From positions 1 through 64,000 of the IMG/VR virus record IMGVR_UViG_3300021356_000009: a stretch of 64,000 nucleotides of DNA; one strand, written 5' to 3'. Numbering within the stretch: position 1 is the stretch's first letter; each line of letters starts with the position of its first letter. The notes beneath the pieces were generated by a model. That model searched no databases, was not told the DNA's origin, and saw only the letters and a list, made by a program, of their open reading frames with translations. Made by a program: the position numbers and the translations under genes. Shown one piece after another: positions 1 through 64,000 of this stretch. This DNA comes from a virus.

Positions 1-2257
1 CTAGTGTATCTGTTTCTGTATAATTTGTTAGATATCCACTATTATTTGCAAAACTTATAACACCTGTGCTATTATCATATGAAATATCACCTGTTGCACT
101 AATTAATCCTCTTACTTCTGAGTCTGTACGCTCAGTAAAGCTAATTACACCAGTAGAATTGTTATAACTTATACTTCCACTTGCACTAATAAGCCCACGT
201 ACTTCTGAATCTGTACGCTCAGTAAAGCTAAATGTTCCGTTAGTATTGTTATAACTTAAACTTCCAGTAGCACTTAAACTTGCTAATGTAATAAAGTTTG
301 TATCATTTGTAAAACTACTTAAAGTTGTTGGAGTAGAATAACTTATAACACCAGTTGAACTATTATAACTTAAATCTCCAGCAACACTTATTGCTGCCCT
401 AGCTCTTGTATTAGTAAAATATAAGTTTGTAGAACCTTCAGATAGATCATCTGTTGTTTTTGAAGCGAAATCTGTATCAAAACTGTTAGATACATAAGGA
501 TCTGCAGGTTCCCAGTACTGATTTGCATTATCCCATACTAAAAATTGTCCGTTTGCCGGTGTTGTTGTATAATTTACATCAGTTAAATCAGCAATACTTG
601 CAGCAGCTATTCTTGCATCTGCTTCTGTATCTGTATATTTTGTAATACTGAATACACCCGTTGTGCTATTATATGCAAGATCTCCACCTGCACTAACTAG
701 GCCTCTTACCTCTGCATCTGTTCTTTCAGTAAAAGATATAACACCAGATGAGTTGTCGTATGAAATATCACCACTTGCACTAAGATCAGCAAGTTTTATA
801 TATCCTGCATTGTTAGTTAGATCACCTAAGTCTACAGGTGCGGTGTAACTTATAACACCAGTGGTGCTATTATAACTTATATCGCCTGTTGCACTAATCA
901 GTCCTCGTACTTCTGCATCTGTGCGTTCTGTAAAACTAAAGATTCCAGTTGCACTATCATAAGATAAATCTCCAGTTGCACTTACTGCTGCCCTAACTCT
1001 TGCATCTGTGTAATATAAATTTGTGCCTTCGCTAAGATCAGTTGTAGATTTTGCTGCAAATGCTGTGTTAAATCTAGCCTGTGTATAGTATAAGTTGTTT
1101 GTTCCCTCAGCAAGGTCATCTGTTGTAACACCACTAAGGTCTAGATTTGAACCAGTATTAGATTGAATACGTGCATCAACTCTTGCATCTGTGTAATAAA
1201 GATTTGTACTACCTTCACTAAGTGCATCTGTGTCGTGATTTGAAATATCACTTACTGTACCTGTAACATCACCTGTTAAATTTCCAGTAAATCCTGTGCT
1301 TGCTGTAACAGTTGTACCTGTAATTGCAGCAGCAGATGTGCCACCTATAATAGTTCCGTCTATTGTACCGCCATTTATATCTACAGTGGCAAATGTGCTT
1401 GTTCCAGAACTAGTAATATCGCCTGTAACATTACCAGTTACATTACCTGTTAGATCACCTGTGACATTACCAGTTACATTACCGGTGACATTACCTACTA
1501 AATTAGTTGCTAAATCTTTATTTGCTGTCCATCTATCATTTGTTGAGTCGTATGTAAAGGTTGCATTTGCACCATCTACAGTCAAACCTGCTCCATCTGC
1601 TGCCGCAGCATTTGCTGCACCGCTTGCAACAACTATATTAAGGTCATCAACAGTCAGTGTTGTGCTATTAAGTGTTGTTGTAGTGCCGTTTACAGTAAGA
1701 TCGCCTTCAACAATCAAACTATCGTCAATAGTTACAGTTGTGCCTGTTCCTGTAGCTGTGATTGTATCTGTTAAAACAGTGCCTGTTGCAGTTACATTAA
1801 CAAATGTAGGACTATCAGTAGTTTCAATTCCCTGTCCAATGCTAATTTGCCCTGTAGTATTGTCATAGGTGATGCCAGTGCCGCCGCTTAGGCTTGTAAG
1901 AGTGATGTAACCAGTTGAATTATTAAAACTAAATGTTCCGTTTGTGCTTTCGTAGCTTATATCGCCTGTAGCACTGAACAACCCACGGACTTGTGCGTCT
2001 GTTCTTTGTGTAAAACTAAAAACACCTGTTGACGAGTTATATGTTAAATCGCCTCCAGCACTTAAACTACCTAATGTTATGTAGTTTGCATCGTTAGTTA
2101 ATGAGCTTACATTGTCAGCATCTGTTAAAACAGTATCTGTACCAATGTTTATTGTAAATCCTGAAGCGAATGCAGCGGTATCATTATCAATATCAATTGA
2201 GAAATCGCCCGGCCCTACCTGCAGACCTTTTTTGATTTTAAAATCACTAGTTGCCAT
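1..2257 (-). CDS. Giant tail fibre protein, C-terminus cut off by window start
   Basis: About 752 N-terminal residues are visible, beginning MATSDFKIKKGLQVGPGD; the gene continues past the window edge. It is built from the same repeated modules as the 3564-residue fibre further along: 'DLSEGSTNLYYTDARVRA', 'FTERTDAEVRGLISATGD', GNVT tetrapeptide runs (around residues 250-280) and the 'VNGTTTTLNSTTLTVDDLN' segment. These are low-complexity beta-structured repeats typical of marine myovirus fibres. It lacks the MAISDIQKID N-terminal domain shared by two other fibres, so it may attach differently or bind another fibre. The start is supported by a strong Shine-Dalgarno (AGGGGAG) 10 nt upstream and a late promoter just before it. 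No enzymatic motif is visible. The role in host binding is inferred from family and context. Confidence 0.85.
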   Translation of the reverse strand, partial: MATSDFKIKKGLQVGPGDFSIDIDNDTAAFASGFTINIGTDTVLTDADNVSSLTNDANYITLGSLSAGGDLTYNSSTGVFSFTQRTDAQVRGLFSATGDISYESTNGTFSFNNSTGYITLTSLSGGTGITYDNTTGQISIGQGIETTDSPTFVNVTATGTVLTDTITATGTGTTVTIDDSLIVEGDLTVNGTTTTLNSTTLTVDDLNIVVASGAANAAAADGAGLTVDGANATFTYDSTNDRWTANKDLATNLVGNVTGNVTGNVTGDLTGNVTGNVTGDITSSGTSTFATVDINGGTIDGTIIGGTSAAAITGTTVTASTGFTGNLTGDVTGTVSDISNHDTDALSEGSTNLYYTDARVDARIQSNTGSNLDLSGVTTDDLAEGTNNLYYTQARFNTAFAAKSTTDLSEGTNLYYTDARVRAAVSATGDLSYDSATGIFSFTERTDAEVRGLISATGDISYNSTTGVISYTAPVDLGDLTNNAGYIKLADLSASGDISYDNSSGVISFTERTDAEVRGLVSAGGDLAYNSTTGVFSITKYTDTEADARIAAASIADLTDVNYTTTPANGQFLVWDNANQYWEPADPYVSNSFDTDFASKTTDDLSEGSTNLYFTNTRARAAISVAGDLSYNSSTGVISYSTPTTLSSFTNDTNFITLASLSATGSLSYNNTNGTFSFTERTDSEVRGLISASGSISYNNSTGVISFTERTDSEVRGLISATGDISYDNSTGVISFANNSGYLTNYTETDTL

Positions 2258-2292
2258 CTGGTTCACTCTCCCCTAAAGTGGCTTATATAATG

Positions 2293-2300
2293 TATTTATC
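2293..2300 (-). promoter_or_regulatory. Late promoter GATAAATA(C)
   Basis: GATAAATAC on the minus strand, in the short gap between two fibre genes and about 36 bases upstream of the first gene's start. It matches the T4-type late promoter (TATAAATA) in the TAAATA core and continues CATTATATAAG, nearly identical to the sequence at the tape-measure promoter. It is expected to be recognised by gp55-containing polymerase. Confidence 0.7.
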
Positions 2301-2302
2301 GG

Positions 2303-5300
2303 TTACACAGTTATCATAGTCTTAGCTACCTTGTAAACTAAAGTGTTTGCTGTATTTGGAGTAGATAACAACTCTATATTGCCCCCCGATACTTGTGTAC
2401 TAAACGCTGCCAAAGCTGCTGATCCTGTAAACAATATTGCGTATTCAGTTGATTTTACACCAGCATTATTTGAGCTATCATGTATAATTAACATTTCCTG
2501 TGCTTGGTATTCACCATTTGTGCTGTCCGTAACTTGTATTAAAACTTTTGCAGTTCTAAAATCTGCTACAGCCCATTCAGCAACTTTTGCTGTACTTGTT
2601 CCGCTTGCGCTTGTAGTTTCTGTATCCATTGCAACGTCTTGTACTTGTAATGGTGCTTTCGGAGTACTTGTTTGTATGCCTACCGAGTCTGCACTACCGT
2701 CTACAAATAAAGCGTGTGTCTGTGCATTAGATTCAACTCTAAAATCATAGCTTGCGCCAGCTTCGTTTATAGTAACATCGCCTTCAATAATTGCACCTGC
2801 ATCTGCTGTAAGTTGATTTTGTATATCAACTGTGCCTGTGCCTGCTGCTCTTAATTCTAAGTTACTATTAGATACAGTTGTAGTAATATAACTTGAATTT
2901 ATTTCTATATCACTAACATTTAATTTTGTAAATCCGCTTTCGGTTAATTCAGCTGCTAATACATTATTAGTATAAAATTTAAGTGTATCATTATCTGCAC
3001 CTGGAGAATCTTCTGCTGTAATAAAAGTATCGCCGTCAACATCTCTTGCACTTTGCAAGTTTACCCATGAGTTTCCGGAATATCCTTCAAAACTGTTTAT
3101 TGTTGAATTATATCTCATATATCCGTCAACAGGACTTGCAGGTCTTTGAACTGTAGTACCTACAGGTATTCTTATAGAGTCAGTTGCATTAATATCTACA
3201 GTAATTTGAGGACTTGTTGTATTAACACCTATTCTATGTTCAGTACCGTCAACATATAAAGTATCAGTATCTACTATTAAATCATCTAGTTCTAATGCAC
3301 CTAATGTAATACTGTTAGACCATTCAGGTATACTTCCATTACTTTTTAATACATAACCTGCAGGACCAATTGCTAATGTATTCAGGCTATCTGAATTTAA
3401 ACTTAAATTACTTGCTGCATAGAGCATATCACCAGCTGTATACCCAGTTAAGTTTGTACCACCTTTAGTAATTGGCATTGCTCTAGTATTATTTTCTGGA
3501 TTAAGATAGTAAGAACCTGCTTGTCCGTTTAGTGTACTTGCATCTAATGCACCGCCGTCTGCTGTACTTGTAATACTAATTTCTCCGTCGGCTGTAATGC
3601 TAAATTGACTTTTGTTAAATGCAGCAACACCTAAGTTAGTATAAGTAACATCACCTGCTGTTGGATCTACAGGATCTACTTCAATGTTTACTTCCCCAAA
3701 GAACTTTTCTTCACCACCTTCTGTAACACTGTCACCTACAAGTGAAATAGGATTTCCATCTGTAACTGTCATACTTCTAATTGTACGTTTAAAAGTACCG
3801 TCTCCGTATAAAGCTGTATTTTGGTTAGCTGTTCCTGTTCCTAAACGTGTAGCACTAATAATGCCAGATACAATATTAGTTGCATCAATATTCAAACTAT
3901 TCAAACTAGAATAATTATCTAAGTTCCTGCTTGATGTGTTTATTGTACCTGTAATTTTTACATTCTGTTCTCTTAAACTTAGTGTACCTGTATTAACGGC
4001 TGTAATATCTACAGCTGATTGTGTAACGCCATTAACACTTTCTTGGGCATCATTTCTTAATGTGTGTAATGTAAAGGAATTTGTAGTTACACTACCTATA
4101 AAGAAAAAGTTTCCTGATGTAATACCAGTTGGCAAAGTATCACCTGTAATCTTTACTGGTGTGCCGGCTGTATATCCGTGTGCAGGCAAATAAATCCTAT
4201 CACCGTTTACACTAATATTCCTTAACCTAAATACATGATTACCTGTACTACTTGACCCAAAATCAACTTGGTTAGCTTCTGCCAGATCATAAGATGTGTA
4301 AACTTCAAAATTATCACTGTCTATTACTTTTGCAAAATAAACAACACCGTTTTCTAAATTACCAATTTCGGTATTTCCGTTTGCATTGTATTCTATAGGG
4401 TCACCATTTGTTAATCCATGGCTAGTGTTTGTAATTATATCAGTAGTATAATCTATTTCATTATTTACAGCGTTTGCACTAAATGTAATTGTACTAAATG
4501 CAGCTTGGTTTACTGTTTGCGTTGTAGCATTATTATCTTGTATAAATTCATTTGTTGTTGCACTTGCTTCAAACTTAACAAAATTGCCTGCTAAATCAAC
4601 ATATAGTCTATTTTCAACTTGTGAAATGTCTACAGTAAATGCACTTCCTCCCGAACGCCCGCCTAAATCTGAATCAGACGCACTTAAAGTATCTCCTGCT
4701 GTATAACCTGTTCCTCCTCTTACCAAATCAACTACAGTAACAGTGCCTGTACCATCAACAGTTATATCTGCTTTTGCACCACTTCCTGTACCTCCAGTAA
4801 GTGTAACATTTGTGTATATGCCTGCTGTACCATAACCACTTCCGCTAGGTAGTGTGTTTGTATTTGTAAATGTAGCAACACCTTCTCTATATTCAGTTAT
4901 ATCGCCTTCTGCTAGAGTGTTAGCTCCTTGAACTCTAGATCCTACTACAAAATTATGAACTGTTGAATCTTCTGGATCTTCAACAATTAAAAATTGAGAT
5001 TCTGAATCATCTGATAAGAAATAATTATCTTGTGTGCTAACACTACCACTTGCAACAGTCGGATAAACGCTTAAAGCACCTGCTGTACTTGCTGTTAATG
5101 TATCTGCTGCATTAGTTGTAAATGTTCCTGTGCCTTTAACTAGTGTTACACTTGAATCTGCTGTCACTGCTGCTTTTACAATACCAGTTGCTCCACTGTT
5201 TGCCTGAGTTATTGTTTCACCTTTGGCAACAGTAATATTTCCGCTTAATGTAAGAACTTCTTGATTATAGGCTTCAATAACGTTATCGCCTGCTAAAACT

Positions 5301-8300
5301 TCATCAGCAGGAATATTTTCAAATAACGTAATTCTTTCTTCAAATTCATCTAGTGTATAGTTGTTGTTTGTTCTAATCGGAGGAATAAGATCAGGATTAA
5401 TTTTACCACTAGAGTTAAGTTGCACAACTGCTCCTGGAACAGCACTTGATGTAACTTGTTTGTCAAGGAAGTCACCTAGCCTGTTATTCATAAATGAACG
5501 TTGTGCTAATTGTGTTGTTAAACGTCCATGACTTGCACCGCCAGGATCGTTATCACCTAATGTAACATCAGTAGAAATTGCTTCAATAGTAACATCCGAT
5601 AAACTTAACTGCAAACTATCTAGCTGTGCAATACTCACTTTGTTTGTAAATGTAACATTACCAGTTCTGTTTTGGGCAGTAATAAATTTACCAACTTTAA
5701 AATCACCTAGTTCGGTTGTACCTGATGTATAAACACGACCTGGTAGATCTTCGTATTGCTCATACTCTGCATTTCCTTGTCCGCCATTTACTGGCATAGC
5801 ATTATAATCTGTACCAGAACCTGCATATTCCCATGTGTGAGCAGATGAATTAACAATTGAAGGTCTGTGCAAGAATATTTGGAAGCCCGGTAATAATGCA
5901 ATATTATCAATACTACCGGCAGTTTTTGTGCTTCTCATTAATAATGTTGCACTATATAAGTCTGTTCTGTCTGTTACACTTGAAATTCCAATATCTGTAG
6001 TACCGTCAGCATCAACATCTATTGTGCTATCTGCTGTGAATTTTACATAACTTGTTACTCCAGAAACAACAACTTGGTTTATACTTACAACAAGTGTGTT
6101 AGTAGTATTGTCCCAACTATACACATATGCATTATTAGTATTTCCGCTAACAGTTCCAGTTATCTCTTGTCCGACTGTAAAGTTATAACTACCAGCATCT
6201 AAAACAATAGTTTGGTATGTTGCATGAGGTTTTTTAATTTCGTTAATATAAAACTCTTCATCACCTGAAATAAATTTATGTGTTCCTGATGATGTAGATC
6301 CTAGTTCGGCTAAATTTGTTAATTCTTCATCTTCAAATAATTTAAATTCATCAGTATTAATTAGACTAACATAGTAATAAGTTTCATCGTAAATTCCAAA
6401 TATATCCGGATTTCCGTTACTATCATATCTAACTCTATCACCATTAGACAGTCCGTGTGCAGTAATTACAAACTTGTTATTTGCTGTGTCAACAGTTGTG
6501 CTATTTGCACTAAAAGTTTTTGTTGTTGTGCTTGATTTGAAATTGTCTGTAACATCAACATCACTAGAGTTAACAAATCTTGTAACAAAATGTTCTACAG
6601 GAGGTCTTTGAAATCCAATTACATCAAATGTTTGGAACACACCATCTACACCATTAGTTGCAATAATACCTCTATCAAATTCAAAAGCTGTAGTTCTAAA
6701 ACCTCCTGCACGTAATGCATATGTACCAAAGTTTGTTGCAGAGTTTGTAATAGATAGATAGCCGCCCGATTGAGCATATGATCCATTTTTACAGAAAATT
6801 TGGAAGCAACTAACAATTTGCGAATATGCTTCATTCCTTACTCTATAACCAGTTCCGTTAAATGATAGAATAGTAAATGCATTACCTACCATTGATGGGT
6901 TTTGTACTGGAGCATCACCTGCTACTGGATTTTCAGATTCAATTTGATTTGCAGGTGTGTTAGGACTGAATATCTTGGCACCATCAACATCGCATCCATT
7001 GCCACCCAAGAAAGAAATGATAGAACAGTTTTGCACATATGGCGATACTGTAATAAGTGGTTTTTGTATTGGTAAGTCTGGATATTCGTGTCTACTTAAT
7101 GTAAAATCTTCTACATCATCAAATGCAACAGCAAACGCATAAGTTCCGATAGGAACACCACTTGAATTTAGTTTATCTCTAAATGTAAATCCGCTCATAT
7201 ATGTAGCATTACGCAAACGGAAAATATCTTTTTGTAAATTTTGAGGGCGTATAACTACTGCACGTAAGGCATCTCCCATAATACAAACGTTATCAGGAAT
7301 TATAATTGGATTGTCTTCCAAATATTCACCTGTACCAATTTTAATTGTAATTAGATTTACATTGTATTCACCGTATACGGTTGTACTAGCTTGTCCTACT
7401 CCTAAGTTTAGAATTGTTATTGTTTCGTCCCACAGATCGTCATGTGCTGTTTTTGAACTTGCGCCGTCGTCGTACGAATTATCAGTTACTTGTGTTACTG
7501 TGCTTTGGAAAGGAGCATTTGTGTTACCGTCTTGATCATCAGTTAGTGCTATATTCCTAATAATATCGCCAGCAATATGTTTTGCATATTCTAACGCTGC
7601 AACAGTTTGAGCTTTTTGGTTATTAATAACTTCTTCAGTTGATGTTGTACCTCTGTAGTAACTTTTACCTGCCTCGATAGATTTTGCATTTCCGCCATAT
7701 TTTAAATCATAAATTACAGCTTCAACAATATAACCTGTGTCTCTTTCACAAGTTGTACTATCATATGTAAAATTTTCCCAAATACTTCCTGTAGTTGCAT
7801 TAGTAATTTGGTAATCAATATATGCAATAACTTCTTTTTGTATAAATGTTTTGTTTAAAGTTAAAAGTTGTATAACATCATTTTTTGTATCTGTAACTGC
7901 TGTTTTTGGAACATAAACATTTTCACTAGCAATTAGTGCAGCTTTCTTAATTGTTGCAACTGGTTTTAAAAATCCATCGTTGGTATCATCGCCTAAGACA
8001 CTATCTACATAAATCATGTTTGATGTTATACCAGGATTATTAAATGACAAGTTTCCACTACCGTCAGTTGTTAGAACTTGTCCTGCACTACCTGCGTTAG
8101 GAGGCAATTTAAAATTGTATGTGCTAGTGATACTATCTGGTACAGTAATTACAACACCATTGGTTCCGTTGGCGCTACCTTCCCTAATTGTTATAGTATT
8201 ATTATCTTCAACAACTACAGGAACTTTTATATTCATTGCTGCTGCTGTTACCTCAGCAACGTTAGAACCATCTGCTTCAAATACAACTATTCCGTTAGCA

Positions 8301-8494
8301 CCGCTTTCGTCAATGCTAACACTTGTATCTCCATCATGGATTTGTTTTGTTATTTCTCTTACTGTGCTGTCGGACTTTTTCATAAACAACTTGCCATCGG
8401 CTGTGTTTAATGCTAATTGTCCTTCGTCCATTTGTGCAGCAGTAGGTGCTCTACCTGCAACGCTAGAACGTAAATGTTTTATCTTACTTGCCAT
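2303..8494 (-). CDS. Giant tail fibre protein with pectate-lyase-like beta-helix (2063 aa)
   Basis: Residues 1-45 (KIKHLRSSVAGRAPTAAQ, then GQLALNTADGKLFMKK) match the short N-terminal attachment motif seen in many phage fibres and in major tropism determinant-type proteins. Residues ~160-620 begin MIYVDSVLGDDTNDGF and resemble DUF1565/right-handed parallel beta-helix domains (pectate-lyase-like fold), usually used to bind or cut polysaccharide. The middle holds repeats with a 'HGLSNGDRVRY'/'HGLTNGDPIEY' signature. The last ~120 residues (AKVLIQVTDSTNGEYQAQ onward) form a C-terminal domain common on marine phage fibres. A Shine-Dalgarno TAGGAA precedes the ATG. Likely a receptor-binding or capsule-binding fibre; catalytic activity cannot be judged from sequence alone. 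Confidence 0.85.
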   Translation of the reverse strand: MASKIKHLRSSVAGRAPTAAQMDEGQLALNTADGKLFMKKSDSTVREITKQIHDGDTSVSIDESGANGIVVFEADGSNVAEVTAAAMNIKVPVVVEDNNTITIREGSANGTNGVVITVPDSITSTYNFKLPPNAGSAGQVLTTDGSGNLSFNNPGITSNMIYVDSVLGDDTNDGFLKPVATIKKAALIASENVYVPKTAVTDTKNDVIQLLTLNKTFIQKEVIAYIDYQITNATTGSIWENFTYDSTTCERDTGYIVEAVIYDLKYGGNAKSIEAGKSYYRGTTSTEEVINNQKAQTVAALEYAKHIAGDIIRNIALTDDQDGNTNAPFQSTVTQVTDNSYDDGASSKTAHDDLWDETITILNLGVGQASTTVYGEYNVNLITIKIGTGEYLEDNPIIIPDNVCIMGDALRAVVIRPQNLQKDIFRLRNATYMSGFTFRDKLNSSGVPIGTYAFAVAFDDVEDFTLSRHEYPDLPIQKPLITVSPYVQNCSIISFLGGNGCDVDGAKIFSPNTPANQIESENPVAGDAPVQNPSMVGNAFTILSFNGTGYRVRNEAYSQIVSCFQIFCKNGSYAQSGGYLSITNSATNFGTYALRAGGFRTTAFEFDRGIIATNGVDGVFQTFDVIGFQRPPVEHFVTRFVNSSDVDVTDNFKSSTTTKTFSANSTTVDTANNKFVITAHGLSNGDRVRYDSNGNPDIFGIYDETYYYVSLINTDEFKLFEDEELTNLAELGSTSSGTHKFISGDEEFYINEIKKPHATYQTIVLDAGSYNFTVGQEITGTVSGNTNNAYVYSWDNTTNTLVVSINQVVVSGVTSYVKFTADSTIDVDADGTTDIGISSVTDRTDLYSATLLMRSTKTAGSIDNIALLPGFQIFLHRPSIVNSSAHTWEYAGSGTDYNAMPVNGGQGNAEYEQYEDLPGRVYTSGTTELGDFKVGKFITAQNRTGNVTFTNKVSIAQLDSLQLSLSDVTIEAISTDVTLGDNDPGGASHGRLTTQLAQRSFMNNRLGDFLDKQVTSSAVPGAVVQLNSSGKINPDLIPPIRTNNNYTLDEFEERITLFENIPADEVLAGDNVIEAYNQEVLTLSGNITVAKGETITQANSGATGIVKAAVTADSSVTLVKGTGTFTTNAADTLTASTAGALSVYPTVASGSVSTQDNYFLSDDSESQFLIVEDPEDSTVHNFVVGSRVQGANTLAEGDITEYREGVATFTNTNTLPSGSGYGTAGIYTNVTLTGGTGSGAKADITVDGTGTVTVVDLVRGGTGYTAGDTLSASDSDLGGRSGGSAFTVDISQVENRLYVDLAGNFVKFEASATTNEFIQDNNATTQTVNQAAFSTITFSANAVNNEIDYTTDIITNTSHGLTNGDPIEYNANGNTEIGNLENGVVYFAKVIDSDNFEVYTSYDLAEANQVDFGSSSTGNHVFRLRNISVNGDRIYLPAHGYTAGTPVKITGDTLPTGITSGNFFFIGSVTTNSFTLHTLRNDAQESVNGVTQSAVDITAVNTGTLSLREQNVKITGTINTSSRNLDNYSSLNSLNIDATNIVSGIISATRLGTGTANQNTALYGDGTFKRTIRSMTVTDGNPISLVGDSVTEGGEEKFFGEVNIEVDPVDPTAGDVTYTNLGVAAFNKSQFSITADGEISITSTADGGALDASTLNGQAGSYYLNPENNTRAMPITKGGTNLTGYTAGDMLYAASNLSLNSDSLNTLAIGPAGYVLKSNGSIPEWSNSITLGALELDDLIVDTDTLYVDGTEHRIGVNTTSPQITVDINATDSIRIPVGTTVQRPASPVDGYMRYNSTINSFEGYSGNSWVNLQSARDVDGDTFITAEDSPGADNDTLKFYTNNVLAAELTESGFTKLNVSDIEINSSYITTTVSNSNLELRAAGTGTVDIQNQLTADAGAIIEGDVTINEAGASYDFRVESNAQTHALFVDGSADSVGIQTSTPKAPLQVQDVAMDTETTSASGTSTAKVAEWAVADFRTAKVLIQVTDSTNGEYQAQEMLIIHDSSNNAGVKSTEYAILFTGSAALAAFSTQVSGGNIELLSTPNTANTLVYKVAKTMITV

Positions 8495-8556
8495 TACAAT
8501 TTCCTATATAGTGTGGGTCAGGTCCTAAGACGCCCGTTGGTCAAAAGTATTTTATG

Positions 8557-8564
8557 TATTTACC
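8557..8564 (-). promoter_or_regulatory. Late promoter GGTAAATA(C)
   Basis: GGTAAATACATAAAAT on the minus strand, about 63 bases upstream of the 2063-residue fibre start and just past the stop codon of the gene before it. It shares the TAAATAC core with the other late promoters of the window. Confidence 0.6.
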
Positions 8565-8568
8565 GCAT

Positions 8569-11500
8569 TTAGAAAGTACCTTCGTCAATTACGTCTGTCC
8601 AAACAGGCGTTCCGTTTGAATCTGTAGTTAAAATCTCGTTTGAAGTTGTAGCATCGCTTGTTCCAGCTGCTGCTGTTACTTGGACTGCACTTGTTCCATT
8701 ACCATAAAGTATACCTTTTGCTGTAAATGAACTTACTCCTGTACCGCCGTGTTCAACTGCTAGATCACCGGTTGTAACAATACTGTTTACTGTTAAGTCT
8801 TGTGCGTATATGTTGTTAAATTCTGCATCACCAGCTGTTCCACTAAACACTTCAGAAGTATTTGTTGAATCTGGTTTGAATGTAAATCTACCAGTAGACT
8901 CGTCAAATCCGAAGAATCCTAATTTCGCTGCTGTTCCGTTATGCCAACGGAACTCAATACCTTTATCCTTAGCATCATTTACTGTAGGAGCAGTGTTGCC
9001 ACCTAGTGTAAACACAGGATCATCAATAGTAACTGTTGTACTATCTACAGTAGTTGTTGTGCCTTGTACAGTTAAGTTACCTGCAATAGTTACTGTTCCG
9101 CCGCTGCCTGCTGTATCAGGATCTATTGTAATTGCACCAGTTGTTGAACCAATTGTACCGCCATTAATATTAATATCATCGATATTTGCTTCGCCGGTAA
9201 CATCTAATGTGCCTACTAGTGTTAAAGTGTTACTTGCAAATGTTAGATTGCTATCATCTACAAGTCTTCCGTCAACACCTGCAAATGTAATTCTGCTTTG
9301 TGTTAAATCTTCAACTTTTGCTTGAGCAAGTGTAGCAAGTCCGTCAACATCTATTGTTGTTGATACTGTAACATCTCCTGTAACTGCTAAAGTTGTACCA
9401 TCAAATGTTAAGTTACCACTATCTTCTATTTCACCAGCTGTGCCTGCTAGTACAACTCTACCTGCTGTTAAGTCACTTATTTTAGCACTTGACATAGTTG
9501 TTGCTGCTAATGTACTTGCACCAGTAACTCCGAATGTTCCTGATATAGCAGCATCGCCTGTTATGTTTGTGCTGTCTTGTAATTCAATTGTTCCTGCGCC
9601 ATTTGTTCTTAATTCAAGATCAGTTGCACTTACAGTAGTTTGTATAACGTTTGTATCAATTAAAATATCACCAACATCTACTCTATTTGAATATGTAGTA
9701 TCATTATACATATCCATCATAGTTGATGTGCCTGGCATATGCACCATTATACCGTTATCGTGTGTGCTAACTGTTGCATAGCCTAAGTAAATTGAACTAC
9801 CGTTTAGATATAGATCGTTCCAGCGTAAATCGCTTGTTCCTAAATCGTATGTGTTAGTTGCACTAGGAACAATGTTACTATCAACTCTACCACCAAATGT
9901 AATTGTTTGAGCTGTTGTTGCACCTAAATCAACATTACCATTAATTTGTGTATTACCTGTAATTGTTGCTGCTGCGTCAACTGTTAACAAAGAACTTGCA
10001 AAAGTTAATTGTGCGCTATCTTCGATAGTACCGCCTGTTCCAGCTAGTACTACTCTGCCAGCTGTTAGATTTGTAATATCTATGCCTGGGAATGTTGCAC
10101 TTGATCCTGCACTTACTTGTGGTACAGTAAGAGTAGTTCCATCAAATGTAAAGTTTGCACTATCAGTAAGAGAACCATTTGTGCCAGCAAATGTTACTCT
10201 ACCTGCTGTTAGATCTGAAACAGTTGCACTTGCAAGAGTTGCTTCACCGGTTACACCTAATGTTCCGCCAACTGCTGTGTTTCCGTTTGCACTTGTAACT
10301 GTAAATGCGTTTGACCCTACAACAAATGTTGTTCCATCGTAGGTTAAGTTTGCACTTCCTTCAAGCTCACCATTAGTACCAGGTACAACAATTTGATTGC
10401 TTGTTAGGTCTTCAACATTTAAACTTGCTAAGGTTGCTTGTCCATTAACATCAAATGTGCCGCTTACAGTAGCATCTCCAGTTATATTTGTACTGTCAAT
10501 TAATTCAATAGTGCCAGTACCTGCTACTGTCAATTCTAAGTTTGCATTACTTGCTGTTGTTCTAATTTGATTTCCGCTGATTGTTATATCATCTAATTCA
10601 ATAGTATTTGAACCTAATATAGTACCACCAACTGTTAGCGCACCTGCGATACTAAAGTCGCCTGTTACGCCGCCTATGTTGATATCATTTCCTGGCTTAA
10701 ATGAATCTGACTTTGCTTCATATATTAAAACTTGTCCGTCAATAATATTAGTTGTGTCAACATCAACTAAATCGTTTATTTCAGGTGTTACATTTTCAAA
10801 TGCTGTACCCAATGTACCTGCAAATGTGTAAGCAGCTCTATCCGGAGTAACATAGTTTGTTGCACCATAACGAGCAGCAGTTGTAACTCTAAAGTCATCA
10901 ATGTTACCATTTACATATCCTGCACTGCCATTAGTACCATCATTACCACCGATATTCCAATCCGTAGCAGTAAGATCTGTTGCATAAGTTGCACTTGTGC
11001 TTAGAGTTCCGTTAATATGTCTATAAAGTGTACCATTGTCTCTTGTAAAACTTACGTAATACCATGTGTTCGGAGTCAATGAAGTAGCAGTCATTATGTT
11101 ACCTGTAGAGTCTGTAACTGCTAAACTTCCGCTTATTTGAAACTCTGTAGCATCATTTGCAGAGTAAATATAACCTTGTACACTGCTATCATGATAGATC
11201 CAAAAATCAATAGTAAAGTCACTTGTACCAATTGCTGTTCTAGTTACGCTAAGGTAGTCGTCTGTACCGTCTAATAGTAAACTACCTGTACCAAACTTTT
11301 TAGTTGCTTGTGTAATTTGTGCATCACCATTTGCAGTAATTGTTCCTGCTACAGTACTTTCGTCTAAGAACGATGTGCTGGCTTCTGATCCGTTTGCTGG
11401 AATCAATAACAGTGTATTTGCATACTCAACATCACCAAATGATCCACCGTAACGTAGATATTGCCCCGGTTTAATATCAGCAATAGTAACATCACCAATT

Positions 11501-14500
11501 CCGTCTACACTTGCCGCTGCTAAGTCAGTTGTAAAATCTGCTGTTTTGTATGTTGTTACACTAAATTCACCGCTTGTACTGTTGTATGATAAATCGCCTG
11601 CTGCACTTAATGCAGATCTTGCTCTTGCATCTGTAAAGTATAAATTTGTAGATCCTTCACTTAGTGCATCTGTATCATGATTTGAAATATCACTTACTGT
11701 TCCTGTTACATTTCCTGTTACATTTCCTACTAAGTTAGTTGCAAGCGACTTGTTCATTGCCCAACGATCGTTTGTACTATCATATGTAAATGTAGCAGTG
11801 CCGTCTGTACCTAGATCAGCAGTAATACCTGCACCATTTGCAGCAGTAGCATCTGCACTGCCGTTTGCAATAGTAATGTTTATATCGTCAACAACTAGTT
11901 CTGTAGAATTTACAGTTGTAGTTGTACCACTAACTGTTAAGTTTCCAGTAACAGTTAAGTTACCTGCTGCACTAATATTAGTTGCTGTAATATCGTCTGA
12001 GTTAAGAGATCCATTTACTGTAACATCATTAAATGTAACATTATCAGTTGTACCTACAGCTTGGCCAATACTTATTTCACCATTACTTATAGAAACACCA
12101 GTTCCTGCACTTAGATCATTTAAAGTAACAAAATTTGTTACAGTGTTATCAAAACCTATTTCGCCAGTTGTATTATTGTAAGTTATACCAGTTGTAGTAT
12201 CTGCGCTAATTAGTCCTCGTACTTCAGCATCTGTACGTTCTGTAAAGCTAACAATACCAGTATTAGCATCATATGCTAGATCACCACCTGCACTAATATG
12301 AGCTCTTACTTCTGCTGCACTTGGTCCGGTATATGTAAACGCACCAGTTGCACTGTCGTAAGTCATGCTACCGTCGCCGCCAGCATCTGTAAGCGATATT
12401 GCGCTTCTTGCTCTTGTATTTGTGAAGTAGATGTTAGTTGAGCCTTCAGATAAATCATCACTAGTTTTGTTTCCAAAATCAGTGTTAAAATCTGCTGTTT
12501 TGTATGTTGTTACACTAAATTCGCCTGTTGCTTGTGTATAAGTTAAGTCTCCGCTTGCGCTAAAATGTGCTCTAACTTCAGTTGAGCTAGGCCCTGTATA
12601 TGTAAACGCACCAGTTGCACTATCATACGTCATGCTGCCGTCACCACCAGCATCAGTTAAACTAATTGCACTTCTTACTCTTGTGTCAGTGTAATATAAA
12701 TTTGTAGAACCTTCTGATAAATCATCTGTTGTATGATTGCTTATGTCTGATACTGTTCCTGTAACATTTCCTGAAAGTGTAGCATAAACTGTACCAAACT
12801 GTGCATCACCTAAATCTCCAGTGAATACTTCTGAAGTATTAGTTGCATTTGGAATAAAGCTAAAACGTCCTGTGCCTTCATCAAGTCCAAAGAACCCAGT
12901 CTTTGCTGCTGTATCCCACCATAAGAATTCAATACCCCTGTCTTTGCCGTCACTTGAACTTAGTCCACTTACTCCAACTCTTAATACCGGATCTTCAGTT
13001 GTTGTAACTGTAGATTCAACAGTTGTTGTAGTACCTTGTACTGTAAGATTACCTGCAACAGTCAATCCGTTGCTTATAGTTACATCATCAATATATGCAT
13101 TTGCAAAATATTTTGTTGTGCTACCTAGATCAATTGCACTGTCAGCGTTTGGTACTAGATTACCTAACAGTGTTGCATTACTGAAATTAACTGTATCGCT
13201 TGCGGCATCATTGCCAATCACAACATTACCGTTTAGTGTTGTTACACCACTTACAGTTAGTGTTCCTGTGATATCTGTGTTTGTTAAATTACTGTCACCG
13301 GTAACATTTAAAACACCGCCTATTGTGGCTTGGCCACTTGTTTCAAACGGGCTACCTACTACACTTACAGAACCAGTTCCTGCTGCACGTAGTTCCAAAT
13401 CAGTGTTTGTATTATATGTTTCGATAATATTATCATCTATGCGTATTTGATCTGTTTCAATAATTGCAGAACTAATTGTACCACTTGCATTAATGTCTAC
13501 ACCACTTAGTGTTGCATATGTTAAAGTTCCACCTGCTGTAATGTTACCTGTAACAACTAAGTTACGACCAATTGTTGCATCTTGTGTAACTGTTAAATTA
13601 TTGCCAATAGTAACATCGTCAGTAAGAGCTACTGTAAATGCATTATCACTTACTGTTACACCTATTTCGTTTGCTGTTCCGTTTACAGTTAATGTTTCGG
13701 TAAGTAAATCAATTGTTGTTGAATTTGTACCGTCAGTAATATCTAATGTCTCTACAAGAGCAGCAGTTGATGCTGCTGTTACTCTACCATAAACATCAAT
13801 TGTTAGTACCGGTATTGCAGTTGCACTACCATATGTACCGCTTGGATCAGCGCCTAGTGCGTCTAAAGCAAATGTTACTTCGTTGTTTGAAACTGTACTT
13901 GCAAGTCCTGTGCCACCTGTAAATGTAAGTGTTTCACCGCCTGCTACTGTATCAGTTGTTGATCCGTCAGTAATATCAAAACTTGTTGCAATAGCTTGTG
14001 TTGTGACTGCTGTTACACGCCCTTGTGCATCAACTGTAATAACAGGTACTGCTGTATTAGACCCGTATGATGCTGCTGTAACTCCAGTTGCTGGTAGGCT
14101 TAGTACAGGTGTACTTCCTTCACCAGTTCCTCCTGTCACAGTAATATGTCCAGATGTTGCACTAATTGATTCTACATAATCGCCTGTAGTATCTGTACCT
14201 AGTGTTAGCGATCCTGGATTGAAAACAGTGTTAAATTGTACATCGCCAGTTCCGTCAAAAGTTATGCCGGTTGCAGTAACATCTCCTACCATACTAAACG
14301 TTCTAGCAGTTGCTAATGCAGTTGCAGTATCAGCATTTCCTGTTAAATTACCAGTAACATCTCCTGTTACATTTCCTGTAAAAGTAGCATCTGTTCCATC
14401 AGTGCCGCTTTCTAGTACTTTATTAGTTCCGTCTGCTGCATATATGTCGCCAATGATATTACCAGTTAGATAGTTTGTTCCGATACTTAACGACTTATTA

Positions 14501-17500
14501 AATTCGATACGTTGATTTGCATGGCTCCATGTCATCGACGCATCGCCGTTTGTACCTAAATCAATAGTAAGTCCTGCACCGTTTGCAGTAGAACTATCTG
14601 TTGTTCCTTTAGCAACAGTTATGTTTACATCGTCAACATCTAGTGTTGTGCTGTTAATTGTTGTAGTTGCACCGTTAACTGTTAAGTTACCTGTAATTAC
14701 AACATTACCACTTGCTGTAACAGTTGTTGCTGTAATATCATCAGTGTTAAGTGTTCCACTTACATTAACATTATTAAATGTAACATCGTCTGTTGTACCA
14801 ACAGACTGTCCAATTGCTATTGTAGGAGTAGCAGCTTCGCCTGTGTTATTTGTAATTGTTACACCTGTGCCAGCTACTAATGATTCTACATAATCACCTG
14901 TAGTATCTGTTCCTAATTCTAATGCTCCCGGGTTGAAAACTGTAGTAAGCTCTACGTTTCCTGTTCCGTCAAATGTTACACCAGTTGCTGTAATATCGCC
15001 TGTTAAGCTAAACGTTCTTGCGGTTTCTAGTGCAGTTGCAGTATCTGCATTACCTGTTAAATCACCTGTTACGTTACCAGTAAATGTTGCAGGAGTTGTT
15101 GTACCATCTCCGCCATCAAGTACTTTAGTTGTGCCGTTACTTGCAAATACATCCCCTGTTAAGTTACCAACAACGTTACCAACAACGTTACCTGTTACAT
15201 TACCTGTTACGTTTCCTGTAAGTGCTCCTGTAATTCCGTTAGATGCTGCAAGTGTTGTAAAGGAACCAGCAGCAGGTGTAGTACCACCTATTATAGTTCC
15301 ATCTATTGCACCACCATTTATGTCTACAGTTGTGAAAGTACTTGTACCGGTTGAAGTGATATTACCTGTTACATTACCTGTTACGTTTCCTGTAACATCA
15401 CCTGTTAATGCGCCTGTAAATGTAGCGTCAGTGCCATCTGTACCGTTTTGAACAACAATACTTGTTCCGTCGGCTGCTAATACATCACCTATAAGATTAC
15501 CTGTTACGTTACCTGTTACGTTACCAGTAGTATTACCTGTTAAGTTACCTTCAAATGTTGCTGCTTTTACGGTTTGATAAACAGGCGTACCAGCTGTATC
15601 TACAAATTCAAACTTGTCGTCAGTTTCATTCCACTGTATAACAACATCAACTAGTGATCCTCTGTTTATTAATAATCCTGCATCTTGTGTAGGTGCAGTT
15701 CCTGATCCTAAGTTACTGTTTAGTTCTATTATATTGTCTGCCAATTTAATAGTTTCAGTATTAACAGTTGTAGTTGTGCCGTTGACTGTAAGGTCGCCTG
15801 TGATTATGACGTTTCCACTTGCTGTAACTGTTGTTGCTGTTAAATCATCAGTGCTTAATGTTCCACCAACAGTAACATTGTTAAATTCAACATCGTCTGT
15901 AGTACCAACAGCCTGTCCGATTTCTATAGTTGCAGTTGAGCCTTCGCTAGGTGTATGTGTAATTGTAACACCTGTTCCTGCTGTTAAATCTACAAGATAA
16001 TTTCCAGTAGTATCCGTTCCAAGTGCTACACTATTTGGTTGAATAGTGGTTGCTAAGTTAAAGTTTGCACTACCGTCAAAACTTGCTGTACCTTGAACAT
16101 CTCCAGTGAGGTTGATGCTTCTAGCTGTTGCCCATTTACTTGCTTCTGATGCAAGTCCTGTAAACACAGCATCAGTGCCATCTGTACCATTTTCTAATAT
16201 TTTTGTACCGTCATCTGCATATATGTCGCCTGTAATATCACCTGATATTGTTGCTGTGACTATATTGTTAATTGCGTCAACAAGTAATGTGCTATCGTCA
16301 CCAAATACACTACCTTTGAGGTCACCTACTACACTACCAGTTACATTACCGGTTAAGTCTCCAGTTACATTACCAGTTACATTACCAGTGACGTTACCTG
16401 TTACGTTACCAGTGACACTACCAGTAAATGAAGCATCAGTACCGTCAGTTCCAGCATCAAGAACTGTTGTCCCAGTAGGTGCTTTTACATCTGCTTTAAT
16501 AAATGCATCTGTTCCATCAGTACCGTTATCTAGTATAGTTTGTCCGCCACTTGATTTAACATCACCTTGCAAATTACCTATAAACAAAGTAGTTGTTAGT
16601 TCGTTGCCTAAAGGATTATATGTAAGTCCTGTGTCAGTTTCTATACCTTGAGCACCACTTACACCGTCTACAAAAGTAAGATATACTGTTTCATTTGTAG
16701 CATTGTTTGCAGTAGCAGTTATTTCAGTTGCTAGGCTTGCTGTTCCTGTTAAATCAGCAGTAATTGTGCCAGCAGCAAAGTTACCGCTTGCATCTCTAAA
16801 TACTGTTGTGCTGCCTGTATTAGATGCTGTTGCGTCAGAAGTAATTGTATATTGTGTTCCTTCGCCAGCTGTACCTGTGATTGTTAAACCATTGCCGCTT
16901 ACACTAACATCTTGTGCATAGTTTCCTGTTGTATCTGTACCAAGTGCTACACTATCTGGTTGTATTGTAAGTGCAATATTCCCTACGTCTGCACTTCCGT
17001 CAATACTAAATGTGCCGGTTACATCACCACCTGCAAATGTTACTGATCTTGCTGTTGCCCAGTTTGCTGCGGTTCCGCTAACGTTACCTGTTACATTACC
17101 AGTAAGGTTTGCATAAACCATTCCAAATTCTGCATCACCTCTAGTTCCTGTGAAGTTTTCACTAGTATTTGTCGCATCAGGTATAAAAGTAAATCTGTTA
17201 GTTGCGTTATCCCATCCAAAGAATCCAGTTTTAGCAGCTATGCCTGTATGGTAAAGGAATTCACTACCTCTGTCTTTACCATCGTTAGATGTAAGTGAAC
17301 TTACACCTAATCTAATAACAGGATCTTCTAAAGTAACAACAGTTGTATCAACAGTTGTAGTAGATCCACTTACAGTTAAATTACCTGTAACTGTTAAATC
17401 GTTTCCTACAGTTAAGTTTGTATTAACATTTACACTATTAGGTAATCCAATTTTAACTTGATTGTTCGAAACTGTTGCTTCAATTTCGTTTGTTGTACCT

Positions 17501-19263
17501 GCAAAAGTTAGTGTGTCTGTTAATAGGTTAACAGTATCAGTATTTGGAGTGCCTTGATCATCTGAAATATTAAGAACTGTTGCAACATTTGTTTCGCTGG
17601 CAGCAGTAATTCTACCATAATCGTCAACTGTAAAAGATGGTATTGCAGTAGCACTTCCGTATGAACCAGCTGTTACAGCAGTTGTGCTTAAATCAACTGT
17701 AGCTGCTGCTGTTTCTGTTCCACTGTTTGCTACAACAATATTTCCATTACCTGCGTCTGCTAATGTAGCAATATAGTTTCCAGTTGTATCTGTACCAAGT
17801 GCTACACTATTTGCTTGAATAGTAGCAGTTATAGTTACATCACTTGTACCATTAAATGTTGTTGTACCACCTAAATCTCCAGCTAGTGTTATCGATCTAG
17901 CAGTTTGTAATGCAGTTGCAGTATCTGCGTTTCCGGTTAATGCACCTGTAAATGTAGTTGCTGTAACATCAGTTGCTGTAATAGCTCTGATAAAACCTTC
18001 TGACCATCTAAAAGTAGCACTACCTAAGTCTCTAGCATTATCTGTAGTTGGTAGTAAATTTGAATTAATTTTAGAATTTACTGTAAGAACATCAGTATCT
18101 GCATCGCCTATTGTTACTGCGCCAGTAATAGATAACGCAGGTGCTGTTATTGTTCCTTGAGCTAAAGTTAACCCTGTAGATTCAAATCTTGCAACCTCTG
18201 TATTACTAATTTCAAATACAGTAGCATTGCCTGCATCTAATACAATATTAGTAACACTTTCAATAGTAGGTGTGCCTGTGCCGTCACTTATAAAACTTTC
18301 TGCTGTAACAGTTCCATTAACTTCAAATGTTGTTCCGTCAAATGTTACATCTGTGCTTGTGGTTAGTTCTCCGTCTGTTGATGCTATCACAATACCTTCA
18401 GCAGTTAGATTACTTACTTTTAATCCTGTAACAGTTGCATCACTAAGGATATCAATTATTCCTGCACCTGATGCTAGTAATTCTACATTTGCGTCACTAT
18501 TAATAGTTTCTATTCTATTACCGTTTATAGCAATTTGATCAAGTATTAAATTACCGTTAGGATCGATTACAACAGTATCATTAATAGTTGTAGAACCGCC
18601 ACCACCGCCAATATTTGTATTACCGCCATCGCCTGCACCAACGTTAAGATCATCGCCTTCACCTGTTGAAATATCTGTGCCACCGTCGCCACCACCTATT
18701 GTAATTCCGCCAAATGATGAACCGTCAGATGAGGCAGGTCCAAATGCTCCTGTATATACAGCACCTACAACATAAATTGATTTACCTGTTGTAACATTGC
18801 TAGGTAGGTTATCACCGATAAAGTGTACAGTACCTGCTTGATAGTCGAAGAACCATTCATCACTGTCTCCTGCACCAACAGCAAATAACTGTGTACCTGT
18901 GCTTGTTGGATCTGCTGCGTTTGCATTATCAACATAAACTTTTACATTATATGTTGCACCAAATTCTGTTGGGATCCAATCAGTATATCCTGTTAGCCAA
19001 GTTCTTCTTGGTTGTGCTGTTCCGTCCTCTGTACACTCAACTGCGTTTGCACCTAAGTATACTGTTACCGGATTAGCACTTGTTGTTGGTATAACATCTG
19101 GGATGTCAGCTGCATCGCCCCAAATTTTATCACTTCTTAAAAGTAATGGGCTTGGTATCGCTTCGTTTGTAGCATCTTTGTTTGATTGTACATCCGATTT
19201 ACTAACACCATAACCTATCTTCTTCCAGAGGTAATCGATTTTTTGTATATCGCTAATTGCCAT
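8569..19263 (-). CDS. Giant modular tail fibre protein with LamG-like domain (3564 aa)
   Basis: The largest gene of the window. Residues 1-175 (MAISDIQKIDYLWKKIGYGV, conserved Trp/Gly positions, 'DEWFFDYQAGT') are a domain shared with the 2884-residue fibre, probably the virion-attachment domain. A glycine-rich linker (~180-230) follows. The body is modular: at least four copies of 'TARSITLAGD...SVALGTDTTGNY', several 'KDRGSEFLYH...AAKTGFFGWD' modules, GNVT tetrapeptide runs and 'LSEGSTNLYFTD' units. Residues ~2620-2810 look like a concanavalin/LamG-type jelly roll ('FGTGSLLLDGTDDYLSV', 'FTIDFWIYHD', 'WYYVSFTRDNGTLYRHING'), a likely glycan-binding module. It starts four bases after the stop of the preceding fibre and is probably co-transcribed with it. 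Exact function is not known; host recognition is inferred. Confidence 0.85.
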   Translation of the reverse strand: MAISDIQKIDYLWKKIGYGVSKSDVQSNKDATNEAIPSPLLLRSDKIWGDAADIPDVIPTTSANPVTVYLGANAVECTEDGTAQPRRTWLTGYTDWIPTEFGATYNVKVYVDNANAADPTSTGTQLFAVGAGDSDEWFFDYQAGTVHFIGDNLPSNVTTGKSIYVVGAVYTGAFGPASSDGSSFGGITIGGGDGGTDISTGEGDDLNVGAGDGGNTNIGGGGGSTTINDTVVIDPNGNLILDQIAINGNRIETINSDANVELLASGAGIIDILSDATVTGLKVSNLTAEGIVIASTDGELTTSTDVTFDGTTFEVNGTVTAESFISDGTGTPTIESVTNIVLDAGNATVFEISNTEVARFESTGLTLAQGTITAPALSITGAVTIGDADTDVLTVNSKINSNLLPTTDNARDLGSATFRWSEGFIRAITATDVTATTFTGALTGNADTATALQTARSITLAGDLGGTTTFNGTSDVTITATIQANSVALGTDTTGNYIATLADAGNGNIVVANSGTETAAATVDLSTTAVTAGSYGSATAIPSFTVDDYGRITAASETNVATVLNISDDQGTPNTDTVNLLTDTLTFAGTTNEIEATVSNNQVKIGLPNSVNVNTNLTVGNDLTVTGNLTVSGSTTTVDTTVVTLEDPVIRLGVSSLTSNDGKDRGSEFLYHTGIAAKTGFFGWDNATNRFTFIPDATNTSENFTGTRGDAEFGMVYANLTGNVTGNVSGTAANWATARSVTFAGGDVTGTFSIDGSADVGNIALTIQPDSVALGTDTTGNYAQDVSVSGNGLTITGTAGEGTQYTITSDATASNTGSTTVFRDASGNFAAGTITADLTGTASLATEITATANNATNETVYLTFVDGVSGAQGIETDTGLTYNPLGNELTTTLFIGNLQGDVKSSGGQTILDNGTDGTDAFIKADVKAPTGTTVLDAGTDGTDASFTGSVTGNVTGNVTGNVTGNVTGDLTGNVTGSVVGDLKGSVFGDDSTLLVDAINNIVTATISGDITGDIYADDGTKILENGTDGTDAVFTGLASEASKWATARSINLTGDVQGTASFDGSANFNLATTIQPNSVALGTDTTGNYLVDLTAGTGVTITHTPSEGSTATIEIGQAVGTTDDVEFNNVTVGGTLSTDDLTATTVTASGNVIITGDLTVNGTTTTVNTETIKLADNIIELNSNLGSGTAPTQDAGLLINRGSLVDVVIQWNETDDKFEFVDTAGTPVYQTVKAATFEGNLTGNTTGNVTGNVTGNLIGDVLAADGTSIVVQNGTDGTDATFTGALTGDVTGNVTGNVTGNITSTGTSTFTTVDINGGAIDGTIIGGTTPAAGSFTTLAASNGITGALTGNVTGNVTGNVVGNVVGNLTGDVFASNGTTKVLDGGDGTTTPATFTGNVTGDLTGNADTATALETARTFSLTGDITATGVTFDGTGNVELTTVFNPGALELGTDTTGDYVESLVAGTGVTITNNTGEAATPTIAIGQSVGTTDDVTFNNVNVSGTLNTDDITATTVTASGNVVITGNLTVNGATTTINSTTLDVDDVNITVAKGTTDSSTANGAGLTIDLGTNGDASMTWSHANQRIEFNKSLSIGTNYLTGNIIGDIYAADGTNKVLESGTDGTDATFTGNVTGDVTGNLTGNADTATALATARTFSMVGDVTATGITFDGTGDVQFNTVFNPGSLTLGTDTTGDYVESISATSGHITVTGGTGEGSTPVLSLPATGVTAASYGSNTAVPVITVDAQGRVTAVTTQAIATSFDITDGSTTDTVAGGETLTFTGGTGLASTVSNNEVTFALDALGADPSGTYGSATAIPVLTIDVYGRVTAASTAALVETLDITDGTNSTTIDLLTETLTVNGTANEIGVTVSDNAFTVALTDDVTIGNNLTVTQDATIGRNLVVTGNITAGGTLTYATLSGVDINASGTISSAIIETDQIRIDDNIIETYNTNTDLELRAAGTGSVSVVGSPFETSGQATIGGVLNVTGDSNLTNTDITGTLTVSGVTTLNGNVVIGNDAASDTVNFSNATLLGNLVPNADSAIDLGSTTKYFANAYIDDVTISNGLTVAGNLTVQGTTTTVESTVTTTEDPVLRVGVSGLSSSDGKDRGIEFLWWDTAAKTGFFGLDEGTGRFSFIPNATNTSEVFTGDLGDAQFGTVYATLSGNVTGTVSDISNHTTDDLSEGSTNLYYTDTRVRSAISLTDAGGDGSMTYDSATGAFTYTGPSSTEVRAHFSASGDLTYTQATGEFSVTTYKTADFNTDFGNKTSDDLSEGSTNIYFTNTRARSAISLTDAGGDGSMTYDSATGAFTYTGPSAAEVRAHISAGGDLAYDANTGIVSFTERTDAEVRGLISADTTTGITYNNTTGEIGFDNTVTNFVTLNDLSAGTGVSISNGEISIGQAVGTTDNVTFNDVTVNGSLNSDDITATNISAAGNLTVTGNLTVSGTTTTVNSTELVVDDINITIANGSADATAANGAGITADLGTDGTATFTYDSTNDRWAMNKSLATNLVGNVTGNVTGTVSDISNHDTDALSEGSTNLYFTDARARSALSAAGDLSYNSTSGEFSVTTYKTADFTTDLAAASVDGIGDVTIADIKPGQYLRYGGSFGDVEYANTLLLIPANGSEASTSFLDESTVAGTITANGDAQITQATKKFGTGSLLLDGTDDYLSVTRTAIGTSDFTIDFWIYHDSSVQGYIYSANDATEFQISGSLAVTDSTGNIMTATSLTPNTWYYVSFTRDNGTLYRHINGTLSTSATYATDLTATDWNIGGNDGTNGSAGYVNGNIDDFRVTTAARYGATNYVTPDRAAYTFAGTLGTAFENVTPEINDLVDVDTTNIIDGQVLIYEAKSDSFKPGNDINIGGVTGDFSIAGALTVGGTILGSNTIELDDITISGNQIRTTASNANLELTVAGTGTIELIDSTNITGDATVSGTFDVNGQATLASLNVEDLTSNQIVVPGTNGELEGSANLTYDGTTFVVGSNAFTVTSANGNTAVGGTLGVTGEATLASATVSDLTAGRVTFAGTNGSLTDSANFTFDGTTLTVPQVSAGSSATFPGIDITNLTAGRVVLAGTGGTIEDSAQLTFASSLLTVDAAATITGNTQINGNVDLGATTAQTITFGGRVDSNIVPSATNTYDLGTSDLRWNDLYLNGSSIYLGYATVSTHDNGIMVHMPGTSTMMDMYNDTTYSNRVDVGDILIDTNVIQTTVSATDLELRTNGAGTIELQDSTNITGDAAISGTFGVTGASTLAATTMSSAKISDLTAGRVVLAGTAGEIEDSGNLTFDGTTLAVTGDVTVSTTIDVDGLATLAQAKVEDLTQSRITFAGVDGRLVDDSNLTFASNTLTLVGTLDVTGEANIDDININGGTIGSTTGAITIDPDTAGSGGTVTIAGNLTVQGTTTTVDSTTVTIDDPVFTLGGNTAPTVNDAKDKGIEFRWHNGTAAKLGFFGFDESTGRFTFKPDSTNTSEVFSGTAGDAEFNNIYAQDLTVNSIVTTGDLAVEHGGTGVSSFTAKGILYGNGTSAVQVTAAAGTSDATTSNEILTTDSNGTPVWTDVIDEGTF
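16319..16427 (-). repeat. 12-bp tandem repeats encoding Gly-Asn-Val-Thr
   Basis: The clearest of several blocks in which a degenerate 12-bp unit encodes GNVT (variants GDLT, GSVT, GSVV), here about nine units. Shorter blocks lie near 1424-1497, 11698-11745, 14338-14388, 15166-15220, 15359-15420, 15487-15547 and 17086-17110. The units differ at synonymous positions, so they are not fresh copies. Confidence 0.8.
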
Positions 19264-19266
19264 GTC

Positions 19267-22200
19267 TTATGCGCCTTCTAATATTGACAAACTCGTTATG
19301 CTGTTTCCAGCATTTAATGCTATTCTTACTAATACAACGTTACCTGTTGCACTAGTTGTACTTACGGTCCCTAAAGTCATTTGGTAATTACCACTTAGAC
19401 TTGTGTTAGATAATATTCTATTTGCAGGACCATCGGCGACTCCATCACTTCCGTTACCACCTGTTGATGATCCAGGTGCACCTGATCCACCAAATGCTGT
19501 GTCGGCTCTAAGCCAACCATTTAATCCACTTGTTGTATCAGTTGTACTACCTGGAACTGCTATCCATAATCCGCCTATTCCACTAGACGTAATATTGATT
19601 CTAAATTTACTAACTGCACTTCTTCTAAATGCAAATGTAAAATACTGTGTACCTGAATCGCCCGTTCTGTTAGGGCCTGCAGGTAAAAATGTGCTATAAT
19701 TTGTTGTATCGTGTTTTAATACACCTAACCTTACAGTTGCTTCTTGTGTTCCTTCAACTCCTGGATCACTTGCTTCTGTGAAAACATTACTTGTATAAAA
19801 ATTAGTTGCTCCGTTAAATGCTGGAGTACTAGTTGTCTCTGAAAGGAATGCTGCGCTTCGCTTACCATCATCTGTGTAAGTTGCGCCTAAGCTATCTGAT
19901 ACCGGAATTGCAGTTTCATTAATACCAGTTTGTGCTGCTGTATGAACTTGGATTTTTTCGTTTGAATCTACATAATCACTAAATCCGTTTACATTCGCAC
20001 TTCTCACTTGTAAATTTGCTATAGAAATTTGGTCAGTTGCACCAGCAACGTTAACTGTAATATTATTCATTGTGTAAGGTGTTCCTCCTGTTCCTACATT
20101 TGCTATAACATTGCTTCCGTTTAACATAGGATTGCTAGGATTACTCATTTGTGCGAGAGTATAATTTTGTATAACAGCTACAACATCAGATGTGCCTTCA
20201 TAATCTGTGCCAGAGCTAACAGTCACAGGATGACCCCAACCGGTAGAATAATCGTTATATACTTGTCCACAAAAATCTTCTACTTGCCAGTTTTGTAAAA
20301 TAACTGTGTTACCGCCTGCATAATATGGAACACCACTAATATACTTTTTAGTTCCTGCTGTACCTTCTACTACAGTACCAGCTAATACAGTTGCATCTCC
20401 TATAGGATCATGTACAAATTCTTCTACATTTGTGCTTCCTGTTACACTATGCTCTAGCTGGAATGTGTGTATGCCTGCTGCAAAAGTACTTGCATCATGA
20501 TTGACTCTTGCTTTGAACCCTTTATATAGATTTGGTGTATAAATTGTGCTACTAAATGAAAGATCACTACCGTCTGTGTTTAGTAGGTTATAATCTGATT
20601 CTTCTACAATTTCAAGTGAGGTAGCAGAGCCTGTATTATCTGAACTAGATAGTGTTATTGTTCCTGCGTTTGTGCCATCAACAAGTGCTGACAAATCTCC
20701 GCTATCTGCATCATAAGCAAATGTAGGTTGTGCTTTTGTAAACACTGCTACAGTAGAATTTGTTCTTTTTACTGTAGATCCTGCTGTTAGTGTACTGCTT
20801 CCTGTATTGTCTGTAAATCCATATGCTAGTCTTGGATTACTGTTTATAGACTCTTGCACAATAAGAGTTTTTGTTCCTAAACCGTCCGGTGCAGTAATAT
20901 TAGGATCATAAACTTTTAAATCTTCTGTAACAGTTAGAGGAAATATACTCGGAGTTGCTGTTGTATGTGTTAGTAATGACAGTGTTAATGTATCAGTACC
21001 GTTACCAGTTGCTGTACCTGTTCCCCATGTGTGTTGTAATCTTGCGCCTAATACTCCGCCTGCATCTGCATCACTTCCAATAGCGTCAGCTGTTGTGCCA
21101 TCACCCCAATCCATAGAGTATGTTACATCAGCCATTGTGGTGTTTGTAGTTATGTTTTCCATATACAAACTATCGCCTTCGTTAACATACAAATCATTTC
21201 CTGTTAATGCAGTTCCACCTGATGATGCTCTGTATAATCTAAATGCCATTACAGGATCAGCTGTATAAATGATTACATAATCTTCTCTAGTTTGTGTTGC
21301 TTCACTTCCGTATCCAGCACCGTCGCTGTGATAAGCTCTTACAACTACAGTGTAAGGACTATTTGTATTTGATGTGTAAGTGTGGCTTGGTGTTAAACTA
21401 GTAACTGTTTCAGTTGTACCATCACCCCAGTCAATATCATAATTATTTGGATTGCCTTCTTTTACTATGGTTAGTGTAACTGATGTCCCTTCGCCTCCTG
21501 CTAAAGGTGTTCCTGTAAATGTTACGCTTCTGACAAATGTATTGTTAGCAACATTTAACATAGTTTCATTTAGTTGATCCATTGCTTCTGCTATATTTCC
21601 TGTTCCACTTAATAATTTATATGCACCGTCGGTGTAACTACTATCAGTTGGATCGCCTAGTGTAATTTGATCGCCTGACAAACCTCCTTGTACAGCACCG
21701 ATGTTTGCATCAACATATGCTTTTACACTTTGCTGTGTTGGTATAGCAGTATCACTGTCACTTACAAGATCGTCTTCGTCAAGTATTTCTTCTACTTCAG
21801 TAGTTGAACCTACAGTAAATTTACCAACTACATCAACTGCTCCTGTACCTGCTGCTGCAAGTTCCAGTGTGTCGTTAGTGTTTAAAGCAGTTATTCTGTT
21901 ATCACTAATTTTTAATGAATGAGTTAGAATATCATCATTTACAATTAAATTAGATCCAACTGTGGTATTTCCTGTAGATTCTATAGTATTTGCTGTAAAT
22001 GCAAGTGCATTTAAATCACCTGTTGTAACTGTGCCACTTACATCTAATGTGCCTGTAATGTTTGTATCTGCAAGTAAATCAACACTTCCTGTGCCGCCGG
22101 TTGCTAGTTCTAAATTACTATTAGACTCTGTAGTTGTAATTAAGTTACCATCAACTCTAATATTGTCTAATAGTAGTGTACCTGCATTTACTTGTGCAGC

Positions 22201-25200
22201 ATACAGATCCATCATAGTAGAAGTTCCTGGCATATGTACCATCATACCGCCACTATGTTGACTCATTGTTACATCACCTAAGTATATTGAATTTCCGCTT
22301 AGGTATAAATCACGCCATCTTTTAGTATCACTACCTAAATCATATGTATGAGTATCATTTGGTATTAGATGTGAATCAAATTCACCTGCAATAGTAATAC
22401 CGTCAGTATCTGCATCGCCAATTGTAATGTTACCGCCGATTGTAACATTACCTGTAGCATTAATATCTACAGCGTCAATATTACCAAATTTAACGTTACC
22501 TGCTGTTCCTGAAAAAACTTCTGAACTATTTGTAGCATCTGGAATGAATGTAAATTTTTCATCTGTTCGGTCAAATCCAAAAAAGCCTACCTTTGCATCT
22601 GTCCCTGTGTGCCAACGGAATTCTATACCCTTGTCTTTAGTATCATCTGTTGTTGGTGCAGTATCACCGCCTAATGTTAATATAGGATCATCTAATGTTG
22701 TAACTGTACTATTAATTGTAGTTGTAGTACCCATAACTTGCAAGTCGCCTTGTATAGTCACTGTACCTGCACTACCTGCTGGTGTTGGATCAATAGTAAG
22801 TGTTCCGGTTGTTGTAGCAATAGTATTACCGTCAATAGTTATATTGTCTAATGCTAACGCAGTTGTAGTTAATGTTGTACCGTCAAAAGTTAAATTTGCA
22901 CTATCTTCTACAGATCCATTAGTTCCTGCTAAAACAACACGACCAGCTGTTAAATTTCCTAGCTCGACAGTTGCAAATGTACTTGCTCCTGTTACATCTA
23001 ATGTTCCTGCAATAGCAGTATTTCCTGTTGCAGATGCTACTGTAAAGTTGCCTTGTCCTATGTCAAATGTTGTACCATCAAAAGTTAAATCTGCACTATC
23101 TTCTATTGCACCTGATGTACCTGCTAATACAATTCTGTTATCTGTTAGATCACTTACAATAGCACTTGCTAAAGTAGTTTCACCTGTAACACCTAGTGTG
23201 CTGCTTAAAGTTGTAGCACCTGTAACACCTAGTGTGCCTCCTACAGTTGCATTGTCAGTGACATCTAAAGCACCTGCAACATTTAATGTTCCACCTGTTC
23301 CTGTTGGATTCGGATCAATAGTAATATCAGTACTTGCGCCGATTGTGCTTCCATCAATGTCAATGTTATCAACTGATATACTTCCAGTTACAGTTAAAAT
23401 TCCTGTAATGTTTGTATCAGCTAATGTTGATGTTCCTGTAACACCTAGTGTGCTACTTAATGTAGTTGCTCCAGTAACTCCTAGTGTACCGCCTACAGTT
23501 GCATTACTTGATAATGTTGTATCGCCTGTAACACCCAAAGTATCACTTAATGTAGTTGCACCTGTAACTCCTAATGTGCTGCTTAATGTAGTAGCACCAG
23601 TTACACCTAATGTATCATTAAGTGTTGTTGCACCTGTAACTCCTAATGTATCATTAAGTGTTGTTGCACCAGTTACACCTAATGTATCACTTAATGTAGT
23701 AGCACCAGTTACACCTAATGTATCACTTAATGTAGTTGCGCCAGTTACACCCAGTGTGCTACTTAGTGTAGTTGCACCAGTAACACCTAGAGTATCACTT
23801 AATGTTGTTGCGCCTGTAACTCCTAATGTAGAAGAAACTGTAGCTGCGCCTGTTATGTTTGTATCTGTAAGGAGTTCTAATGTACCTGTTCCAGCTGTGG
23901 CAAATTCCAAATCACTGTTACTAGAATTAGTTTGTATTCTATTTCCGTCAATAGTAATATCTTCACCAATTAATCTATCAGCAAAAATTGTTCCACCAGT
24001 AATATCCATTTCGTTACCACTAGCATCAACAACTTTAAATCCGCCATTTTCTTCTTTTAACTGAATGCCACCTAGATGAATTGTTTGCCCTGCAACATAA
24101 AGGTTACGCCATTTCTTTGTAGCACTACCTAAGTCATAAGTTTCGTCCTCATTAGGAATTAAGTGTGATTCGAAATCAGCAGCAACAGTAATTGCATCTG
24201 TATCTGCATCACCAATTTGAATATTACCACCAATTGTAACATCACCACTAACATCAATATTACCAGTTATACCTAATGTTGTTCCGTCAAATGTTAAGTT
24301 ACCGCTATCTTCTATTTCTCCACCTGTACCTGCAAGTACAACTCTACCAGCAGTTAAATCTTCAATTTTTGCTGTAGCTATAGTTGCATCAGTATTGACA
24401 TCAAGTGTTCCAGAAAGTGTTACGTTTCCTGTAACATCCAGTAACGTACCATCAAATGTTAAGTTACCACTATCTTCGATTGCTCCAGCTGTGCCTGCAA
24501 GTACAACACGGCCTGTTGTTAGATCTGATACTGTTGCACTACTTAAAGTTGTCTCTTGTGCATCTAAATTTGCAAGTGTTGTATCGCCTGTAACATCTAG
24601 TGTTGCACCAATTGTAGTATTACCGTTAGTAGCAACATTATAAAGATCGTTTACGTTTATGCCGCCATCTAAAGAAGCAAGTCCTGAAGCAGTAACAGTT
24701 GTAATTGTAGTATCACCTGTTACGTCTAGTGTGCCACTTACGGTTGCATCACCTGTAATATTTGTATCACTTTGCAGTTCTATAGTTCCTGCACCAGCTG
24801 TGTCTATTTCTAAATTGCTATCAGAATTAATTGTTTCAATTCTATTGCCGTTGATGCTAATATCTTCAATAGTTAATTCACCGGCTTCAATATTTTGAAC
24901 AAATAGATTTTTCCATTGCTTTGTATTTGAACCTAAATTATATGTTTCGTCAGCATCTGGTACTAAATCACTTTCAAAGTCTGCTGCTACTGTGATAGAA
25001 TCAGTATCTGCATCACCAATAGTAATATTACCACCTAGTACTAAATTTCCTGTAATGTCTACATTACCTGAAATATTAGTATCTCCATTTACTGTTAAAT
25101 CTTGTCCAACAGTTAGTGTTCCACTTACTGAAGTATCTGCACTTAGATTTATTACTGCTGTTCCTGCAGGAGTTACATTTATATCTCCTGTAATACTAGA

Positions 25201-27921
25201 GATTGTATTTCCTGCAAGTCTAATATTTCCAGTTTCAATCTTAAAAGGATCAACTGTGCTTGAGTTTACACCGCTTACAAAATTAATACCTGTTAGTGTT
25301 GTAACATCAAATGTTCCACCTTGGAATGTTGTGTTGCCTGTCTGTTGATCTACTGTAAAGTGATCTCCTATTCTAAAATCACCTCTTTGGTCAACACTTG
25401 AATAATAAACACGGCCTCCATTTGCTTCAGTGATTTCGTTTGCTTGTATTACTGCGCTATCATCGTTATCAAGTCTTTTGCCAACACCAATGTATCCGAA
25501 GTTATGAGATACCATTCTCAAACTTGTGTCCGCACCATCGGCTACTAAACCAAAGTTACCGTATACGTTTGCAGATGCAATTGAACGCATTTCAGCAGCA
25601 AACTCTTTTCTATCATACCTTAAAATACTTGTTGCAGTTGCACCGCCACTAAATGTAATTGATGCAGGAGTAGTATCAAATCCTTCTAAGTCATCTACTT
25701 TTCCGTCTTGTACAAGCGTTGTAGAATTTTCAACAGCGTCTACTGTAAGTGTAACTACAGTAGAACCGTCAGTTGATGTAAATGTAGCAGTATCACCTTG
25801 TGCTATTGTACCTACAACTCCGCCTAAAGTAATTCTTGTCTTACCTGCTCCGCCACGGCCTTGTGTACCTGTTATACCTTTAATAGCTTCATGTGCAAAA
25901 TAAGTAAAACAATTAAGCCATTCTACTCTAGCACCGTTTGTCATTATCAAACCAACACTGTTTGGTACTATGAACGTACAACTATCAAATAACATTGCCG
26001 GTTCAATCGATCCAGTTGCTATACTTGCTCCATCTACTAATGCGCCACGACCAGCATCTCCTGCATCAAAGCCGTATGGATCATCTGCTGCATTTGTGCC
26101 TTGTCTAACACTAGAGCCAAAGTTAGCTACAGTTATATCTTTCATATACGCTGAACGGATAGTTACACTTGCTGTTGGCTTGTAACGTATTGCATAACCT
26201 GTGTCATTAGTTGTATTGTATTCCATTTCACGGATGGTCATACCTTCTATAACTACACCACCGTCTACACGGAAACAGTCTAAGTCTCTTGTTGCTGCAC
26301 TTGGTTTTATTTGTGTAGCACGTAATCCTGCGCCTCTAACAGTAACGTTTGCAGGTACATCTAATGGAAATGTTTCTTCAAATGTGCCTGCAGAAATATT
26401 TACAATATCGCCTGTTGTAGCTTGCGATAATGCATATCTTATAGTAGCATATGCATCGTTTGGCAAAGCACCACTGTTATTGTCATCTCCGTTTGCTGTA
26501 ACATATATTACATTACCTTCAGGTTTTACAATATCTATACCCTGAGCTGTAATAGTTCCAGTACCGTTAGCTAACAATTCTAAGTTTGCATTAGTATTAA
26601 GAGTTCTAATTCTGTTGCCATCGATTTCTATTTCATCTACAACTATTCTTTCTGCATCAACAACACTTGCTTCAAAGTTTGTTCTTGTTCCATCTTCGCT
26701 TACTATGACAAGTCCGCCTGCGCCATTGTCTTGTAGTTGTAGTGTTCCTAGATATATTGTTTGTCCGCTTACATATAATGAACGCCATTTTTTAGTAGCA
26801 CTACCTAAATCATATGTTCCGTCTGCATCAGGTATAAGATGCGATTCAAAATCTGCTGCTACTGTGATAGAATCAGTGTCTGCGTCACCTATTGTAATGT
26901 TACCACCTAATGTTAGGTCACCTGTGATATTTGCATCACCTGTTAATGTTAATGTAGTGCCATCAAATGTTAAGTTACCACTATCTTCTATTTCGCCATC
27001 TGTTCCTGCAAGCAAAACTCTAGAAGCAGTCAAGTCGCTGACTTTTAAACTAGGTACAACAGTGTCACTTAGTATATCAATAATACCAGTTCCTGCTGCT
27101 TGCAATTCCATGTTAGCATTAGAATTGTAAGTTTCTATCCTGTTACCATTAATAGCAATCTCGGATAATTTCATATTACCGTTTGGATCAACTTCTACGT
27201 TTTCGCCTATTCTAGTAGTGCCGCCACCTTGACCAATTGAGGTATTACCACCGTCGTCAATAACTATATCATCATTATTACCTAATTTAGTTTCACCACC
27301 GTCTCCAGCACCTATCTCTAAATCTTCTCCTGGTCCTGTAGTAATACTACCTCCGCCGCCACCGCCGACTATAACTTCACCAAACTGTCCACCATCTCCA
27401 CTTGCTGGACCGAGTAGTCCTGAATATACAGCACCTTGTATGTAAATAGATTTGCCACTAGTTAATCCGCTAGGTAAGTTTTCTCCAATAAAATTTAAAG
27501 TTCCGGAAGCATAGTCAAAGAACCATTCGTCGTTGTTGCCACTACCTGCTGCAAATATTTTATTCCCTGTACTTGCAGGATTTGCAGCGCCAGGATTATC
27601 TATAAAGACATTTACAAGATAAGTTGCACCAAATTGCGGAGGAATCCAGTTTTCATATCCAGAACTCCATGTTCTTCTAGGAGTAGCTGTTGCATCTTCA
27701 GTTGCTTCAACAGTTTCTAAAGTAACCACACTTGTGCTTGTAGTAGGAATCGTTGCAGGAATACTTGCAGCATCACCCCATATTTGGTCTGCCCGTAAAA
27801 GCAATCCGCTTGCAATACTTTCGTTAACAGCACTCTTAATACTGTTTACATCAGTTTTTGCAACACCGTAACCTACTTTTTTCCAAAGCCAGTCAATTTT
27901 TTGTATATCACTAATTGCCAT
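19267..27921 (-). CDS. Giant tail fibre protein with beta-helix and PKD-like tip (2884 aa)
   Basis: Residues 1-180 (MAISDIQKIDWLWKKVGYGV...) are homologous to the N-terminus of the 3564-residue fibre. A glycine-rich segment follows. Residues ~470-790 start 'NVIYVTANGDDNNSG' and resemble DUF1565/right-handed beta-helix domains. Residues ~1360-1475 hold tandem 12-residue repeats (TLGVTGATTLSD). Residues ~2130-2884 form a tip shared with the neighbouring 1125-residue protein, including PKD-like strands ('YDIDWGDGTTETVT', 'SHTYTSNTNSPYTVVV') and a C-terminal 'GNVVLVRIALNAG' domain. A Shine-Dalgarno AGGG lies 8 nt before the ATG. Probably a long fibre whose tip contacts the host surface. Confidence 0.85.
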   Translation of the reverse strand: MAISDIQKIDWLWKKVGYGVAKTDVNSIKSAVNESIASGLLLRADQIWGDAASIPATIPTTSTSVVTLETVEATEDATATPRRTWSSGYENWIPPQFGATYLVNVFIDNPGAANPASTGNKIFAAGSGNNDEWFFDYASGTLNFIGENLPSGLTSGKSIYIQGAVYSGLLGPASGDGGQFGEVIVGGGGGGSITTGPGEDLEIGAGDGGETKLGNNDDIVIDDGGNTSIGQGGGTTRIGENVEVDPNGNMKLSEIAINGNRIETYNSNANMELQAAGTGIIDILSDTVVPSLKVSDLTASRVLLAGTDGEIEDSGNLTFDGTTLTLTGDANITGDLTLGGNITIGDADTDSITVAADFESHLIPDADGTYDLGSATKKWRSLYVSGQTIYLGTLQLQDNGAGGLVIVSEDGTRTNFEASVVDAERIVVDEIEIDGNRIRTLNTNANLELLANGTGTITAQGIDIVKPEGNVIYVTANGDDNNSGALPNDAYATIRYALSQATTGDIVNISAGTFEETFPLDVPANVTVRGAGLRATQIKPSAATRDLDCFRVDGGVVIEGMTIREMEYNTTNDTGYAIRYKPTASVTIRSAYMKDITVANFGSSVRQGTNAADDPYGFDAGDAGRGALVDGASIATGSIEPAMLFDSCTFIVPNSVGLIMTNGARVEWLNCFTYFAHEAIKGITGTQGRGGAGKTRITLGGVVGTIAQGDTATFTSTDGSTVVTLTVDAVENSTTLVQDGKVDDLEGFDTTPASITFSGGATATSILRYDRKEFAAEMRSIASANVYGNFGLVADGADTSLRMVSHNFGYIGVGKRLDNDDSAVIQANEITEANGGRVYYSSVDQRGDFRIGDHFTVDQQTGNTTFQGGTFDVTTLTGINFVSGVNSSTVDPFKIETGNIRLAGNTISSITGDINVTPAGTAVINLSADTSVSGTLTVGQDLTVNGDTNISGNVDITGNLVLGGNITIGDADTDSITVAADFESDLVPDADETYNLGSNTKQWKNLFVQNIEAGELTIEDISINGNRIETINSDSNLEIDTAGAGTIELQSDTNITGDATVSGTLDVTGDTTITTVTASGLASLDGGINVNDLYNVATNGNTTIGATLDVTGDTTLANLDAQETTLSSATVSDLTTGRVVLAGTAGAIEDSGNLTFDGTLLDVTGNVTLSGTLDVNTDATIATAKIEDLTAGRVVLAGTGGEIEDSGNLTFDGTTLGITGNIDVSGDVTIGGNIQIGDADTDAITVAADFESHLIPNEDETYDLGSATKKWRNLYVAGQTIHLGGIQLKEENGGFKVVDASGNEMDITGGTIFADRLIGEDITIDGNRIQTNSSNSDLEFATAGTGTLELLTDTNITGAATVSSTLGVTGATTLSDTLGVTGATTLSSTLGVTGATTLSDTLGVTGATTLSDTLGVTGATTLNDTLGVTGATTLNDTLGVTGATTLSSTLGVTGATTLSDTLGVTGDTTLSSNATVGGTLGVTGATTLSSTLGVTGTSTLADTNITGILTVTGSISVDNIDIDGSTIGASTDITIDPNPTGTGGTLNVAGALDVTDNATVGGTLGVTGATTLSSTLGVTGETTLASAIVSDLTDNRIVLAGTSGAIEDSADLTFDGTTFDIGQGNFTVASATGNTAIAGTLDVTGASTFATVELGNLTAGRVVLAGTNGSVEDSANLTFDGTTLTTTALALDNITIDGNTIATTTGTLTIDPTPAGSAGTVTIQGDLQVMGTTTTINSTVTTLDDPILTLGGDTAPTTDDTKDKGIEFRWHTGTDAKVGFFGFDRTDEKFTFIPDATNSSEVFSGTAGNVKFGNIDAVDINATGNVTIGGNITIGDADTDGITIAGEFDSHLIPNDTHTYDLGSDTKRWRDLYLSGNSIYLGDVTMSQHSGGMMVHMPGTSTMMDLYAAQVNAGTLLLDNIRVDGNLITTTESNSNLELATGGTGSVDLLADTNITGTLDVSGTVTTGDLNALAFTANTIESTGNTTVGSNLIVNDDILTHSLKISDNRITALNTNDTLELAAAGTGAVDVVGKFTVGSTTEVEEILDEDDLVSDSDTAIPTQQSVKAYVDANIGAVQGGLSGDQITLGDPTDSSYTDGAYKLLSGTGNIAEAMDQLNETMLNVANNTFVRSVTFTGTPLAGGEGTSVTLTIVKEGNPNNYDIDWGDGTTETVTSLTPSHTYTSNTNSPYTVVVRAYHSDGAGYGSEATQTREDYVIIYTADPVMAFRLYRASSGGTALTGNDLYVNEGDSLYMENITTNTTMADVTYSMDWGDGTTADAIGSDADAGGVLGARLQHTWGTGTATGNGTDTLTLSLLTHTTATPSIFPLTVTEDLKVYDPNITAPDGLGTKTLIVQESINSNPRLAYGFTDNTGSSTLTAGSTVKRTNSTVAVFTKAQPTFAYDADSGDLSALVDGTNAGTITLSSSDNTGSATSLEIVEESDYNLLNTDGSDLSFSSTIYTPNLYKGFKARVNHDASTFAAGIHTFQLEHSVTGSTNVEEFVHDPIGDATVLAGTVVEGTAGTKKYISGVPYYAGGNTVILQNWQVEDFCGQVYNDYSTGWGHPVTVSSGTDYEGTSDVVAVIQNYTLAQMSNPSNPMLNGSNVIANVGTGGTPYTMNNITVNVAGATDQISIANLQVRSANVNGFSDYVDSNEKIQVHTAAQTGINETAIPVSDSLGATYTDDGKRSAAFLSETTSTPAFNGATNFYTSNVFTEASDPGVEGTQEATVRLGVLKHDTTNYSTFLPAGPNRTGDSGTQYFTFAFRRSAVSKFRINITSSGIGGLWIAVPGSTTDTTSGLNGWLRADTAFGGSGAPGSSTGGNGSDGVADGPANRILSNTSLSGNYQMTLGTVSTTSATGNVVLVRIALNAGNSITSLSILEGA
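23510..23850 (-). repeat. 36-bp tandem repeats encoding a 12-residue LGVTGATTL unit
   Basis: About nine consecutive 36-bp units encode [ST]TLGVTGATTLS[DS]; further degenerate units continue to about 23160. Units differ mainly at third positions and at S/D/N. Inside the 2884-residue fibre. Confidence 0.85.
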
Positions 27922-27931
27922 TTACTTTACC

Positions 27932-30900
27932 CTATGATATAGAAAGTGCTGTTACACTTTCTCCTGCTGCTAATGCTATCCTTACTAAAACAACATTACC
28001 TGTCGAATTAGTCATGTTTTCTGTACCTAATGTCATTGTAAATCCGCCGCTCAACGACTGTCCAGGAATAATCCTTTCACCACTATTTGATGCACAGCCG
28101 TTAGAACCATTACCACCTGCGCCTGCGCCTGGTACACCGCTACCGTTATAAACTGCTGATGTATCTAGCCAGCCATTTATAGTACTAGTTGAGTCTATTG
28201 CTGTTCCCGGAGCAGCTATCCAACATCCTGTAATACCTGATGAACTTGTTATATTAATGTCAAAGTTTGCAACAACTTGACGTCTAAATGCCATTGTAAA
28301 ATATTGTGTTCCTGTGTCTGCACTTCTATCAGGTCCTGCAGGAAGCAAAGCACTATAATCATCTACATTATGTTCAATTACACCATAACGTACGGTTGCT
28401 TCTTGTGTACCTGCTACTCCTGGATCTGCTGACTCTGTATAAGGATTGCTTGTGTAAAAGTTTGTAGCACTGTTAAATGTCGGAGTATCACCTGTTGCAG
28501 ATGCTAGATCAAATATTCTAACAGCATCATCTGTAAAACCTGTACCTAAACTGTTGCTTACATTTACAGCAGTTTCATTTATACCACTTTGGTTTGCTGT
28601 ATGTACTTGTATAACTTCTGGTAAAGTTACATATGAACTGTATCCGTTTATGTTACGAACTCTGTAACGTAATTGTTCTGTTACTCTAGCATTATTTGCA
28701 TTTACATTGATAGTTAAGTCTCCAAATGCATATGGAGTTCCTATACCAGTATTTGCATTTGGTATGCCTCCTGTTAGCATTGTAGTTGCGCCATCAACGG
28801 CTGCATAGTTGTAGTTTTGTTCTACAATTCCACTACCACTTCCGTCTGTATCTGCACCGCTTGTTACTTCTATAACATCGTTAATATTAGAATATGTTTG
28901 TCCTACTAAATTTGTACCTGTTGCACCACTTAATGTTAAGCTGGCTCCTACATTATAATATGGAATTCCGCTAACATAACGCACTGTACCTGCGTTTGCT
29001 TCAGTTAACGTGCCTCCTGCTGCTACAGGATTTGCAGTTAAATCATCTTTTACAAATTCAACCGTGTTTGTGTCACCTGTTATACTATGACTTAGCTGAT
29101 AACTGTTAACGCCTACTGACAAACTTGATCTAGTTTTGTTTACACCAGCAGTAAATCCTTGGTACAATCCTGGATGATATATGCTACTGTTAAAGTTTAC
29201 TTGGCTACCGCTTGCGTTGTAAAGATTAAAATCTGCTTCTAATGGAACAGTAAGAGCAGAATATGTTCCACTGTTACTACCTGAAGTAAATGTTACAGAT
29301 CCATCAGCTGTTCCGTTAACTAGAGCTGATAAAGTTCCTGCTGCTGCATCATAAACAAGAGTGCTTAATGTTTGTGTTTGAACTACTCCGCTATCACCTT
29401 CGTATCTAGTAATACTTGATCCTGCTGTTAAACTTGTGCCGCCGGTATTGTCTGTAAATCCTGCTGCAAGTAATCCAGTACCGTCTGAGCCTGTTAAATT
29501 AATTGTTTTAGAACTTAACCCAGCAGGTGCTGCAATATTAGGATCGTATACTTTAAGTTGTTTTGTTACAGATAAAGGAAAGATTCCTGGAGTAGCAGTG
29601 GTATGCGTATCTAATCTTAGAGTAAGAGTGTCTCTGCTTGTTCCTGTATTTGTACCTGTAGCCCAAGTATGTTGTAATCTTGACCCTGTTACGCCTCCTG
29701 GATCGTTATCACTTGCTATAGCATCGTCACTTGATCCATCTCCCCATAGCATAGTATATGTAACATCTGCCATAGTTGTATTTGTTGTATTGTTCTGCAT
29801 ATACAGGCTGTTGCCTTCAATCACATATAATGTAGACCCGCTTAATGCAGTTCCGCCAGTAGCAGCATTGTAAAGATCAAACAGCACGTCTGGATCTGCT
29901 GTGTAAATTATTATATAATCTTCTTGCGTTGCACTTGCTTCACTGCCATAGCCGCTGCCTTGATTGTTAAATGCTCTAACTGTAATTGTGTAAGGACTAT
30001 CTGTATTTGAAGTATATGTATGACTCGGAGTGCTATCTGTTATTCCTAAGTCAACACTACCGTCGCCCCATGTTACATCATATCTATTAGCTGTACCATC
30101 AACTGTTAAACTTAAAGTTACTGTTGTTCCTTCACCTCCTGCTGTTGGTGAGCCAGTAAATGAAATTGAACGCACATATGTTGCATTCCTAATGTTTAAC
30201 ATAGTTTCGTTAAGTTGATCTATAGCTTCTGCTATATCACCGTCTGATGCTATCGCAGTATATGCACCGTCTGTAAATGTTCCATCACTAGGAGCACCAA
30301 CTACAATTTGATCACCTACTAAAGCGCCTACTGTATCTGAGATATTACTGTCTACATATGCTTTTATGCTTTGTTGTGTTGCTAAAGCAGTAGCACTATC
30401 ACTTACTAGGTCGTCTTCATCAAGGATATTATCAACACTTATACCTGCATTTATTCTTAAACTTCCAATTACTTGAATTAATCCTGTACCAGATGCAGTT
30501 AATGTTAAATCGCTGTTGCTTGCTGTTGTCTTAATAACATTGCCGTCGATCTCAATGTCATCATTAATAGTAATTTTACCTGTTCTAATAGGCGAACCAA
30601 AAACAACATCACCTGTGCCTGCTGCATTAATAAACAAATCGCTGTTGCTAATAGTTGTTTGTAATGTATCACCAGTGATTAAAATGTTTTCAGCAATTCT
30701 TGCACTATCAGCTTCGGTTAATCCACCTAGTTCGCCTACTAATTCACCATCTTCGTTAAATACCTGTAAACTGCCGTCACCTGAATCTTTTAATTCAATT
30801 CCACCTAACGTAATTGATTGCCCTGATAGGTAAATATCTCTCCATCTTTTAGATGCAGAACCTAAGTCATAAACTTCTGTTTGATCAGGAATAAGATGAC

Positions 30901-31309
30901 TTCCTATATCTGCTGCAAAAGTAACAGTATCAGTATCAGCGTCACCTAAGGTAAGGTCACCGTCTGCTGTTATAGACCCTGTTGCATGAAGATTACCTGT
31001 TACTTCTACGTTGCCGTTTAGATTTATAAAGTCTGTTCCTGTAGCTGCGCCAATGTTAATATCGCCTACAGTAGTTGAGATAGAGTTATTATCTAAAAGA
31101 AGATCATCAATTGTTAGAGATCCTGCTCTTAGTTCAGTTGCGTTGATTGTTCCGGTAACGTCTAATTCGTATCCAGGAGTGCCGTTGCTAATGCCAATGC
31201 GATCATTTGTGACATCAAGGTATAATAAATTTGTGTTTACTGCCAGATCATCGTCACGTAAGAGATTGCTCTTAAGTAACGGACCTGAGATTCTTCCTAC
31301 ATTGGCCAC
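27932..31309 (-). CDS. Tail fibre/tip protein (1125 aa) sharing its C-terminus with neighbour
   Basis: The first ~320 residues contain the fibre-type module 'GDLTLGDADTDTVTFAAD'/'VYDLGSASKRWRDIYLSG', also present in the 2884-residue fibre. Residues ~375-1125 align along their whole length with the last ~750 residues of that fibre, including 'DDLVSDSATALATQQSIK', PKD-like 'WGDGSVDLG...SHTYTSNTDSPYTI', 'EDYIIIYTADP' and the end 'GNVVLVRIALAAG'. The start is GTG with a strong GAGGAG Shine-Dalgarno 6 nt upstream; no upstream ATG in this frame fits. It ends 10 bases before the next fibre gene. The tip was probably duplicated or exchanged between neighbouring genes, making this a short fibre or fibre-tip protein. 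Confidence 0.8.
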   Translation of the reverse strand: MANVGRISGPLLKSNLLRDDDLAVNTNLLYLDVTNDRIGISNGTPGYELDVTGTINATELRAGSLTIDDLLLDNNSISTTVGDINIGAATGTDFINLNGNVEVTGNLHATGSITADGDLTLGDADTDTVTFAADIGSHLIPDQTEVYDLGSASKRWRDIYLSGQSITLGGIELKDSGDGSLQVFNEDGELVGELGGLTEADSARIAENILITGDTLQTTISNSDLFINAAGTGDVVFGSPIRTGKITINDDIEIDGNVIKTTASNSDLTLTASGTGLIQVIGSLRINAGISVDNILDEDDLVSDSATALATQQSIKAYVDSNISDTVGALVGDQIVVGAPSDGTFTDGAYTAIASDGDIAEAIDQLNETMLNIRNATYVRSISFTGSPTAGGEGTTVTLSLTVDGTANRYDVTWGDGSVDLGITDSTPSHTYTSNTDSPYTITVRAFNNQGSGYGSEASATQEDYIIIYTADPDVLFDLYNAATGGTALSGSTLYVIEGNSLYMQNNTTNTTMADVTYTMLWGDGSSDDAIASDNDPGGVTGSRLQHTWATGTNTGTSRDTLTLRLDTHTTATPGIFPLSVTKQLKVYDPNIAAPAGLSSKTINLTGSDGTGLLAAGFTDNTGGTSLTAGSSITRYEGDSGVVQTQTLSTLVYDAAAGTLSALVNGTADGSVTFTSGSNSGTYSALTVPLEADFNLYNASGSQVNFNSSIYHPGLYQGFTAGVNKTRSSLSVGVNSYQLSHSITGDTNTVEFVKDDLTANPVAAGGTLTEANAGTVRYVSGIPYYNVGASLTLSGATGTNLVGQTYSNINDVIEVTSGADTDGSGSGIVEQNYNYAAVDGATTMLTGGIPNANTGIGTPYAFGDLTINVNANNARVTEQLRYRVRNINGYSSYVTLPEVIQVHTANQSGINETAVNVSNSLGTGFTDDAVRIFDLASATGDTPTFNSATNFYTSNPYTESADPGVAGTQEATVRYGVIEHNVDDYSALLPAGPDRSADTGTQYFTMAFRRQVVANFDINITSSSGITGCWIAAPGTAIDSTSTINGWLDTSAVYNGSGVPGAGAGGNGSNGCASNSGERIIPGQSLSGGFTMTLGTENMTNSTGNVVLVRIALAAGESVTALSIS

Positions 31310-31318
31310 ATCAGCTCC

Positions 31319-31414
31319 TCAAATACGGCGATCCTGTCGCTCCAACCACTTTTTCATCCGCTTGGTTACGGCTCTTTGCGGGTTGACCACAGTTTGACCC
31401 TGCAACTCGACCAA
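31319..31414 (-). CDS. Possible small gene (31 codons) in the leader of the fibre operon
   Basis: From a TTG codon the frame reads basic and protein-like: VELQGQTVVNPQRAV, then a Lys/Arg-rich helix ending LERQDRRI. Its stop codon (TGA) runs directly into the GAGGAG ribosome-binding site of the downstream fibre gene, a spacing typical of coupled phage genes. Codons are richer in G/C than those of the neighbours. Against it: no Shine-Dalgarno before the TTG, and no ATG in frame. The same frame is open further upstream through the late promoter, so the true start is uncertain. Product unknown. Confidence 0.35.
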   Translation of the reverse strand: MVELQGQTVVNPQRAVTKRMKKWLERQDRRI

Positions 31415-31431
31415 GTTTGTTGCATTAATAG

Positions 31432-31439
31432 TATTTATC
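31432..31439 (-). promoter_or_regulatory. Late promoter GATAAATA(C)
   Basis: GATAAATACTATTAATG on the minus strand, directly after the terminator of the upstream unit and about 120 bases before the 1125-residue fibre gene. It matches the late consensus in all but the first base and probably drives transcription of the fibre genes downstream. Confidence 0.7.
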
Positions 31440-31444
31440 CAATC

Positions 31445-31476
31445 AAAAAAATAAGGGCTAGTAACTGCCCTTATTT
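31445..31476 (-). terminator. Rho-independent terminator
   Basis: A 10-bp stem (AAATAAGGGC/GCCCTTATTT) with an 8-nt loop is followed on the minus strand by six T. The stop codon of the 175-residue structural gene lies inside the stem. It separates this unit from the fibre operon, whose own promoter follows within six bases. Confidence 0.85.
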
Positions 31477-31998
31477 GTCGAAGTTATGAATAACTGTGAT
31501 GTTCTTTCCTGTAGGGGGAGCAGTACCAAAATCTAAATAATATCCTGCTGTTTTTCCTGCAGGATTTTGTACTAATGTATAGTTTGTTGTAGGTACTTGG
31601 TATACGTTTTCGATAAAAACAAATAAACTTTGTGGGTTGTTTGCAAAACTTGTAGGATCTTCTGGATCTTGATTGTCTAAAGGTCCAAATTGTGTTTCTA
31701 CATCATCAGCACCAGTAAATGTTTGTTGATGAATTACTGTAGCAGTACCCATTCTTATCTTTTTCCAGTCGCCTCCAATATATGCTTCCAACTTTCCATC
31801 TATAGGATCGCCTGGATTTGACTCGATTAAATATCTCATCATACCTTCTTCTGGTACAAGAGGTCTTTCAGTAGTATCACCTCTAGGCACAGTAACACTT
31901 TTTCTACCTTCTAAAGAAAACTCTCCATTAGGTCTAACGACATAACCTCTGCCTTCGACATTTTTAATGTTTGTTACTTGTTTTCTATAAAATTTCAT
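31471..31998 (-). CDS. Putative virion structural protein (175 aa)
   Basis: Begins MKFYRKQVTNIKNVEGRG and contains 'LVPEEGMMRYLIESN', 'LEAYIGGDWKKIRMG' and a C-terminal half with 'LFVFIENVYQVPTTNYTL' and 'ITVIHNFDK'. The MRY...LE.Y..G.W pattern also occurs on phage fibres (compare 'RPASPVDGYMRYNSTINSFE' in the 2063-residue fibre), where it forms a small beta domain. It is last of a run of four small genes sharing one late promoter. No enzyme signature. A neck, tail-end or fibre-accessory protein is plausible but unproven. Confidence 0.75.
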   Translation of the reverse strand: MKFYRKQVTNIKNVEGRGYVVRPNGEFSLEGRKSVTVPRGDTTERPLVPEEGMMRYLIESNPGDPIDGKLEAYIGGDWKKIRMGTATVIHQQTFTGADDVETQFGPLDNQDPEDPTSFANNPQSLFVFIENVYQVPTTNYTLVQNPAGKTAGYYLDFGTAPPTGKNITVIHNFDK

Positions 31999-32343
31999 TT
32001 AAATTTCCACGTAACTTAATGTGCCTGATAAGTTGTTTGGTGTTGTACTAAACACTACAATGCTGTCTCCAGCTTCTAAAACAATTTTTTCAGTATCCAT
32101 TACAAATGTTTCACCAGCTGATAAAGGTAATTCTTTAATTACCATATTAGCATTTCCAATACTACCTGTGCCACCATTGTTTACAATGTGCATAGTTAGC
32201 TTTGTTAAGCCCGCTAGGTCATTTGTAGGGTCTGGTGCTGCTGTATTAACTATCATTATAGTTGTAACAACATAGCTTTTATCAACAGGAACAGTAATTA
32301 TTGTTTGTGCTGTGTTAGTTATATCTAAATTATTAATAGCCAT
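31999..32343 (-). CDS. Small putative structural protein (114 aa)
   Basis: Starts MAINNLDITNTAQTII and is almost all short hydrophobic strands ('YVVTTIMIVNTA', 'NMVIKELPLSAGETFVMD', 'KIVLEAGDSIVVFS'), suggesting a beta-sandwich. It abuts the 175-residue gene with no spacer (stop followed directly by ATG). No family is recognised with confidence. Position among virion genes under a late promoter suggests a minor structural protein. Confidence 0.7.
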   Translation of the reverse strand: MAINNLDITNTAQTIITVPVDKSYVVTTIMIVNTAAPDPTNDLAGLTKLTMHIVNNGGTGSIGNANMVIKELPLSAGETFVMDTEKIVLEAGDSIVVFSTTPNNLSGTLSYVEI

Positions 32344-32353
32344 TTACTTTTCC

Positions 32354-33325
32354 TTAAAATATTAGTCCAAATAGCACAGCAGTTCTATAACTTGCAAGTT
32401 CACCTGTCCTAGTTGCAGTTTGATATTTAACACCTGTGTCTTTAATACTTGTTGTATCGTGATATAATTGCACACCTGCTGTTGGAGCAGGTGGAGAGCT
32501 ACCACTTACATCACTGTCTATTTGTAAAACATCGGCAACCTTAACGACTCCTCCTCCAGCAGCAATAAGATTTAAGTCATCGCCACTATTAGTTGAACTT
32601 ATTGTAGTTCCTTGTATGGTTAAATCGTATATACTAGCTGAAGATGTACCGTATACTGCACGGTTGAATCCATCAACTTGTATTCTTACAATACTATCAA
32701 CACCTGTATTATCAAAATCTTCAGCAGATACTAATGTATCTCCTTGTGCAATCGAGCTAGGAGGGTTAGCACCTGTAAAACCAGTAATATAATCAATTAC
32801 CCATTTTCTATTTGGTATATCGTCGTCACCTACAACATAATTTTCGTAGTCAGCAGCCATAGCTCTAAGAGGATTACTACCTGCATCAAATACAAGAGGA
32901 CCTCCTCCTGAGTCTATGCTATTAGTTACAATACCTGCTGTATTTTCTGTGCCGTTACTGTCAACTAGTTTAAACTTAAATGCGCCTAATCCTTGTGTTG
33001 CGTTTACAGGATCATCATAAGGCGCACTCTCGTCAAAAACTAATCTGGCATTTGGTAAATTACCACGCACAATTTCAATACCTGATTCGGCAGCAATACC
33101 ACTTCCTGGTGTTATTCCCAATCCAGTTTCATTAATATTTAAACGAACAATTCTATCTTCAACATCTAATTCAGTTGTGTTAATAGTTGTTTGCTCGCCT
33201 TGGACAATTAAATCACCTGAAATAATCACTCTACCAACATCAACACCTGTATGTAATACAATGTCGCCGCCTGGTTGAACTGCTATTCTATAATCGCCGC
33301 CGGGTATATCAAGCATTTTACTCAT
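32354..33325 (-). CDS. Putative fibre-like structural protein (323 aa)
   Basis: Residues ~30-70 (GRVIISGDLIVQGEQTTINT, then LDVEDRIVRLNINE) are clearly related to the repeated 'GNLTVQGTTTTVES..TT.DPVLR' module of the giant fibres. The protein also carries 'GIEIVRG', 'RKWVIDYITGF' and an Ile/Gly-rich C-terminal half. It is thus a short member of the same fibre family, perhaps an adaptor or small fibre. It lies 10-14 bases from its neighbours in the same unit. No catalytic motif seen. Confidence 0.75.
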   Translation of the reverse strand: MSKMLDIPGGDYRIAVQPGGDIVLHTGVDVGRVIISGDLIVQGEQTTINTTELDVEDRIVRLNINETGLGITPGSGIAAESGIEIVRGNLPNARLVFDESAPYDDPVNATQGLGAFKFKLVDSNGTENTAGIVTNSIDSGGGPLVFDAGSNPLRAMAADYENYVVGDDDIPNRKWVIDYITGFTGANPPSSIAQGDTLVSAEDFDNTGVDSIVRIQVDGFNRAVYGTSSASIYDLTIQGTTISSTNSGDDLNLIAAGGGVVKVADVLQIDSDVSGSSPPAPTAGVQLYHDTTSIKDTGVKYQTATRTGELASYRTAVLFGLIF

Positions 33326-33339
33326 ACGTCATTATGCCT

Positions 33340-33726
33340 TTATTGTGAGTCTACGTTTGCACCTGCATCGTCTGCACCAGGATGCTCGCCTGCTGACCAA
33401 CTTACTTTTGCAACATCAGCTGTTCCGCCTTCGTATTGGATCTTACGATTGTAAAATCTTGTAACTTGAACTGTTGATGAATCGTCAAGTGTTGCGTGTA
33501 CTGTAAAATCACCTGCTACTAATGAAGCATTTGCTTTATTAACAAGGGTTAATACTTCTGATGTTGTACCATCTGTTACAGTAAATTTGTTTGCTGATCT
33601 TTGGTTTACAATCCAAGCTGGTGTTGTTGCACCTGCTACTTCACTGCCACCTGTAAAAAAGTAACGTGTGACTAGGATTTTGCCTGCGCCTTGACCAAAA
33701 TGTCTTTTATTTAATGGACGTCCCAT
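33340..33726 (-). CDS. Small putative structural protein (128 aa)
   Basis: Begins MGRPLNKRHFGQGAGKILVT with a strong AAGGAG Shine-Dalgarno 6 nt upstream. The rest is beta-rich and polar ('AWIVNQRSANKFTVTDG', 'VTRFYNRKIQYEGG') and ends in an acidic tail (HPGADDAGANVDSQ). It is the first gene after a late promoter, so a late virion component is likely. Proteins of this kind occur beside gp23 in marine T4-like phages, but I do not recognise an assigned function. Confidence 0.7.
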   Translation of the reverse strand: MGRPLNKRHFGQGAGKILVTRYFFTGGSEVAGATTPAWIVNQRSANKFTVTDGTTSEVLTLVNKANASLVAGDFTVHATLDDSSTVQVTRFYNRKIQYEGGTADVAKVSWSAGEHPGADDAGANVDSQ

Positions 33727-33806
33727 TTGTTTCTCCTTTTTGACGTTCTAAGTCTACGGGGTTGGTTCCCCATAAGTCCTCATCAAGAGGTTCTCCTCTG
33801 ACAATG

Positions 33807-33814
33807 TATTTATC
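33807..33814 (-). promoter_or_regulatory. Late promoter GATAAATA(C)
   Basis: GATAAATACATTGTC on the minus strand, immediately downstream of a terminator U-tract and ~80 bases before the 128-residue gene. It shares GATAAATACATT with the promoter at 2293-2300. Confidence 0.7.
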
Positions 33815-33815
33815 A

Positions 33816-33850
33816 AAAAAGAAAAAAGCTCGCACAGCGGCGAGCTTTTT
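33816..33850 (-). terminator. Strong rho-independent terminator
   Basis: A 10-bp stem (AAAAAGCTCG/CGAGCTTTTT) with an 8-nt loop is followed on the minus strand by a TTTTTTCTTTTTT tract. The stem also ends in five T on the plus strand, so weak bidirectional activity is possible. It closes the candidate small RNA and insulates the structural unit downstream. Confidence 0.85.
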
Positions 33851-34061
33851 AAATAAAAGGTGGGTGAAGGACTTGGGTATACCTCCAACTGCACGTCTAG
33901 ATACCTGTCTATGTTACGTACAGAACCTTGCTCCGCTTAGTATTGCGATGTGCGTACTGCTTGTCTCCAAACTCTACGCCGGGCACTACCCCTAGCAAGT
34001 GCGCTTACCTTCTCTAGAAACAAAGTTATTAGCGCCAACCCATATAACAACGTCTTGTTAT
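33816..34061 (-). ncRNA. Candidate small RNA of about 245 nt behind the capsid gene
   Basis: The interval has its own sigma70-like promoter (34068-34095) and a strong terminator, holds no convincing start codon plus ribosome-binding site, and is more G/C-rich than the surrounding genes. Local pairing is visible, for example GCACT/AGTGC around 33980-34000 and GTACGT/ACGTGC around 33890-33920. It is not a tRNA: no T-loop GTTCRA with an acceptor stem was found. It does not match tmRNA features I can recognise. Identity and target unknown; existence is inferred from promoter-terminator spacing. Confidence 0.45.
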
Positions 34062-34067
34062 GTTATT

Positions 34068-34095
34068 AATATAACACAACTAAAATAAAAGTCAA
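34068..34095 (-). promoter_or_regulatory. Sigma70-type promoter of the candidate small RNA
   Basis: TTGACT, 16-bp spacer, TATATT on the minus strand. The -35 element overlaps the stop codon of the 28-residue gene. The expected start is near 34061. It differs from the late promoters, so the RNA could be made by host polymerase early in infection. Confidence 0.5.
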
Positions 34096-34178
34096 CCTTT
34101 TTTTAATAAAAAGTTAATCTTTTTTTCACGATGTTGTTTGATTAGTTGCTTGAAGCACCAAAACGTGAATCTATCCAT
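34092..34178 (-). CDS. Small basic peptide gene (28 aa)
   Basis: ATG preceded by AACGAGGAGAAGTGTT, one of the best Shine-Dalgarno sequences in the window (AGGAG, 7-nt spacing). The product begins MDRFTFWCFKQLIKQ and ends INFLLKKG: an aromatic N-terminus and a Lys/Arg-rich amphipathic helix, with no long membrane segment. It lies after the gp23 terminator behind a variant late promoter and before the small-RNA promoter. No family is recognised. Its length is short for certainty, but the ribosome-binding site argues for translation. Confidence 0.5.
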   Translation of the reverse strand: MDRFTFWCFKQLIKQHREKKINFLLKKG

Positions 34179-34255
34179 AACACTTCTCCTCGTTAAAGGT
34201 TAAAGTGCGTTCCTTCGCCTTATGCTACTTCCGTCCCGTAGGATGAACGTAATAA

Positions 34256-34263
34256 TATTTAGT
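34256..34263 (-). promoter_or_regulatory. Possible variant late promoter ACTAAATA
   Basis: ACTAAATA on the minus strand directly after the gp23 terminator, about 80 bases before the 28-residue gene. It keeps the TAAATA core but not the preceding base or following C. The same octamer occurs at 54106-54113 in front of the baseplate operon. Confidence 0.35.
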
Positions 34264-34264
34264 C

Positions 34265-34292
34265 AAAAAAATAGGCCCCGTAGGGCCTATTT
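34265..34292 (-). terminator. Rho-independent terminator of gp23
   Basis: A 10-bp stem (AAATAGGCCC/GGGCCTATTT) with a TACG loop runs into a T-tract on the minus strand, 20 bases past the gp23 stop codon. A perfect intrinsic terminator closing the head-gene transcript. Confidence 0.9.
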
Positions 34293-34312
34293 CTATTCTG
34301 TTAAAGCTAAAC

Positions 34313-35479
34313 TTAGCTAAAGCTAACTGCACCGTTAGTAATAGCAACTTTACCTAAGTAATCAGCTGCGTTACCAAGCGATGATGCTGTGTTTGATAGC
34401 TCGACATATCCGTAACGTGTCATGAAGCTCACGACTGGCTCGAATGTGCCTGGATCAAGTACAACACCTGAACTCATTAGCGGGATGTATGGGCAATAGA
34501 ACGCTGGTGCGTCTGACTCGCTTGATCCTTTGTAACCAATAAGTACAGCTTCGCTGTCTGCTGCATATGAATCTACATATACACGCATTGCATTGTTTAG
34601 TGTACCAACCATTTTTGTGTTAGTTGGTGCTTCAAATGTTCCCTCAGTTGTACGTGCAAACGCTGAAGTTGTTGCAGACTGTAGGATTGTTAGTGCAAAT
34701 GGGCTAACAACCGCATAGTTACCTGCGCCTCTACGTGTACGCTGAGCGATCAAGTTTGCAACTCTGTTGACTTGTACTGCTAGTGCAGCGTGTTCGTCAC
34801 CAACGAATGTTGCAGTACCTGAAACTGCTGACTGATCATATGTTTCAGATGCTGTTCCAGCTAGTGAACGTAGTGAAGCAAGAACTTCTTGGTCGATCTC
34901 AGCAGTAATTTCCTGCGCAAGAGCTGCCATGATTTCAGCTTCAATATCGATACCATGCTGTGACTGTGCATCCTGAGCTGCCTCAAAGGTCCAACGTGCT
35001 GATAGCTTACGTGTTTTAGCTTCAACAGTTTGCTTTAAGATCTGAATGCTTAGTCTGTTACCAGCTACACCTTCTAGCGATCCTGTTGTGCTTGGAGCAG
35101 CAGAGGAGCTTGGTGCACCTGAATATGATTCAGCGATTTTGAACGGTGATAGAGCCTCTTCACCTGCTGTTGCGCCGTTGTTTCCATCAGCGTAACGAAC
35201 ACGTAAAGTGTGGATCTGACCAACTGGTCCTGTCATCGGCTGCACACCAACTAGTTCATTTGCAATGACTGTTGGCATAACACGTCTGATGACTGGTAAA
35301 ATAACTCTGTTTAGAGTTGCGACATTACCGGCAGAAGTAGCACCAGCTGTAGCAGATTCTGAAAGATACTTGCGAGTATTTTCTAGTGTTGATTCCATTA
35401 CAGCTTTCTTGTTGCCTTGTAGGCCTTCGACAAGAGCGGCTTTTGTTTCCTGCCAGCGACTTTCTAGTAGTTCTGACAT
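34313..35479 (-). CDS. 23: Major capsid protein gp23
   Basis: Forms the hexamers of the T4-type head. Residues ~45-100 (SAGNVATLNRVILPVIRRVM, TVIANELVGVQPMTGPVGQI, HTLRVRYA) are the hallmark of the gp23 family, and 'RRGAGNYAVVSPFALTILQS' and 'FYCPYIPLMSSGVVLDPGTF' mark the C-terminal half. At 388 residues it is short against T4 gp23 (521), largely because the region between the N-arm and 'RLSIQILKQTVEAKTRKLSA' is compact, so the surface insertion domain is reduced. An LSE-type sequence near residue 40 is a candidate gp21 cleavage site. Shine-Dalgarno AAGGAG, 7-nt spacing; 10 bases after gp22. Order 21-22-23 as in T4. Confidence 0.97.
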   Translation of the reverse strand: MSELLESRWQETKAALVEGLQGNKKAVMESTLENTRKYLSESATAGATSAGNVATLNRVILPVIRRVMPTVIANELVGVQPMTGPVGQIHTLRVRYADGNNGATAGEEALSPFKIAESYSGAPSSSAAPSTTGSLEGVAGNRLSIQILKQTVEAKTRKLSARWTFEAAQDAQSQHGIDIEAEIMAALAQEITAEIDQEVLASLRSLAGTASETYDQSAVSGTATFVGDEHAALAVQVNRVANLIAQRTRRGAGNYAVVSPFALTILQSATTSAFARTTEGTFEAPTNTKMVGTLNNAMRVYVDSYAADSEAVLIGYKGSSESDAPAFYCPYIPLMSSGVVLDPGTFEPVVSFMTRYGYVELSNTASSLGNAADYLGKVAITNGAVSFS

Positions 35480-35489
35480 TATAATCTCC

Positions 35490-36584
35490 TTAATTAATTC
35501 CAGCTAGACGTTTAATGTCCACGACATTATTATCGTCTGCCTTACTACTAACGTTAGTATTTTCTCTGTTGCCTGTTACTTCTTTGCCTTCTGTTAATGG
35601 TGCCTTCTGCTTTGCTGGAGTTTTACCGTCGATAACTGCCGGTAGGTACTTATCAAACGATTCACGAAGTTTCTTCGTTTGAACACTTTCCAGTAAGTCT
35701 GTCATGATTTCGCGCTGGTCTTTTCCTAATGGACCTACCAACTCGTTCATAATTTTGTTGCGTTCTGCTGATTCAATTAGTTGCATTTTTTCTGCTTCTT
35801 TTGATTCAGCTAGTGCTTTTGCTTCATCAGCTGCTGCTTTTGCTTCTGCAAGTTGTTGATCTTTAACATCTACAACTTTTAGTAGTTTAGCAGTTTCACT
35901 CTTTTCGTTAAGATAAGAGTTTGTATATTCTGAAGCAAACGCTTCGAATAACTTACGACCGAAGTCGTTTTGACGTGCAGTGTCAATGTCTTCTTTAAGA
36001 GCTGTAATTTCATTTTTCAATGTGTTTTGTACAGTTTCAGAAACCATTTTTGCACTGCGTTCAATGAACTTAGCTTTTACTTTGTTAATATGCTCTTTAC
36101 CTTCGCGGATTAGGCGTACCTTAGTTTCGGCTAAATCTTTTTTGTCGATATCAAATTCTGCAATTTCTTTAGCTAGAGCCTCTACAACAAATTCTTCTAG
36201 TTTGGCAAAGTTTTCCGCCATTCTAACTTGATCTTCGTGTAGTTCGTTAATTTCTTTACCTAGCTGCTCCATTACAAAACCTTTAAGTAGATCTGCATTT
36301 TCACGCTGAGCAACAGCATATTTTGCTTTTGCTTCAGCTAATTGTGCGCGATCTTCTACAAATTCTGCAACTTCTGCTGTTAGTTTTTCAGAAACCATTG
36401 CATCGATTGCTTCAACCATAGTTGCCTTGTCATGCTCGTATTTTTGAGCAAATTCCTCACGGAGTTCGGCAGTTACAGCTAAACGATTCTCTTGAATCTT
36501 AGCATTCCATGCTTCTTCGATTTGAGCTCTGATGTCTTCGGAAACTACGTCATTTTCAAATAGTGTCTTCAGTGCATCTATCAT
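35490..36584 (-). CDS. 22: Prohead scaffold protein gp22
   Basis: Forms the inner core around which gp23 assembles and is later degraded by gp21. The protein is almost wholly helical and charged (EDRAQLAEAKAKYAVAQREN, 'AEAKAAADEAKALAESKEAE') with coiled-coil heptads over residues ~20-290, and ends with a disordered tail 'NNVVDIKRLAGIN'. I choose the ATG giving MIDALKTLFENDVVSED because AAGGAG lies 6 nt before it. An upstream GTG (36602) would overlap the gp21 stop and contain that Shine-Dalgarno within the coding region. Length 364, longer than T4 gp22 (269) but typical of marine relatives. Confidence 0.92.
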   Translation of the reverse strand: MIDALKTLFENDVVSEDIRAQIEEAWNAKIQENRLAVTAELREEFAQKYEHDKATMVEAIDAMVSEKLTAEVAEFVEDRAQLAEAKAKYAVAQRENADLLKGFVMEQLGKEINELHEDQVRMAENFAKLEEFVVEALAKEIAEFDIDKKDLAETKVRLIREGKEHINKVKAKFIERSAKMVSETVQNTLKNEITALKEDIDTARQNDFGRKLFEAFASEYTNSYLNEKSETAKLLKVVDVKDQQLAEAKAAADEAKALAESKEAEKMQLIESAERNKIMNELVGPLGKDQREIMTDLLESVQTKKLRESFDKYLPAVIDGKTPAKQKAPLTEGKEVTGNRENTNVSSKADDNNVVDIKRLAGIN

Positions 36585-36598
36585 TACATTCTCCTTGT

Positions 36599-37222
36599 TC
36601 ACTGGAGTTTGTTGATTATGTTAATCAACGATTCTTTTAAGTATTTTTGTGCCTTGTCATCATGTTTTGTTGCCTGAGCTAATTCGTATGCCTTATATCC
36701 GCCACGAGCATTCATTAAATGTTCGTAGATTGGTGTTGGGTATGCACCAGGGGCGCTTGGTTGTGCCACAACGTCCACAGTGATTATTTCAAAGTCCGAT
36801 ACTTCACCGGACCCATCTTCTCTTACGTTACCAGATCCCCTAGAGGAGACACCTAGTTTAACTCCGCTTTCAAGCATTGTTTTAACTAACTGTCCCATAG
36901 GGGTTGGTAGAATTTTTAACTTGCCGTATCCGTTAGCATCGTCCATCCAAGTTTCAGATATCATATGACTAACACGATCTAAGTTAATATTAAGTCCTTC
37001 AGGATGATCAACTTCTCCGAGAACACTATATCCTCCATTAATTTGATCATTGAGAGTTTTGACAGCCCTGCCAATTTCATTTACAGGATATACACGCTGG
37101 TTAGCATTACGTATACCACCTTGAATGATAATGCCCTTCATATAAAGGTCTTTACCTTCATTAGCAGACTCTACAACCATCTTAGCCTGGTCGAATGTCA
37201 AGTTCTCTCGTAAGTTTTTCAT
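36599..37222 (-). CDS. 21: Prohead core protease gp21
   Basis: Serine protease of the T4 prohead family (peptidase S77) that trims capsid and core proteins during maturation. The likely catalytic histidine is in 'LGEVDHPEG' (~residue 72) and the serine in 'KLGVSSRGSG' (~residue 128); 'FEIITVDVVAQPSAPGA' is the conserved C-terminal strand. Length 207 agrees with T4 gp21 (212). It is placed directly before gp22 and gp23 as in T4 and follows the acidic core protein by 10 bases. Confidence 0.95.
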   Translation of the reverse strand: MKNLRENLTFDQAKMVVESANEGKDLYMKGIIIQGGIRNANQRVYPVNEIGRAVKTLNDQINGGYSVLGEVDHPEGLNINLDRVSHMISETWMDDANGYGKLKILPTPMGQLVKTMLESGVKLGVSSRGSGNVREDGSGEVSDFEIITVDVVAQPSAPGAYPTPIYEHLMNARGGYKAYELAQATKHDDKAQKYLKESLINIINKLQ

Positions 37223-37232
37223 ACCCTAGTCC

Positions 37233-38222
37233 TTACTTTGCTCTACGGCTGTCACCGTTGAGTGGGCTGTCTGCATCAGCTTTTGATGGAGCAGCACCTT
37301 TTTTCTCAGCACCGTGTCCTGGCTCAGTTTTACCAGCTTTTGCTGCTTTACCGCCTGGAACATTAACGTTACCTGCTGTTTCGTCTTTTGCGTTTAGATC
37401 ACCTAAGCCTGCGTGGTCGCCTGCTTCGTTGTCTTTACCTTGTGCAATGTTTGCTGTAGTTCCGCCCATATCGTTTTTGCCTGCAACTACTGATTTTGAG
37501 TTTGCACCGTTGTCTCCCATTTTACCAAATCCTGGATACTGGTCGCCACCGATTTTTTCTACATACTCACGCATTTCTTCAGCTGCTGACTTTGGCTGCT
37601 TTGATTCTTCGACTTCATCTTCTTCGTCTTCATCTTTGTCAGCTTCAAACGCATATGCTTCTTCTTCAGGCTTGTCCATGTCCATGTCCATGTCCATATC
37701 GCCTTCGTCGTCACCTTCGTCGTCGTCACCTTTGTCGTCGCCCATCATAGCTGCAAACTCATCTTTAAGCGCATCAAGTGCTGCTTCAAGATCGTCAAGT
37801 GCTGCTTCTGCGCCTTCAGGGGCATCGCCTTCATCACCTGGTTCTTCATCACCCATATCGCCAAGCTCTTTTTCTAGCTCATCGGTTGGATCTGCTTCCA
37901 TTGCTACTGGCTCATCCATAAACTCGTCTAGATCTTCGTCTGACTCATCTACTTCTTCGTCTGTTGCTTCATCAAGGTCTTCGTCTGACTCGTCTACTTC
38001 TTCGTCAGCTGCTTCGTCTAGATCTTCATCTGACTCATCAACTTCTTCTTCTGACTCATCTACTTCTTCGTCAGTTGTTTCTTCAACTTCTTCGTCCTCT
38101 AAAAGACCTTCGTAAATTTCTCTTGATTTTTCTACCACAATCTCGTGGAATAGTTCTTCAGCACCTTCTTTATCTTCGTTGATTAGGCGCTCAAGCATTT
38201 CTTCAAATTTGTTTGTTGACAT
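37233..38222 (-). CDS. Acidic prohead core protein (gp67/gp68-like position)
   Basis: Residues 1-40 (FEEMLERLINEDKEGAEELF, 'EIVVEKSREIYEGLLEDE') resemble the helical N-terminus of T4 small prohead core proteins. Residues ~45-215 are extremely acidic, with tandem 'DEEVDESDEDLDEA' repeats and 'GDMDMDMDMDKPEEE'. The C-terminal ~110 residues are Gly/Ala/Lys-rich and probably disordered. It sits immediately upstream of gp21-gp22-gp23, where T4 has genes 67 and 68, which supports a role in core assembly or head-length control. Good Shine-Dalgarno (TAGGAG) before the ATG. Sequence similarity outside the N-terminus is compositional only. Confidence 0.75.
   Translation of the reverse strand: MSTNKFEEMLERLINEDKEGAEELFHEIVVEKSREIYEGLLEDEEVEETTDEEVDESEEEVDESDEDLDEAADEEVDESDEDLDEATDEEVDESDEDLDEFMDEPVAMEADPTDELEKELGDMGDEEPGDEGDAPEGAEAALDDLEAALDALKDEFAAMMGDDKGDDDEGDDEGDMDMDMDMDKPEEEAYAFEADKDEDEEDEVEESKQPKSAAEEMREYVEKIGGDQYPGFGKMGDNGANSKSVVAGKNDMGGTTANIAQGKDNEAGDHAGLGDLNAKDETAGNVNVPGGKAAKAGKTEPGHGAEKKGAAPSKADADSPLNGDSRRAK
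37923..38072 (-). repeat. 45-bp acidic repeats in the prohead core gene
   Basis: Three units of ~15 codons encode DEEVDESDEDLDEA-type segments. Codon choices differ slightly between units, so the array is not brand-new, but length variation by slippage would stay in frame. Confidence 0.75.
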
Positions 38223-38268
38223 TGCTTTCTCCTATAAATGTATTATCCTATGGCTAGGCTGTCAATAG

Positions 38269-38276
38269 TATTTAAC
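38269..38276 (-). promoter_or_regulatory. Late promoter GTTAAATA(C)
   Basis: GTTAAATACTATTGAC on the minus strand, about 47 bases upstream of the acidic prohead core gene. It has the TAAATAC core with T instead of A at the second position. It probably drives the 21-22-23 head unit. Confidence 0.5.
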
Positions 38277-38298
38277 ATTATGAGGGAAATATGCGTAG

Positions 38299-38323
38299 AA
38301 ATAGGCTCAAAACGAGCCATTTT
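38299..38323 (-). terminator. Weak hairpin, possible terminator or attenuator
   Basis: GGCTC/GAGCC stem with a 5-nt loop, followed on the minus strand by TATTTCT. The T-tract is poor. It lies between two promoter-like sequences, after the radical SAM gene. Confidence 0.35.
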
Positions 38324-38337
38324 GCTTAATCTAAAGG

Positions 38338-38345
38338 TATTTACC
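38338..38345 (-). promoter_or_regulatory. Possible late promoter GGTAAATA(C)
   Basis: GGTAAATACC on the minus strand, 9 bases past the radical SAM stop. Identical octamer to the promoter at 8557-8564. A transcript from here would carry the GGCTC hairpin in its leader before the prohead core gene. Confidence 0.45.
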
Positions 38346-38353
38346 ATATAGAT

Positions 38354-39412
38354 TTAATCATTATACACTAGTTTTTTATGAAAAAAGTCATTTATTCTTT
38401 GTTGCTCTACACCTTTTGAGCATGATTGTAAGCAACGATAGCATACATTTTCTTTACTTGTAAAACTTTTTGGCAAATAATTTACAAAAAAATCATGTTC
38501 TAATAAGTTTTTAAAATTATTTGTTTGCAGATCATTAAAATTCTTTCCGTAAAGTTTTTCTATATTTTTCCACCATTCTAAAAAATTAGATCTCTTTGCA
38601 ACATAATGGGAATGAAAATAACAACAAGGCCATAATTTTCCTACTTCGTCGATATACAAATACCCGTCTGCTACAGTTCTACAATTGATTTCTTGTAAAG
38701 CATATGTTTGTTTTTGATATTGATTTATTTTTGTTTTATCTGCTGTAGTAGCAGGAGCAAGATTTACAATGTTTTTTGATTTATTAATTTTATTTTTATA
38801 TGCTGTTGGAAGAACTTTTACATCTGGTAATACCCATCTTGTACTCGCTATACTTTCAAATTTTTTAAATCCTAAACTATTAGCTAATATTTCAGCTTCC
38901 TTAACTTGATGTTCATTGTGTTTAAATTTAATAAATTTCCAAGTTGCAAAACCTCCAGCTTTTATAAAAACTTTTGCATTACTTATAATTTTATCATAAT
39001 CTGTGTTTATCCTATATAAATGATTTGTGTCATCTAACCCATCTATACTAAATGTTACATTTATGTTTTTGTGTTTTCCTATGTTGTGCCAAAATTCATA
39101 ATTTTTTGCACTACCGTTTGTGTGTATGTTTACTTCTTTGTATTTTTTTGCTGCAAATATAATAATTCTTTCTGCATCAGGATGAGCAATTATATCTCCT
39201 ACAGTGCCGCAAAAATCTGCACTAATATGTGTTGTATGATTTAATAATTGTTCGCTTATAGATACAAATTTTTCGTAACTTAGATTTTTTAATTCTATAT
39301 TGTCACTAAGTTTACTTGTGCCATAATTATGTCTGGCACACAGCGGACAACCTGCATTACAATAGCTAGTTATTCCAAACTCAATCTGTGTTATATTGTC
39401 TAATGAAATCAT
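38354..39412 (-). CDS. Radical SAM enzyme with SPASM-like C-terminus (352 aa)
   Basis: The CxxxCxxC cluster motif is in 'SYCNAGCPLCARHNYG' (Cys at ~residues 18, 22 and 25), followed by radical-SAM features 'VNIHTNGSAKN' and 'NVTFSIDGLDDTNHLYR'. The C-terminal part has further cysteines ('INCRTVADGYLYIDEVG', 'LWPCCYF', 'CYRCLQSC'), as in SPASM/twitch enzymes that modify peptides. The DNA is notably AT-rich (many Lys, Asn, Ile). It overlaps the upstream Rossmann-like gene by 32 bases and has no clear Shine-Dalgarno, so translation is probably coupled. Its location between portal and prohead core genes is odd for an enzyme. Substrate unknown; modification of a virion protein or small peptide is speculation. 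Confidence 0.85.
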   Translation of the reverse strand: MISLDNITQIEFGITSYCNAGCPLCARHNYGTSKLSDNIELKNLSYEKFVSISEQLLNHTTHISADFCGTVGDIIAHPDAERIIIFAAKKYKEVNIHTNGSAKNYEFWHNIGKHKNINVTFSIDGLDDTNHLYRINTDYDKIISNAKVFIKAGGFATWKFIKFKHNEHQVKEAEILANSLGFKKFESIASTRWVLPDVKVLPTAYKNKINKSKNIVNLAPATTADKTKINQYQKQTYALQEINCRTVADGYLYIDEVGKLWPCCYFHSHYVAKRSNFLEWWKNIEKLYGKNFNDLQTNNFKNLLEHDFFVNYLPKSFTSKENVCYRCLQSCSKGVEQQRINDFFHKKLVYND

Positions 39413-39959
39413 TTATATCTACAGTGCTATAATTACTATTATTTAATTCGGGCGGATGAAACGAGTTTTCATGCACAACTCTTACATATTGTATATTAGA
39501 ATTTTCATTAATTACAACTCTTGTTTGCCGTAGCCAGTTTCCATAGTACGTTGCGGATGCATCGGGAGGTTTATAATTTTTTGTTCCTGCAAATATGTTG
39601 TTTATTTTATTGTTTATTCCTTGATAGTCAAAACCTAAAATATATATTTTTTCGTGTTTATGTTGACTTGCAAGCCATAAAGATGTAGGCCCACTTGACC
39701 AACCTTTGCTAGGTTCAAAATAATTTAATTTTTTAAATTCGCTGTATCTTTTATTGTAATTTGTATAGACTTTGTTTTCAAGATGAAATCCGTTGTTACA
39801 AATTTCTAAAACCATTTTAGGATCTACAGCAACTAGATAATGCGGTTTAAACGATCTGTACACAGCATTGCAAGCGTATACTGTGCCTATTTGTTTTAGT
39901 TTTTCAAGATCAATAGGAGTACGACTCGTACCGTTTCCTACCACGAAACCTATGCTCAT
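39381..39959 (-). CDS. Rossmann-like protein resembling MptE/DUF115 or sialyltransferase-type folds (192 aa)
   Basis: Begins with a nucleotide-binding-like loop, 'GFVVGNGTSRTPIDLEKL', followed by 'YACNAVYRSFKPHYLVAVDP', then 'YTNYNKRYSEFKKL', 'SSGPTSLWLASQHKHEKIYI' and 'LGFDYQG'. This pattern (VGNGxS, CNAxYR, AVDP, SGxxALxLA, LGFD) resembles DUF115/MptE-like and some glycosyltransferase-type proteins that bind a nucleotide sugar or similar substrate, but I cannot name the reaction. AT-rich, no Shine-Dalgarno, overlaps the radical SAM gene by 32 bases: the two form a cassette between head genes. Similar proteins occur in other marine T4-like phages to my recollection, without known role. Confidence 0.6.
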   Translation of the reverse strand: MSIGFVVGNGTSRTPIDLEKLKQIGTVYACNAVYRSFKPHYLVAVDPKMVLEICNNGFHLENKVYTNYNKRYSEFKKLNYFEPSKGWSSGPTSLWLASQHKHEKIYILGFDYQGINNKINNIFAGTKNYKPPDASATYYGNWLRQTRVVINENSNIQYVRVVHENSFHPPELNNSNYSTVDINDFIRQYNTD

Positions 39960-39978
39960 ATTGTAATTATTTTTTTAT

Positions 39979-40224
39979 TTAAACAGCAGCTTCAGCATTG
40001 GCACTAATGCCATACATCTGTCTTACAAAATCAAGTTCTTTTGATTTTTCTTCGTTATGGAATTCGCTTGCTTTGCGAATTTTGTTTATTTGTTTTAATG
40101 AAAGTCTTGTTTTACGTGAATCGTCATAATCAAGAGATGTTTCATCGTCTTTGAGATCGACGCTTTTGTCCTCAATTGGCTCTAATGTTTCTTTATCAAA
40201 GTAATATAGTTCACGTAGTATCAT
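39979..40224 (-). CDS. Small conserved phage protein after the portal gene (81 aa)
   Basis: Begins MILRELYYFDKETLEPIEDK and has an acidic first half and a helical, basic second half ('DYDDSRKTRLSLKQINKIRK', 'LDFVRQMYGI'). Proteins of this type directly follow gp20 in T4-like marine phages; the position corresponds to T4 gene 67 (prohead core), but sequence similarity to T4 gp67 is not evident. The start lies 8 bases after the gp20 stop with no Shine-Dalgarno, so reinitiation or a leaderless transcript is likely. Confidence 0.7.
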   Translation of the reverse strand: MILRELYYFDKETLEPIEDKSVDLKDDETSLDYDDSRKTRLSLKQINKIRKASEFHNEEKSKELDFVRQMYGISANAEAAV

Positions 40225-40229
40225 ATAGT

Positions 40230-40237
40230 TATTTATA
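40230..40237 (-). promoter_or_regulatory. Perfect late-promoter octamer TATAAATA at the end of gp20
   Basis: TATAAATA on the minus strand overlaps the gp20 stop codon and lies only five bases before the ATG of the 81-residue gene. A start 6-7 bases downstream would give a leaderless or nearly leaderless message. It may also be chance, since it uses the Val-stop codons of gp20. Confidence 0.4.
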
Positions 40238-41975
40238 CCGTTTGGTCAGTTGTTTCGGGTGCAGGTGTAGCTTCGCCGCCAGTTACAGTTTCAGGAGCAG
40301 CTCCTTCTCCGCCGTCCATGCCGCCTTCTGCATCTGGAATTTCTTCTTCGCCGGCGCCTATATCTGCACCTATACCTGCGCTGCTTATTCCAGCACCGCG
40401 CATTTCACCAGCTGCATCTGTTTCTGGTAACTCTAGATTTTCATCGTTTTCTTCACGCCACAAACGTTCGTTTTCGGCTATTTCTTGATCTGTCATTCCT
40501 AAGAATCGTTTCATTGCAAAACGATTTGATATAAATGGAATAGCACTCATTGTTTGGAATGTTGGTATACGTGCATTATCTACTTCACTTTGTCTATATG
40601 CTGCAAAGTTTTGTGGAGGCTGGAATTTTAAATCAAACATTGCTGTATCAATGTTTGCACCTTTTTCTAGTAGATAACGTTTAAATTCTTGATTGAATTC
40701 TTCTGCAACTAGTCCTTGAAGTCTTTTACAGTATTCATTAAATCTAAGTTCCTGTATGTAAGCTGTGCCGACTCGTCCGTCATTATACTGCGAATTTGCA
40801 TCGTCAGCGCCTGTAGGCAAGTAACTACTAGGAATTCGTAAACCACGTACGAGCTTATTAGTAAAATATCTAAGATCATCAATTTCGCCAAGATTTGTTC
40901 CTCCAGGTAATGTTTCTACTTTTGAGCCGCGGCCTTCAGCTGTTTGTGGGAAAAAGTAATCTTCGTTGATTGATAGCGGATTATAACTTGAGTCTATGAC
41001 ATTAGTGCCGCCGCCTGTCTTGGATGGGATTCGTCTTTGATGTATTTCCGTTTTTACACGCTCCACAAATTGCATAGCAAGGTGTGAAGGCATATTGCCC
41101 ACATCAACGTAGAATACTCTTCTTTCTGGTGCTCTTTGAACACGGTAGATAATTATTGCATCTTCAAGCAATTCTTTTTGTTTGAATACTTTAAATATCG
41201 TTTCTAATAGAGAATTACCAAAAGGAAAATTGTTATCTAGTCCTTCTGATAAACTTAAATGTATTACGTGTTCTGCATTTACTGCTATTTCTCCATCAGC
41301 TTCGTGGAACCTACTTCCTGCCTGCTTAGGATAATTGCCTACCATTCCTCTAACACCGCCTTGAATATAACCGTCGCCGCCGCCAGTTACATTTCCATTT
41401 GTTTGGAATGGTGTTGTAGCAACCATATCCTTAAAGTTGATGTTAAAGTCTTTAATTATATATTGTTCAGGTCGTTTGCCTTCTGACTCATTAACAACAA
41501 TACGTAAAACATTTGCAGGGTCAACATAAAACCACTTTTTTGTTTCCGGATCTCTAATAAAAAATGCATCGCCATATTTAAAAATGTTACGCATAATACG
41601 GAACAGTCTTGTTTCAAAACTTTGTAGTTTGTTCCACTGTTTTAGATACTGTTCTAAAATTGTAATTTCTGTATTTGTTGCTTTTGTATTAAAATTTAGT
41701 TGAAAACTTAAATTTGTTTCTCCGTGTTTTTGACTACAAAATTCAGCTAAAATGTCTAATGCTGCATTTACTTCTGAATCTAAATCCATAGTATTATACT
41801 GTCCGTATCTTTCAACACGGTTAGGTGATCCAGTGTATACATCTGGCAAATACGAAGAATAATTTGATCTTGCTGGTCCTGGTTGGCTGCCATTGCGAGG
41901 ACTACCTAACGGACCATAAGATCCATCGCCGCCATTTCCTGTTGGTACTGGAGTAAAATATTTCTTCCAACTCAT
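40233..41975 (-). CDS. 20: Portal protein gp20
   Basis: Forms the dodecameric head vertex through which DNA is packaged and to which the tail attaches. 'RYGQYNTMDLDSEVNAALDI', 'EFCSQK', 'DAFFIRDPETKKWFYVDP', 'VIHLSLSEGLDNNFPFGNSL', 'EDAIIIYRVQRAPERRVFYV' and 'RIPSSYLPTGADDANSQYND' are strongly conserved in T4-type portals. 580 residues against 524 in T4. The C-terminal ~70 residues are low-complexity Gly/Glu/Ala. The ATG directly follows the stop of the tape-measure-like gene, with AAGGGG 8 nt upstream. Confidence 0.97.
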   Translation of the reverse strand: MSWKKYFTPVPTGNGGDGSYGPLGSPRNGSQPGPARSNYSSYLPDVYTGSPNRVERYGQYNTMDLDSEVNAALDILAEFCSQKHGETNLSFQLNFNTKATNTEITILEQYLKQWNKLQSFETRLFRIMRNIFKYGDAFFIRDPETKKWFYVDPANVLRIVVNESEGKRPEQYIIKDFNINFKDMVATTPFQTNGNVTGGGDGYIQGGVRGMVGNYPKQAGSRFHEADGEIAVNAEHVIHLSLSEGLDNNFPFGNSLLETIFKVFKQKELLEDAIIIYRVQRAPERRVFYVDVGNMPSHLAMQFVERVKTEIHQRRIPSKTGGGTNVIDSSYNPLSINEDYFFPQTAEGRGSKVETLPGGTNLGEIDDLRYFTNKLVRGLRIPSSYLPTGADDANSQYNDGRVGTAYIQELRFNEYCKRLQGLVAEEFNQEFKRYLLEKGANIDTAMFDLKFQPPQNFAAYRQSEVDNARIPTFQTMSAIPFISNRFAMKRFLGMTDQEIAENERLWREENDENLELPETDAAGEMRGAGISSAGIGADIGAGEEEIPDAEGGMDGGEGAAPETVTGGEATPAPETTDQTV

Positions 41976-44900
41976 TTATAGACCCCTTTGAAGATCACCA
42001 TTTTTAAGAGCTTTTGCACTATCTTTATGATAATCTCTACTTTCTTGTAATACTGTTAATATGCTTCTCAATGTAGTATTTAACCGATCTGCTGTTTCTG
42101 AGCTCATTCCTGAACCACCACTGTTACCTATAACATCTGCTGCTGCAACACCAGTTCCGCCTCCAAGCACTCCTTTGTTATCTTCTGACAATACATCATT
42201 TAAGTCACCTAAAACATCAACTAAACGTTCCATCGCTGTAGCATAATTGTTTAAGTTTTCAGCATTAAGACTATTTAATAATGATAACTTTGACTCAAAG
42301 CCTGTTACATCACCAACAGCTTGCATTCCAACTGCAACATCGTTAAACTTAGCTGCGGAATTTAAAATTAAATCTAATTGTTCACTAGCACTATCACTGC
42401 CAAAAATAGATGAAAAAATACTAGTATCCTGAGTAGTTCCGCTTAATTCAGCTGCTTTGTCTTGTAACCTTTTTAGTCCGTCTAAGAATGGAATAACTGT
42501 ATTATCAATTACCTGTTCCATTCCGTCTAAGCCGCCTGACTTGTCGGTTCCTTCCGTAAAATCATTCCAGAACTGCGGCATTAATGTTTTCATTATTTCC
42601 CCAGCTTCGAATGCTATATTGTCTAATGATTTTAAATCAAGATTACCGCCAATTGAAACATTTGAAAGAGCAGACATTGCTTCTGTAAATGCAATAACTC
42701 CTTCAGCAGCAGTTTTTACACCAACTACATCAATTGTATGTTTTGCAAATTCTTGTATGTCTTTAAAAGGAATCGGATCTTTTTCAGCACCAAAGAAACC
42801 TAATACTGCATCAGCAACTGCTCCTACAACAGACCCTGCTCCTGATTTAGCAGAAGCAACGCCTGCTGCACCCATTGCATTACTAAATGCTACTAAAGCT
42901 TCTGCATTTGCTTTTACCTTTGTTGCATCAACTGTATACGAAGCAAATTTTACAACATCTTCCATTGGGTTAGATTTTTCACCAAACAATGAAGCTAAGC
43001 CGCCAGCAATACCACTTACTAATGAATTTAATCCTGCTGTTTTTTGATCTCCTGATGAAGCAGCCATTGCAGATTGGAATGCAATTAAAGCTTCTGAATT
43101 AGATTTTACTCTAGCTACATCAACATCGTACCCGGCAAAGCGTACAAGTTTATCGATAGGATCTTCACCGCCAAATAATTTACCAAGACCTTCAGTAATA
43201 CCTCCTATCATAGAGCCTATGCCACTAGCAGCCGTCCCGGCTGCACTAGCTGCCATTGCATCGCTAAATGCTACCATCGCTTCTGCATTTGATTTTACTT
43301 TTGGTGCGTCAATATCTGCTTGACTAAATCTTACAAGTTTATCGATAGGATCTTCTGCACCAAATAACTTGCCTATTCCTTCAGTGATACCTCCTATCAT
43401 TGATCCTAAACCAGCAACTGCTGTTCCTGCACCAAATGCAGCCATTGCTAGGCTAAGATCTATCATTCCACTGGCTGCTGCACTTAATGCTGCTCCGTCT
43501 AATTCTTCAAATGATTTTAATCCCTCAGTAAAGGTAGGAAGTGCTTTACCAGTTAACCAAGCAGCGGCTGCTATACCCGCACCTATTACAGTTATTGTTC
43601 CTGCAAGTATAGTTGCACCTACAAGTACTTGAGGATTTGCAAATGCTTTTAAGCCGGCAGCAGCACCTTTCATAACACCTGCACCCATTTGTCCTACAAA
43701 GTTACCTATACCCTTACCTGCATTTCCTGCCATTTTAGCTGCACCAGCACCTGATTTACCACCCCCTTTAGATGTAGGTGCAGTAGGCGATGCTCCGCCG
43801 CCGCCAAATAGTTTTCCTGCAACACCCGAAACAGTATTTGTAATAGTAGATTTAAATGCGCCTGCTAAAGCACCTACAACTGCTTTTGCTGCAAACAGTG
43901 CTGCTATACCTCCAACAACTGCTGCGATTGTTCCCGGATTTTCAAATATAGCTTTTACACCGTCTAATAGAACTCCGCCTAAAGCACTAAAAATTTCACC
44001 ATCTGCAAGTTTTTGGGCAAAGTTTCCTAGATAATCAATTACATTTACTAGTATATCCCCGAACTTTACAAGGGCTGTGCCTATAGCATCTGCAAGTCCG
44101 CTACGAATAAATGCATCTTCTAGCTTAGTTCTTACATTTAATAGATTTTGACTAAACTCTGAAAGACCTTTTGTAACGTCACTTCTTTTTTGTTGTTCTA
44201 CTTGAGCTGCATTTGCATCTGCAAGACGTTGAGTATATGTTCTTGCTTTAGCAACACTATCCATAAACTCACTAAATCCTGCTTGTCCTTGTAATTGCTG
44301 AACACCTGCTGCACCTAGATTATCTGCAAAGGCAACAATCTGAGGGGCTAGAGCTTTTAGTCTACGTTGATATTCTTCTTGGCTTATTTCGCCTCTTGCA
44401 TTTGCTTCTGCAAGGTCGCTTAATCCTGGAACAACTGCTGCTAGTCGTCTACCAAAATCACTTTGTGCTACACCATCGCCTAGATCGGTCATTACATCTG
44501 CCATACCTTGGCCAAGCATACTAGATGTATGCTGTGTGTTAAGTGTAAAGTTTTCAAGAGCATCGCCTTGAAGCCGGGCAGCTAAAACGTTAAAGTTTGC
44601 TGCTTGCATACGCCCATTAATTTCTTCTTGAATTTGTTTACGACTTTGACCAGTAACTTTTGCTAGTCTATCAACTTCTGTAAGATAATTTTGAGCGCCT
44701 GCTATAAGCTCTCTATCTGACTGTCCTCTTAATTTTCCTGACATTGCTTGCAAATTAATAAAACTTGCAAAGCCTTCGTTTACACCTTCTATTGTAAAGC
44801 CCATAGACAATAAGCCATTTTCTTGACTTCGTAGTGTCTTAGATAGTTTACCAAATCTTGCTGCACCATCACTTGTTGTTGCACCTAAAAGACCCATACT

Positions 44901-45443
44901 AGATGCATTTGTTGCAACAATTTCAGCAAACTGTTCTAAACTTAATCCAGATTGTGCTGCTGCTTGACGCATTGCAAGCATATTATTTCCAAACGCCGCA
45001 CCAGAATCTGATAATTGTCTAAATGTATCTAAACTTGATTGGAAATAATCATTCAGAACTCCTAAACTTCCTCCTATTAACGGAATGTGTTGTGTAAAGT
45101 CTGTAAGTTCTGTACTGCCTCTTAGTAGTTCTTTACCGAAATTAGTTGCTGTGCCTGCTGCAAATCCTAACACTTTACCAAAATTTTCAAGCGTAAATGC
45201 TTTTTTAAGAGTATTTCCAACATCTTCCATTATTGTAGTTGTTTTTTCAATTTCATCTGAAAATGATGTAAATTGCTCTTTGGTCTTTTTTGCTTGTTTG
45301 CTTAAATCTTCTAAATTCTTTTTACCTTTAGCATCTAATCCTTTGGTTTTTTCTAGAGCAGAAACAAGGCGTTGCAGTGTTACTTCACTAGCAACGCCAT
45401 CTTTACCAACGTTGGATATAATTACTTCGTCTTGATCAGCCAT
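41976..45443 (-). CDS. Tape-measure-like tail protein (1155 aa)
   Basis: Long, mostly helical protein with an N-terminal coiled coil (~residues 20-75, KGKKNLEDLSKQAKKTKEQF), an Ala-rich helical body ('RQAAAQSGLSLEQFAEIVAT'), a hydrophobic block at ~510-535 ('GTIAAVVGGIAALFAAKAVV') and another at ~610-635. Four ~63-residue repeats with 'DPIDKLVRF...VKSNAEAMVAFSDAM' cover ~660-930. Such size, hydrophobic segments and repeats are typical of tail-length tape measures. The divergent neighbour is a gp26-like frameshifting gene, the usual partner of a tape measure. T4 gp29 similarity is not obvious, so the assignment rests on architecture and context. Confidence 0.7.
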   Translation of the reverse strand: MADQDEVIISNVGKDGVASEVTLQRLVSALEKTKGLDAKGKKNLEDLSKQAKKTKEQFTSFSDEIEKTTTIMEDVGNTLKKAFTLENFGKVLGFAAGTATNFGKELLRGSTELTDFTQHIPLIGGSLGVLNDYFQSSLDTFRQLSDSGAAFGNNMLAMRQAAAQSGLSLEQFAEIVATNASSMGLLGATTSDGAARFGKLSKTLRSQENGLLSMGFTIEGVNEGFASFINLQAMSGKLRGQSDRELIAGAQNYLTEVDRLAKVTGQSRKQIQEEINGRMQAANFNVLAARLQGDALENFTLNTQHTSSMLGQGMADVMTDLGDGVAQSDFGRRLAAVVPGLSDLAEANARGEISQEEYQRRLKALAPQIVAFADNLGAAGVQQLQGQAGFSEFMDSVAKARTYTQRLADANAAQVEQQKRSDVTKGLSEFSQNLLNVRTKLEDAFIRSGLADAIGTALVKFGDILVNVIDYLGNFAQKLADGEIFSALGGVLLDGVKAIFENPGTIAAVVGGIAALFAAKAVVGALAGAFKSTITNTVSGVAGKLFGGGGASPTAPTSKGGGKSGAGAAKMAGNAGKGIGNFVGQMGAGVMKGAAAGLKAFANPQVLVGATILAGTITVIGAGIAAAAWLTGKALPTFTEGLKSFEELDGAALSAAASGMIDLSLAMAAFGAGTAVAGLGSMIGGITEGIGKLFGAEDPIDKLVRFSQADIDAPKVKSNAEAMVAFSDAMAASAAGTAASGIGSMIGGITEGLGKLFGGEDPIDKLVRFAGYDVDVARVKSNSEALIAFQSAMAASSGDQKTAGLNSLVSGIAGGLASLFGEKSNPMEDVVKFASYTVDATKVKANAEALVAFSNAMGAAGVASAKSGAGSVVGAVADAVLGFFGAEKDPIPFKDIQEFAKHTIDVVGVKTAAEGVIAFTEAMSALSNVSIGGNLDLKSLDNIAFEAGEIMKTLMPQFWNDFTEGTDKSGGLDGMEQVIDNTVIPFLDGLKRLQDKAAELSGTTQDTSIFSSIFGSDSASEQLDLILNSAAKFNDVAVGMQAVGDVTGFESKLSLLNSLNAENLNNYATAMERLVDVLGDLNDVLSEDNKGVLGGGTGVAAADVIGNSGGSGMSSETADRLNTTLRSILTVLQESRDYHKDSAKALKNGDLQRGL
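42660..43470 (-). repeat. ~189-bp repeats inside the tape-measure-like gene
   Basis: Four imperfect units, spaced about 189 bp, encode 'GGITEGLGKLFGGEDPIDKL' followed by 'V[KA]..V[DK]...VK[SA]N[AS]EA'. The first two units (43142-43217 and 43331-43407) are very similar at DNA level; the others are more diverged. Confidence 0.8.
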
Positions 45444-45469
45444 ATATTAGTTTACCAGTTATATACGCA

Positions 45470-45477
45470 TATAAATA
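45470..45477 (+). promoter_or_regulatory. Late promoter TATAAATA for the gp26-like gene
   Basis: Perfect TATAAATA on the plus strand, 45 bases before the GTG start of the gp26-like gene. The expected start near 45483 gives a leader of about 40 nt. It faces the minus-strand promoter at 45502-45509. Confidence 0.75.
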
Positions 45478-45501
45478 AATTAGATACATACTTGTATAAT
45501 G

Positions 45502-45509
45502 TATTTATG
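45502..45509 (-). promoter_or_regulatory. Late promoter CATAAATA(C) for the tape-measure gene
   Basis: CATAAATACATTATAC on the minus strand, ~59 bases before the tape-measure start; almost the same 16 bases as at 2300-2285. Its expected start near 45496 lies inside the leader of the opposite transcript, so both 5' ends would be complementary over ~13 bases. Confidence 0.7.
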
Positions 45510-45521
45510 CGGAGTAAAAAG

Positions 45522-46385
45522 GTGGAAAATACAAATCAAAATCCTTTAGGCAAGTACTTTAGACAGCCTAAAATATATATCAAGCTACCAAGTGGTGGAA
45601 GATTCTATCCTGACGGAGCTCTTGAAGTTACAGATACTGGAGAATACCCTGTATTTGCAATGACTGCAAAAGATGAACTGTCAATGAAAACACCAGATGC
45701 TTTGCTTAACGGTCAGGCTACAGTTGATGTAATACAAAGTTGTGTGCCGAATATTAGAAATGCATGGATGATGCCTAGTATCGACTTAGATTCAGTCCTT
45801 ACTGCAATTAGAATTGCAACTTACGGTGAAACAATGGATCTTACAATAACTGTTCCTAATACAGAAATGGAAACAACTTATCAAGTTGATTTGCGTCAAG
45901 TAATGGATACTTTTAATGGTATAGATTACGATTCTACAGTACATATTAATGATATGTCTATACATATCAAACCGTTAACCTATCAACAGTTTACACAAAA
46001 TGCAATTAAATCATTTGAAGAACAAAGAGTGTTTGCTATTGTTAACGATGAAACTATGTCTGATGAAAAGAAAATTGAAATGTTTTCTAAAAGTTTCCAA
46101 AAACTTACAGCTTTAACTGTAAATGTTGTTGCTCAAAGTATAGAAAAAATTCAAGTTGAAGAACAAACTGTTGTAAATCCTATGCATATCATGGAATTTA
46201 TAAACAATGCTGATAAAAAATTCTATAATGCAATAATGGATCATATGGAACTTCAAAAATCTAAATTTGAACTTAAACCTATGACTATAGAAGCAACAGA
46301 TGAGCAAATATCTGCAGGAGCACCTAAAACTTTTGATGTTCCTATTGTGTTGGATGCAGCAAATTTTTTCGTATCAGGATCTTAA
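45522..46385 (+). CDS. 26: gp26-like baseplate hub / tail-assembly protein, zero-frame product (287 aa)
   Basis: Conserved N-terminal region 'GKYFRQPKIYIKLPSGGRFY', 'FAMTAKDELSMKTPDALLNG', 'MPSIDLDSVLTAIRIATYGE' matches the T4 gp26-type base plate protein family of T4-like phages. T4 gp26 (208 residues) is needed for hub assembly. The start is taken as GTG at 45522 with GGAG 7 nt upstream; an in-frame ATG at 45507 would sit before that Shine-Dalgarno and lacks its own. Longer upstream extension would run into the oppositely oriented tape-measure gene and past the promoter. The 3' end overlaps the -1 frame, which continues open to 46600, and carries a slippery heptamer. Confidence 0.85.
   Translation: MENTNQNPLGKYFRQPKIYIKLPSGGRFYPDGALEVTDTGEYPVFAMTAKDELSMKTPDALLNGQATVDVIQSCVPNIRNAWMMPSIDLDSVLTAIRIATYGETMDLTITVPNTEMETTYQVDLRQVMDTFNGIDYDSTVHINDMSIHIKPLTYQQFTQNAIKSFEEQRVFAIVNDETMSDEKKIEMFSKSFQKLTALTVNVVAQSIEKIQVEEQTVVNPMHIMEFINNADKKFYNAIMDHMELQKSKFELKPMTIEATDEQISAGAPKTFDVPIVLDAANFFVSGS
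46364..46370 (+). promoter_or_regulatory. Candidate -1 ribosomal frameshift site T TTT TTC
   Basis: In the gp26-like frame the heptamer reads T TTT TTC (Phe-Phe). A -1 slip re-pairs both tRNA-Phe perfectly in the P site and acceptably (TTT for TTC) in the A site. It is directly preceded by A AAT TTT, also of X XXY YYZ type. The -1 frame is open from 46337 and the zero frame stops at 46385, so any slip must fall in this 46-base window. A weak CAGG/CCTG stem starts 5 bases downstream and a perfect 7-bp hairpin lies at 46405-46421. Confidence 0.7.
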
Positions 46386-46600
46386 CCTGGCCGGTTGACC
46401 GTATCCTTAACGAAGTTAAGGAAATGGAAAATCAAGTAAAGAACATTAAGTTAGAAACTTTTAGACTTGCTTGGCTAATGCGTGGAGGCATGACACTAGA
46501 TGAAGCGTTTGCGTTAGGGTCCGAAGAAAGAGATATAGTGTCAACACTAGTTAAAGAAAATTTTGAAATAACTAAAAAAACGCAAATGCCTTACTTTTAA
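46370..46600 (+). CDS. -1 frame extension of gp26-like protein (76 aa; T-like tail chaperone part)
   Basis: After a -1 slip the frame continues RIRILTWPVDRILNEVKEME, then 'KLETFRLAWLMRGGMTLDEA' and 'VKENFEITKKTQMPYF'. The RGG..LDEA..L..EER and ENxExTKKxxxPxF pattern resembles C-terminal parts of phage tail-assembly chaperones. Fusion length would be 359 residues. Separate initiation at the ATG at 46424 would give 58 residues, but its only Shine-Dalgarno-like AAGG is 2-3 nt away and locked in a hairpin. T4 gene 51, also needed for hub assembly, follows gene 26; equivalence is a guess. The stop overlaps the stop of the convergent gene by three bases. Confidence 0.7.
   Translation, partial: RIRILTWPVDRILNEVKEMENQVKNIKLETFRLAWLMRGGMTLDEAFALGSEERDIVSTLVKENFEITKKTQMPYF
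46405..46421 (+). other. Hairpin downstream of the frameshift site
   Basis: CCTTAAC-GAA-GTTAAGG: perfect 7-bp stem with a GAA loop, 35 bases after the slippery heptamer and covering the AAGG just before the internal ATG. Its 3' arm could instead pair with CTTAAC at 46381-46386, giving an alternative, closer structure. Confidence 0.55.
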
Positions 46601-48336
46601 CGCACAGGTTTTGCTTTCATCGATCTAGCTCTATCTGCTCTCTGTTGAAACGCTGCTTTATCTGCTTGACTTCTGCCTGGTGTATCTTTAGCTGCACCTG
46701 CTAATTGTTGTTTTACAGCATCTGCTACACCTGCTTTTTTAATTTCTGCTGCAAGTTTCTTTAAGTCAACTTCCGGTGCTGCTGCGTCTTTGCCTTTTGG
46801 TTTTTCAAGTTTTACATCACTCTTAACACTAACTGCTTGGATTAAATCAGCATCCATTCCTGCTTTACTTAAAATATCATATATGCTTGCAACATCTGTA
46901 GGTTCACCTAAATCAGTCCATGTTTGTTGTAATTTTTTCTGTGTAACCTTATTGCCTAGCTCTTTGCGTAAAGGAGCAGTTTTATCCATTGCATAATCTG
47001 CTGCATCTCCTGCAACATCTGCTGCTTTTGCAGCACCTTTTTTAATTGCACCGCCTGCTGCTCTAGCTCCTTTTGTAGCTGCGTCAGTGCCTTTTTTCAT
47101 TAAGCCAGCAGCTTTACTTGCAATATTTCCAAAAGGACCTTCTGCAAGATAACGTTCATATTCTAAGTTAAGAGAATCTGTAATGCCTGCTGCTTTTCTT
47201 GCTGCAAGTTGTGCCGGAGTTGGTGGTTCTTTAGCAACAGCATCTACATCTGCGTCTGGATATAAAGACTGAACATATTCTCTCGCAGGTTCGCTCATAC
47301 CACCCATCGGATCATTTGCTCTGACTATTTGTTGATATTCTCTTAATTCATCAACTGTAAGCCATTTATCACGTATAAATCCACCATCAACGCTTGCTTT
47401 TACACTGCCTTCTGTTACATCGCCTTCTAGGTTAATATTGTCTTTAATTCTTTCTAAAACTTCTAAATCAAATTCACCTCCGCCAGGCAGATCTTCTAAT
47501 CTCTCTTCATATATTTTTCTTGCAAAATAATCTAAATATTCTTCATTGCTGTCAAATGAAGGAATAAATTCTCTGCTGTTACCGCCTGCGTTAGCTATAT
47601 CATCGGAATCAACTTCACCTTTTACAGTAGCAAGTTCTTCATCTCCGCTAAACCAATCTCCAATTTCGTCTCCAAGGAATCCAACTGCTGCACCAAACGC
47701 TGCTGCTTTTGCAGATTTTCCGACTGCTGTAGAAAGATCTTCGCCTTGAAGCATACCTTTAGTAGAGCGTAAAATCAAACCTGCTGCTGCGCCACCTACA
47801 GGACCTGAAATAAACGCTGCAACTGCGGTTAAAATACCTACAGCAATAGTTGCTTTACCAGGATTTTCTTTAGCCCAGTCACTTACTGCTTGAACACCTT
47901 TTACAATTTCACTGTCTGGATTTTCAGCACTAATTTTATTTTTTAGATTGTTAAATGTTGCATCTGCATTTTTTACAGGTCCGCTGTCTTTTACAGCAGC
48001 TTGAAGTTCTTTTAATTTGTCTTGTACTTTTTTATAAACTTCAGGAGTCTTTTTAAGAGCGTCTACACCTTTTGCTGCTGCATCACCTGCTTTACCTAGT
48101 GCTGTTCTATTAGCACCACTATCCATTGCAACTTCTTCAGCACTTTTAAAAATTGCTTGTATCTGCTGAGGTGTAAGATTTTGTTCAAGTAATGTTGTTA
48201 ATTCTTCAAGTAGCGGCCAAAGTTCTTTTTGGTATCTATCAACATGAGCTTTTTGTTCCTCATTAAGAACTGTATAACCTTCGTTTAGAATTCTATGCGT
48301 TTTGTTTTCAAATAGTGTAACTTCTTGTAATCTCAT
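46597..48336 (-). CDS. Large Ala-rich protein with membrane-like segment, possibly virion-internal (579 aa)
   Basis: Helical N-terminus (MRLQEVTLFENKTHRILNEG; 'ELWPLLEELTTLLEQNLTPQ'), a hydrophobic Gly/Ala segment at ~165-190 ('IAVGILTAVAAFISGPVGGA', then 'AGLILRS'), an acidic middle, and a Lys/Ala-rich C-terminal half ('AGGAIKKGAAKAADVAGDAA'). A small helical motif near ~470-500 ('PTDVASIYDILSKAGMDADL') resembles one in the upstream neighbour ('QTLANFMAKQGLPTDMLKTI'). Similar proteins in marine T4-like phages are unassigned to my knowledge. A role inside the virion, perhaps with DNA entry, is only inferred from the membrane-active look and position. Overlaps the preceding gene by four bases (ATGA). 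Confidence 0.6.
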   Translation of the reverse strand: MRLQEVTLFENKTHRILNEGYTVLNEEQKAHVDRYQKELWPLLEELTTLLEQNLTPQQIQAIFKSAEEVAMDSGANRTALGKAGDAAAKGVDALKKTPEVYKKVQDKLKELQAAVKDSGPVKNADATFNNLKNKISAENPDSEIVKGVQAVSDWAKENPGKATIAVGILTAVAAFISGPVGGAAAGLILRSTKGMLQGEDLSTAVGKSAKAAAFGAAVGFLGDEIGDWFSGDEELATVKGEVDSDDIANAGGNSREFIPSFDSNEEYLDYFARKIYEERLEDLPGGGEFDLEVLERIKDNINLEGDVTEGSVKASVDGGFIRDKWLTVDELREYQQIVRANDPMGGMSEPAREYVQSLYPDADVDAVAKEPPTPAQLAARKAAGITDSLNLEYERYLAEGPFGNIASKAAGLMKKGTDAATKGARAAGGAIKKGAAKAADVAGDAADYAMDKTAPLRKELGNKVTQKKLQQTWTDLGEPTDVASIYDILSKAGMDADLIQAVSVKSDVKLEKPKGKDAAAPEVDLKKLAAEIKKAGVADAVKQQLAGAAKDTPGRSQADKAAFQQRADRARSMKAKPVR

Positions 48337-48971
48337 AATAGTGCCGCCAATTGTTTTTTCTGTTCAGGTGATAATGCATCTATTTGTTTTTGCATAGCTG
48401 GTTCAACTTTTATTTCTGGTTTTGCGTCACCATCTTTTTTTGGATCAGCTTTTGCATTTTTCTTATCGCCTGCGGCAGCAGGTCCTGCGCCAGCAGACGG
48501 GTCAAAAGTTTGTGCAACTGCTTTAGCAATTATAGTAGCAACTTGTTTGTCTTGTAAAGGTTTACTAATAGTTTTTAACATATCAGTAGGTAACCCTTGC
48601 TTAGCCATAAAGTTTGCAAGTGTTTGTGCATCTACTTGATTTTTGTTAAGATTAGCACTTGCTGCTGTGCTTAACCATCTTCTGTAAATTAAATTACTGC
48701 GTTCTTTTCTATCTACATCTCCTGCCATACTAGCAGCAGTATCCTTAGCACCTAATTTTGCAGCAGCTTTAGCACCAAACTTTTTAAGCCCTGTTCCTAA
48801 ATCACTAAAAGGTGCTTCAGCAACTTGCTCTTCACCTACTAGTTTTCCTTTTAAAGGATGTGGTTGTTCACCTGTTTTACTAGGTTTTGATTTTTTAGGC
48901 ATTTTATCTTTGCCACGAGCATGGTCTGCGTGTTTGTATTCTTTTTCAGAAATTACGTGTAATACCTTCAT
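48333..48971 (-). CDS. Lys/Ala-rich protein of unknown function (212 aa)
   Basis: I place the start at the ATG giving MKVLHVISEKEYKHADHARG because GGAG lies 6 nt upstream; a TTG 12 bases earlier is the longest possible start but includes that Shine-Dalgarno. The N-terminus is highly basic (KDKMPKKSKPSKTGEQPHP). Residues ~95-165 are helical ('RRWLSTAASANLNKNQVDAQ'), and the tail is a Lys/Asp/Ala-rich linker ending 'LSPEQKKQLAALL'. It shares a small helical motif with the 579-residue neighbour and its stop overlaps that gene's start. Late promoter upstream, so probably a structural or internal head protein. Confidence 0.6.
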   Translation of the reverse strand: MKVLHVISEKEYKHADHARGKDKMPKKSKPSKTGEQPHPLKGKLVGEEQVAEAPFSDLGTGLKKFGAKAAAKLGAKDTAASMAGDVDRKERSNLIYRRWLSTAASANLNKNQVDAQTLANFMAKQGLPTDMLKTISKPLQDKQVATIIAKAVAQTFDPSAGAGPAAAGDKKNAKADPKKDGDAKPEIKVEPAMQKQIDALSPEQKKQLAALL

Positions 48972-48996
48972 TTGGTGCTCCAATATTAACTTACAG

Positions 48997-49004
48997 TATT
49001 TATC
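48997..49004 (-). promoter_or_regulatory. Late promoter GATAAATA(C)
   Basis: GATAAATACTGTAAG on the minus strand, 26 bases before the ATG of the 212-residue gene. Full TAAATAC core. Confidence 0.7.
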
Positions 49005-49032
49005 TTATATTGTATATATTAAATAATTCGCT

Positions 49033-49233
49033 ATGGATACAAAAATTTATACCTATCATGTAATAGATAAGAATGGCAATTATATAGAACGTAATTTGCC
49101 AGATAGAAATCATGCTGAAGTTGTAATTCGTTTTTTAGAAGAAACAGAACATAGAAATGATCTAGCAATTATAGCTGAACATAAACCACAACTTAAAGGG
49201 CATATACTTGGACGTGATCCTGATCTACATTAA
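49033..49233 (+). CDS. Small protein of unknown function (66 aa)
   Basis: Begins MDTKIYTYHVIDKNGNYIER and continues with a helix 'HAEVVIRFLEETEH' and 'LAIIAEHKPQLKGHILG'. The pattern strand-strand-helix-strand suggests a compact alpha/beta fold. No family recognised. It lies alone on the plus strand between two minus-strand units; no clear Shine-Dalgarno and no consensus promoter were seen, although TTAAATA occurs 15 bases upstream. A hairpin terminator directly follows its stop, which supports it being a real transcription unit. Confidence 0.6.
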   Translation: MDTKIYTYHVIDKNGNYIERNLPDRNHAEVVIRFLEETEHRNDLAIIAEHKPQLKGHILGRDPDLH

Positions 49234-49260
49234 AGTTGTTACTTCGTAACAACTAGTTTT
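49234..49260 (+). terminator. Rho-independent terminator of the 66-aa gene
   Basis: AGTTGTTAC-TTC-GTAACAACT, a perfect 9-bp stem beginning one base after the stop codon, followed by AGTTTT on the plus strand. The U-tract is short, so efficiency may be moderate. Confidence 0.65.
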
Positions 49261-49722
49261 CGCTTTCGCTCAAACTACATACTTCGTATAATAATAAGTG
49301 CGAAGCACTTACGTTTCATGTAGATTGTTTCAGTCAGACGGAACCTGTTACGGTCCCGTCGTCTCAAAAAATTAGCTTCATGTGAGTTCGCCACCAGCCG
49401 AGACTTGGAAGTAGGTATTTGTTATACTGCTACACAATGGGCTCTGACCTTTCCCAACCTACGTCGACATATGTAACATAAAGAGTACATAAAACGCTTT
49501 TATGCTTTCTTTATAGTACATTACCTCCCGCTTCGTTCCTATTGCTAAAGAGTTTTTATGTGTAATGTGCAGTTTTTCGACAGCCAACAATCTATCTACG
49601 TCAACCAGTGAGCCCAATTTGTCTGATGGCTTCCGCACTCTGGTGCGTCGATCAACGTGTTACGTGTGTTCCGATCAAGGATACTTTTTCCACAGCGGTA
49701 TTTCTAAACTGGCCCGCCAACC
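49261..49722. other. Noncoding, hairpin-rich region of about 460 bases
   Basis: No convincing gene on either strand: frames are short and lack ribosome-binding sites. It holds several perfect hairpins: ATAC-TTC-GTAT (49279-49289), TAAGTGC-GAA-GCACTTA (49295-49311), GACGG.ACC/GGT.CCGTC (49337-49360) and CATAAAA-CGC-TTTTATG near 49490-49506. CTACAT (49275-49280) and ATGTAG (49318-49323) could close the first two into a branched structure. A CGCAC-hairpin lies near 49637-49651. No tRNA, no group I intron core and no repeat of known mobile elements recognised. It borders a GIY-YIG nuclease gene. Confidence 0.5.
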
Positions 49723-50163
49723 TTATGTGTTGGATTGTTTTGCCTGTTCTAGTAGTGCCTTGCGCAATTTATCGGAACCGCCAACTCTAACATTAATAAT
49801 TCCATTGTAATACTCATCCGTCTCTAACACACGGCGGTCAAATTGCTCTCTAGCCTCTATGTAACTCATCTCTGCTCTGCTTTTACAGAAATAAAGTATT
49901 TCTCTTGTGAAGTTGTCTGGGCCTAACTTGTCTACGTCTGCTTGTAGCCTATCTGAAGATCCCCAATAGTCTCTCCAATCGCTTTCTTTGTAGCCTCGTC
50001 TTTTATTTTTTTTGCCTTTAAGTGGTGGCTTAGTAGTTTTAAATTTTGCAAGTTTCTTGCCTATGTACTTTTGCCCAGTTGTGGTATTGGTTATAAGGTA
50101 AACAAATCCTTCATATTCGTCTGAAATAGTTTCAATTTGTTTTCCTTTATAAGTCCAGTGCAT
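49723..50163 (-). CDS. GIY-YIG nuclease, SegE-like (146 aa)
   Basis: The catalytic motif is 'GFVYLITNTTTGQKYIGKK' (residues ~19-37), the VYLI/YIG form of GIY-YIG. It is followed by a conserved basic stretch 'KKNKRRGYKESDWRDYWGSS', Arg/Lys and 'EILYFCKSRAEMSYIEAREQ', where the glutamate of the second half fits the metal site of the family. Small SegE-like nucleases of this type are common in T4-like phages; some are homing enzymes, others may process DNA. No intron or intein flanks it, so it is free-standing. It lies 18 bases after the 69-residue gene in the recombination-gene unit. Confidence 0.8.
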   Translation of the reverse strand: MHWTYKGKQIETISDEYEGFVYLITNTTTGQKYIGKKLAKFKTTKPPLKGKKNKRRGYKESDWRDYWGSSDRLQADVDKLGPDNFTREILYFCKSRAEMSYIEAREQFDRRVLETDEYYNGIINVRVGGSDKLRKALLEQAKQSNT

Positions 50164-50181
50164 GAACTTATATACCGTTGC

Positions 50182-50391
50182 CTATGAGTTGCCTTGGTCT
50201 TTTTTGGTTACTCTTGTTGTATTGTGATGGTTGTGTATTTCTTCCATTCTAATTTTTGCAAAGTGCCTAATTTCACGTAGAAATTTTCTAGCTGATCTGT
50301 GTGTTCGCACAGAGTTACGTCTTTCAAACTTTTCGTTTTCTTTAAAATAGTTTAAGTACGCTTCAACTAGTTTATCGTGTATATCACTCAT
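50182..50391 (-). CDS. Small basic protein of unknown function (69 aa)
   Basis: Begins MSDIHDKLVEAYLNYFKENE and is strongly helical and basic in the middle ('RTHRSARKFLREIRHFAKIR'), with a His-rich tail. Its ATG overlaps the gp46 stop (ATGA), so it is translationally coupled to the recombination genes and may serve DNA metabolism. No family recognised; related small proteins occur beside gp46 in marine T4-like phages as far as I recall. Confidence 0.65.
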   Translation of the reverse strand: MSDIHDKLVEAYLNYFKENEKFERRNSVRTHRSARKFLREIRHFAKIRMEEIHNHHNTTRVTKKDQGNS

Positions 50392-52160
50392 TCTACAATT
50401 TCTATATCGTTCTCGTAACTTGTAAATCCGTTTTCTTTAATTACTTTCATTACATGGTTAACACGACCTACTAGTTCGTCTTTGTGTGAAATTAAGAAAA
50501 CATTTTTATCACGCTCTCTACCCATTTTCTTTAGAACTGCTAAACTATTTTCAACACCAGCAGTGTCCATGCCACTGTCAATTAGCTCGTCAATAAACAA
50601 AAGATTTACATTTTGGTAAAGCGATTCCCATACATCTCGGAAAGCAAAACTAAGTCCTAATATTAGTCTGTTACGTTCGCCTCTACTCAAGTTATCAAAA
50701 TCTAAATCTTGTCCTAACTGTGTAATTTCTACATTAAGATCATTTAAAAATTGTACTTGATGCGGAAGACCTAGTTTGTCGAGATAATATGTTAATCTAT
50801 TATTTAGGTATGCTAAGTTCTGATCAATAATTTTCTTACGGATAAACGAATCTTTGTTTGTTAGTAGTTTCAACAAAAACTCTTGATGATCTTTAAAATT
50901 TGTAAGATTATTTACAGGCGTCCAATCAATATCAACAATAGCAGTATTTGTAAGTTCATCAATTTGCGTTTGATAAGGATCAGTTTCTTTTTCTCTATTG
51001 TTAAGAGTGCTTTTTAAATTTTCAACATTTTGTCTATGTTCATATGCTTCTTTTGCAGTTTCATAAAAAGTTTTAGGCTTACCATTTATGTCGCCTATTT
51101 CTTCAAGAGCTTCAACAACTTCAGAATGTTTATGTCCTAAGTCAGTTTGATATGCTAATGCATCAACTAATTCTTTGTTTTTTCTTTCTGCAATTTCTGC
51201 TTTTTTGTCTGCGTGAAGTTCTTGCCCACAAGTGTAGCATACAGCATCTTCTAATTCTAAGATGTCTTTATTGACCTTTTCTACAGACTTACTGGCACGT
51301 TGTAGTGCAGGCTCAAGTGTGCTTAATTCTTTTTTAAGAGCCAAAATAGCATTATTATGTTCATTCCAGTTTAACAATTTTTCATGAGAATCAAGTTCAG
51401 CTTCAATGTCTAAATGTTCTAATTCGTCGATAGCTAGTTGTAATTTGTTGCAATCTTTTGTTTTTTTAGACAGCCAAGCACGTTGATTGTTTTTTAAGCT
51501 ATCAATAGTAGTTTGTATTTTACCATTTGCTGCTTGTATAGCTTCAATTTTAAGTGTTTCCTCGGTTACTGCATCTTTAGTAGATTTAATTTGTTCTTTA
51601 AGATTTTCTGCTTTTTCACTAAGAATAGTAATACCAAGAAGTTGTTCGATAATAGCACGTTGATCATTTTGTCGCATACTCAAAAAAGGCTCAGTATATG
51701 TGTTTAATGCAACAACGTGTTTAAACATATCATGGCTCATATTAAGCAAGGTGTTTATAGATTCTTGTGTTTTGCGACTATCACCTTGCGATTCATCAGT
51801 CATTTCTTGTTCTTGATTATTGATATAGAACTTTAAAATATTAGGAGAGCGTCCGCGCTCAATCCTATAATCTTGTCCGTCCTTCTCAAAGTGTAGGGTG
51901 ACTAACATCCCCTTACTATTAGTCTTATTAATAAGATTATTTCGTTTGATGTTAGTCAGTGCTTGGCCGTACAAGGCGTAGGATAATGCATTGATTATCG
52001 TAGTTTTACCTGTACCGTTTCGTGAGCCTGAGTCGTCACCTCCTTGATCGAGATTTTCACCAAGCACGAGTGTAAGATTTTGTTTATCAAAATCAACTGC
52101 TTGAGTTTGATTTCCTACACTCATAAAGTTTTTAACTGTTAAATCTTTAATACGTATCAT
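50388..52160 (-). CDS. 46: Recombination nuclease ATPase subunit gp46 (SbcC/Rad50-like)
   Basis: With gp47 it resects DNA ends for recombination-dependent replication and host DNA degradation. Walker A is 'GSRNGTGKTTIINALSYALY' (~residue 45). Two long coiled-coil arms flank the zinc-hook 'AVCYTCGQELHADKK' (CxxC, ~residue 307). The C-terminal half has the ABC signature 'NLSRGERNRLILGLSFAF', Walker B 'VNLLFIDELIDSG' and the His-switch 'VFLISHKDEL'. 590 residues against 560 in T4. It overlaps gp47 by four bases. Confidence 0.97.
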   Translation of the reverse strand: MIRIKDLTVKNFMSVGNQTQAVDFDKQNLTLVLGENLDQGGDDSGSRNGTGKTTIINALSYALYGQALTNIKRNNLINKTNSKGMLVTLHFEKDGQDYRIERGRSPNILKFYINNQEQEMTDESQGDSRKTQESINTLLNMSHDMFKHVVALNTYTEPFLSMRQNDQRAIIEQLLGITILSEKAENLKEQIKSTKDAVTEETLKIEAIQAANGKIQTTIDSLKNNQRAWLSKKTKDCNKLQLAIDELEHLDIEAELDSHEKLLNWNEHNNAILALKKELSTLEPALQRASKSVEKVNKDILELEDAVCYTCGQELHADKKAEIAERKNKELVDALAYQTDLGHKHSEVVEALEEIGDINGKPKTFYETAKEAYEHRQNVENLKSTLNNREKETDPYQTQIDELTNTAIVDIDWTPVNNLTNFKDHQEFLLKLLTNKDSFIRKKIIDQNLAYLNNRLTYYLDKLGLPHQVQFLNDLNVEITQLGQDLDFDNLSRGERNRLILGLSFAFRDVWESLYQNVNLLFIDELIDSGMDTAGVENSLAVLKKMGRERDKNVFLISHKDELVGRVNHVMKVIKENGFTSYENDIEIVE

Positions 52161-53167
52161 AGTTCGTTATAGATGTCCAATAGCATTTTCTTATTAAAGT
52201 TGTCTGAATCAATTGCAGAAATTTCTTTTGACACAATTTCGTCTATACTTTCAAATTTTGAAATATCTAGTTCAGTGCTAATTTCTTCAATTTGTTTTTG
52301 CGGGATAAGTGTAATTTCTCTGCACTTATAATTGTTGATGTACGTTTCTTTTATAAATTGTGCTTCTTCATAAGAAATTGGTAAATCGAGTGTAACTCTC
52401 AAATACATATTAGGTTTTATAATATTAGATTCAGGATCTAATAATTTACTTAATGTAGTTGTTCTATACTTAGGACAATCATCCCAATTAATATAACGAG
52501 GCTCTGCATTGTTTTCTCTGTCAAGAATCATCATGCCTCTTTCGTCATCCCATGCATCTGCATAATTGTGTGGAAATGCATTACCGAGATAATGTACTTT
52601 GCCTTGCACTTGTCTTTTGTGAAAGTGTCCGCTAAACACATATTCTTGATGTTCAAAATGTTCAGCACGTAATTCGCCGTGGTCTGGCATCTGTACCATA
52701 GCATTCATATAGAAACTAGGCAGTTCAAAGTGCCCGAACATATATTTAGATTTAATTTTGTTAATTTTTTTCCATTCGTCGCCTACTAACCAAGGTACAA
52801 GTGTAACATCGTCAACTGTTGTAATTTCGTCAATAAATGTTATACCAGGAATGTAAGTAGCAAATGCAGTTGAATTTACATCACGTTTATCTTTGTAATA
52901 TAAATCGTGGTTTCCGTCAAAAAAGAAAAACTGTTCAAATGACTTTCCTAGTTTTTCCATGCAACGAATTGTAGCATCCATTGTGGTTAAATTTAGACTG
53001 TTTCTATTATGATGCCAGTCGCCACAAAAAATACCAGTTTCGCATCCATTTGCTTGAGCTTGTTCAATATACCAATCGATAAAGCGTTCACAATCATCGT
53101 TGTGTACTTTTGAGTTGCCTTTTAGGCCGAAGTGAATGTCCGTAAATACGGCTGCTTTTTTAAACAA
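52157..53167 (-). CDS. 47: Recombination nuclease subunit gp47 (SbcD/Mre11-like)
   Basis: Metallophosphoesterase with all motifs in order: 'FTDIHFG' (residues ~8-14), 'CGDWHHNR' (~49), 'FFDGNHDLYY' (~79), 'MFGHFELPS' (~145) and 'VFSGHFHKRQ' (~183). Works in complex with gp46. The start is a TTG: the first catalytic Asp is at residue ~9, no in-frame ATG lies nearby, and AGAGGA is about 10-12 nt upstream. Transcribed from a sigma70-type promoter placed in the gap after gp55 and reaching into its 3' end. 336 residues, as in T4 gp47 (339). Confidence 0.96.
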   Translation of the reverse strand: MFKKAAVFTDIHFGLKGNSKVHNDDCERFIDWYIEQAQANGCETGIFCGDWHHNRNSLNLTTMDATIRCMEKLGKSFEQFFFFDGNHDLYYKDKRDVNSTAFATYIPGITFIDEITTVDDVTLVPWLVGDEWKKINKIKSKYMFGHFELPSFYMNAMVQMPDHGELRAEHFEHQEYVFSGHFHKRQVQGKVHYLGNAFPHNYADAWDDERGMMILDRENNAEPRYINWDDCPKYRTTTLSKLLDPESNIIKPNMYLRVTLDLPISYEEAQFIKETYINNYKCREITLIPQKQIEEISTELDISKFESIDEIVSKEISAIDSDNFNKKMLLDIYNEL

Positions 53168-53196
53168 AGTTCTAGAGTCCTCTTATCTTCACATAT

Positions 53197-53225
53197 AGTA
53201 TAAACTAATTTTTAAGTGTTGTCAA
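53197..53225 (-). promoter_or_regulatory. Sigma70 promoter of the gp47-gp46 unit
   Basis: TTGACA, 17-bp spacer, TATACT on the minus strand. Expected start near 53190, leader ~23 nt containing AGAGGA. Consensus -35 and spacing; one mismatch in the -10 box. Fits early expression by host polymerase. Confidence 0.8.
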
Positions 53226-53229
53226 GAGA

Positions 53230-54051
53230 TTATTTCATCTCTCTTTCTCTTTTTTGAGCAGCTTCCCACTCGCCTGCGTGTTGTCTAGTGTAGCTAGGGT
53301 CTAAACCGTTTTGTTCGAGGATGTCGTCTCTAATGTTTTGATTGCGTTTTTCAATGTTGATAACACGTACAAATGAGTTTGTGACTGCCGCTGTGTAGTA
53401 AGCAAACGGGTTGTTTGATTTAGATTCATCAAATTGTAAACCGATTTGAGCAAGTTGTAATATTGCTTGTCCTCGCATTTCGTCATTGTACGTATATCCT
53501 CTCACGTTGCCTCTAGTGCCGTATCTATCACAGAGCTTCATCCACATTTTTGCAAGTTCGTTTGTTGTTTTACCATTAGTTAAACTAAAATGTCCGTTTT
53601 CCATTCCGCCTACCCAATGACTTTTTCCGACACACACTAGTTCACCTTCTTCGTTAAATTTGTAATGTTGAAACGGAGGAAAGTTTAATTTTACTTTTGT
53701 ATCTGCTATAGTTTTTGGTGTCTTTTTTCTACCTGGCTCGTCTGGTATATGATCAAATGTCATAATACGAAAAATTAGTTCTTCCTTAGTAATCTTTGTA
53801 TAAGGAATTTCGCATTCTGCTTGTTTTACTTTCTGACCAGCCATTTTTCTTGCTTCATAATCGGCTGTAGAAAGACGTTTTGCTTTATTGCGTTTTGCTT
53901 CAGCAATAGTTCTAATATTAATTTTTTCAATATCAGGAAGAATAATATCAAACTGATTGTATTCTGGTGATACATAGCTGCAATAGCTAGTTTTTGATTT
54001 GTGTATTTCTTTAAGTAAATCTTTATTGTTTAGATAATTTTGTCGTCTCAT
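53230..54051 (-). CDS. 55: Late transcription sigma factor gp55
   Basis: Directs host RNA polymerase to late promoters. The C-terminal third carries the region-2-like segment of the family: 'YTYNDEMRGQAILQLAQIGL', 'DESKSNNPFAYYTAAVTNSF' and 'VRVINIEKRNQNIRDDI' (residues ~180-250). The N-terminal ~165 residues are extra relative to T4 gp55 (185 residues in total) and contain 'EIPYTKITKEELIFRIMTFD' and 'NFPPFQHYKFNEEGELVCVG'. These may form a separate domain; I do not recognise it. Preceded by a consensus sigma70 promoter and an AGGAAAA ribosome-binding site. Confidence 0.88.
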   Translation of the reverse strand: MRRQNYLNNKDLLKEIHKSKTSYCSYVSPEYNQFDIILPDIEKINIRTIAEAKRNKAKRLSTADYEARKMAGQKVKQAECEIPYTKITKEELIFRIMTFDHIPDEPGRKKTPKTIADTKVKLNFPPFQHYKFNEEGELVCVGKSHWVGGMENGHFSLTNGKTTNELAKMWMKLCDRYGTRGNVRGYTYNDEMRGQAILQLAQIGLQFDESKSNNPFAYYTAAVTNSFVRVINIEKRNQNIRDDILEQNGLDPSYTRQHAGEWEAAQKREREMK

Positions 54052-54077
54052 TGATGTTTTCCTAAGTTATTGATTAC

Positions 54078-54106
54078 ATTATAATACACGTACTTAATTT
54101 TGTCAA
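54078..54106 (-). promoter_or_regulatory. Perfect consensus sigma70 promoter of gp55
   Basis: TTGACA, 17-bp spacer, TATAAT on the minus strand: both hexamers are perfect and the spacer is optimal. Expected start near 54071, ~20 bases before the ATG. The -35 box touches the variant late promoter that faces the other way. Confidence 0.9.
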
Positions 54107-54113
54107 CTAAATA
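54106..54113 (+). promoter_or_regulatory. Possible variant late promoter ACTAAATA of the baseplate operon
   Basis: ACTAAATAG on the plus strand, 18 bases before the first baseplate gene, with AGGAG (54121-54125) directly after the expected start. Same octamer as at 34256-34263. The TAAATA core is kept; the following C is not. Confidence 0.45.
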
Positions 54114-54131
54114 GTAGTATAGGAGACAAAT

Positions 54132-54881
54132 ATGGCAATTAGTAGAACCAGTAGGTACGAGATTAACGGTAAAGAAGTTAGTAAAGAAGAATATGAAGCA
54201 ATTATGGGTCCAATTCAAGGTATCCGATCTAACGCTCCTAAAGATGGTAAAGAGATGCCTAAAGAAGGCGCCCAAGCTAGATGGGCATCTTATGACGCTG
54301 ATTGGCGAGTTAAACTTGGATATAAATCCGGCTCCTATAATAATATACTAGCCCCTTTAGCAACTACAGGCGGAATGATATTCCCTTACACTCCTACAGT
54401 TCTTATTAATCATACTGCAAATTACGATTCTTTGCACCCTGTACATAGTAATTATCCTTTTTATGCATATCAAAACTCACAAGTGGATCAAATTACAATT
54501 ACAGGCCAATTTGTTTCGCAAACAAAAGCGGATGCTGAATACTGGGATGCAGCTACACATTTTTTAAGAAGTGCAACTAAAATGGCATATGGTCAATCTA
54601 CTAATCAAGGTAATCCTCCACCATTACTCCGTTTAGACGGATACGGACAATATGTGTTTAACAATGTTCCTGTAATACTACAAACTTTCATGGTTGATTT
54701 ACCTACTGATGTAGATTACATTGAAACACAGTTTGGAGGAGGAGGAACTACTCATGTTCCGGTTAATGCACAGATATCAATTACTGTCGTTCCGCAATAC
54801 AGTAGATCTAAAGTTGAAAAATTTAGTTTAGACAAATACATAAGCGGCGGCTACTTAAAAACAGGTGAGGGGTATATTTAA
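54132..54881 (+). CDS. Baseplate tail-tube junction protein (gp48/gp54-like, 249 aa)
   Basis: Middle part 'KSGSYNNILAPLATTGGMIF', 'PYTPTVLINHTANYDSLHPV', 'SQVDQITITGQFVSQTKADA' and 'EYWDAATHFLRSATKMAYG' is characteristic of the T4-like tail-tube/baseplate junction proteins: a tube-like beta fold in which paired sheets ring the central channel. The C-terminus 'VEKFSLDKYISGGYLKTGEG' fits the same group. I cannot decide between gp48 and gp54 from sequence alone. First gene of the baseplate operon with a strong AGGAG ribosome-binding site; it overlaps the next gene by one base. Confidence 0.75.
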   Translation: MAISRTSRYEINGKEVSKEEYEAIMGPIQGIRSNAPKDGKEMPKEGAQARWASYDADWRVKLGYKSGSYNNILAPLATTGGMIFPYTPTVLINHTANYDSLHPVHSNYPFYAYQNSQVDQITITGQFVSQTKADAEYWDAATHFLRSATKMAYGQSTNQGNPPPLLRLDGYGQYVFNNVPVILQTFMVDLPTDVDYIETQFGGGGTTHVPVNAQISITVVPQYSRSKVEKFSLDKYISGGYLKTGEGYI

Positions 54882-55183
54882 TGAGCTTTTATTCTAAGTC
54901 AAGTCCATACAACGGCACTGAGTTTAATTCTGCAGGGTATTTAGGTAACTTTGAAATCAGACCTGTACCTAAAACTGCTGACGATTATCTATATACTATT
55001 GAGCCTGTCTTTCACCAGAGACCTGATCTAGCAGCTCATGTAATTTATGGCAATGAAAAATTATGGTGGGTGTTTGCTCAACGGAACATGGATATTTTAG
55101 TTGATCCTGTAATGGATTTTACAGCAGGCACACAAATATATCTATTAGATGGACCGAAGATGAGAGAACTGCTTGGACTTTAA
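54881..55183 (+). CDS. 53: Baseplate wedge protein, gp53-like (100 aa)
   Basis: 'TIEPVFHQRPDLAAHVIYGN', 'EKLWWVFAQRNMDILVDPVM' and 'FTAGTQIYLLDGPKMRELLG' form a LysM-like core as in T4 gp53, with the conserved R.DLxAxxxYGxxxLWWVxAxxN pattern. T4 gp53 is 196 residues; this is a minimal version comprising the LysM-like part only. It joins wedges at the last step of baseplate assembly. Stop and next start are adjacent. Confidence 0.75.
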   Translation: MSFYSKSSPYNGTEFNSAGYLGNFEIRPVPKTADDYLYTIEPVFHQRPDLAAHVIYGNEKLWWVFAQRNMDILVDPVMDFTAGTQIYLLDGPKMRELLGL

Positions 55184-57601
55184 ATGGCAAATGTAACAGT
55201 AAATAATCCAACAGCAGCAATTAAAGAATATGTTTCTCAAAATAAAGCTGAGTTGAATAATGCCGGTGCTACTCAAGAAGTACACAATACCGGTGTGGAA
55301 AGAATGCAAGATTTTTCCACACCTGGACCAGCAGGAGATACTGCAACAAGGCAAAATAACTCAACAAGTGTTTTTCCTAATGAACTAGAACAATTTGCAA
55401 CAAGTAATCATATTTTTACACTTTCTGTTTTGACTTCAAGGCAGCTTTCTTATCCTGACAAAACATATCGTGCTGGGCAAACAGTGGCTCCGGTTTTGAG
55501 AAGTGGAGGTGGTCTTGGAGACCAAAAAGTTAAAACAGTTTACGAAGGTTCAAATAAACTAGAATACTTTATGGATGACGTAGAAATAGAATCTATAATC
55601 ACACCTACAGGAAAGCAAAGAGCAACAAATGCTACTAATATAAAGTTTAAGATTATGGAACCTTATAGCATGGGTTTATTTTTGCAAACTTTACAAATTG
55701 CAGCCGCTGCTGAATACAAAAATTATTTAGAAACACCAATGCTGCTTACGGTAGAATTTGTAGGACAGAATGATGATGGCGAATTTATAGGCGGAGTTGC
55801 AAAAAGATATTATCCGCTAAAACTAGTGTCTATGGATATGAATGTGACAGGTGGCGGCACGGTTTATGATGTTGAAGCTGTTCCTTACAATGAAACAGGA
55901 CTAACAGACAATATTCAAACGATGGATACGGACATAGAACTAACAGGAACTACTTTAGCTGAATTATTAGATACAGGTGAGCAAAGTTTATCCAAAGTTG
56001 TAAATGATAGATTTATTTCTCAAATTGATACAGGCCAAGCTGCTAGACCTGATGAATTTATAATTTTATTTCCAGACGATGTTGCAGGTACAAAAGGACA
56101 AGCAGGTGGAGCAGGTGATGGTAGTGTATCAGAAACACAATCTGCAATGTATGATTTAACAGCTCAGGATTTACCTCCTAGAGTGACTGTAGACACAAGT
56201 CAATTACCTAGAGGAAACAGTGCATCAGATAGAGAAGCTATAAGAGCAAGCACTCAACAATTTATAGCAGCCCAGTCTAGCTTGACAGCAAAATTGCGTG
56301 AAAATTTGTCAGGTTCTCCTAACAAAATTGGTCAAGCTAAGATGATACAAAGCATAGACGATGCAGGTAACAATCCGTTAAACAAAGCAGGACTTAGTTA
56401 TAACGGAGAAAAACAAATTTTTGAAAATGATAAAATGTCAGTTAGTGCAGATTTAAGGACGTATTCATTTCCTCGAGGGAGCAAAGTCCAAGACATTATA
56501 GAAGAACTTGTAATTATTAGCGACTACGGTAGAAGATTTGCAGAACCTAAAGCAGATGAAAATGGTTTTGTAGATTGGTTTAAAATAGAAACTGAAGTTT
56601 ATCCTATAACAAATATACAAGAACAATCAAGAACAGGTAAAAATCCTAAAGTTTACATTTACAAAGTTGTTCCTTACAAAGCACATTTGGCAACAATATC
56701 TAATCCTACAGCAAGTCCTCCTAGTATATCCAGGCTTAGAGCAAATGCAGCAAAGCAATACGATTACATTTACACAGGACTTAATAATGACATACTAGAT
56801 TTTGAAATAAACTTAAACAATCAATTTTTTGCTGCGGTTAGTGCAGATGGCGATGCGCTTTCTAAAGATAGTGTAAACAAAACATCGCAAGGTACTTCCG
56901 CTACTGGGCAAACACAGATGCAAAGTGGTACTAATAATGGAGGTTCGGGTGCCCAAGGTACTGTACAATTTGTTCCACAAAGCACTACTGGATCTGGCGG
57001 TGGTGGCGGTGCTGAAACTGTAGAATCTAGAGTGGCAAGGACTTTTAATGATGCTATTGTTAATAGTAATGTAGATTTACTTACACTAAACTTTACAATT
57101 ATGGGAGATCCTTATTACCTAGCTGATAGCGGAATGGGCAATTATAATTCAAGAAAAGGTACATTAAATGTTACCGCTGACGGGACAATGGATTATCAAA
57201 GAAGTGAAGTTGATATAATTGTAAATTTTAGAACACCGATTGATTATAATGACGAAGAAGGTGATATGATATTTCCGCAAGAAACAATTGAAATAGAAGA
57301 ATTTAGCGGATTGTATAAAGTATTGCAGGTTACTAGTAACTGGAGTGGAGGAAAATTTACTCAAGAAATACAATGTATTAGAAGACGTAACCAAGAGAAG
57401 ACATACTTAGGAAATAGTGTGTTAAAACAAAATCAAAGTGATAAGAGCGAATTAGATGAATCAGGAAGAGCTTCCGGAAGTCATTCTTCGGTTAACTCAC
57501 AAAAGAAAGAAGGCAATCCTAGTTTGAAAGAACAAATGGAACAGTACCATTCTAATAGACTAGAAGAAATTAAACGTGGAAACGTAAGTAGAGGATTTTA
57601 A
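55184..57601 (+). CDS. Large baseplate hub protein, probably gp27-like role (805 aa)
   Basis: N-terminal ~270 residues are beta-rich, with 'EYFMDDVEIESIITPTGKQR', 'TNATNIKFKIMEPYSMGLFL' and 'YYPLKLVSMDMNVTGGGTVY'. The C-terminal part has 'DWFKIETEVYPITNIQEQSR', 'PKVYIYKVVPYKAHLATIS' and 'FSGLYKVLQVTSNWSGGKFT', patterns common in hub/tube-like domains of phage baseplates. A Gly/Ser/Gln-rich linker lies at ~570-610. Position directly before the gp5-like spike matches a hub protein that holds the spike trimer. Longer than T4 gp27 (391), perhaps a fusion of hub domains. No direct similarity to T4 gp27 seen by eye. Confidence 0.6.
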   Translation: MANVTVNNPTAAIKEYVSQNKAELNNAGATQEVHNTGVERMQDFSTPGPAGDTATRQNNSTSVFPNELEQFATSNHIFTLSVLTSRQLSYPDKTYRAGQTVAPVLRSGGGLGDQKVKTVYEGSNKLEYFMDDVEIESIITPTGKQRATNATNIKFKIMEPYSMGLFLQTLQIAAAAEYKNYLETPMLLTVEFVGQNDDGEFIGGVAKRYYPLKLVSMDMNVTGGGTVYDVEAVPYNETGLTDNIQTMDTDIELTGTTLAELLDTGEQSLSKVVNDRFISQIDTGQAARPDEFIILFPDDVAGTKGQAGGAGDGSVSETQSAMYDLTAQDLPPRVTVDTSQLPRGNSASDREAIRASTQQFIAAQSSLTAKLRENLSGSPNKIGQAKMIQSIDDAGNNPLNKAGLSYNGEKQIFENDKMSVSADLRTYSFPRGSKVQDIIEELVIISDYGRRFAEPKADENGFVDWFKIETEVYPITNIQEQSRTGKNPKVYIYKVVPYKAHLATISNPTASPPSISRLRANAAKQYDYIYTGLNNDILDFEINLNNQFFAAVSADGDALSKDSVNKTSQGTSATGQTQMQSGTNNGGSGAQGTVQFVPQSTTGSGGGGGAETVESRVARTFNDAIVNSNVDLLTLNFTIMGDPYYLADSGMGNYNSRKGTLNVTADGTMDYQRSEVDIIVNFRTPIDYNDEEGDMIFPQETIEIEEFSGLYKVLQVTSNWSGGKFTQEIQCIRRRNQEKTYLGNSVLKQNQSDKSELDESGRASGSHSSVNSQKKEGNPSLKEQMEQYHSNRLEEIKRGNVSRGF

Positions 57602-60157
57602 ATGAAGGATAGAAGAACTAATAAAGACAATAAGGAAATGTTCACTCAGAACAAAGATCCTGGTCCGTTCGAAGCAATTATTGTAAATCATTTAGATCCT
57701 TACTACGGAGGAGGTTTAGAAGTTGAACTGCTTAAAAGTTCTTCTAGCGGTAATTCACCTGAAAAAACAGGTCAGTTGGTTACTGTAAAATACCTAAGTC
57801 CTTTTTATGGTATAACACCCTTAGCAGCAAATGGGAAATACGATCAGTATAATGCAACACAAAAAAGTTACGGATTTTGGGCTGTTCCTCCTGATATAGG
57901 AACTAGGGTACTAGTAATTTTTGCTGAAGGTAGATTGAACGCAGGATATTGGATAGGTTGTGTGCAAGATACACATATGAATTTTATGGTACCTGATGGA
58001 AGAGCATCTACAAAATATAATAAAGATGGATCATCTCAACCTGTGGGAGAATTTAATAAACTGCTCGAAACTAGAGGAGATCATCCTACAGCTTACAATA
58101 AACCAATAAACGTAGATTACGCAAATAAATTGTTTGAGCAAGGCCTTGATAAAGATGAAACTAGAGGTTTAACATCAACAAGTGCTAGAAGGGAAGCTAT
58201 TTCTAATGTTTACGGATGGAGTACACCAGGACCAAGAGATAAAAGGTCAGGTGCTCCTAAAGTAAAATACGGAGCAGCAGATACTAAAGCAACAGTTTTT
58301 GCAAATAGATTAGGCGGCAGCAGTTTTGTTATGGATGATGGTGACGAAACACAAATCAGAAAAGGCAAAGCAAAAGATACTCCGATGGAGTATGTGAATA
58401 TTAGAGCCGGCGAAACAGGCGGAGATAGAACTTTGCCTGCAAACGAGCTTACTAGGATTAGAACACGTACTGGGCACCAAATACTTTTACATAATACAGA
58501 AGATTTAATTTATATTGCACACGGTAGTGGAGACAGTTGGATTGAAATGACTGCAAATGGAAAGATTGATATTTACAGCAAAGATAGTATAAGCATACGT
58601 AGTGCTAACGACTTAAACTTTACTGCTGATAGAGATATTAATTTTTTAGCAATGAGGGATATTAATACTGTTGTTGGCAGAAATCATTTAGAATCTGCAG
58701 GACAAGAAAGAGGAATCAAAACAGGAACACATACTGCAATTAACACAGGCACGAGTTATAGTGTAAATGCACAAACATTTATTTCTCAATACAGTGAAGA
58801 AAGCTCAACACACATTGCACAGGGCGAAATGGCCTTACAAAGTAATGCAAATATGTATGTTGGTACAACTAGTAATATGCACGTTGATGCCTGTGCAGGT
58901 TTGTATATAACTACAGACGGTGAAGGGCATATAAAAGCAGTAGGTAATTTAATTACAGAAACAGAAGCAAACTTAGATGTAAAATCTGGCGTGGATACAA
59001 AAATTACATCTGGGTCTGCTACTGATATAAAAGCAGGTACATCAGCTAGATTCCAAGCAGCTGGCGGAGGTATGGATTTAAAAGCAAGTGCAAATATTAC
59101 GCAAACTGGTTCAGAAATACATCTTAATGGACCAGCAGCAGCTGCCGCAGCTGAAGCAGGAGTTGCAACTGTAGCAGCAGGAGCTAATCCTATTGTTCCT
59201 GTACCTCCTTTGCAAGCTCAACAAGTTACTCGTCGTCCGTCACATGAACCTTGGTATCAGCATGAAAATATAAATCCAAATGCATATACAGCAGACAAAA
59301 CAGCAGCAGGGCAGGAGCCTGTAGAAAGCTATGCTCCTGAAAGACCTGATACATTTTTAAGATTGCAAAATACTACAGGAACTAATCAACCTTTTGGTAC
59401 TCCTAATAATGTTGCAGGACAACCTACAGCAAATGGAACAACCGCAGCATCGAATACGCCTGGCGGAGTTACTACATCTAATACTTACGCTTCTAGCCCA
59501 ATACCAACTGATCCTCCAGAAGTAATTGCTGATAAAAAAGTTAGAGCAAGAATTTTTGCAGATTCGTTAAGGACTATAGCAGGGTTCAATGATGAATTTG
59601 TAAAAGCAGCTATTGCTTGTGCTAACAGCGAAAGTGGAATCGATGTTAAAGAAGAATCAAGTTATGCTAATACAAGTAATGAAAGAATTAGAAGCATTTT
59701 TAGTGCAGCAAGGGGTATTAGCGATGCACAACTTACACAAGTAAAACAAGATAAGTTCCAGTTCTTTGAGTTAGTATACGGATATCAAAGTAGATTAGGT
59801 CCTGGAATGGGAAATACTGCTCCTGGCGATGGAGGAAACTACATAGGAAGAGGACTTATCCAGTTGACAGGTAAAGCAAATTATAGAAAATATGGTGATC
59901 TTGGCGGACATGATATTGTTTCAAATCCTGGATCACTTAATAGTGATTTCAAGGTAAGCTGCGATATTGCAGCAGCTTATTTAAAGGATAGGTATAGAGA
60001 CAGAGGACGCGGTGTAGTAGGCAATATGAGAATGGCTATTGCAGGCACTGAAAGAGGCTATGACCTAGCAATTAATAAAGATAACCAATTCTTTGCAAGT
60101 ATGGATGACACTTGGATTTATCAAGTAGATCCTAACACAGGAACAGCAATAGTTTAG
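57602..60157 (+). CDS. 5: Baseplate spike gp5-like protein with GH19-type lytic domain (851 aa)
   Basis: Residues ~20-130 (FEAIIVNHLDPYYGGGLEVE, 'YGFWAVPPDIGTRVLVIFAE', 'AGYWIGCVQD') match the OB-fold domain of T4 gp5. Residues ~310-510 are short repeats ('DINFLAMRDINTVVGRNHLE', 'DVKSGVDTKITSGSATDIKA') of a triple-stranded beta-helix needle as in gp5C/VgrG. Residues ~640-835 resemble glycoside hydrolase 19/chitinase-like lytic domains ('FADSLRTIAGFNDEFVKAAI', 'ACANSESG', 'NYIGRGLIQLTGKANYRKYG'); the Glu in 'ANSESG' is the likely catalytic acid. T4 instead has a GH24 lysozyme between OB fold and needle; here the enzyme is C-terminal. Ala/Pro-rich linkers separate the parts. Confidence 0.85.
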   Translation: MKDRRTNKDNKEMFTQNKDPGPFEAIIVNHLDPYYGGGLEVELLKSSSSGNSPEKTGQLVTVKYLSPFYGITPLAANGKYDQYNATQKSYGFWAVPPDIGTRVLVIFAEGRLNAGYWIGCVQDTHMNFMVPDGRASTKYNKDGSSQPVGEFNKLLETRGDHPTAYNKPINVDYANKLFEQGLDKDETRGLTSTSARREAISNVYGWSTPGPRDKRSGAPKVKYGAADTKATVFANRLGGSSFVMDDGDETQIRKGKAKDTPMEYVNIRAGETGGDRTLPANELTRIRTRTGHQILLHNTEDLIYIAHGSGDSWIEMTANGKIDIYSKDSISIRSANDLNFTADRDINFLAMRDINTVVGRNHLESAGQERGIKTGTHTAINTGTSYSVNAQTFISQYSEESSTHIAQGEMALQSNANMYVGTTSNMHVDACAGLYITTDGEGHIKAVGNLITETEANLDVKSGVDTKITSGSATDIKAGTSARFQAAGGGMDLKASANITQTGSEIHLNGPAAAAAAEAGVATVAAGANPIVPVPPLQAQQVTRRPSHEPWYQHENINPNAYTADKTAAGQEPVESYAPERPDTFLRLQNTTGTNQPFGTPNNVAGQPTANGTTAASNTPGGVTTSNTYASSPIPTDPPEVIADKKVRARIFADSLRTIAGFNDEFVKAAIACANSESGIDVKEESSYANTSNERIRSIFSAARGISDAQLTQVKQDKFQFFELVYGYQSRLGPGMGNTAPGDGGNYIGRGLIQLTGKANYRKYGDLGGHDIVSNPGSLNSDFKVSCDIAAAYLKDRYRDRGRGVVGNMRMAIAGTERGYDLAINKDNQFFASMDDTWIYQVDPNTGTAIV

Positions 60158-60166
60158 GGGATAAAA

Positions 60167-60964
60167 ATGTGTAATGTTGTGATACCAGCTAGTCCAGTAA
60201 TAAGCCCAAATATACAAGTTTGGGGCGAAGATCTAGGCGACCAATTAGAAACACAGCGTTTTAATTATGACGATCCATTTGTGCAAGACCTTGAAGGCGA
60301 TTATCCTTACAACGGCAATGGTCAATTTTTAAGTTACAGCAATCAAAGTGCAGATGGCGGAGTTCCTACTAGCAGTAACTATGAAGACGTTCCTGCAGAA
60401 ACAGGACCTGTTCCTGATAATCCTGGATATGAAAAATTTATTGCCATTCTTAATAATGTATTAGGACAGGATTGGAAAGAAAGGGGTCGACCAGGTAATC
60501 CAAATATTTTACAATGTTATAGAGTTTGTGGATTGGGATACGATCAAGACCAGTCTGCTATGAGTTATGCATGGTGTGCAGCATTTGTTAGTTGGGCTTT
60601 AGAAGAATCTGGCATTGGTGGTTTGAAAAGTATGAGTTCGCAAGCATATAAAAACTATGGTGCAGAAGTTGGCTGGAGAGACACTTCTAACATTAGACGA
60701 GGCGATGTTGCAGTTTTTAAATCAAAAACAAGAAGTGGAGGCCATGTTGGATTTGTTTGGGAAGTAGACAAAGCAAACAGGCGTTTTAAGATTCTTGGAG
60801 GTAACCAAGGCGATAACGCAAAAATTAGTAACTATAGATTTGAATCAAACAGTCAGTATACATTAACAATACGCAGGAATTGGGCAATACCTGCAGAATT
60901 AGATACCCCTATAGATGGTAGTACTATTCAAGCGTCAGCTGGTGCAGAAGATTCAACAGTTTAA
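60167..60964 (+). CDS. Cys/His/Asn peptidoglycan peptidase, CHAP/NlpC-like (265 aa)
   Basis: The catalytic cysteine is in 'SYAWCAAFVSWALEESG' (~residue 137), the histidine in 'SGGHVGFVWEV' (~191) and a third polar residue in 'ILGGNQGDNA' (~212), the arrangement of CHAP/TIGR02594-type cell-wall hydrolases. The N-terminal ~90 residues are acidic and linker-like with no signal peptide, fitting a virion-bound enzyme rather than a secreted one. It lies between the gp5-like spike and gp25, so it probably works with the spike's lytic domain during cell entry. A role in release at lysis cannot be excluded. Shine-Dalgarno AGGGGAT before the ATG. Confidence 0.8.
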   Translation: MCNVVIPASPVISPNIQVWGEDLGDQLETQRFNYDDPFVQDLEGDYPYNGNGQFLSYSNQSADGGVPTSSNYEDVPAETGPVPDNPGYEKFIAILNNVLGQDWKERGRPGNPNILQCYRVCGLGYDQDQSAMSYAWCAAFVSWALEESGIGGLKSMSSQAYKNYGAEVGWRDTSNIRRGDVAVFKSKTRSGGHVGFVWEVDKANRRFKILGGNQGDNAKISNYRFESNSQYTLTIRRNWAIPAELDTPIDGSTIQASAGAEDSTV

Positions 60965-60973
60965 GGAAATAAC

Positions 60974-61405
60974 ATGGCACAAGAATTATATAAAAAAATT
61001 ACAATAAAAAAACCTAAAACTACAGAAAATAAATTTACTAGGGCATATAGGGGGTTTAGCACAGTCAATCCTGACAATACGGATTACAACTTGTATGATA
61101 TTGCAATTATAAAGCAAGACTTAATAAATCATTTTCATATTAGAAAAGGCGAGAACCTTTCTAATCCTAACTTTGGTACTATAATTTGGGATGTTCTTTT
61201 TGAACCAATGACAGCAGAACTTAAAAATGCTATTATAGATGATGTAAACAATATTATTGCTAATGATCCTAGAGTTGTTCCAGAAGAAATTAATGTAGAT
61301 GAATATGAAAATGGGATACAGATAGAAGCAACTTTGACATATTTGCCTTACAATATAAGTGAATCTTTACAGTTCAGATTTGATCAAAGTGCAGGATTAT
61401 TATAG
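60974..61405 (+). CDS. 25: Baseplate wedge protein gp25
   Basis: Part of the wedge core around the hub; family GPW/gp25. Conserved features: 'DLYDIAIIKQDLINHFHIRK'-type segment (here preceded by N and Y), 'GENLSNPNFGTIIWDVLFEP' with the FEP signature, and 'IIANDPRVVPEEINVDEYEN'. 143 residues against 132 in T4. It has an AAGGAAAT ribosome-binding site and precedes gp6, its partner in T4 wedges. Confidence 0.92.
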   Translation: MAQELYKKITIKKPKTTENKFTRAYRGFSTVNPDNTDYNLYDIAIIKQDLINHFHIRKGENLSNPNFGTIIWDVLFEPMTAELKNAIIDDVNNIIANDPRVVPEEINVDEYENGIQIEATLTYLPYNISESLQFRFDQSAGLL

Positions 61406-61423
61406 TAGCACTTAATCCTAAGC

Positions 61424-61431
61424 GATAAATA
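61424..61431 (+). promoter_or_regulatory. Late promoter GATAAATA(C) for gp6
   Basis: GATAAATACCATATAG on the plus strand, 23 bases before the gp6 ATG; the expected start just precedes AGAGGAA, the ribosome-binding site. The best plus-strand match with the following C. Confidence 0.7.
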
Positions 61432-61453
61432 CCATATAGCAAGAGGAACGACA

Positions 61454-64000
61454 ATGTCATCAACAGATAGACAAAATAGATTACTAGTAACAGAAGACTG
61501 GAAGCGTGTATATCAGTCATTTAGAAATGCTGATTTTAAGGCTTACGATTTTGATACTTTAAAAAGAACAATGATAACTTACCTCAGAGAAAACTATCCT
61601 GAGGATTTTAATGATTACATAGAATCAAGCGAATACGTTGCATTGATTGATATGATTGCATTTTTGGGTCAAAACTTGTCGTTCCGTATCGACTTAAATG
61701 CAAGAGAAAATTTTATAGAGCTTGCCGATCGCAGAGAAAGTGTTTTACGTCTTGCTAGATTACTTTCATATAACGCAAGTAGAAATAAAGCGGCTGAAGG
61801 CCTACTTAAAGTGGAATCTATAAAAACTACAGAAGATATTATTGATTCTAACGGAAACAATATTAGTAGACAAACTGTACTTTGGAATGATTCAACAAAT
61901 AGTGACTGGTATGAGCAATTTGTTAGAATCTTAAATGCAGCACTACCTACAACAAATAAATTTGGTCGTCCTGTAAGTAAAGCTACAATTGACAATATTC
62001 CAACTCAAAAATATAGAGTTAACGGAGCAAGTAGTGACATTCCTGTATTTAGATTTCAAAAATCAATTAACGGAAAAAATTTACCATTTGAAGTAACAAG
62101 CTGCGAGTTGACAGATAGTGAAATTTTAGAAGAGCCACCGCTACCTGGAAACAATGTAGGATTTGTTTACAGAGATGATAATAGAGGGTTTGGTAGTAGC
62201 AATACAGGATTCTTTTTTAAATTTAAACAAGGCATTTTAGAAGATGGCGCATTTAATATTTCAGCTCCTGCAACTAATCAAACTGTAAGCATAGATGCTG
62301 TAAATATAAACAATGAAGATGTTTGGTTATATGGGCTTAACTCTAGTGGAATTGAAACAACACTTTGGACAAAAGTAGATAGTGTTAAAGGAAATAATGT
62401 TTTATACAATAACTTAACAAGTTCGCAAAAAAACATATTTGGAGTTTTAACAAAATTAGAAGATAGAGTTGATCTAATTTTTAGCGATGGTGTATTTGGT
62501 AACCTTCCACAAGGGTCCTTTAGAACATATTTTCGTGTAAGTGCTAACGAGGAATTAAACATAACTCCTGCATCTATGCAAAAAATAAACATCGATGTAG
62601 ATTATATTTCTGCAAATAACACTGAAGAAACTTTAAGTTTTGAACTTGCTTTAAAGTACAGTGTATTAAACGCAGCAGCATCCGAAACTAATGATAGTAT
62701 AAAACAAAATGCACCAGCAGTGTATTACACACAAAATAGAATGGTGACAGGTGAAGATTATAATATTGTTCCGTTGACAGTTAGTCAAGAAATTGTAAAA
62801 ACAAAAAGTATCAATAGAGTAAGCAGTGGAATTTCTCGCTATTTTGATTTAGTTGATGCAACAGGAAAGTATAGTAAAACTAACATTTACGGTAGTGATG
62901 GCATACTTTATAAAGAATATTTTACAGACAAGCAAGGGTTTACTTTTAGCACACGTAACGATATTGAGAATATTTTGTTATCAACTGTAGAACCTATACT
63001 TGCAGGAAAATATATTAGAAACTTTTATTTTGATAAATTTTTACGCATAGATTTTAGTTTGTCTGAATACTTGTGGAAGCAAAAAGAAACAAAAACAAAT
63101 CAATCAACAGGTAATTTTGCAGATGGTGCATTGCAAAATCTACCATTAAAGACTGGCTCGTTCACTTCAACAAATTTGAAGTATTTGACTATAGGAACAT
63201 TAGTAAAATTTGCTCCTAGAGCAGGCTATGTTTTTCAAACAGACGAAGATAATAAGCAAGTCATTAGAGGTACCGAGCTTAAAGAAAACCAAGTAGAATA
63301 TCTATGGACTAAAATTGTTAGTATTAAGAATCAAGGAGATGCAGAAGGTGATATATTATTAAATGATGTTATACCAACTGATGCAGTTTTACAAGAATTA
63401 ATACCAGCACTTACAACTACAATTCCAGATGATGTAAAAACACAAATGATAAACAGAATATTTGTTTACAAAACATTTGGATTAAGGTATGATTATCTTA
63501 CAGAAAGATGGAGAGTAGTTACTGAAAATAATGTTAATTTTGCTGACGACTTTGGATTAGGCAGAGCAGGCGATAATTCTAATCAGAGCTTGGATGCAAG
63601 TTGGTTATTATTATTTGAAACTAACGGCGAAAGTTATACAATTAGTACTAGGTCAATGAGATATGTTTTTGAATCAGATGCAGAAGTAAGATTCTATTTT
63701 GACAACAGAGATAAAATATTTGATCCTAAAACTGGACAAAGTTTGATTGATAATATCAACATTTTAAGCATTAATAAAAAACTTGACGACACAAGCACAT
63801 ATAACTTTACAAAAGACTTTAGATGGGAAGTGAGCAACTCCTTTAGAGATAGCGAAGGTTACGTAAGCAGTAAAAAAGTTGAAGTTAGCTTTTTTGATTC
63901 AGATGATGATGGAGTTGTTGATGACCCGGATATATTCGAACAAATTGTTTTACCTAATATAAACAGCGATGACAAATATGTATTCCTTGAGAAATACAAT
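61454..64000 (+). CDS. 6: Baseplate wedge protein gp6, 3' end cut off by window end
   Basis: 849 residues are visible, starting MSSTDRQNRLLVTEDWKRVY after AGAGGAA. Conserved gp6 sequence: 'LRENYPEDFNDYIESSEYVA', 'LIDMIAFLGQNLSFRIDLNA', 'RENFIELADRRESVLRLARL', and later 'FGNLPQGSFRTYFRVSANEE' and 'YYTQNRMVTGEDYNIVPLTV', typical of the gp6/J-type wedge fold. T4 gp6 is 660 residues; marine relatives are longer, with insertions as here. gp6 dimers with gp7 and gp53 form the inner ring of the baseplate. The gene is still open at the window edge. Confidence 0.93.
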   Translation, partial: MSSTDRQNRLLVTEDWKRVYQSFRNADFKAYDFDTLKRTMITYLRENYPEDFNDYIESSEYVALIDMIAFLGQNLSFRIDLNARENFIELADRRESVLRLARLLSYNASRNKAAEGLLKVESIKTTEDIIDSNGNNISRQTVLWNDSTNSDWYEQFVRILNAALPTTNKFGRPVSKATIDNIPTQKYRVNGASSDIPVFRFQKSINGKNLPFEVTSCELTDSEILEEPPLPGNNVGFVYRDDNRGFGSSNTGFFFKFKQGILEDGAFNISAPATNQTVSIDAVNINNEDVWLYGLNSSGIETTLWTKVDSVKGNNVLYNNLTSSQKNIFGVLTKLEDRVDLIFSDGVFGNLPQGSFRTYFRVSANEELNITPASMQKINIDVDYISANNTEETLSFELALKYSVLNAAASETNDSIKQNAPAVYYTQNRMVTGEDYNIVPLTVSQEIVKTKSINRVSSGISRYFDLVDATGKYSKTNIYGSDGILYKEYFTDKQGFTFSTRNDIENILLSTVEPILAGKYIRNFYFDKFLRIDFSLSEYLWKQKETKTNQSTGNFADGALQNLPLKTGSFTSTNLKYLTIGTLVKFAPRAGYVFQTDEDNKQVIRGTELKENQVEYLWTKIVSIKNQGDAEGDILLNDVIPTDAVLQELIPALTTTIPDDVKTQMINRIFVYKTFGLRYDYLTERWRVVTENNVNFADDFGLGRAGDNSNQSLDASWLLLFETNGESYTISTRSMRYVFESDAEVRFYFDNRDKIFDPKTGQSLIDNINILSINKKLDDTSTYNFTKDFRWEVSNSFRDSEGYVSSKKVEVSFFDSDDDGVVDDPDIFEQIVLPNINSDDKYVFLEKYN

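Follow-up and report, generated by a model that had tools for sequence, protein, structure and literature searches.

A gp26-like gene of an uncultured T4-like phage probably encodes two tail assembly chaperones through a -1 frameshift at T TTT TTC

Introduction

Tail assembly chaperones of the lambda G/GT type are reportedly described by Xu et al. 2004, and the lambda G/GT heptamer is G GGA AAG. For the T4-like phages, the abstract of Vladimirov et al. 2022 is said to treat genes 26 and 51 and to report frameshifting in several T4-like groups.

The latter work (Vladimirov, Gautam & Davidson 2022) is cited for the tail assembly chaperones of T4-like phages in excerpts of the PRFect paper (PMC10885494), which also deals with 28 phages with G/GT-type chaperones, and again in excerpts of the Adele paper (PMC12846349), where a poly-T slip is reported for T4-like TAC-N genes. 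According to the same excerpts, some T4-like phages possess separate short and long genes (PMC10885494, PMC12846349), and the same frameshift logic has been published for other phage families (PMC12846349). A T4 review, likewise used in excerpt, lists gp26 and gp51 in its Table 2 as hub assembly chaperones and states that gp51 is absent from the final particle (PMC3004832).

Here, we describe a gp26-like gene that very probably makes two tail assembly chaperones off one late mRNA by a predicted -1 slip at T TTT TTC. An initial annotation of the locus had proposed that T4-like phages carry the lambda-like chaperone device within the gp26 family. This is supported here, but the idea of a chaperone frameshift in T4-like phages is, going by the excerpts above, not new and already in print (Vladimirov 2022), and T4 itself appears to lack the device. 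The listings from our literature searches contained no paper evidently about the present clade, which adds a well-supported case.

The locus shares with the gp26 (TAC-N)/gp51 (TAC-NC) system of T4-like phages the PF12322/phrog_150 family and the combination of a short form with a predicted long form bearing a C-terminal extension; as in the groups that frameshift, the extension follows a slippery site and is encoded in the -1 frame. T4, 44RR and RB43 use two genes, whereas this clade has one gene plus a -1 extension. The clade is uncultured, its gp26 comprises 278-289 aa (IMG/VR loci) compared to 208 aa in T4, and its extension exceeds that of cyanophages by about 16 aa (78 versus 62 from the slip). 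The likeness to lambda G/GT is one of arrangement: a frameshift late in the first ORF would add a C-terminal domain, and a putative tape measure gene is nearby. In contrast to lambda, the heptamer is T TTT TTC instead of G GGA AAG, and the adjacent gene, whose tape measure assignment we infer, is divergent. The chaperones of the Vandenendeviridae and Andersonviridae, as excerpted, likewise keep the -1 frame open in every allele and have a T-rich slip motif that does not vary, but they belong to different phage families and use a different motif, GTTTTT (PMC12846349).

Results

The gp26-like gene and its two likely products

The DNA analysed is a stretch of 64,000 nucleotides (hereafter, the window), taken from a virus record of 81,925 bases. 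It carries T4-like phage genes for portal, head protease, major head protein and late sigma factor, and SbcC/SbcD-like subunits and a hub/lysozyme gene are also recognisable; its source is a T4-like phage. The family phrog_150 occurs at a single place in the whole record, which is probably a fragment. The features of this locus are:

41976 to 45443, - strand: tape-measure-like gene, divergent and adjoining, 1155 aa, phrog_14121
45470 to 45477, + strand: TATAAATA, -10 element of a T4-type late promoter, 52 nt 5' of the gene
45511 to 45514, + strand: Shine-Dalgarno-like GGAG ahead of the GTG start, read from the sequence itself
45522 to 46385, + strand: gp26-like gene encoding the 287-aa short form (TAC-N), GTG start, TAA stop
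46364 to 46370, + strand: slippery heptamer T TTT TTC, in phase; found in 92 of 92 loci whose stop is readable
46370 to 46600, + strand: extension in the -1 frame, 76 codons past the slip, with its stop at 46598-46600 and a helical AlphaFold2 model
46376 to 46435, + strand: RNA hairpin-forming region, probable stimulator, starting 5 nt past the heptamer

The 45522-46385 product matched T4_baseplate (PF12322; E 1.3e-10) among the Pfam profiles and the baseplate hub family phrog_150 (E 1.5e-15) in PHROGs. The final codons of its gene read GCA AAT TTT TTC GTA TCA GGA TCT TAA, and the -1 frame has no stop from 46337 until 46600, so that the end of the gp26-like frame at 46385 and the extent of the open -1 frame were both as initially annotated. 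Joining frame-0 codons 1-283 to the 76 codons of the extension gives a long form (TAC-NC) of 359 aa. The likely products are hence a 287-aa short gp26-like chaperone and a slipped, gp51-like long form.

AlphaFold2, run on the clade's own alignments, predicted an alpha/beta fold for gp26 (pLDDT 85) and a helical extension (pLDDT 85). Neither the profile nor the model of gp26 gave a significant fold match among solved structures (PDB), and the extension model gave nothing significant among viral folds (best E 0.014). In BFVD, the gp26 model showed fold matches with E 5e-6 to 7e-4, a query-based TM of about 0.46-0.54 and an rmsd of 7.8-9.5. The matched proteins are uncharacterised, measure about 500-690 aa and come from other large phages, namely Ralstonia phages RSF1 and RP12 and Erwinia phages phiEaH2 and Special G; judged by these models, they are chaperone candidates there. 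In Ea35-70, presumably a relative of Special G, a phrog_150 match was not found.

The mechanism that we propose builds on four features read from the sequences, namely a conserved slippery site, a conserved -1 coding frame, RNA structure and a late-promoter element. Most ribosomes would terminate at 46385 and release the short gp26-like protein. A minority would be made to pause on T TTT TTC by RNA structure starting about 5 nt downstream and would slip one base back, both Phe tRNAs re-pairing on TTT TTT; these ribosomes would read 76 further codons and produce the 359-aa protein with its helical C-terminal domain. Short and long forms would then jointly hold the tape measure protein and help to start hub and tail-tube assembly, a role suggested by analogy with lambda G/GT and T4 gp26/gp51. 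We infer that slippage occurs, as well as its rate and the binding of the tape measure protein. As slip site and downstream RNA structure are defined, the locus is directly suited to reporter assays.

Alternatively, the frameshift could be real, with products that serve as structural subunits of the baseplate hub and not as tape-measure chaperones. Databases label gp26 'baseplate hub', and the T4 review mentions genetic reports of gp26 within the hub (PMC3004832, in excerpt). However, the review itself counts gp26 and gp51 among the hub assembly chaperones, with gp51 missing from the final particle, and later papers, also in excerpt, regard the short and long genes of T4-like phages as coding for tail assembly chaperones (PMC10885494, PMC12846349). 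On this chaperone listing and the later papers we rejected a purely structural hub role, and we regard this alternative as improbable. A chaperone pair of the G/GT kind, as proposed in the initial annotation, is the best reading by arrangement, although no lambda G/GT family was found among the Pfam and PHROGs matches of the window's products.

The slippery heptamer is invariant among relatives

Relatives were collected from IMG/VR by a protein search and a profile search, the latter keeping the best 80 of 583 relatives. The search patterns were peptides upstream of the slip site, and the loci were therefore not selected for the heptamer. In total, 93 loci were looked at: the window, L002-L008, five isolate phages (L011-L015; Atu_ph07, Phosso, PA5oct, RaK2 and PBECO4, taken from 61 phage records) and L017-L096. 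L009 and L010, whose matches were cut short, were left out, and L036 ends before the stop. The 92 readable loci correspond to 91 distinct records, with L017 being the same contig as L006. For most counts, we used 75 representatives that share less than 90% identity; a cutoff of 70% would leave 51.

The in-phase T TTT TTC that had been pointed out in the window was present in 92 of 92 readable loci, a set drawn largely from the best 80 of the 583 profile relatives. In these loci, the heptamer starts 10-25 nt ahead of the frame-0 stop, which is always present behind it at a variable distance. The base right after the heptamer was G in 98% of the 75 representatives. Elsewhere in the 75 representative gp26 genes, in-phase TTTTTTC occurred at 1 of 20,986 other codon positions. 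Phe codons outside the site were TTT and TTC in a ratio of 855:171, which gives an expectation for TTT-TTC of about 0.139 (about 14%) per gene; because the loci are akin, this chance estimate is not a formal probability. Other Phe-Phe pairs in the same genes used mixed codons (13 TTTTTT, 12 TTCTTT, 2 TTCTTC and 1 TTTTTC).

A second motif, A AAT TTT, overlaps T TTT TTC just upstream in the window, as had been noted, but it is missing in some relatives, and its three A positions are conserved at 88-89% (75 representatives). As it is not invariant, A AAT TTT was set aside as a slip site. A Shine-Dalgarno-like stimulator upstream was found within 20 nt in 0 of 75 representatives. Every sampled locus of this clade, which is uncultured and mostly metagenomic, has a putative frameshift chaperone, as do the jumbo phages that we examined.

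RNA structure downstream of the slip site

The 60 nt beginning 5 nt past the heptamer gave a mean z of -1.73 against dinucleotide shuffles (n = 75), compared to -0.24 for random gp26 segments under the same control. We also compared the first 54 nt of the region with sequences in which synonymous codons were drawn from those same extensions. Here, the mean z was -2.63 (n = 74; 62% below -2), versus +0.05 for a control segment within the extension. The window's own downstream region reached z -5.27, and some loci showed little structure (L006, z +0.8; L014, z -0.82). Downstream RNA structure exceeds what coding requires, and the potential for hairpins that the initial annotation had noted is real. 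All parts of a programmed -1 signal are present: an X XXY YYZ heptamer, a short spacer and a downstream structure, the latter without a single consensus fold.

RNAalifold found no consensus hairpin in the downstream region. Two helices were named from single-sequence folds and then counted across loci; they consist of two alternative 3' arms and one common 5' arm, AGGATCTTAAC, located 5 nt past the slip. Each helix was paired in about 70% of cells compared to 25-51% when slid by 1-3 columns, and at 36 of 75 loci pairing in one or the other helix was at least 90%. Covariation of both helices was modest and above shuffles; for the 13-22/35-44 helix, a -1 slide scored slightly better on covariation (0.186 versus 0.176). 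As this support for the helices is modest, it is the shuffle and synonymous-codon tests that carry the RNA claim. A speculative extension, which we consider doubtful, is that the stimulator is a two-state RNA: AGGATCTTAAC might pair with either 3' arm, and the hairpin balance, altered by translation, might set the ratio of short to long form and, with it, when tail assembly takes place.

The -1 frame evolves as a protein-coding sequence

In the 89 loci not ended by the contig (L039, L040 and L047 end inside the extension and were omitted from this count), the -1 frame runs 64-75 codons beyond the stop, mostly 74, and the +1 frame closes within 3-29 codons. Selection and stop codons were assessed in 70 representatives with an ungapped 78-codon extension. 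The median pN/pS was 0.41 in the -1 frame (245 pairs) versus 0.96 and 1.43 in the other frames (236 and 255 pairs), and the -1 frame contained 0 stops versus 412 and 506 in the other two. Differences at codon positions 1, 2 and 3 numbered 17,080, 10,188 and 24,277. The R just after the slip was found in 100% of the 70, and W, M, R and G in the middle of the extension were invariant, too. Judged by these substitution patterns, the -1 frame evolves as protein, in agreement with the initial reading of its translation.

A conserved coding frame might also be expressed as a separate small protein by termination-reinitiation at the gp26 stop. In some phages, the stop overlaps a start codon (ATGA or TAATG) or is closely followed by an ATG, Phosso, PBECO4 and P-SSM2 annotate the extension as its own CDS, and start codons occur near the stop in part of the loci. 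Against this, 33 of 74 representatives lack ATG, GTG and TTG over the first 20 -1 codons counted from the slip, and these 33 contain none ahead of the slip either; the window itself has no start codon from the slip until codon 21. Residues ahead of any start codon are conserved nonetheless (R3 in 100% and R5 in 85% of the 70), and reinitiation would need neither an invariant T TTT TTC nor a selected structure 5 nt behind it. In view of the lack of start codons in those 33 representatives, the invariant heptamer and the RNA structure, we rejected reinitiation as the sole route and hold it to be highly improbable.

The main alternative named in the initial annotation was an assembly error in the six-T run; such an error, or one of sequencing, at this homopolymer in the junction would hide one continuous frame. 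This explanation has practically no chance of being correct, since TTTTTTC, the stop and the -1 extension are found together in all 92 readable loci, which derive from many metagenomes and five isolate genomes, and further isolates beyond the 92 loci share the arrangement. Comparison of the gp26 loci showed that heptamer and -1 frame are conserved throughout the 92: none had a continuous frame or another T-run length, and the -1 frame was open in each.

Other T4-like phages and the correspondence to T4 gp26 and gp51

In favor of the -1 slip, the same frame relation holds in Atu_ph07, Phosso, PA5oct, RaK2 and PBECO4. Phages beyond the IMG/VR set were of our own choosing, and in the set of eight single-gene phages four came from search hits. 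A -1 extension together with a heptamer was present in P-SSM2, S-PM2, HTVC008M, phiM12 and KVP40 (5 of 5) and in seven of the eight single-gene phages (DLP6, Aeh1, phiW-14, XacN1, SCTP-2, CM1 and Vibrio 2.275). The heptamer is T TTT TTT in HTVC008M, phiM12, XacN1 and CM1 and T TTT TTC in the others that have one. Salmonella phage ViI (L135, NC_015296) has a -1 extension resembling the others and only ATT TTC near the stop, without an X XXY YYZ heptamer.

In T4, 44RR and RB43, a pair of paralogous genes takes the place of the single gene, and neither has a homologous -1 extension; the two RB43 genes carry TTTAAAA and TTTAAAG close to their ends. T4 gp51 spans positions 3-281 of phrog_150 in a single frame and T4 gp26 positions 10-236. 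The C-terminus of T4 gp51 aligns to the cyanophage extension from the slip on, with 27% identity to P-SSM2. This alignment and the phrog_150 coverage indicate that the slipped long product corresponds to gp51 and the short product to gp26. At the sequence level, the split arrangement in other T4-like phages is the equivalent of the single-frame T4 gp51. T4 itself appears to be without a frameshift device; its genes 26 and 51 are paralogs matching the short and the long form. T4 gp26 (L016) also weakly matched the gp28 family phrog_1140 (E 9.4e-4), and gp26, gp51 and gp28 of T4 may all be paralogs.

In the PHROGs search, the window's extension gave no match to phrog_634 (gp51 C-terminus), and the direct profile match between the clade's extension and the gp51 C-terminus was weak (E 0.0036, probability 9%). 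The clade matched the jumbo-phage set at E 2e-23, aided by a common FFR start, and the jumbo set matched the gp51/cyanophage set at E 4.4e-5 (probability 69%); the likeness between the clade and the gp51 C-terminus is thus seen only via jumbo-phage intermediates.

Sullivan et al. 2010, as excerpted, describe the 'gp51' of cyanophages and vibriophages as having about 20% of the usual length and lacking the first ~200 residues (PMC3037559). A possible explanation is that, in P-SSM2, S-PM2 and KVP40, the 'missing' gp51 residues are those of the gp26 gene, joined by the slip. The records of Phosso, PBECO4 and P-SSM2 treat the extension as a separate CDS, and those of PA5oct and RaK2 omit it; these five records could be corrected.

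Late promoter and neighbouring genes

The TATAAATA element at 45470-45477 is the sole + strand copy in the 64-kb window. Among the representatives, 43 of 75 have TATAAATA at most 130 nt upstream of gp26, compared to 1.6 expected from mononucleotide shuffles. In 27 of 75 representatives, the 130 nt ahead of gp26 contain TATAAATA on the minus strand; in the window, a variant T4-type late element, CATAAATA (45502-45509, minus strand), faces the divergent tape-measure-like gene.

The 1155-aa product of this gene matched phrog_14121, 'virion structural protein' (E 1.9e-5), a family which includes RaK2 ORF088, whose record remarks a likeness to a tape measure protein. The initial annotation had placed the gp26-like gene beside a tape-measure-like gene; the two are indeed adjacent, but they are divergent instead of co-transcribed, and the gene is tape-measure-like by look, size and position only. 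A minus-strand ORF of at least 300 aa starting less than 300 nt from gp26 was found in 64 of 67 testable representatives. Two large genes directly follow the gene pair of P-SSM2, and the second of them weakly matches a tape measure (E 0.0021).

Further away in the window, a radical SAM domain protein (38357-39412, minus strand; phrog_21308, E 1.6e-16) is encoded between the head protease and portal genes, and three consecutive very large open frames of 2063, 3564 and 2884 aa occupy 2303-27921 on the minus strand.
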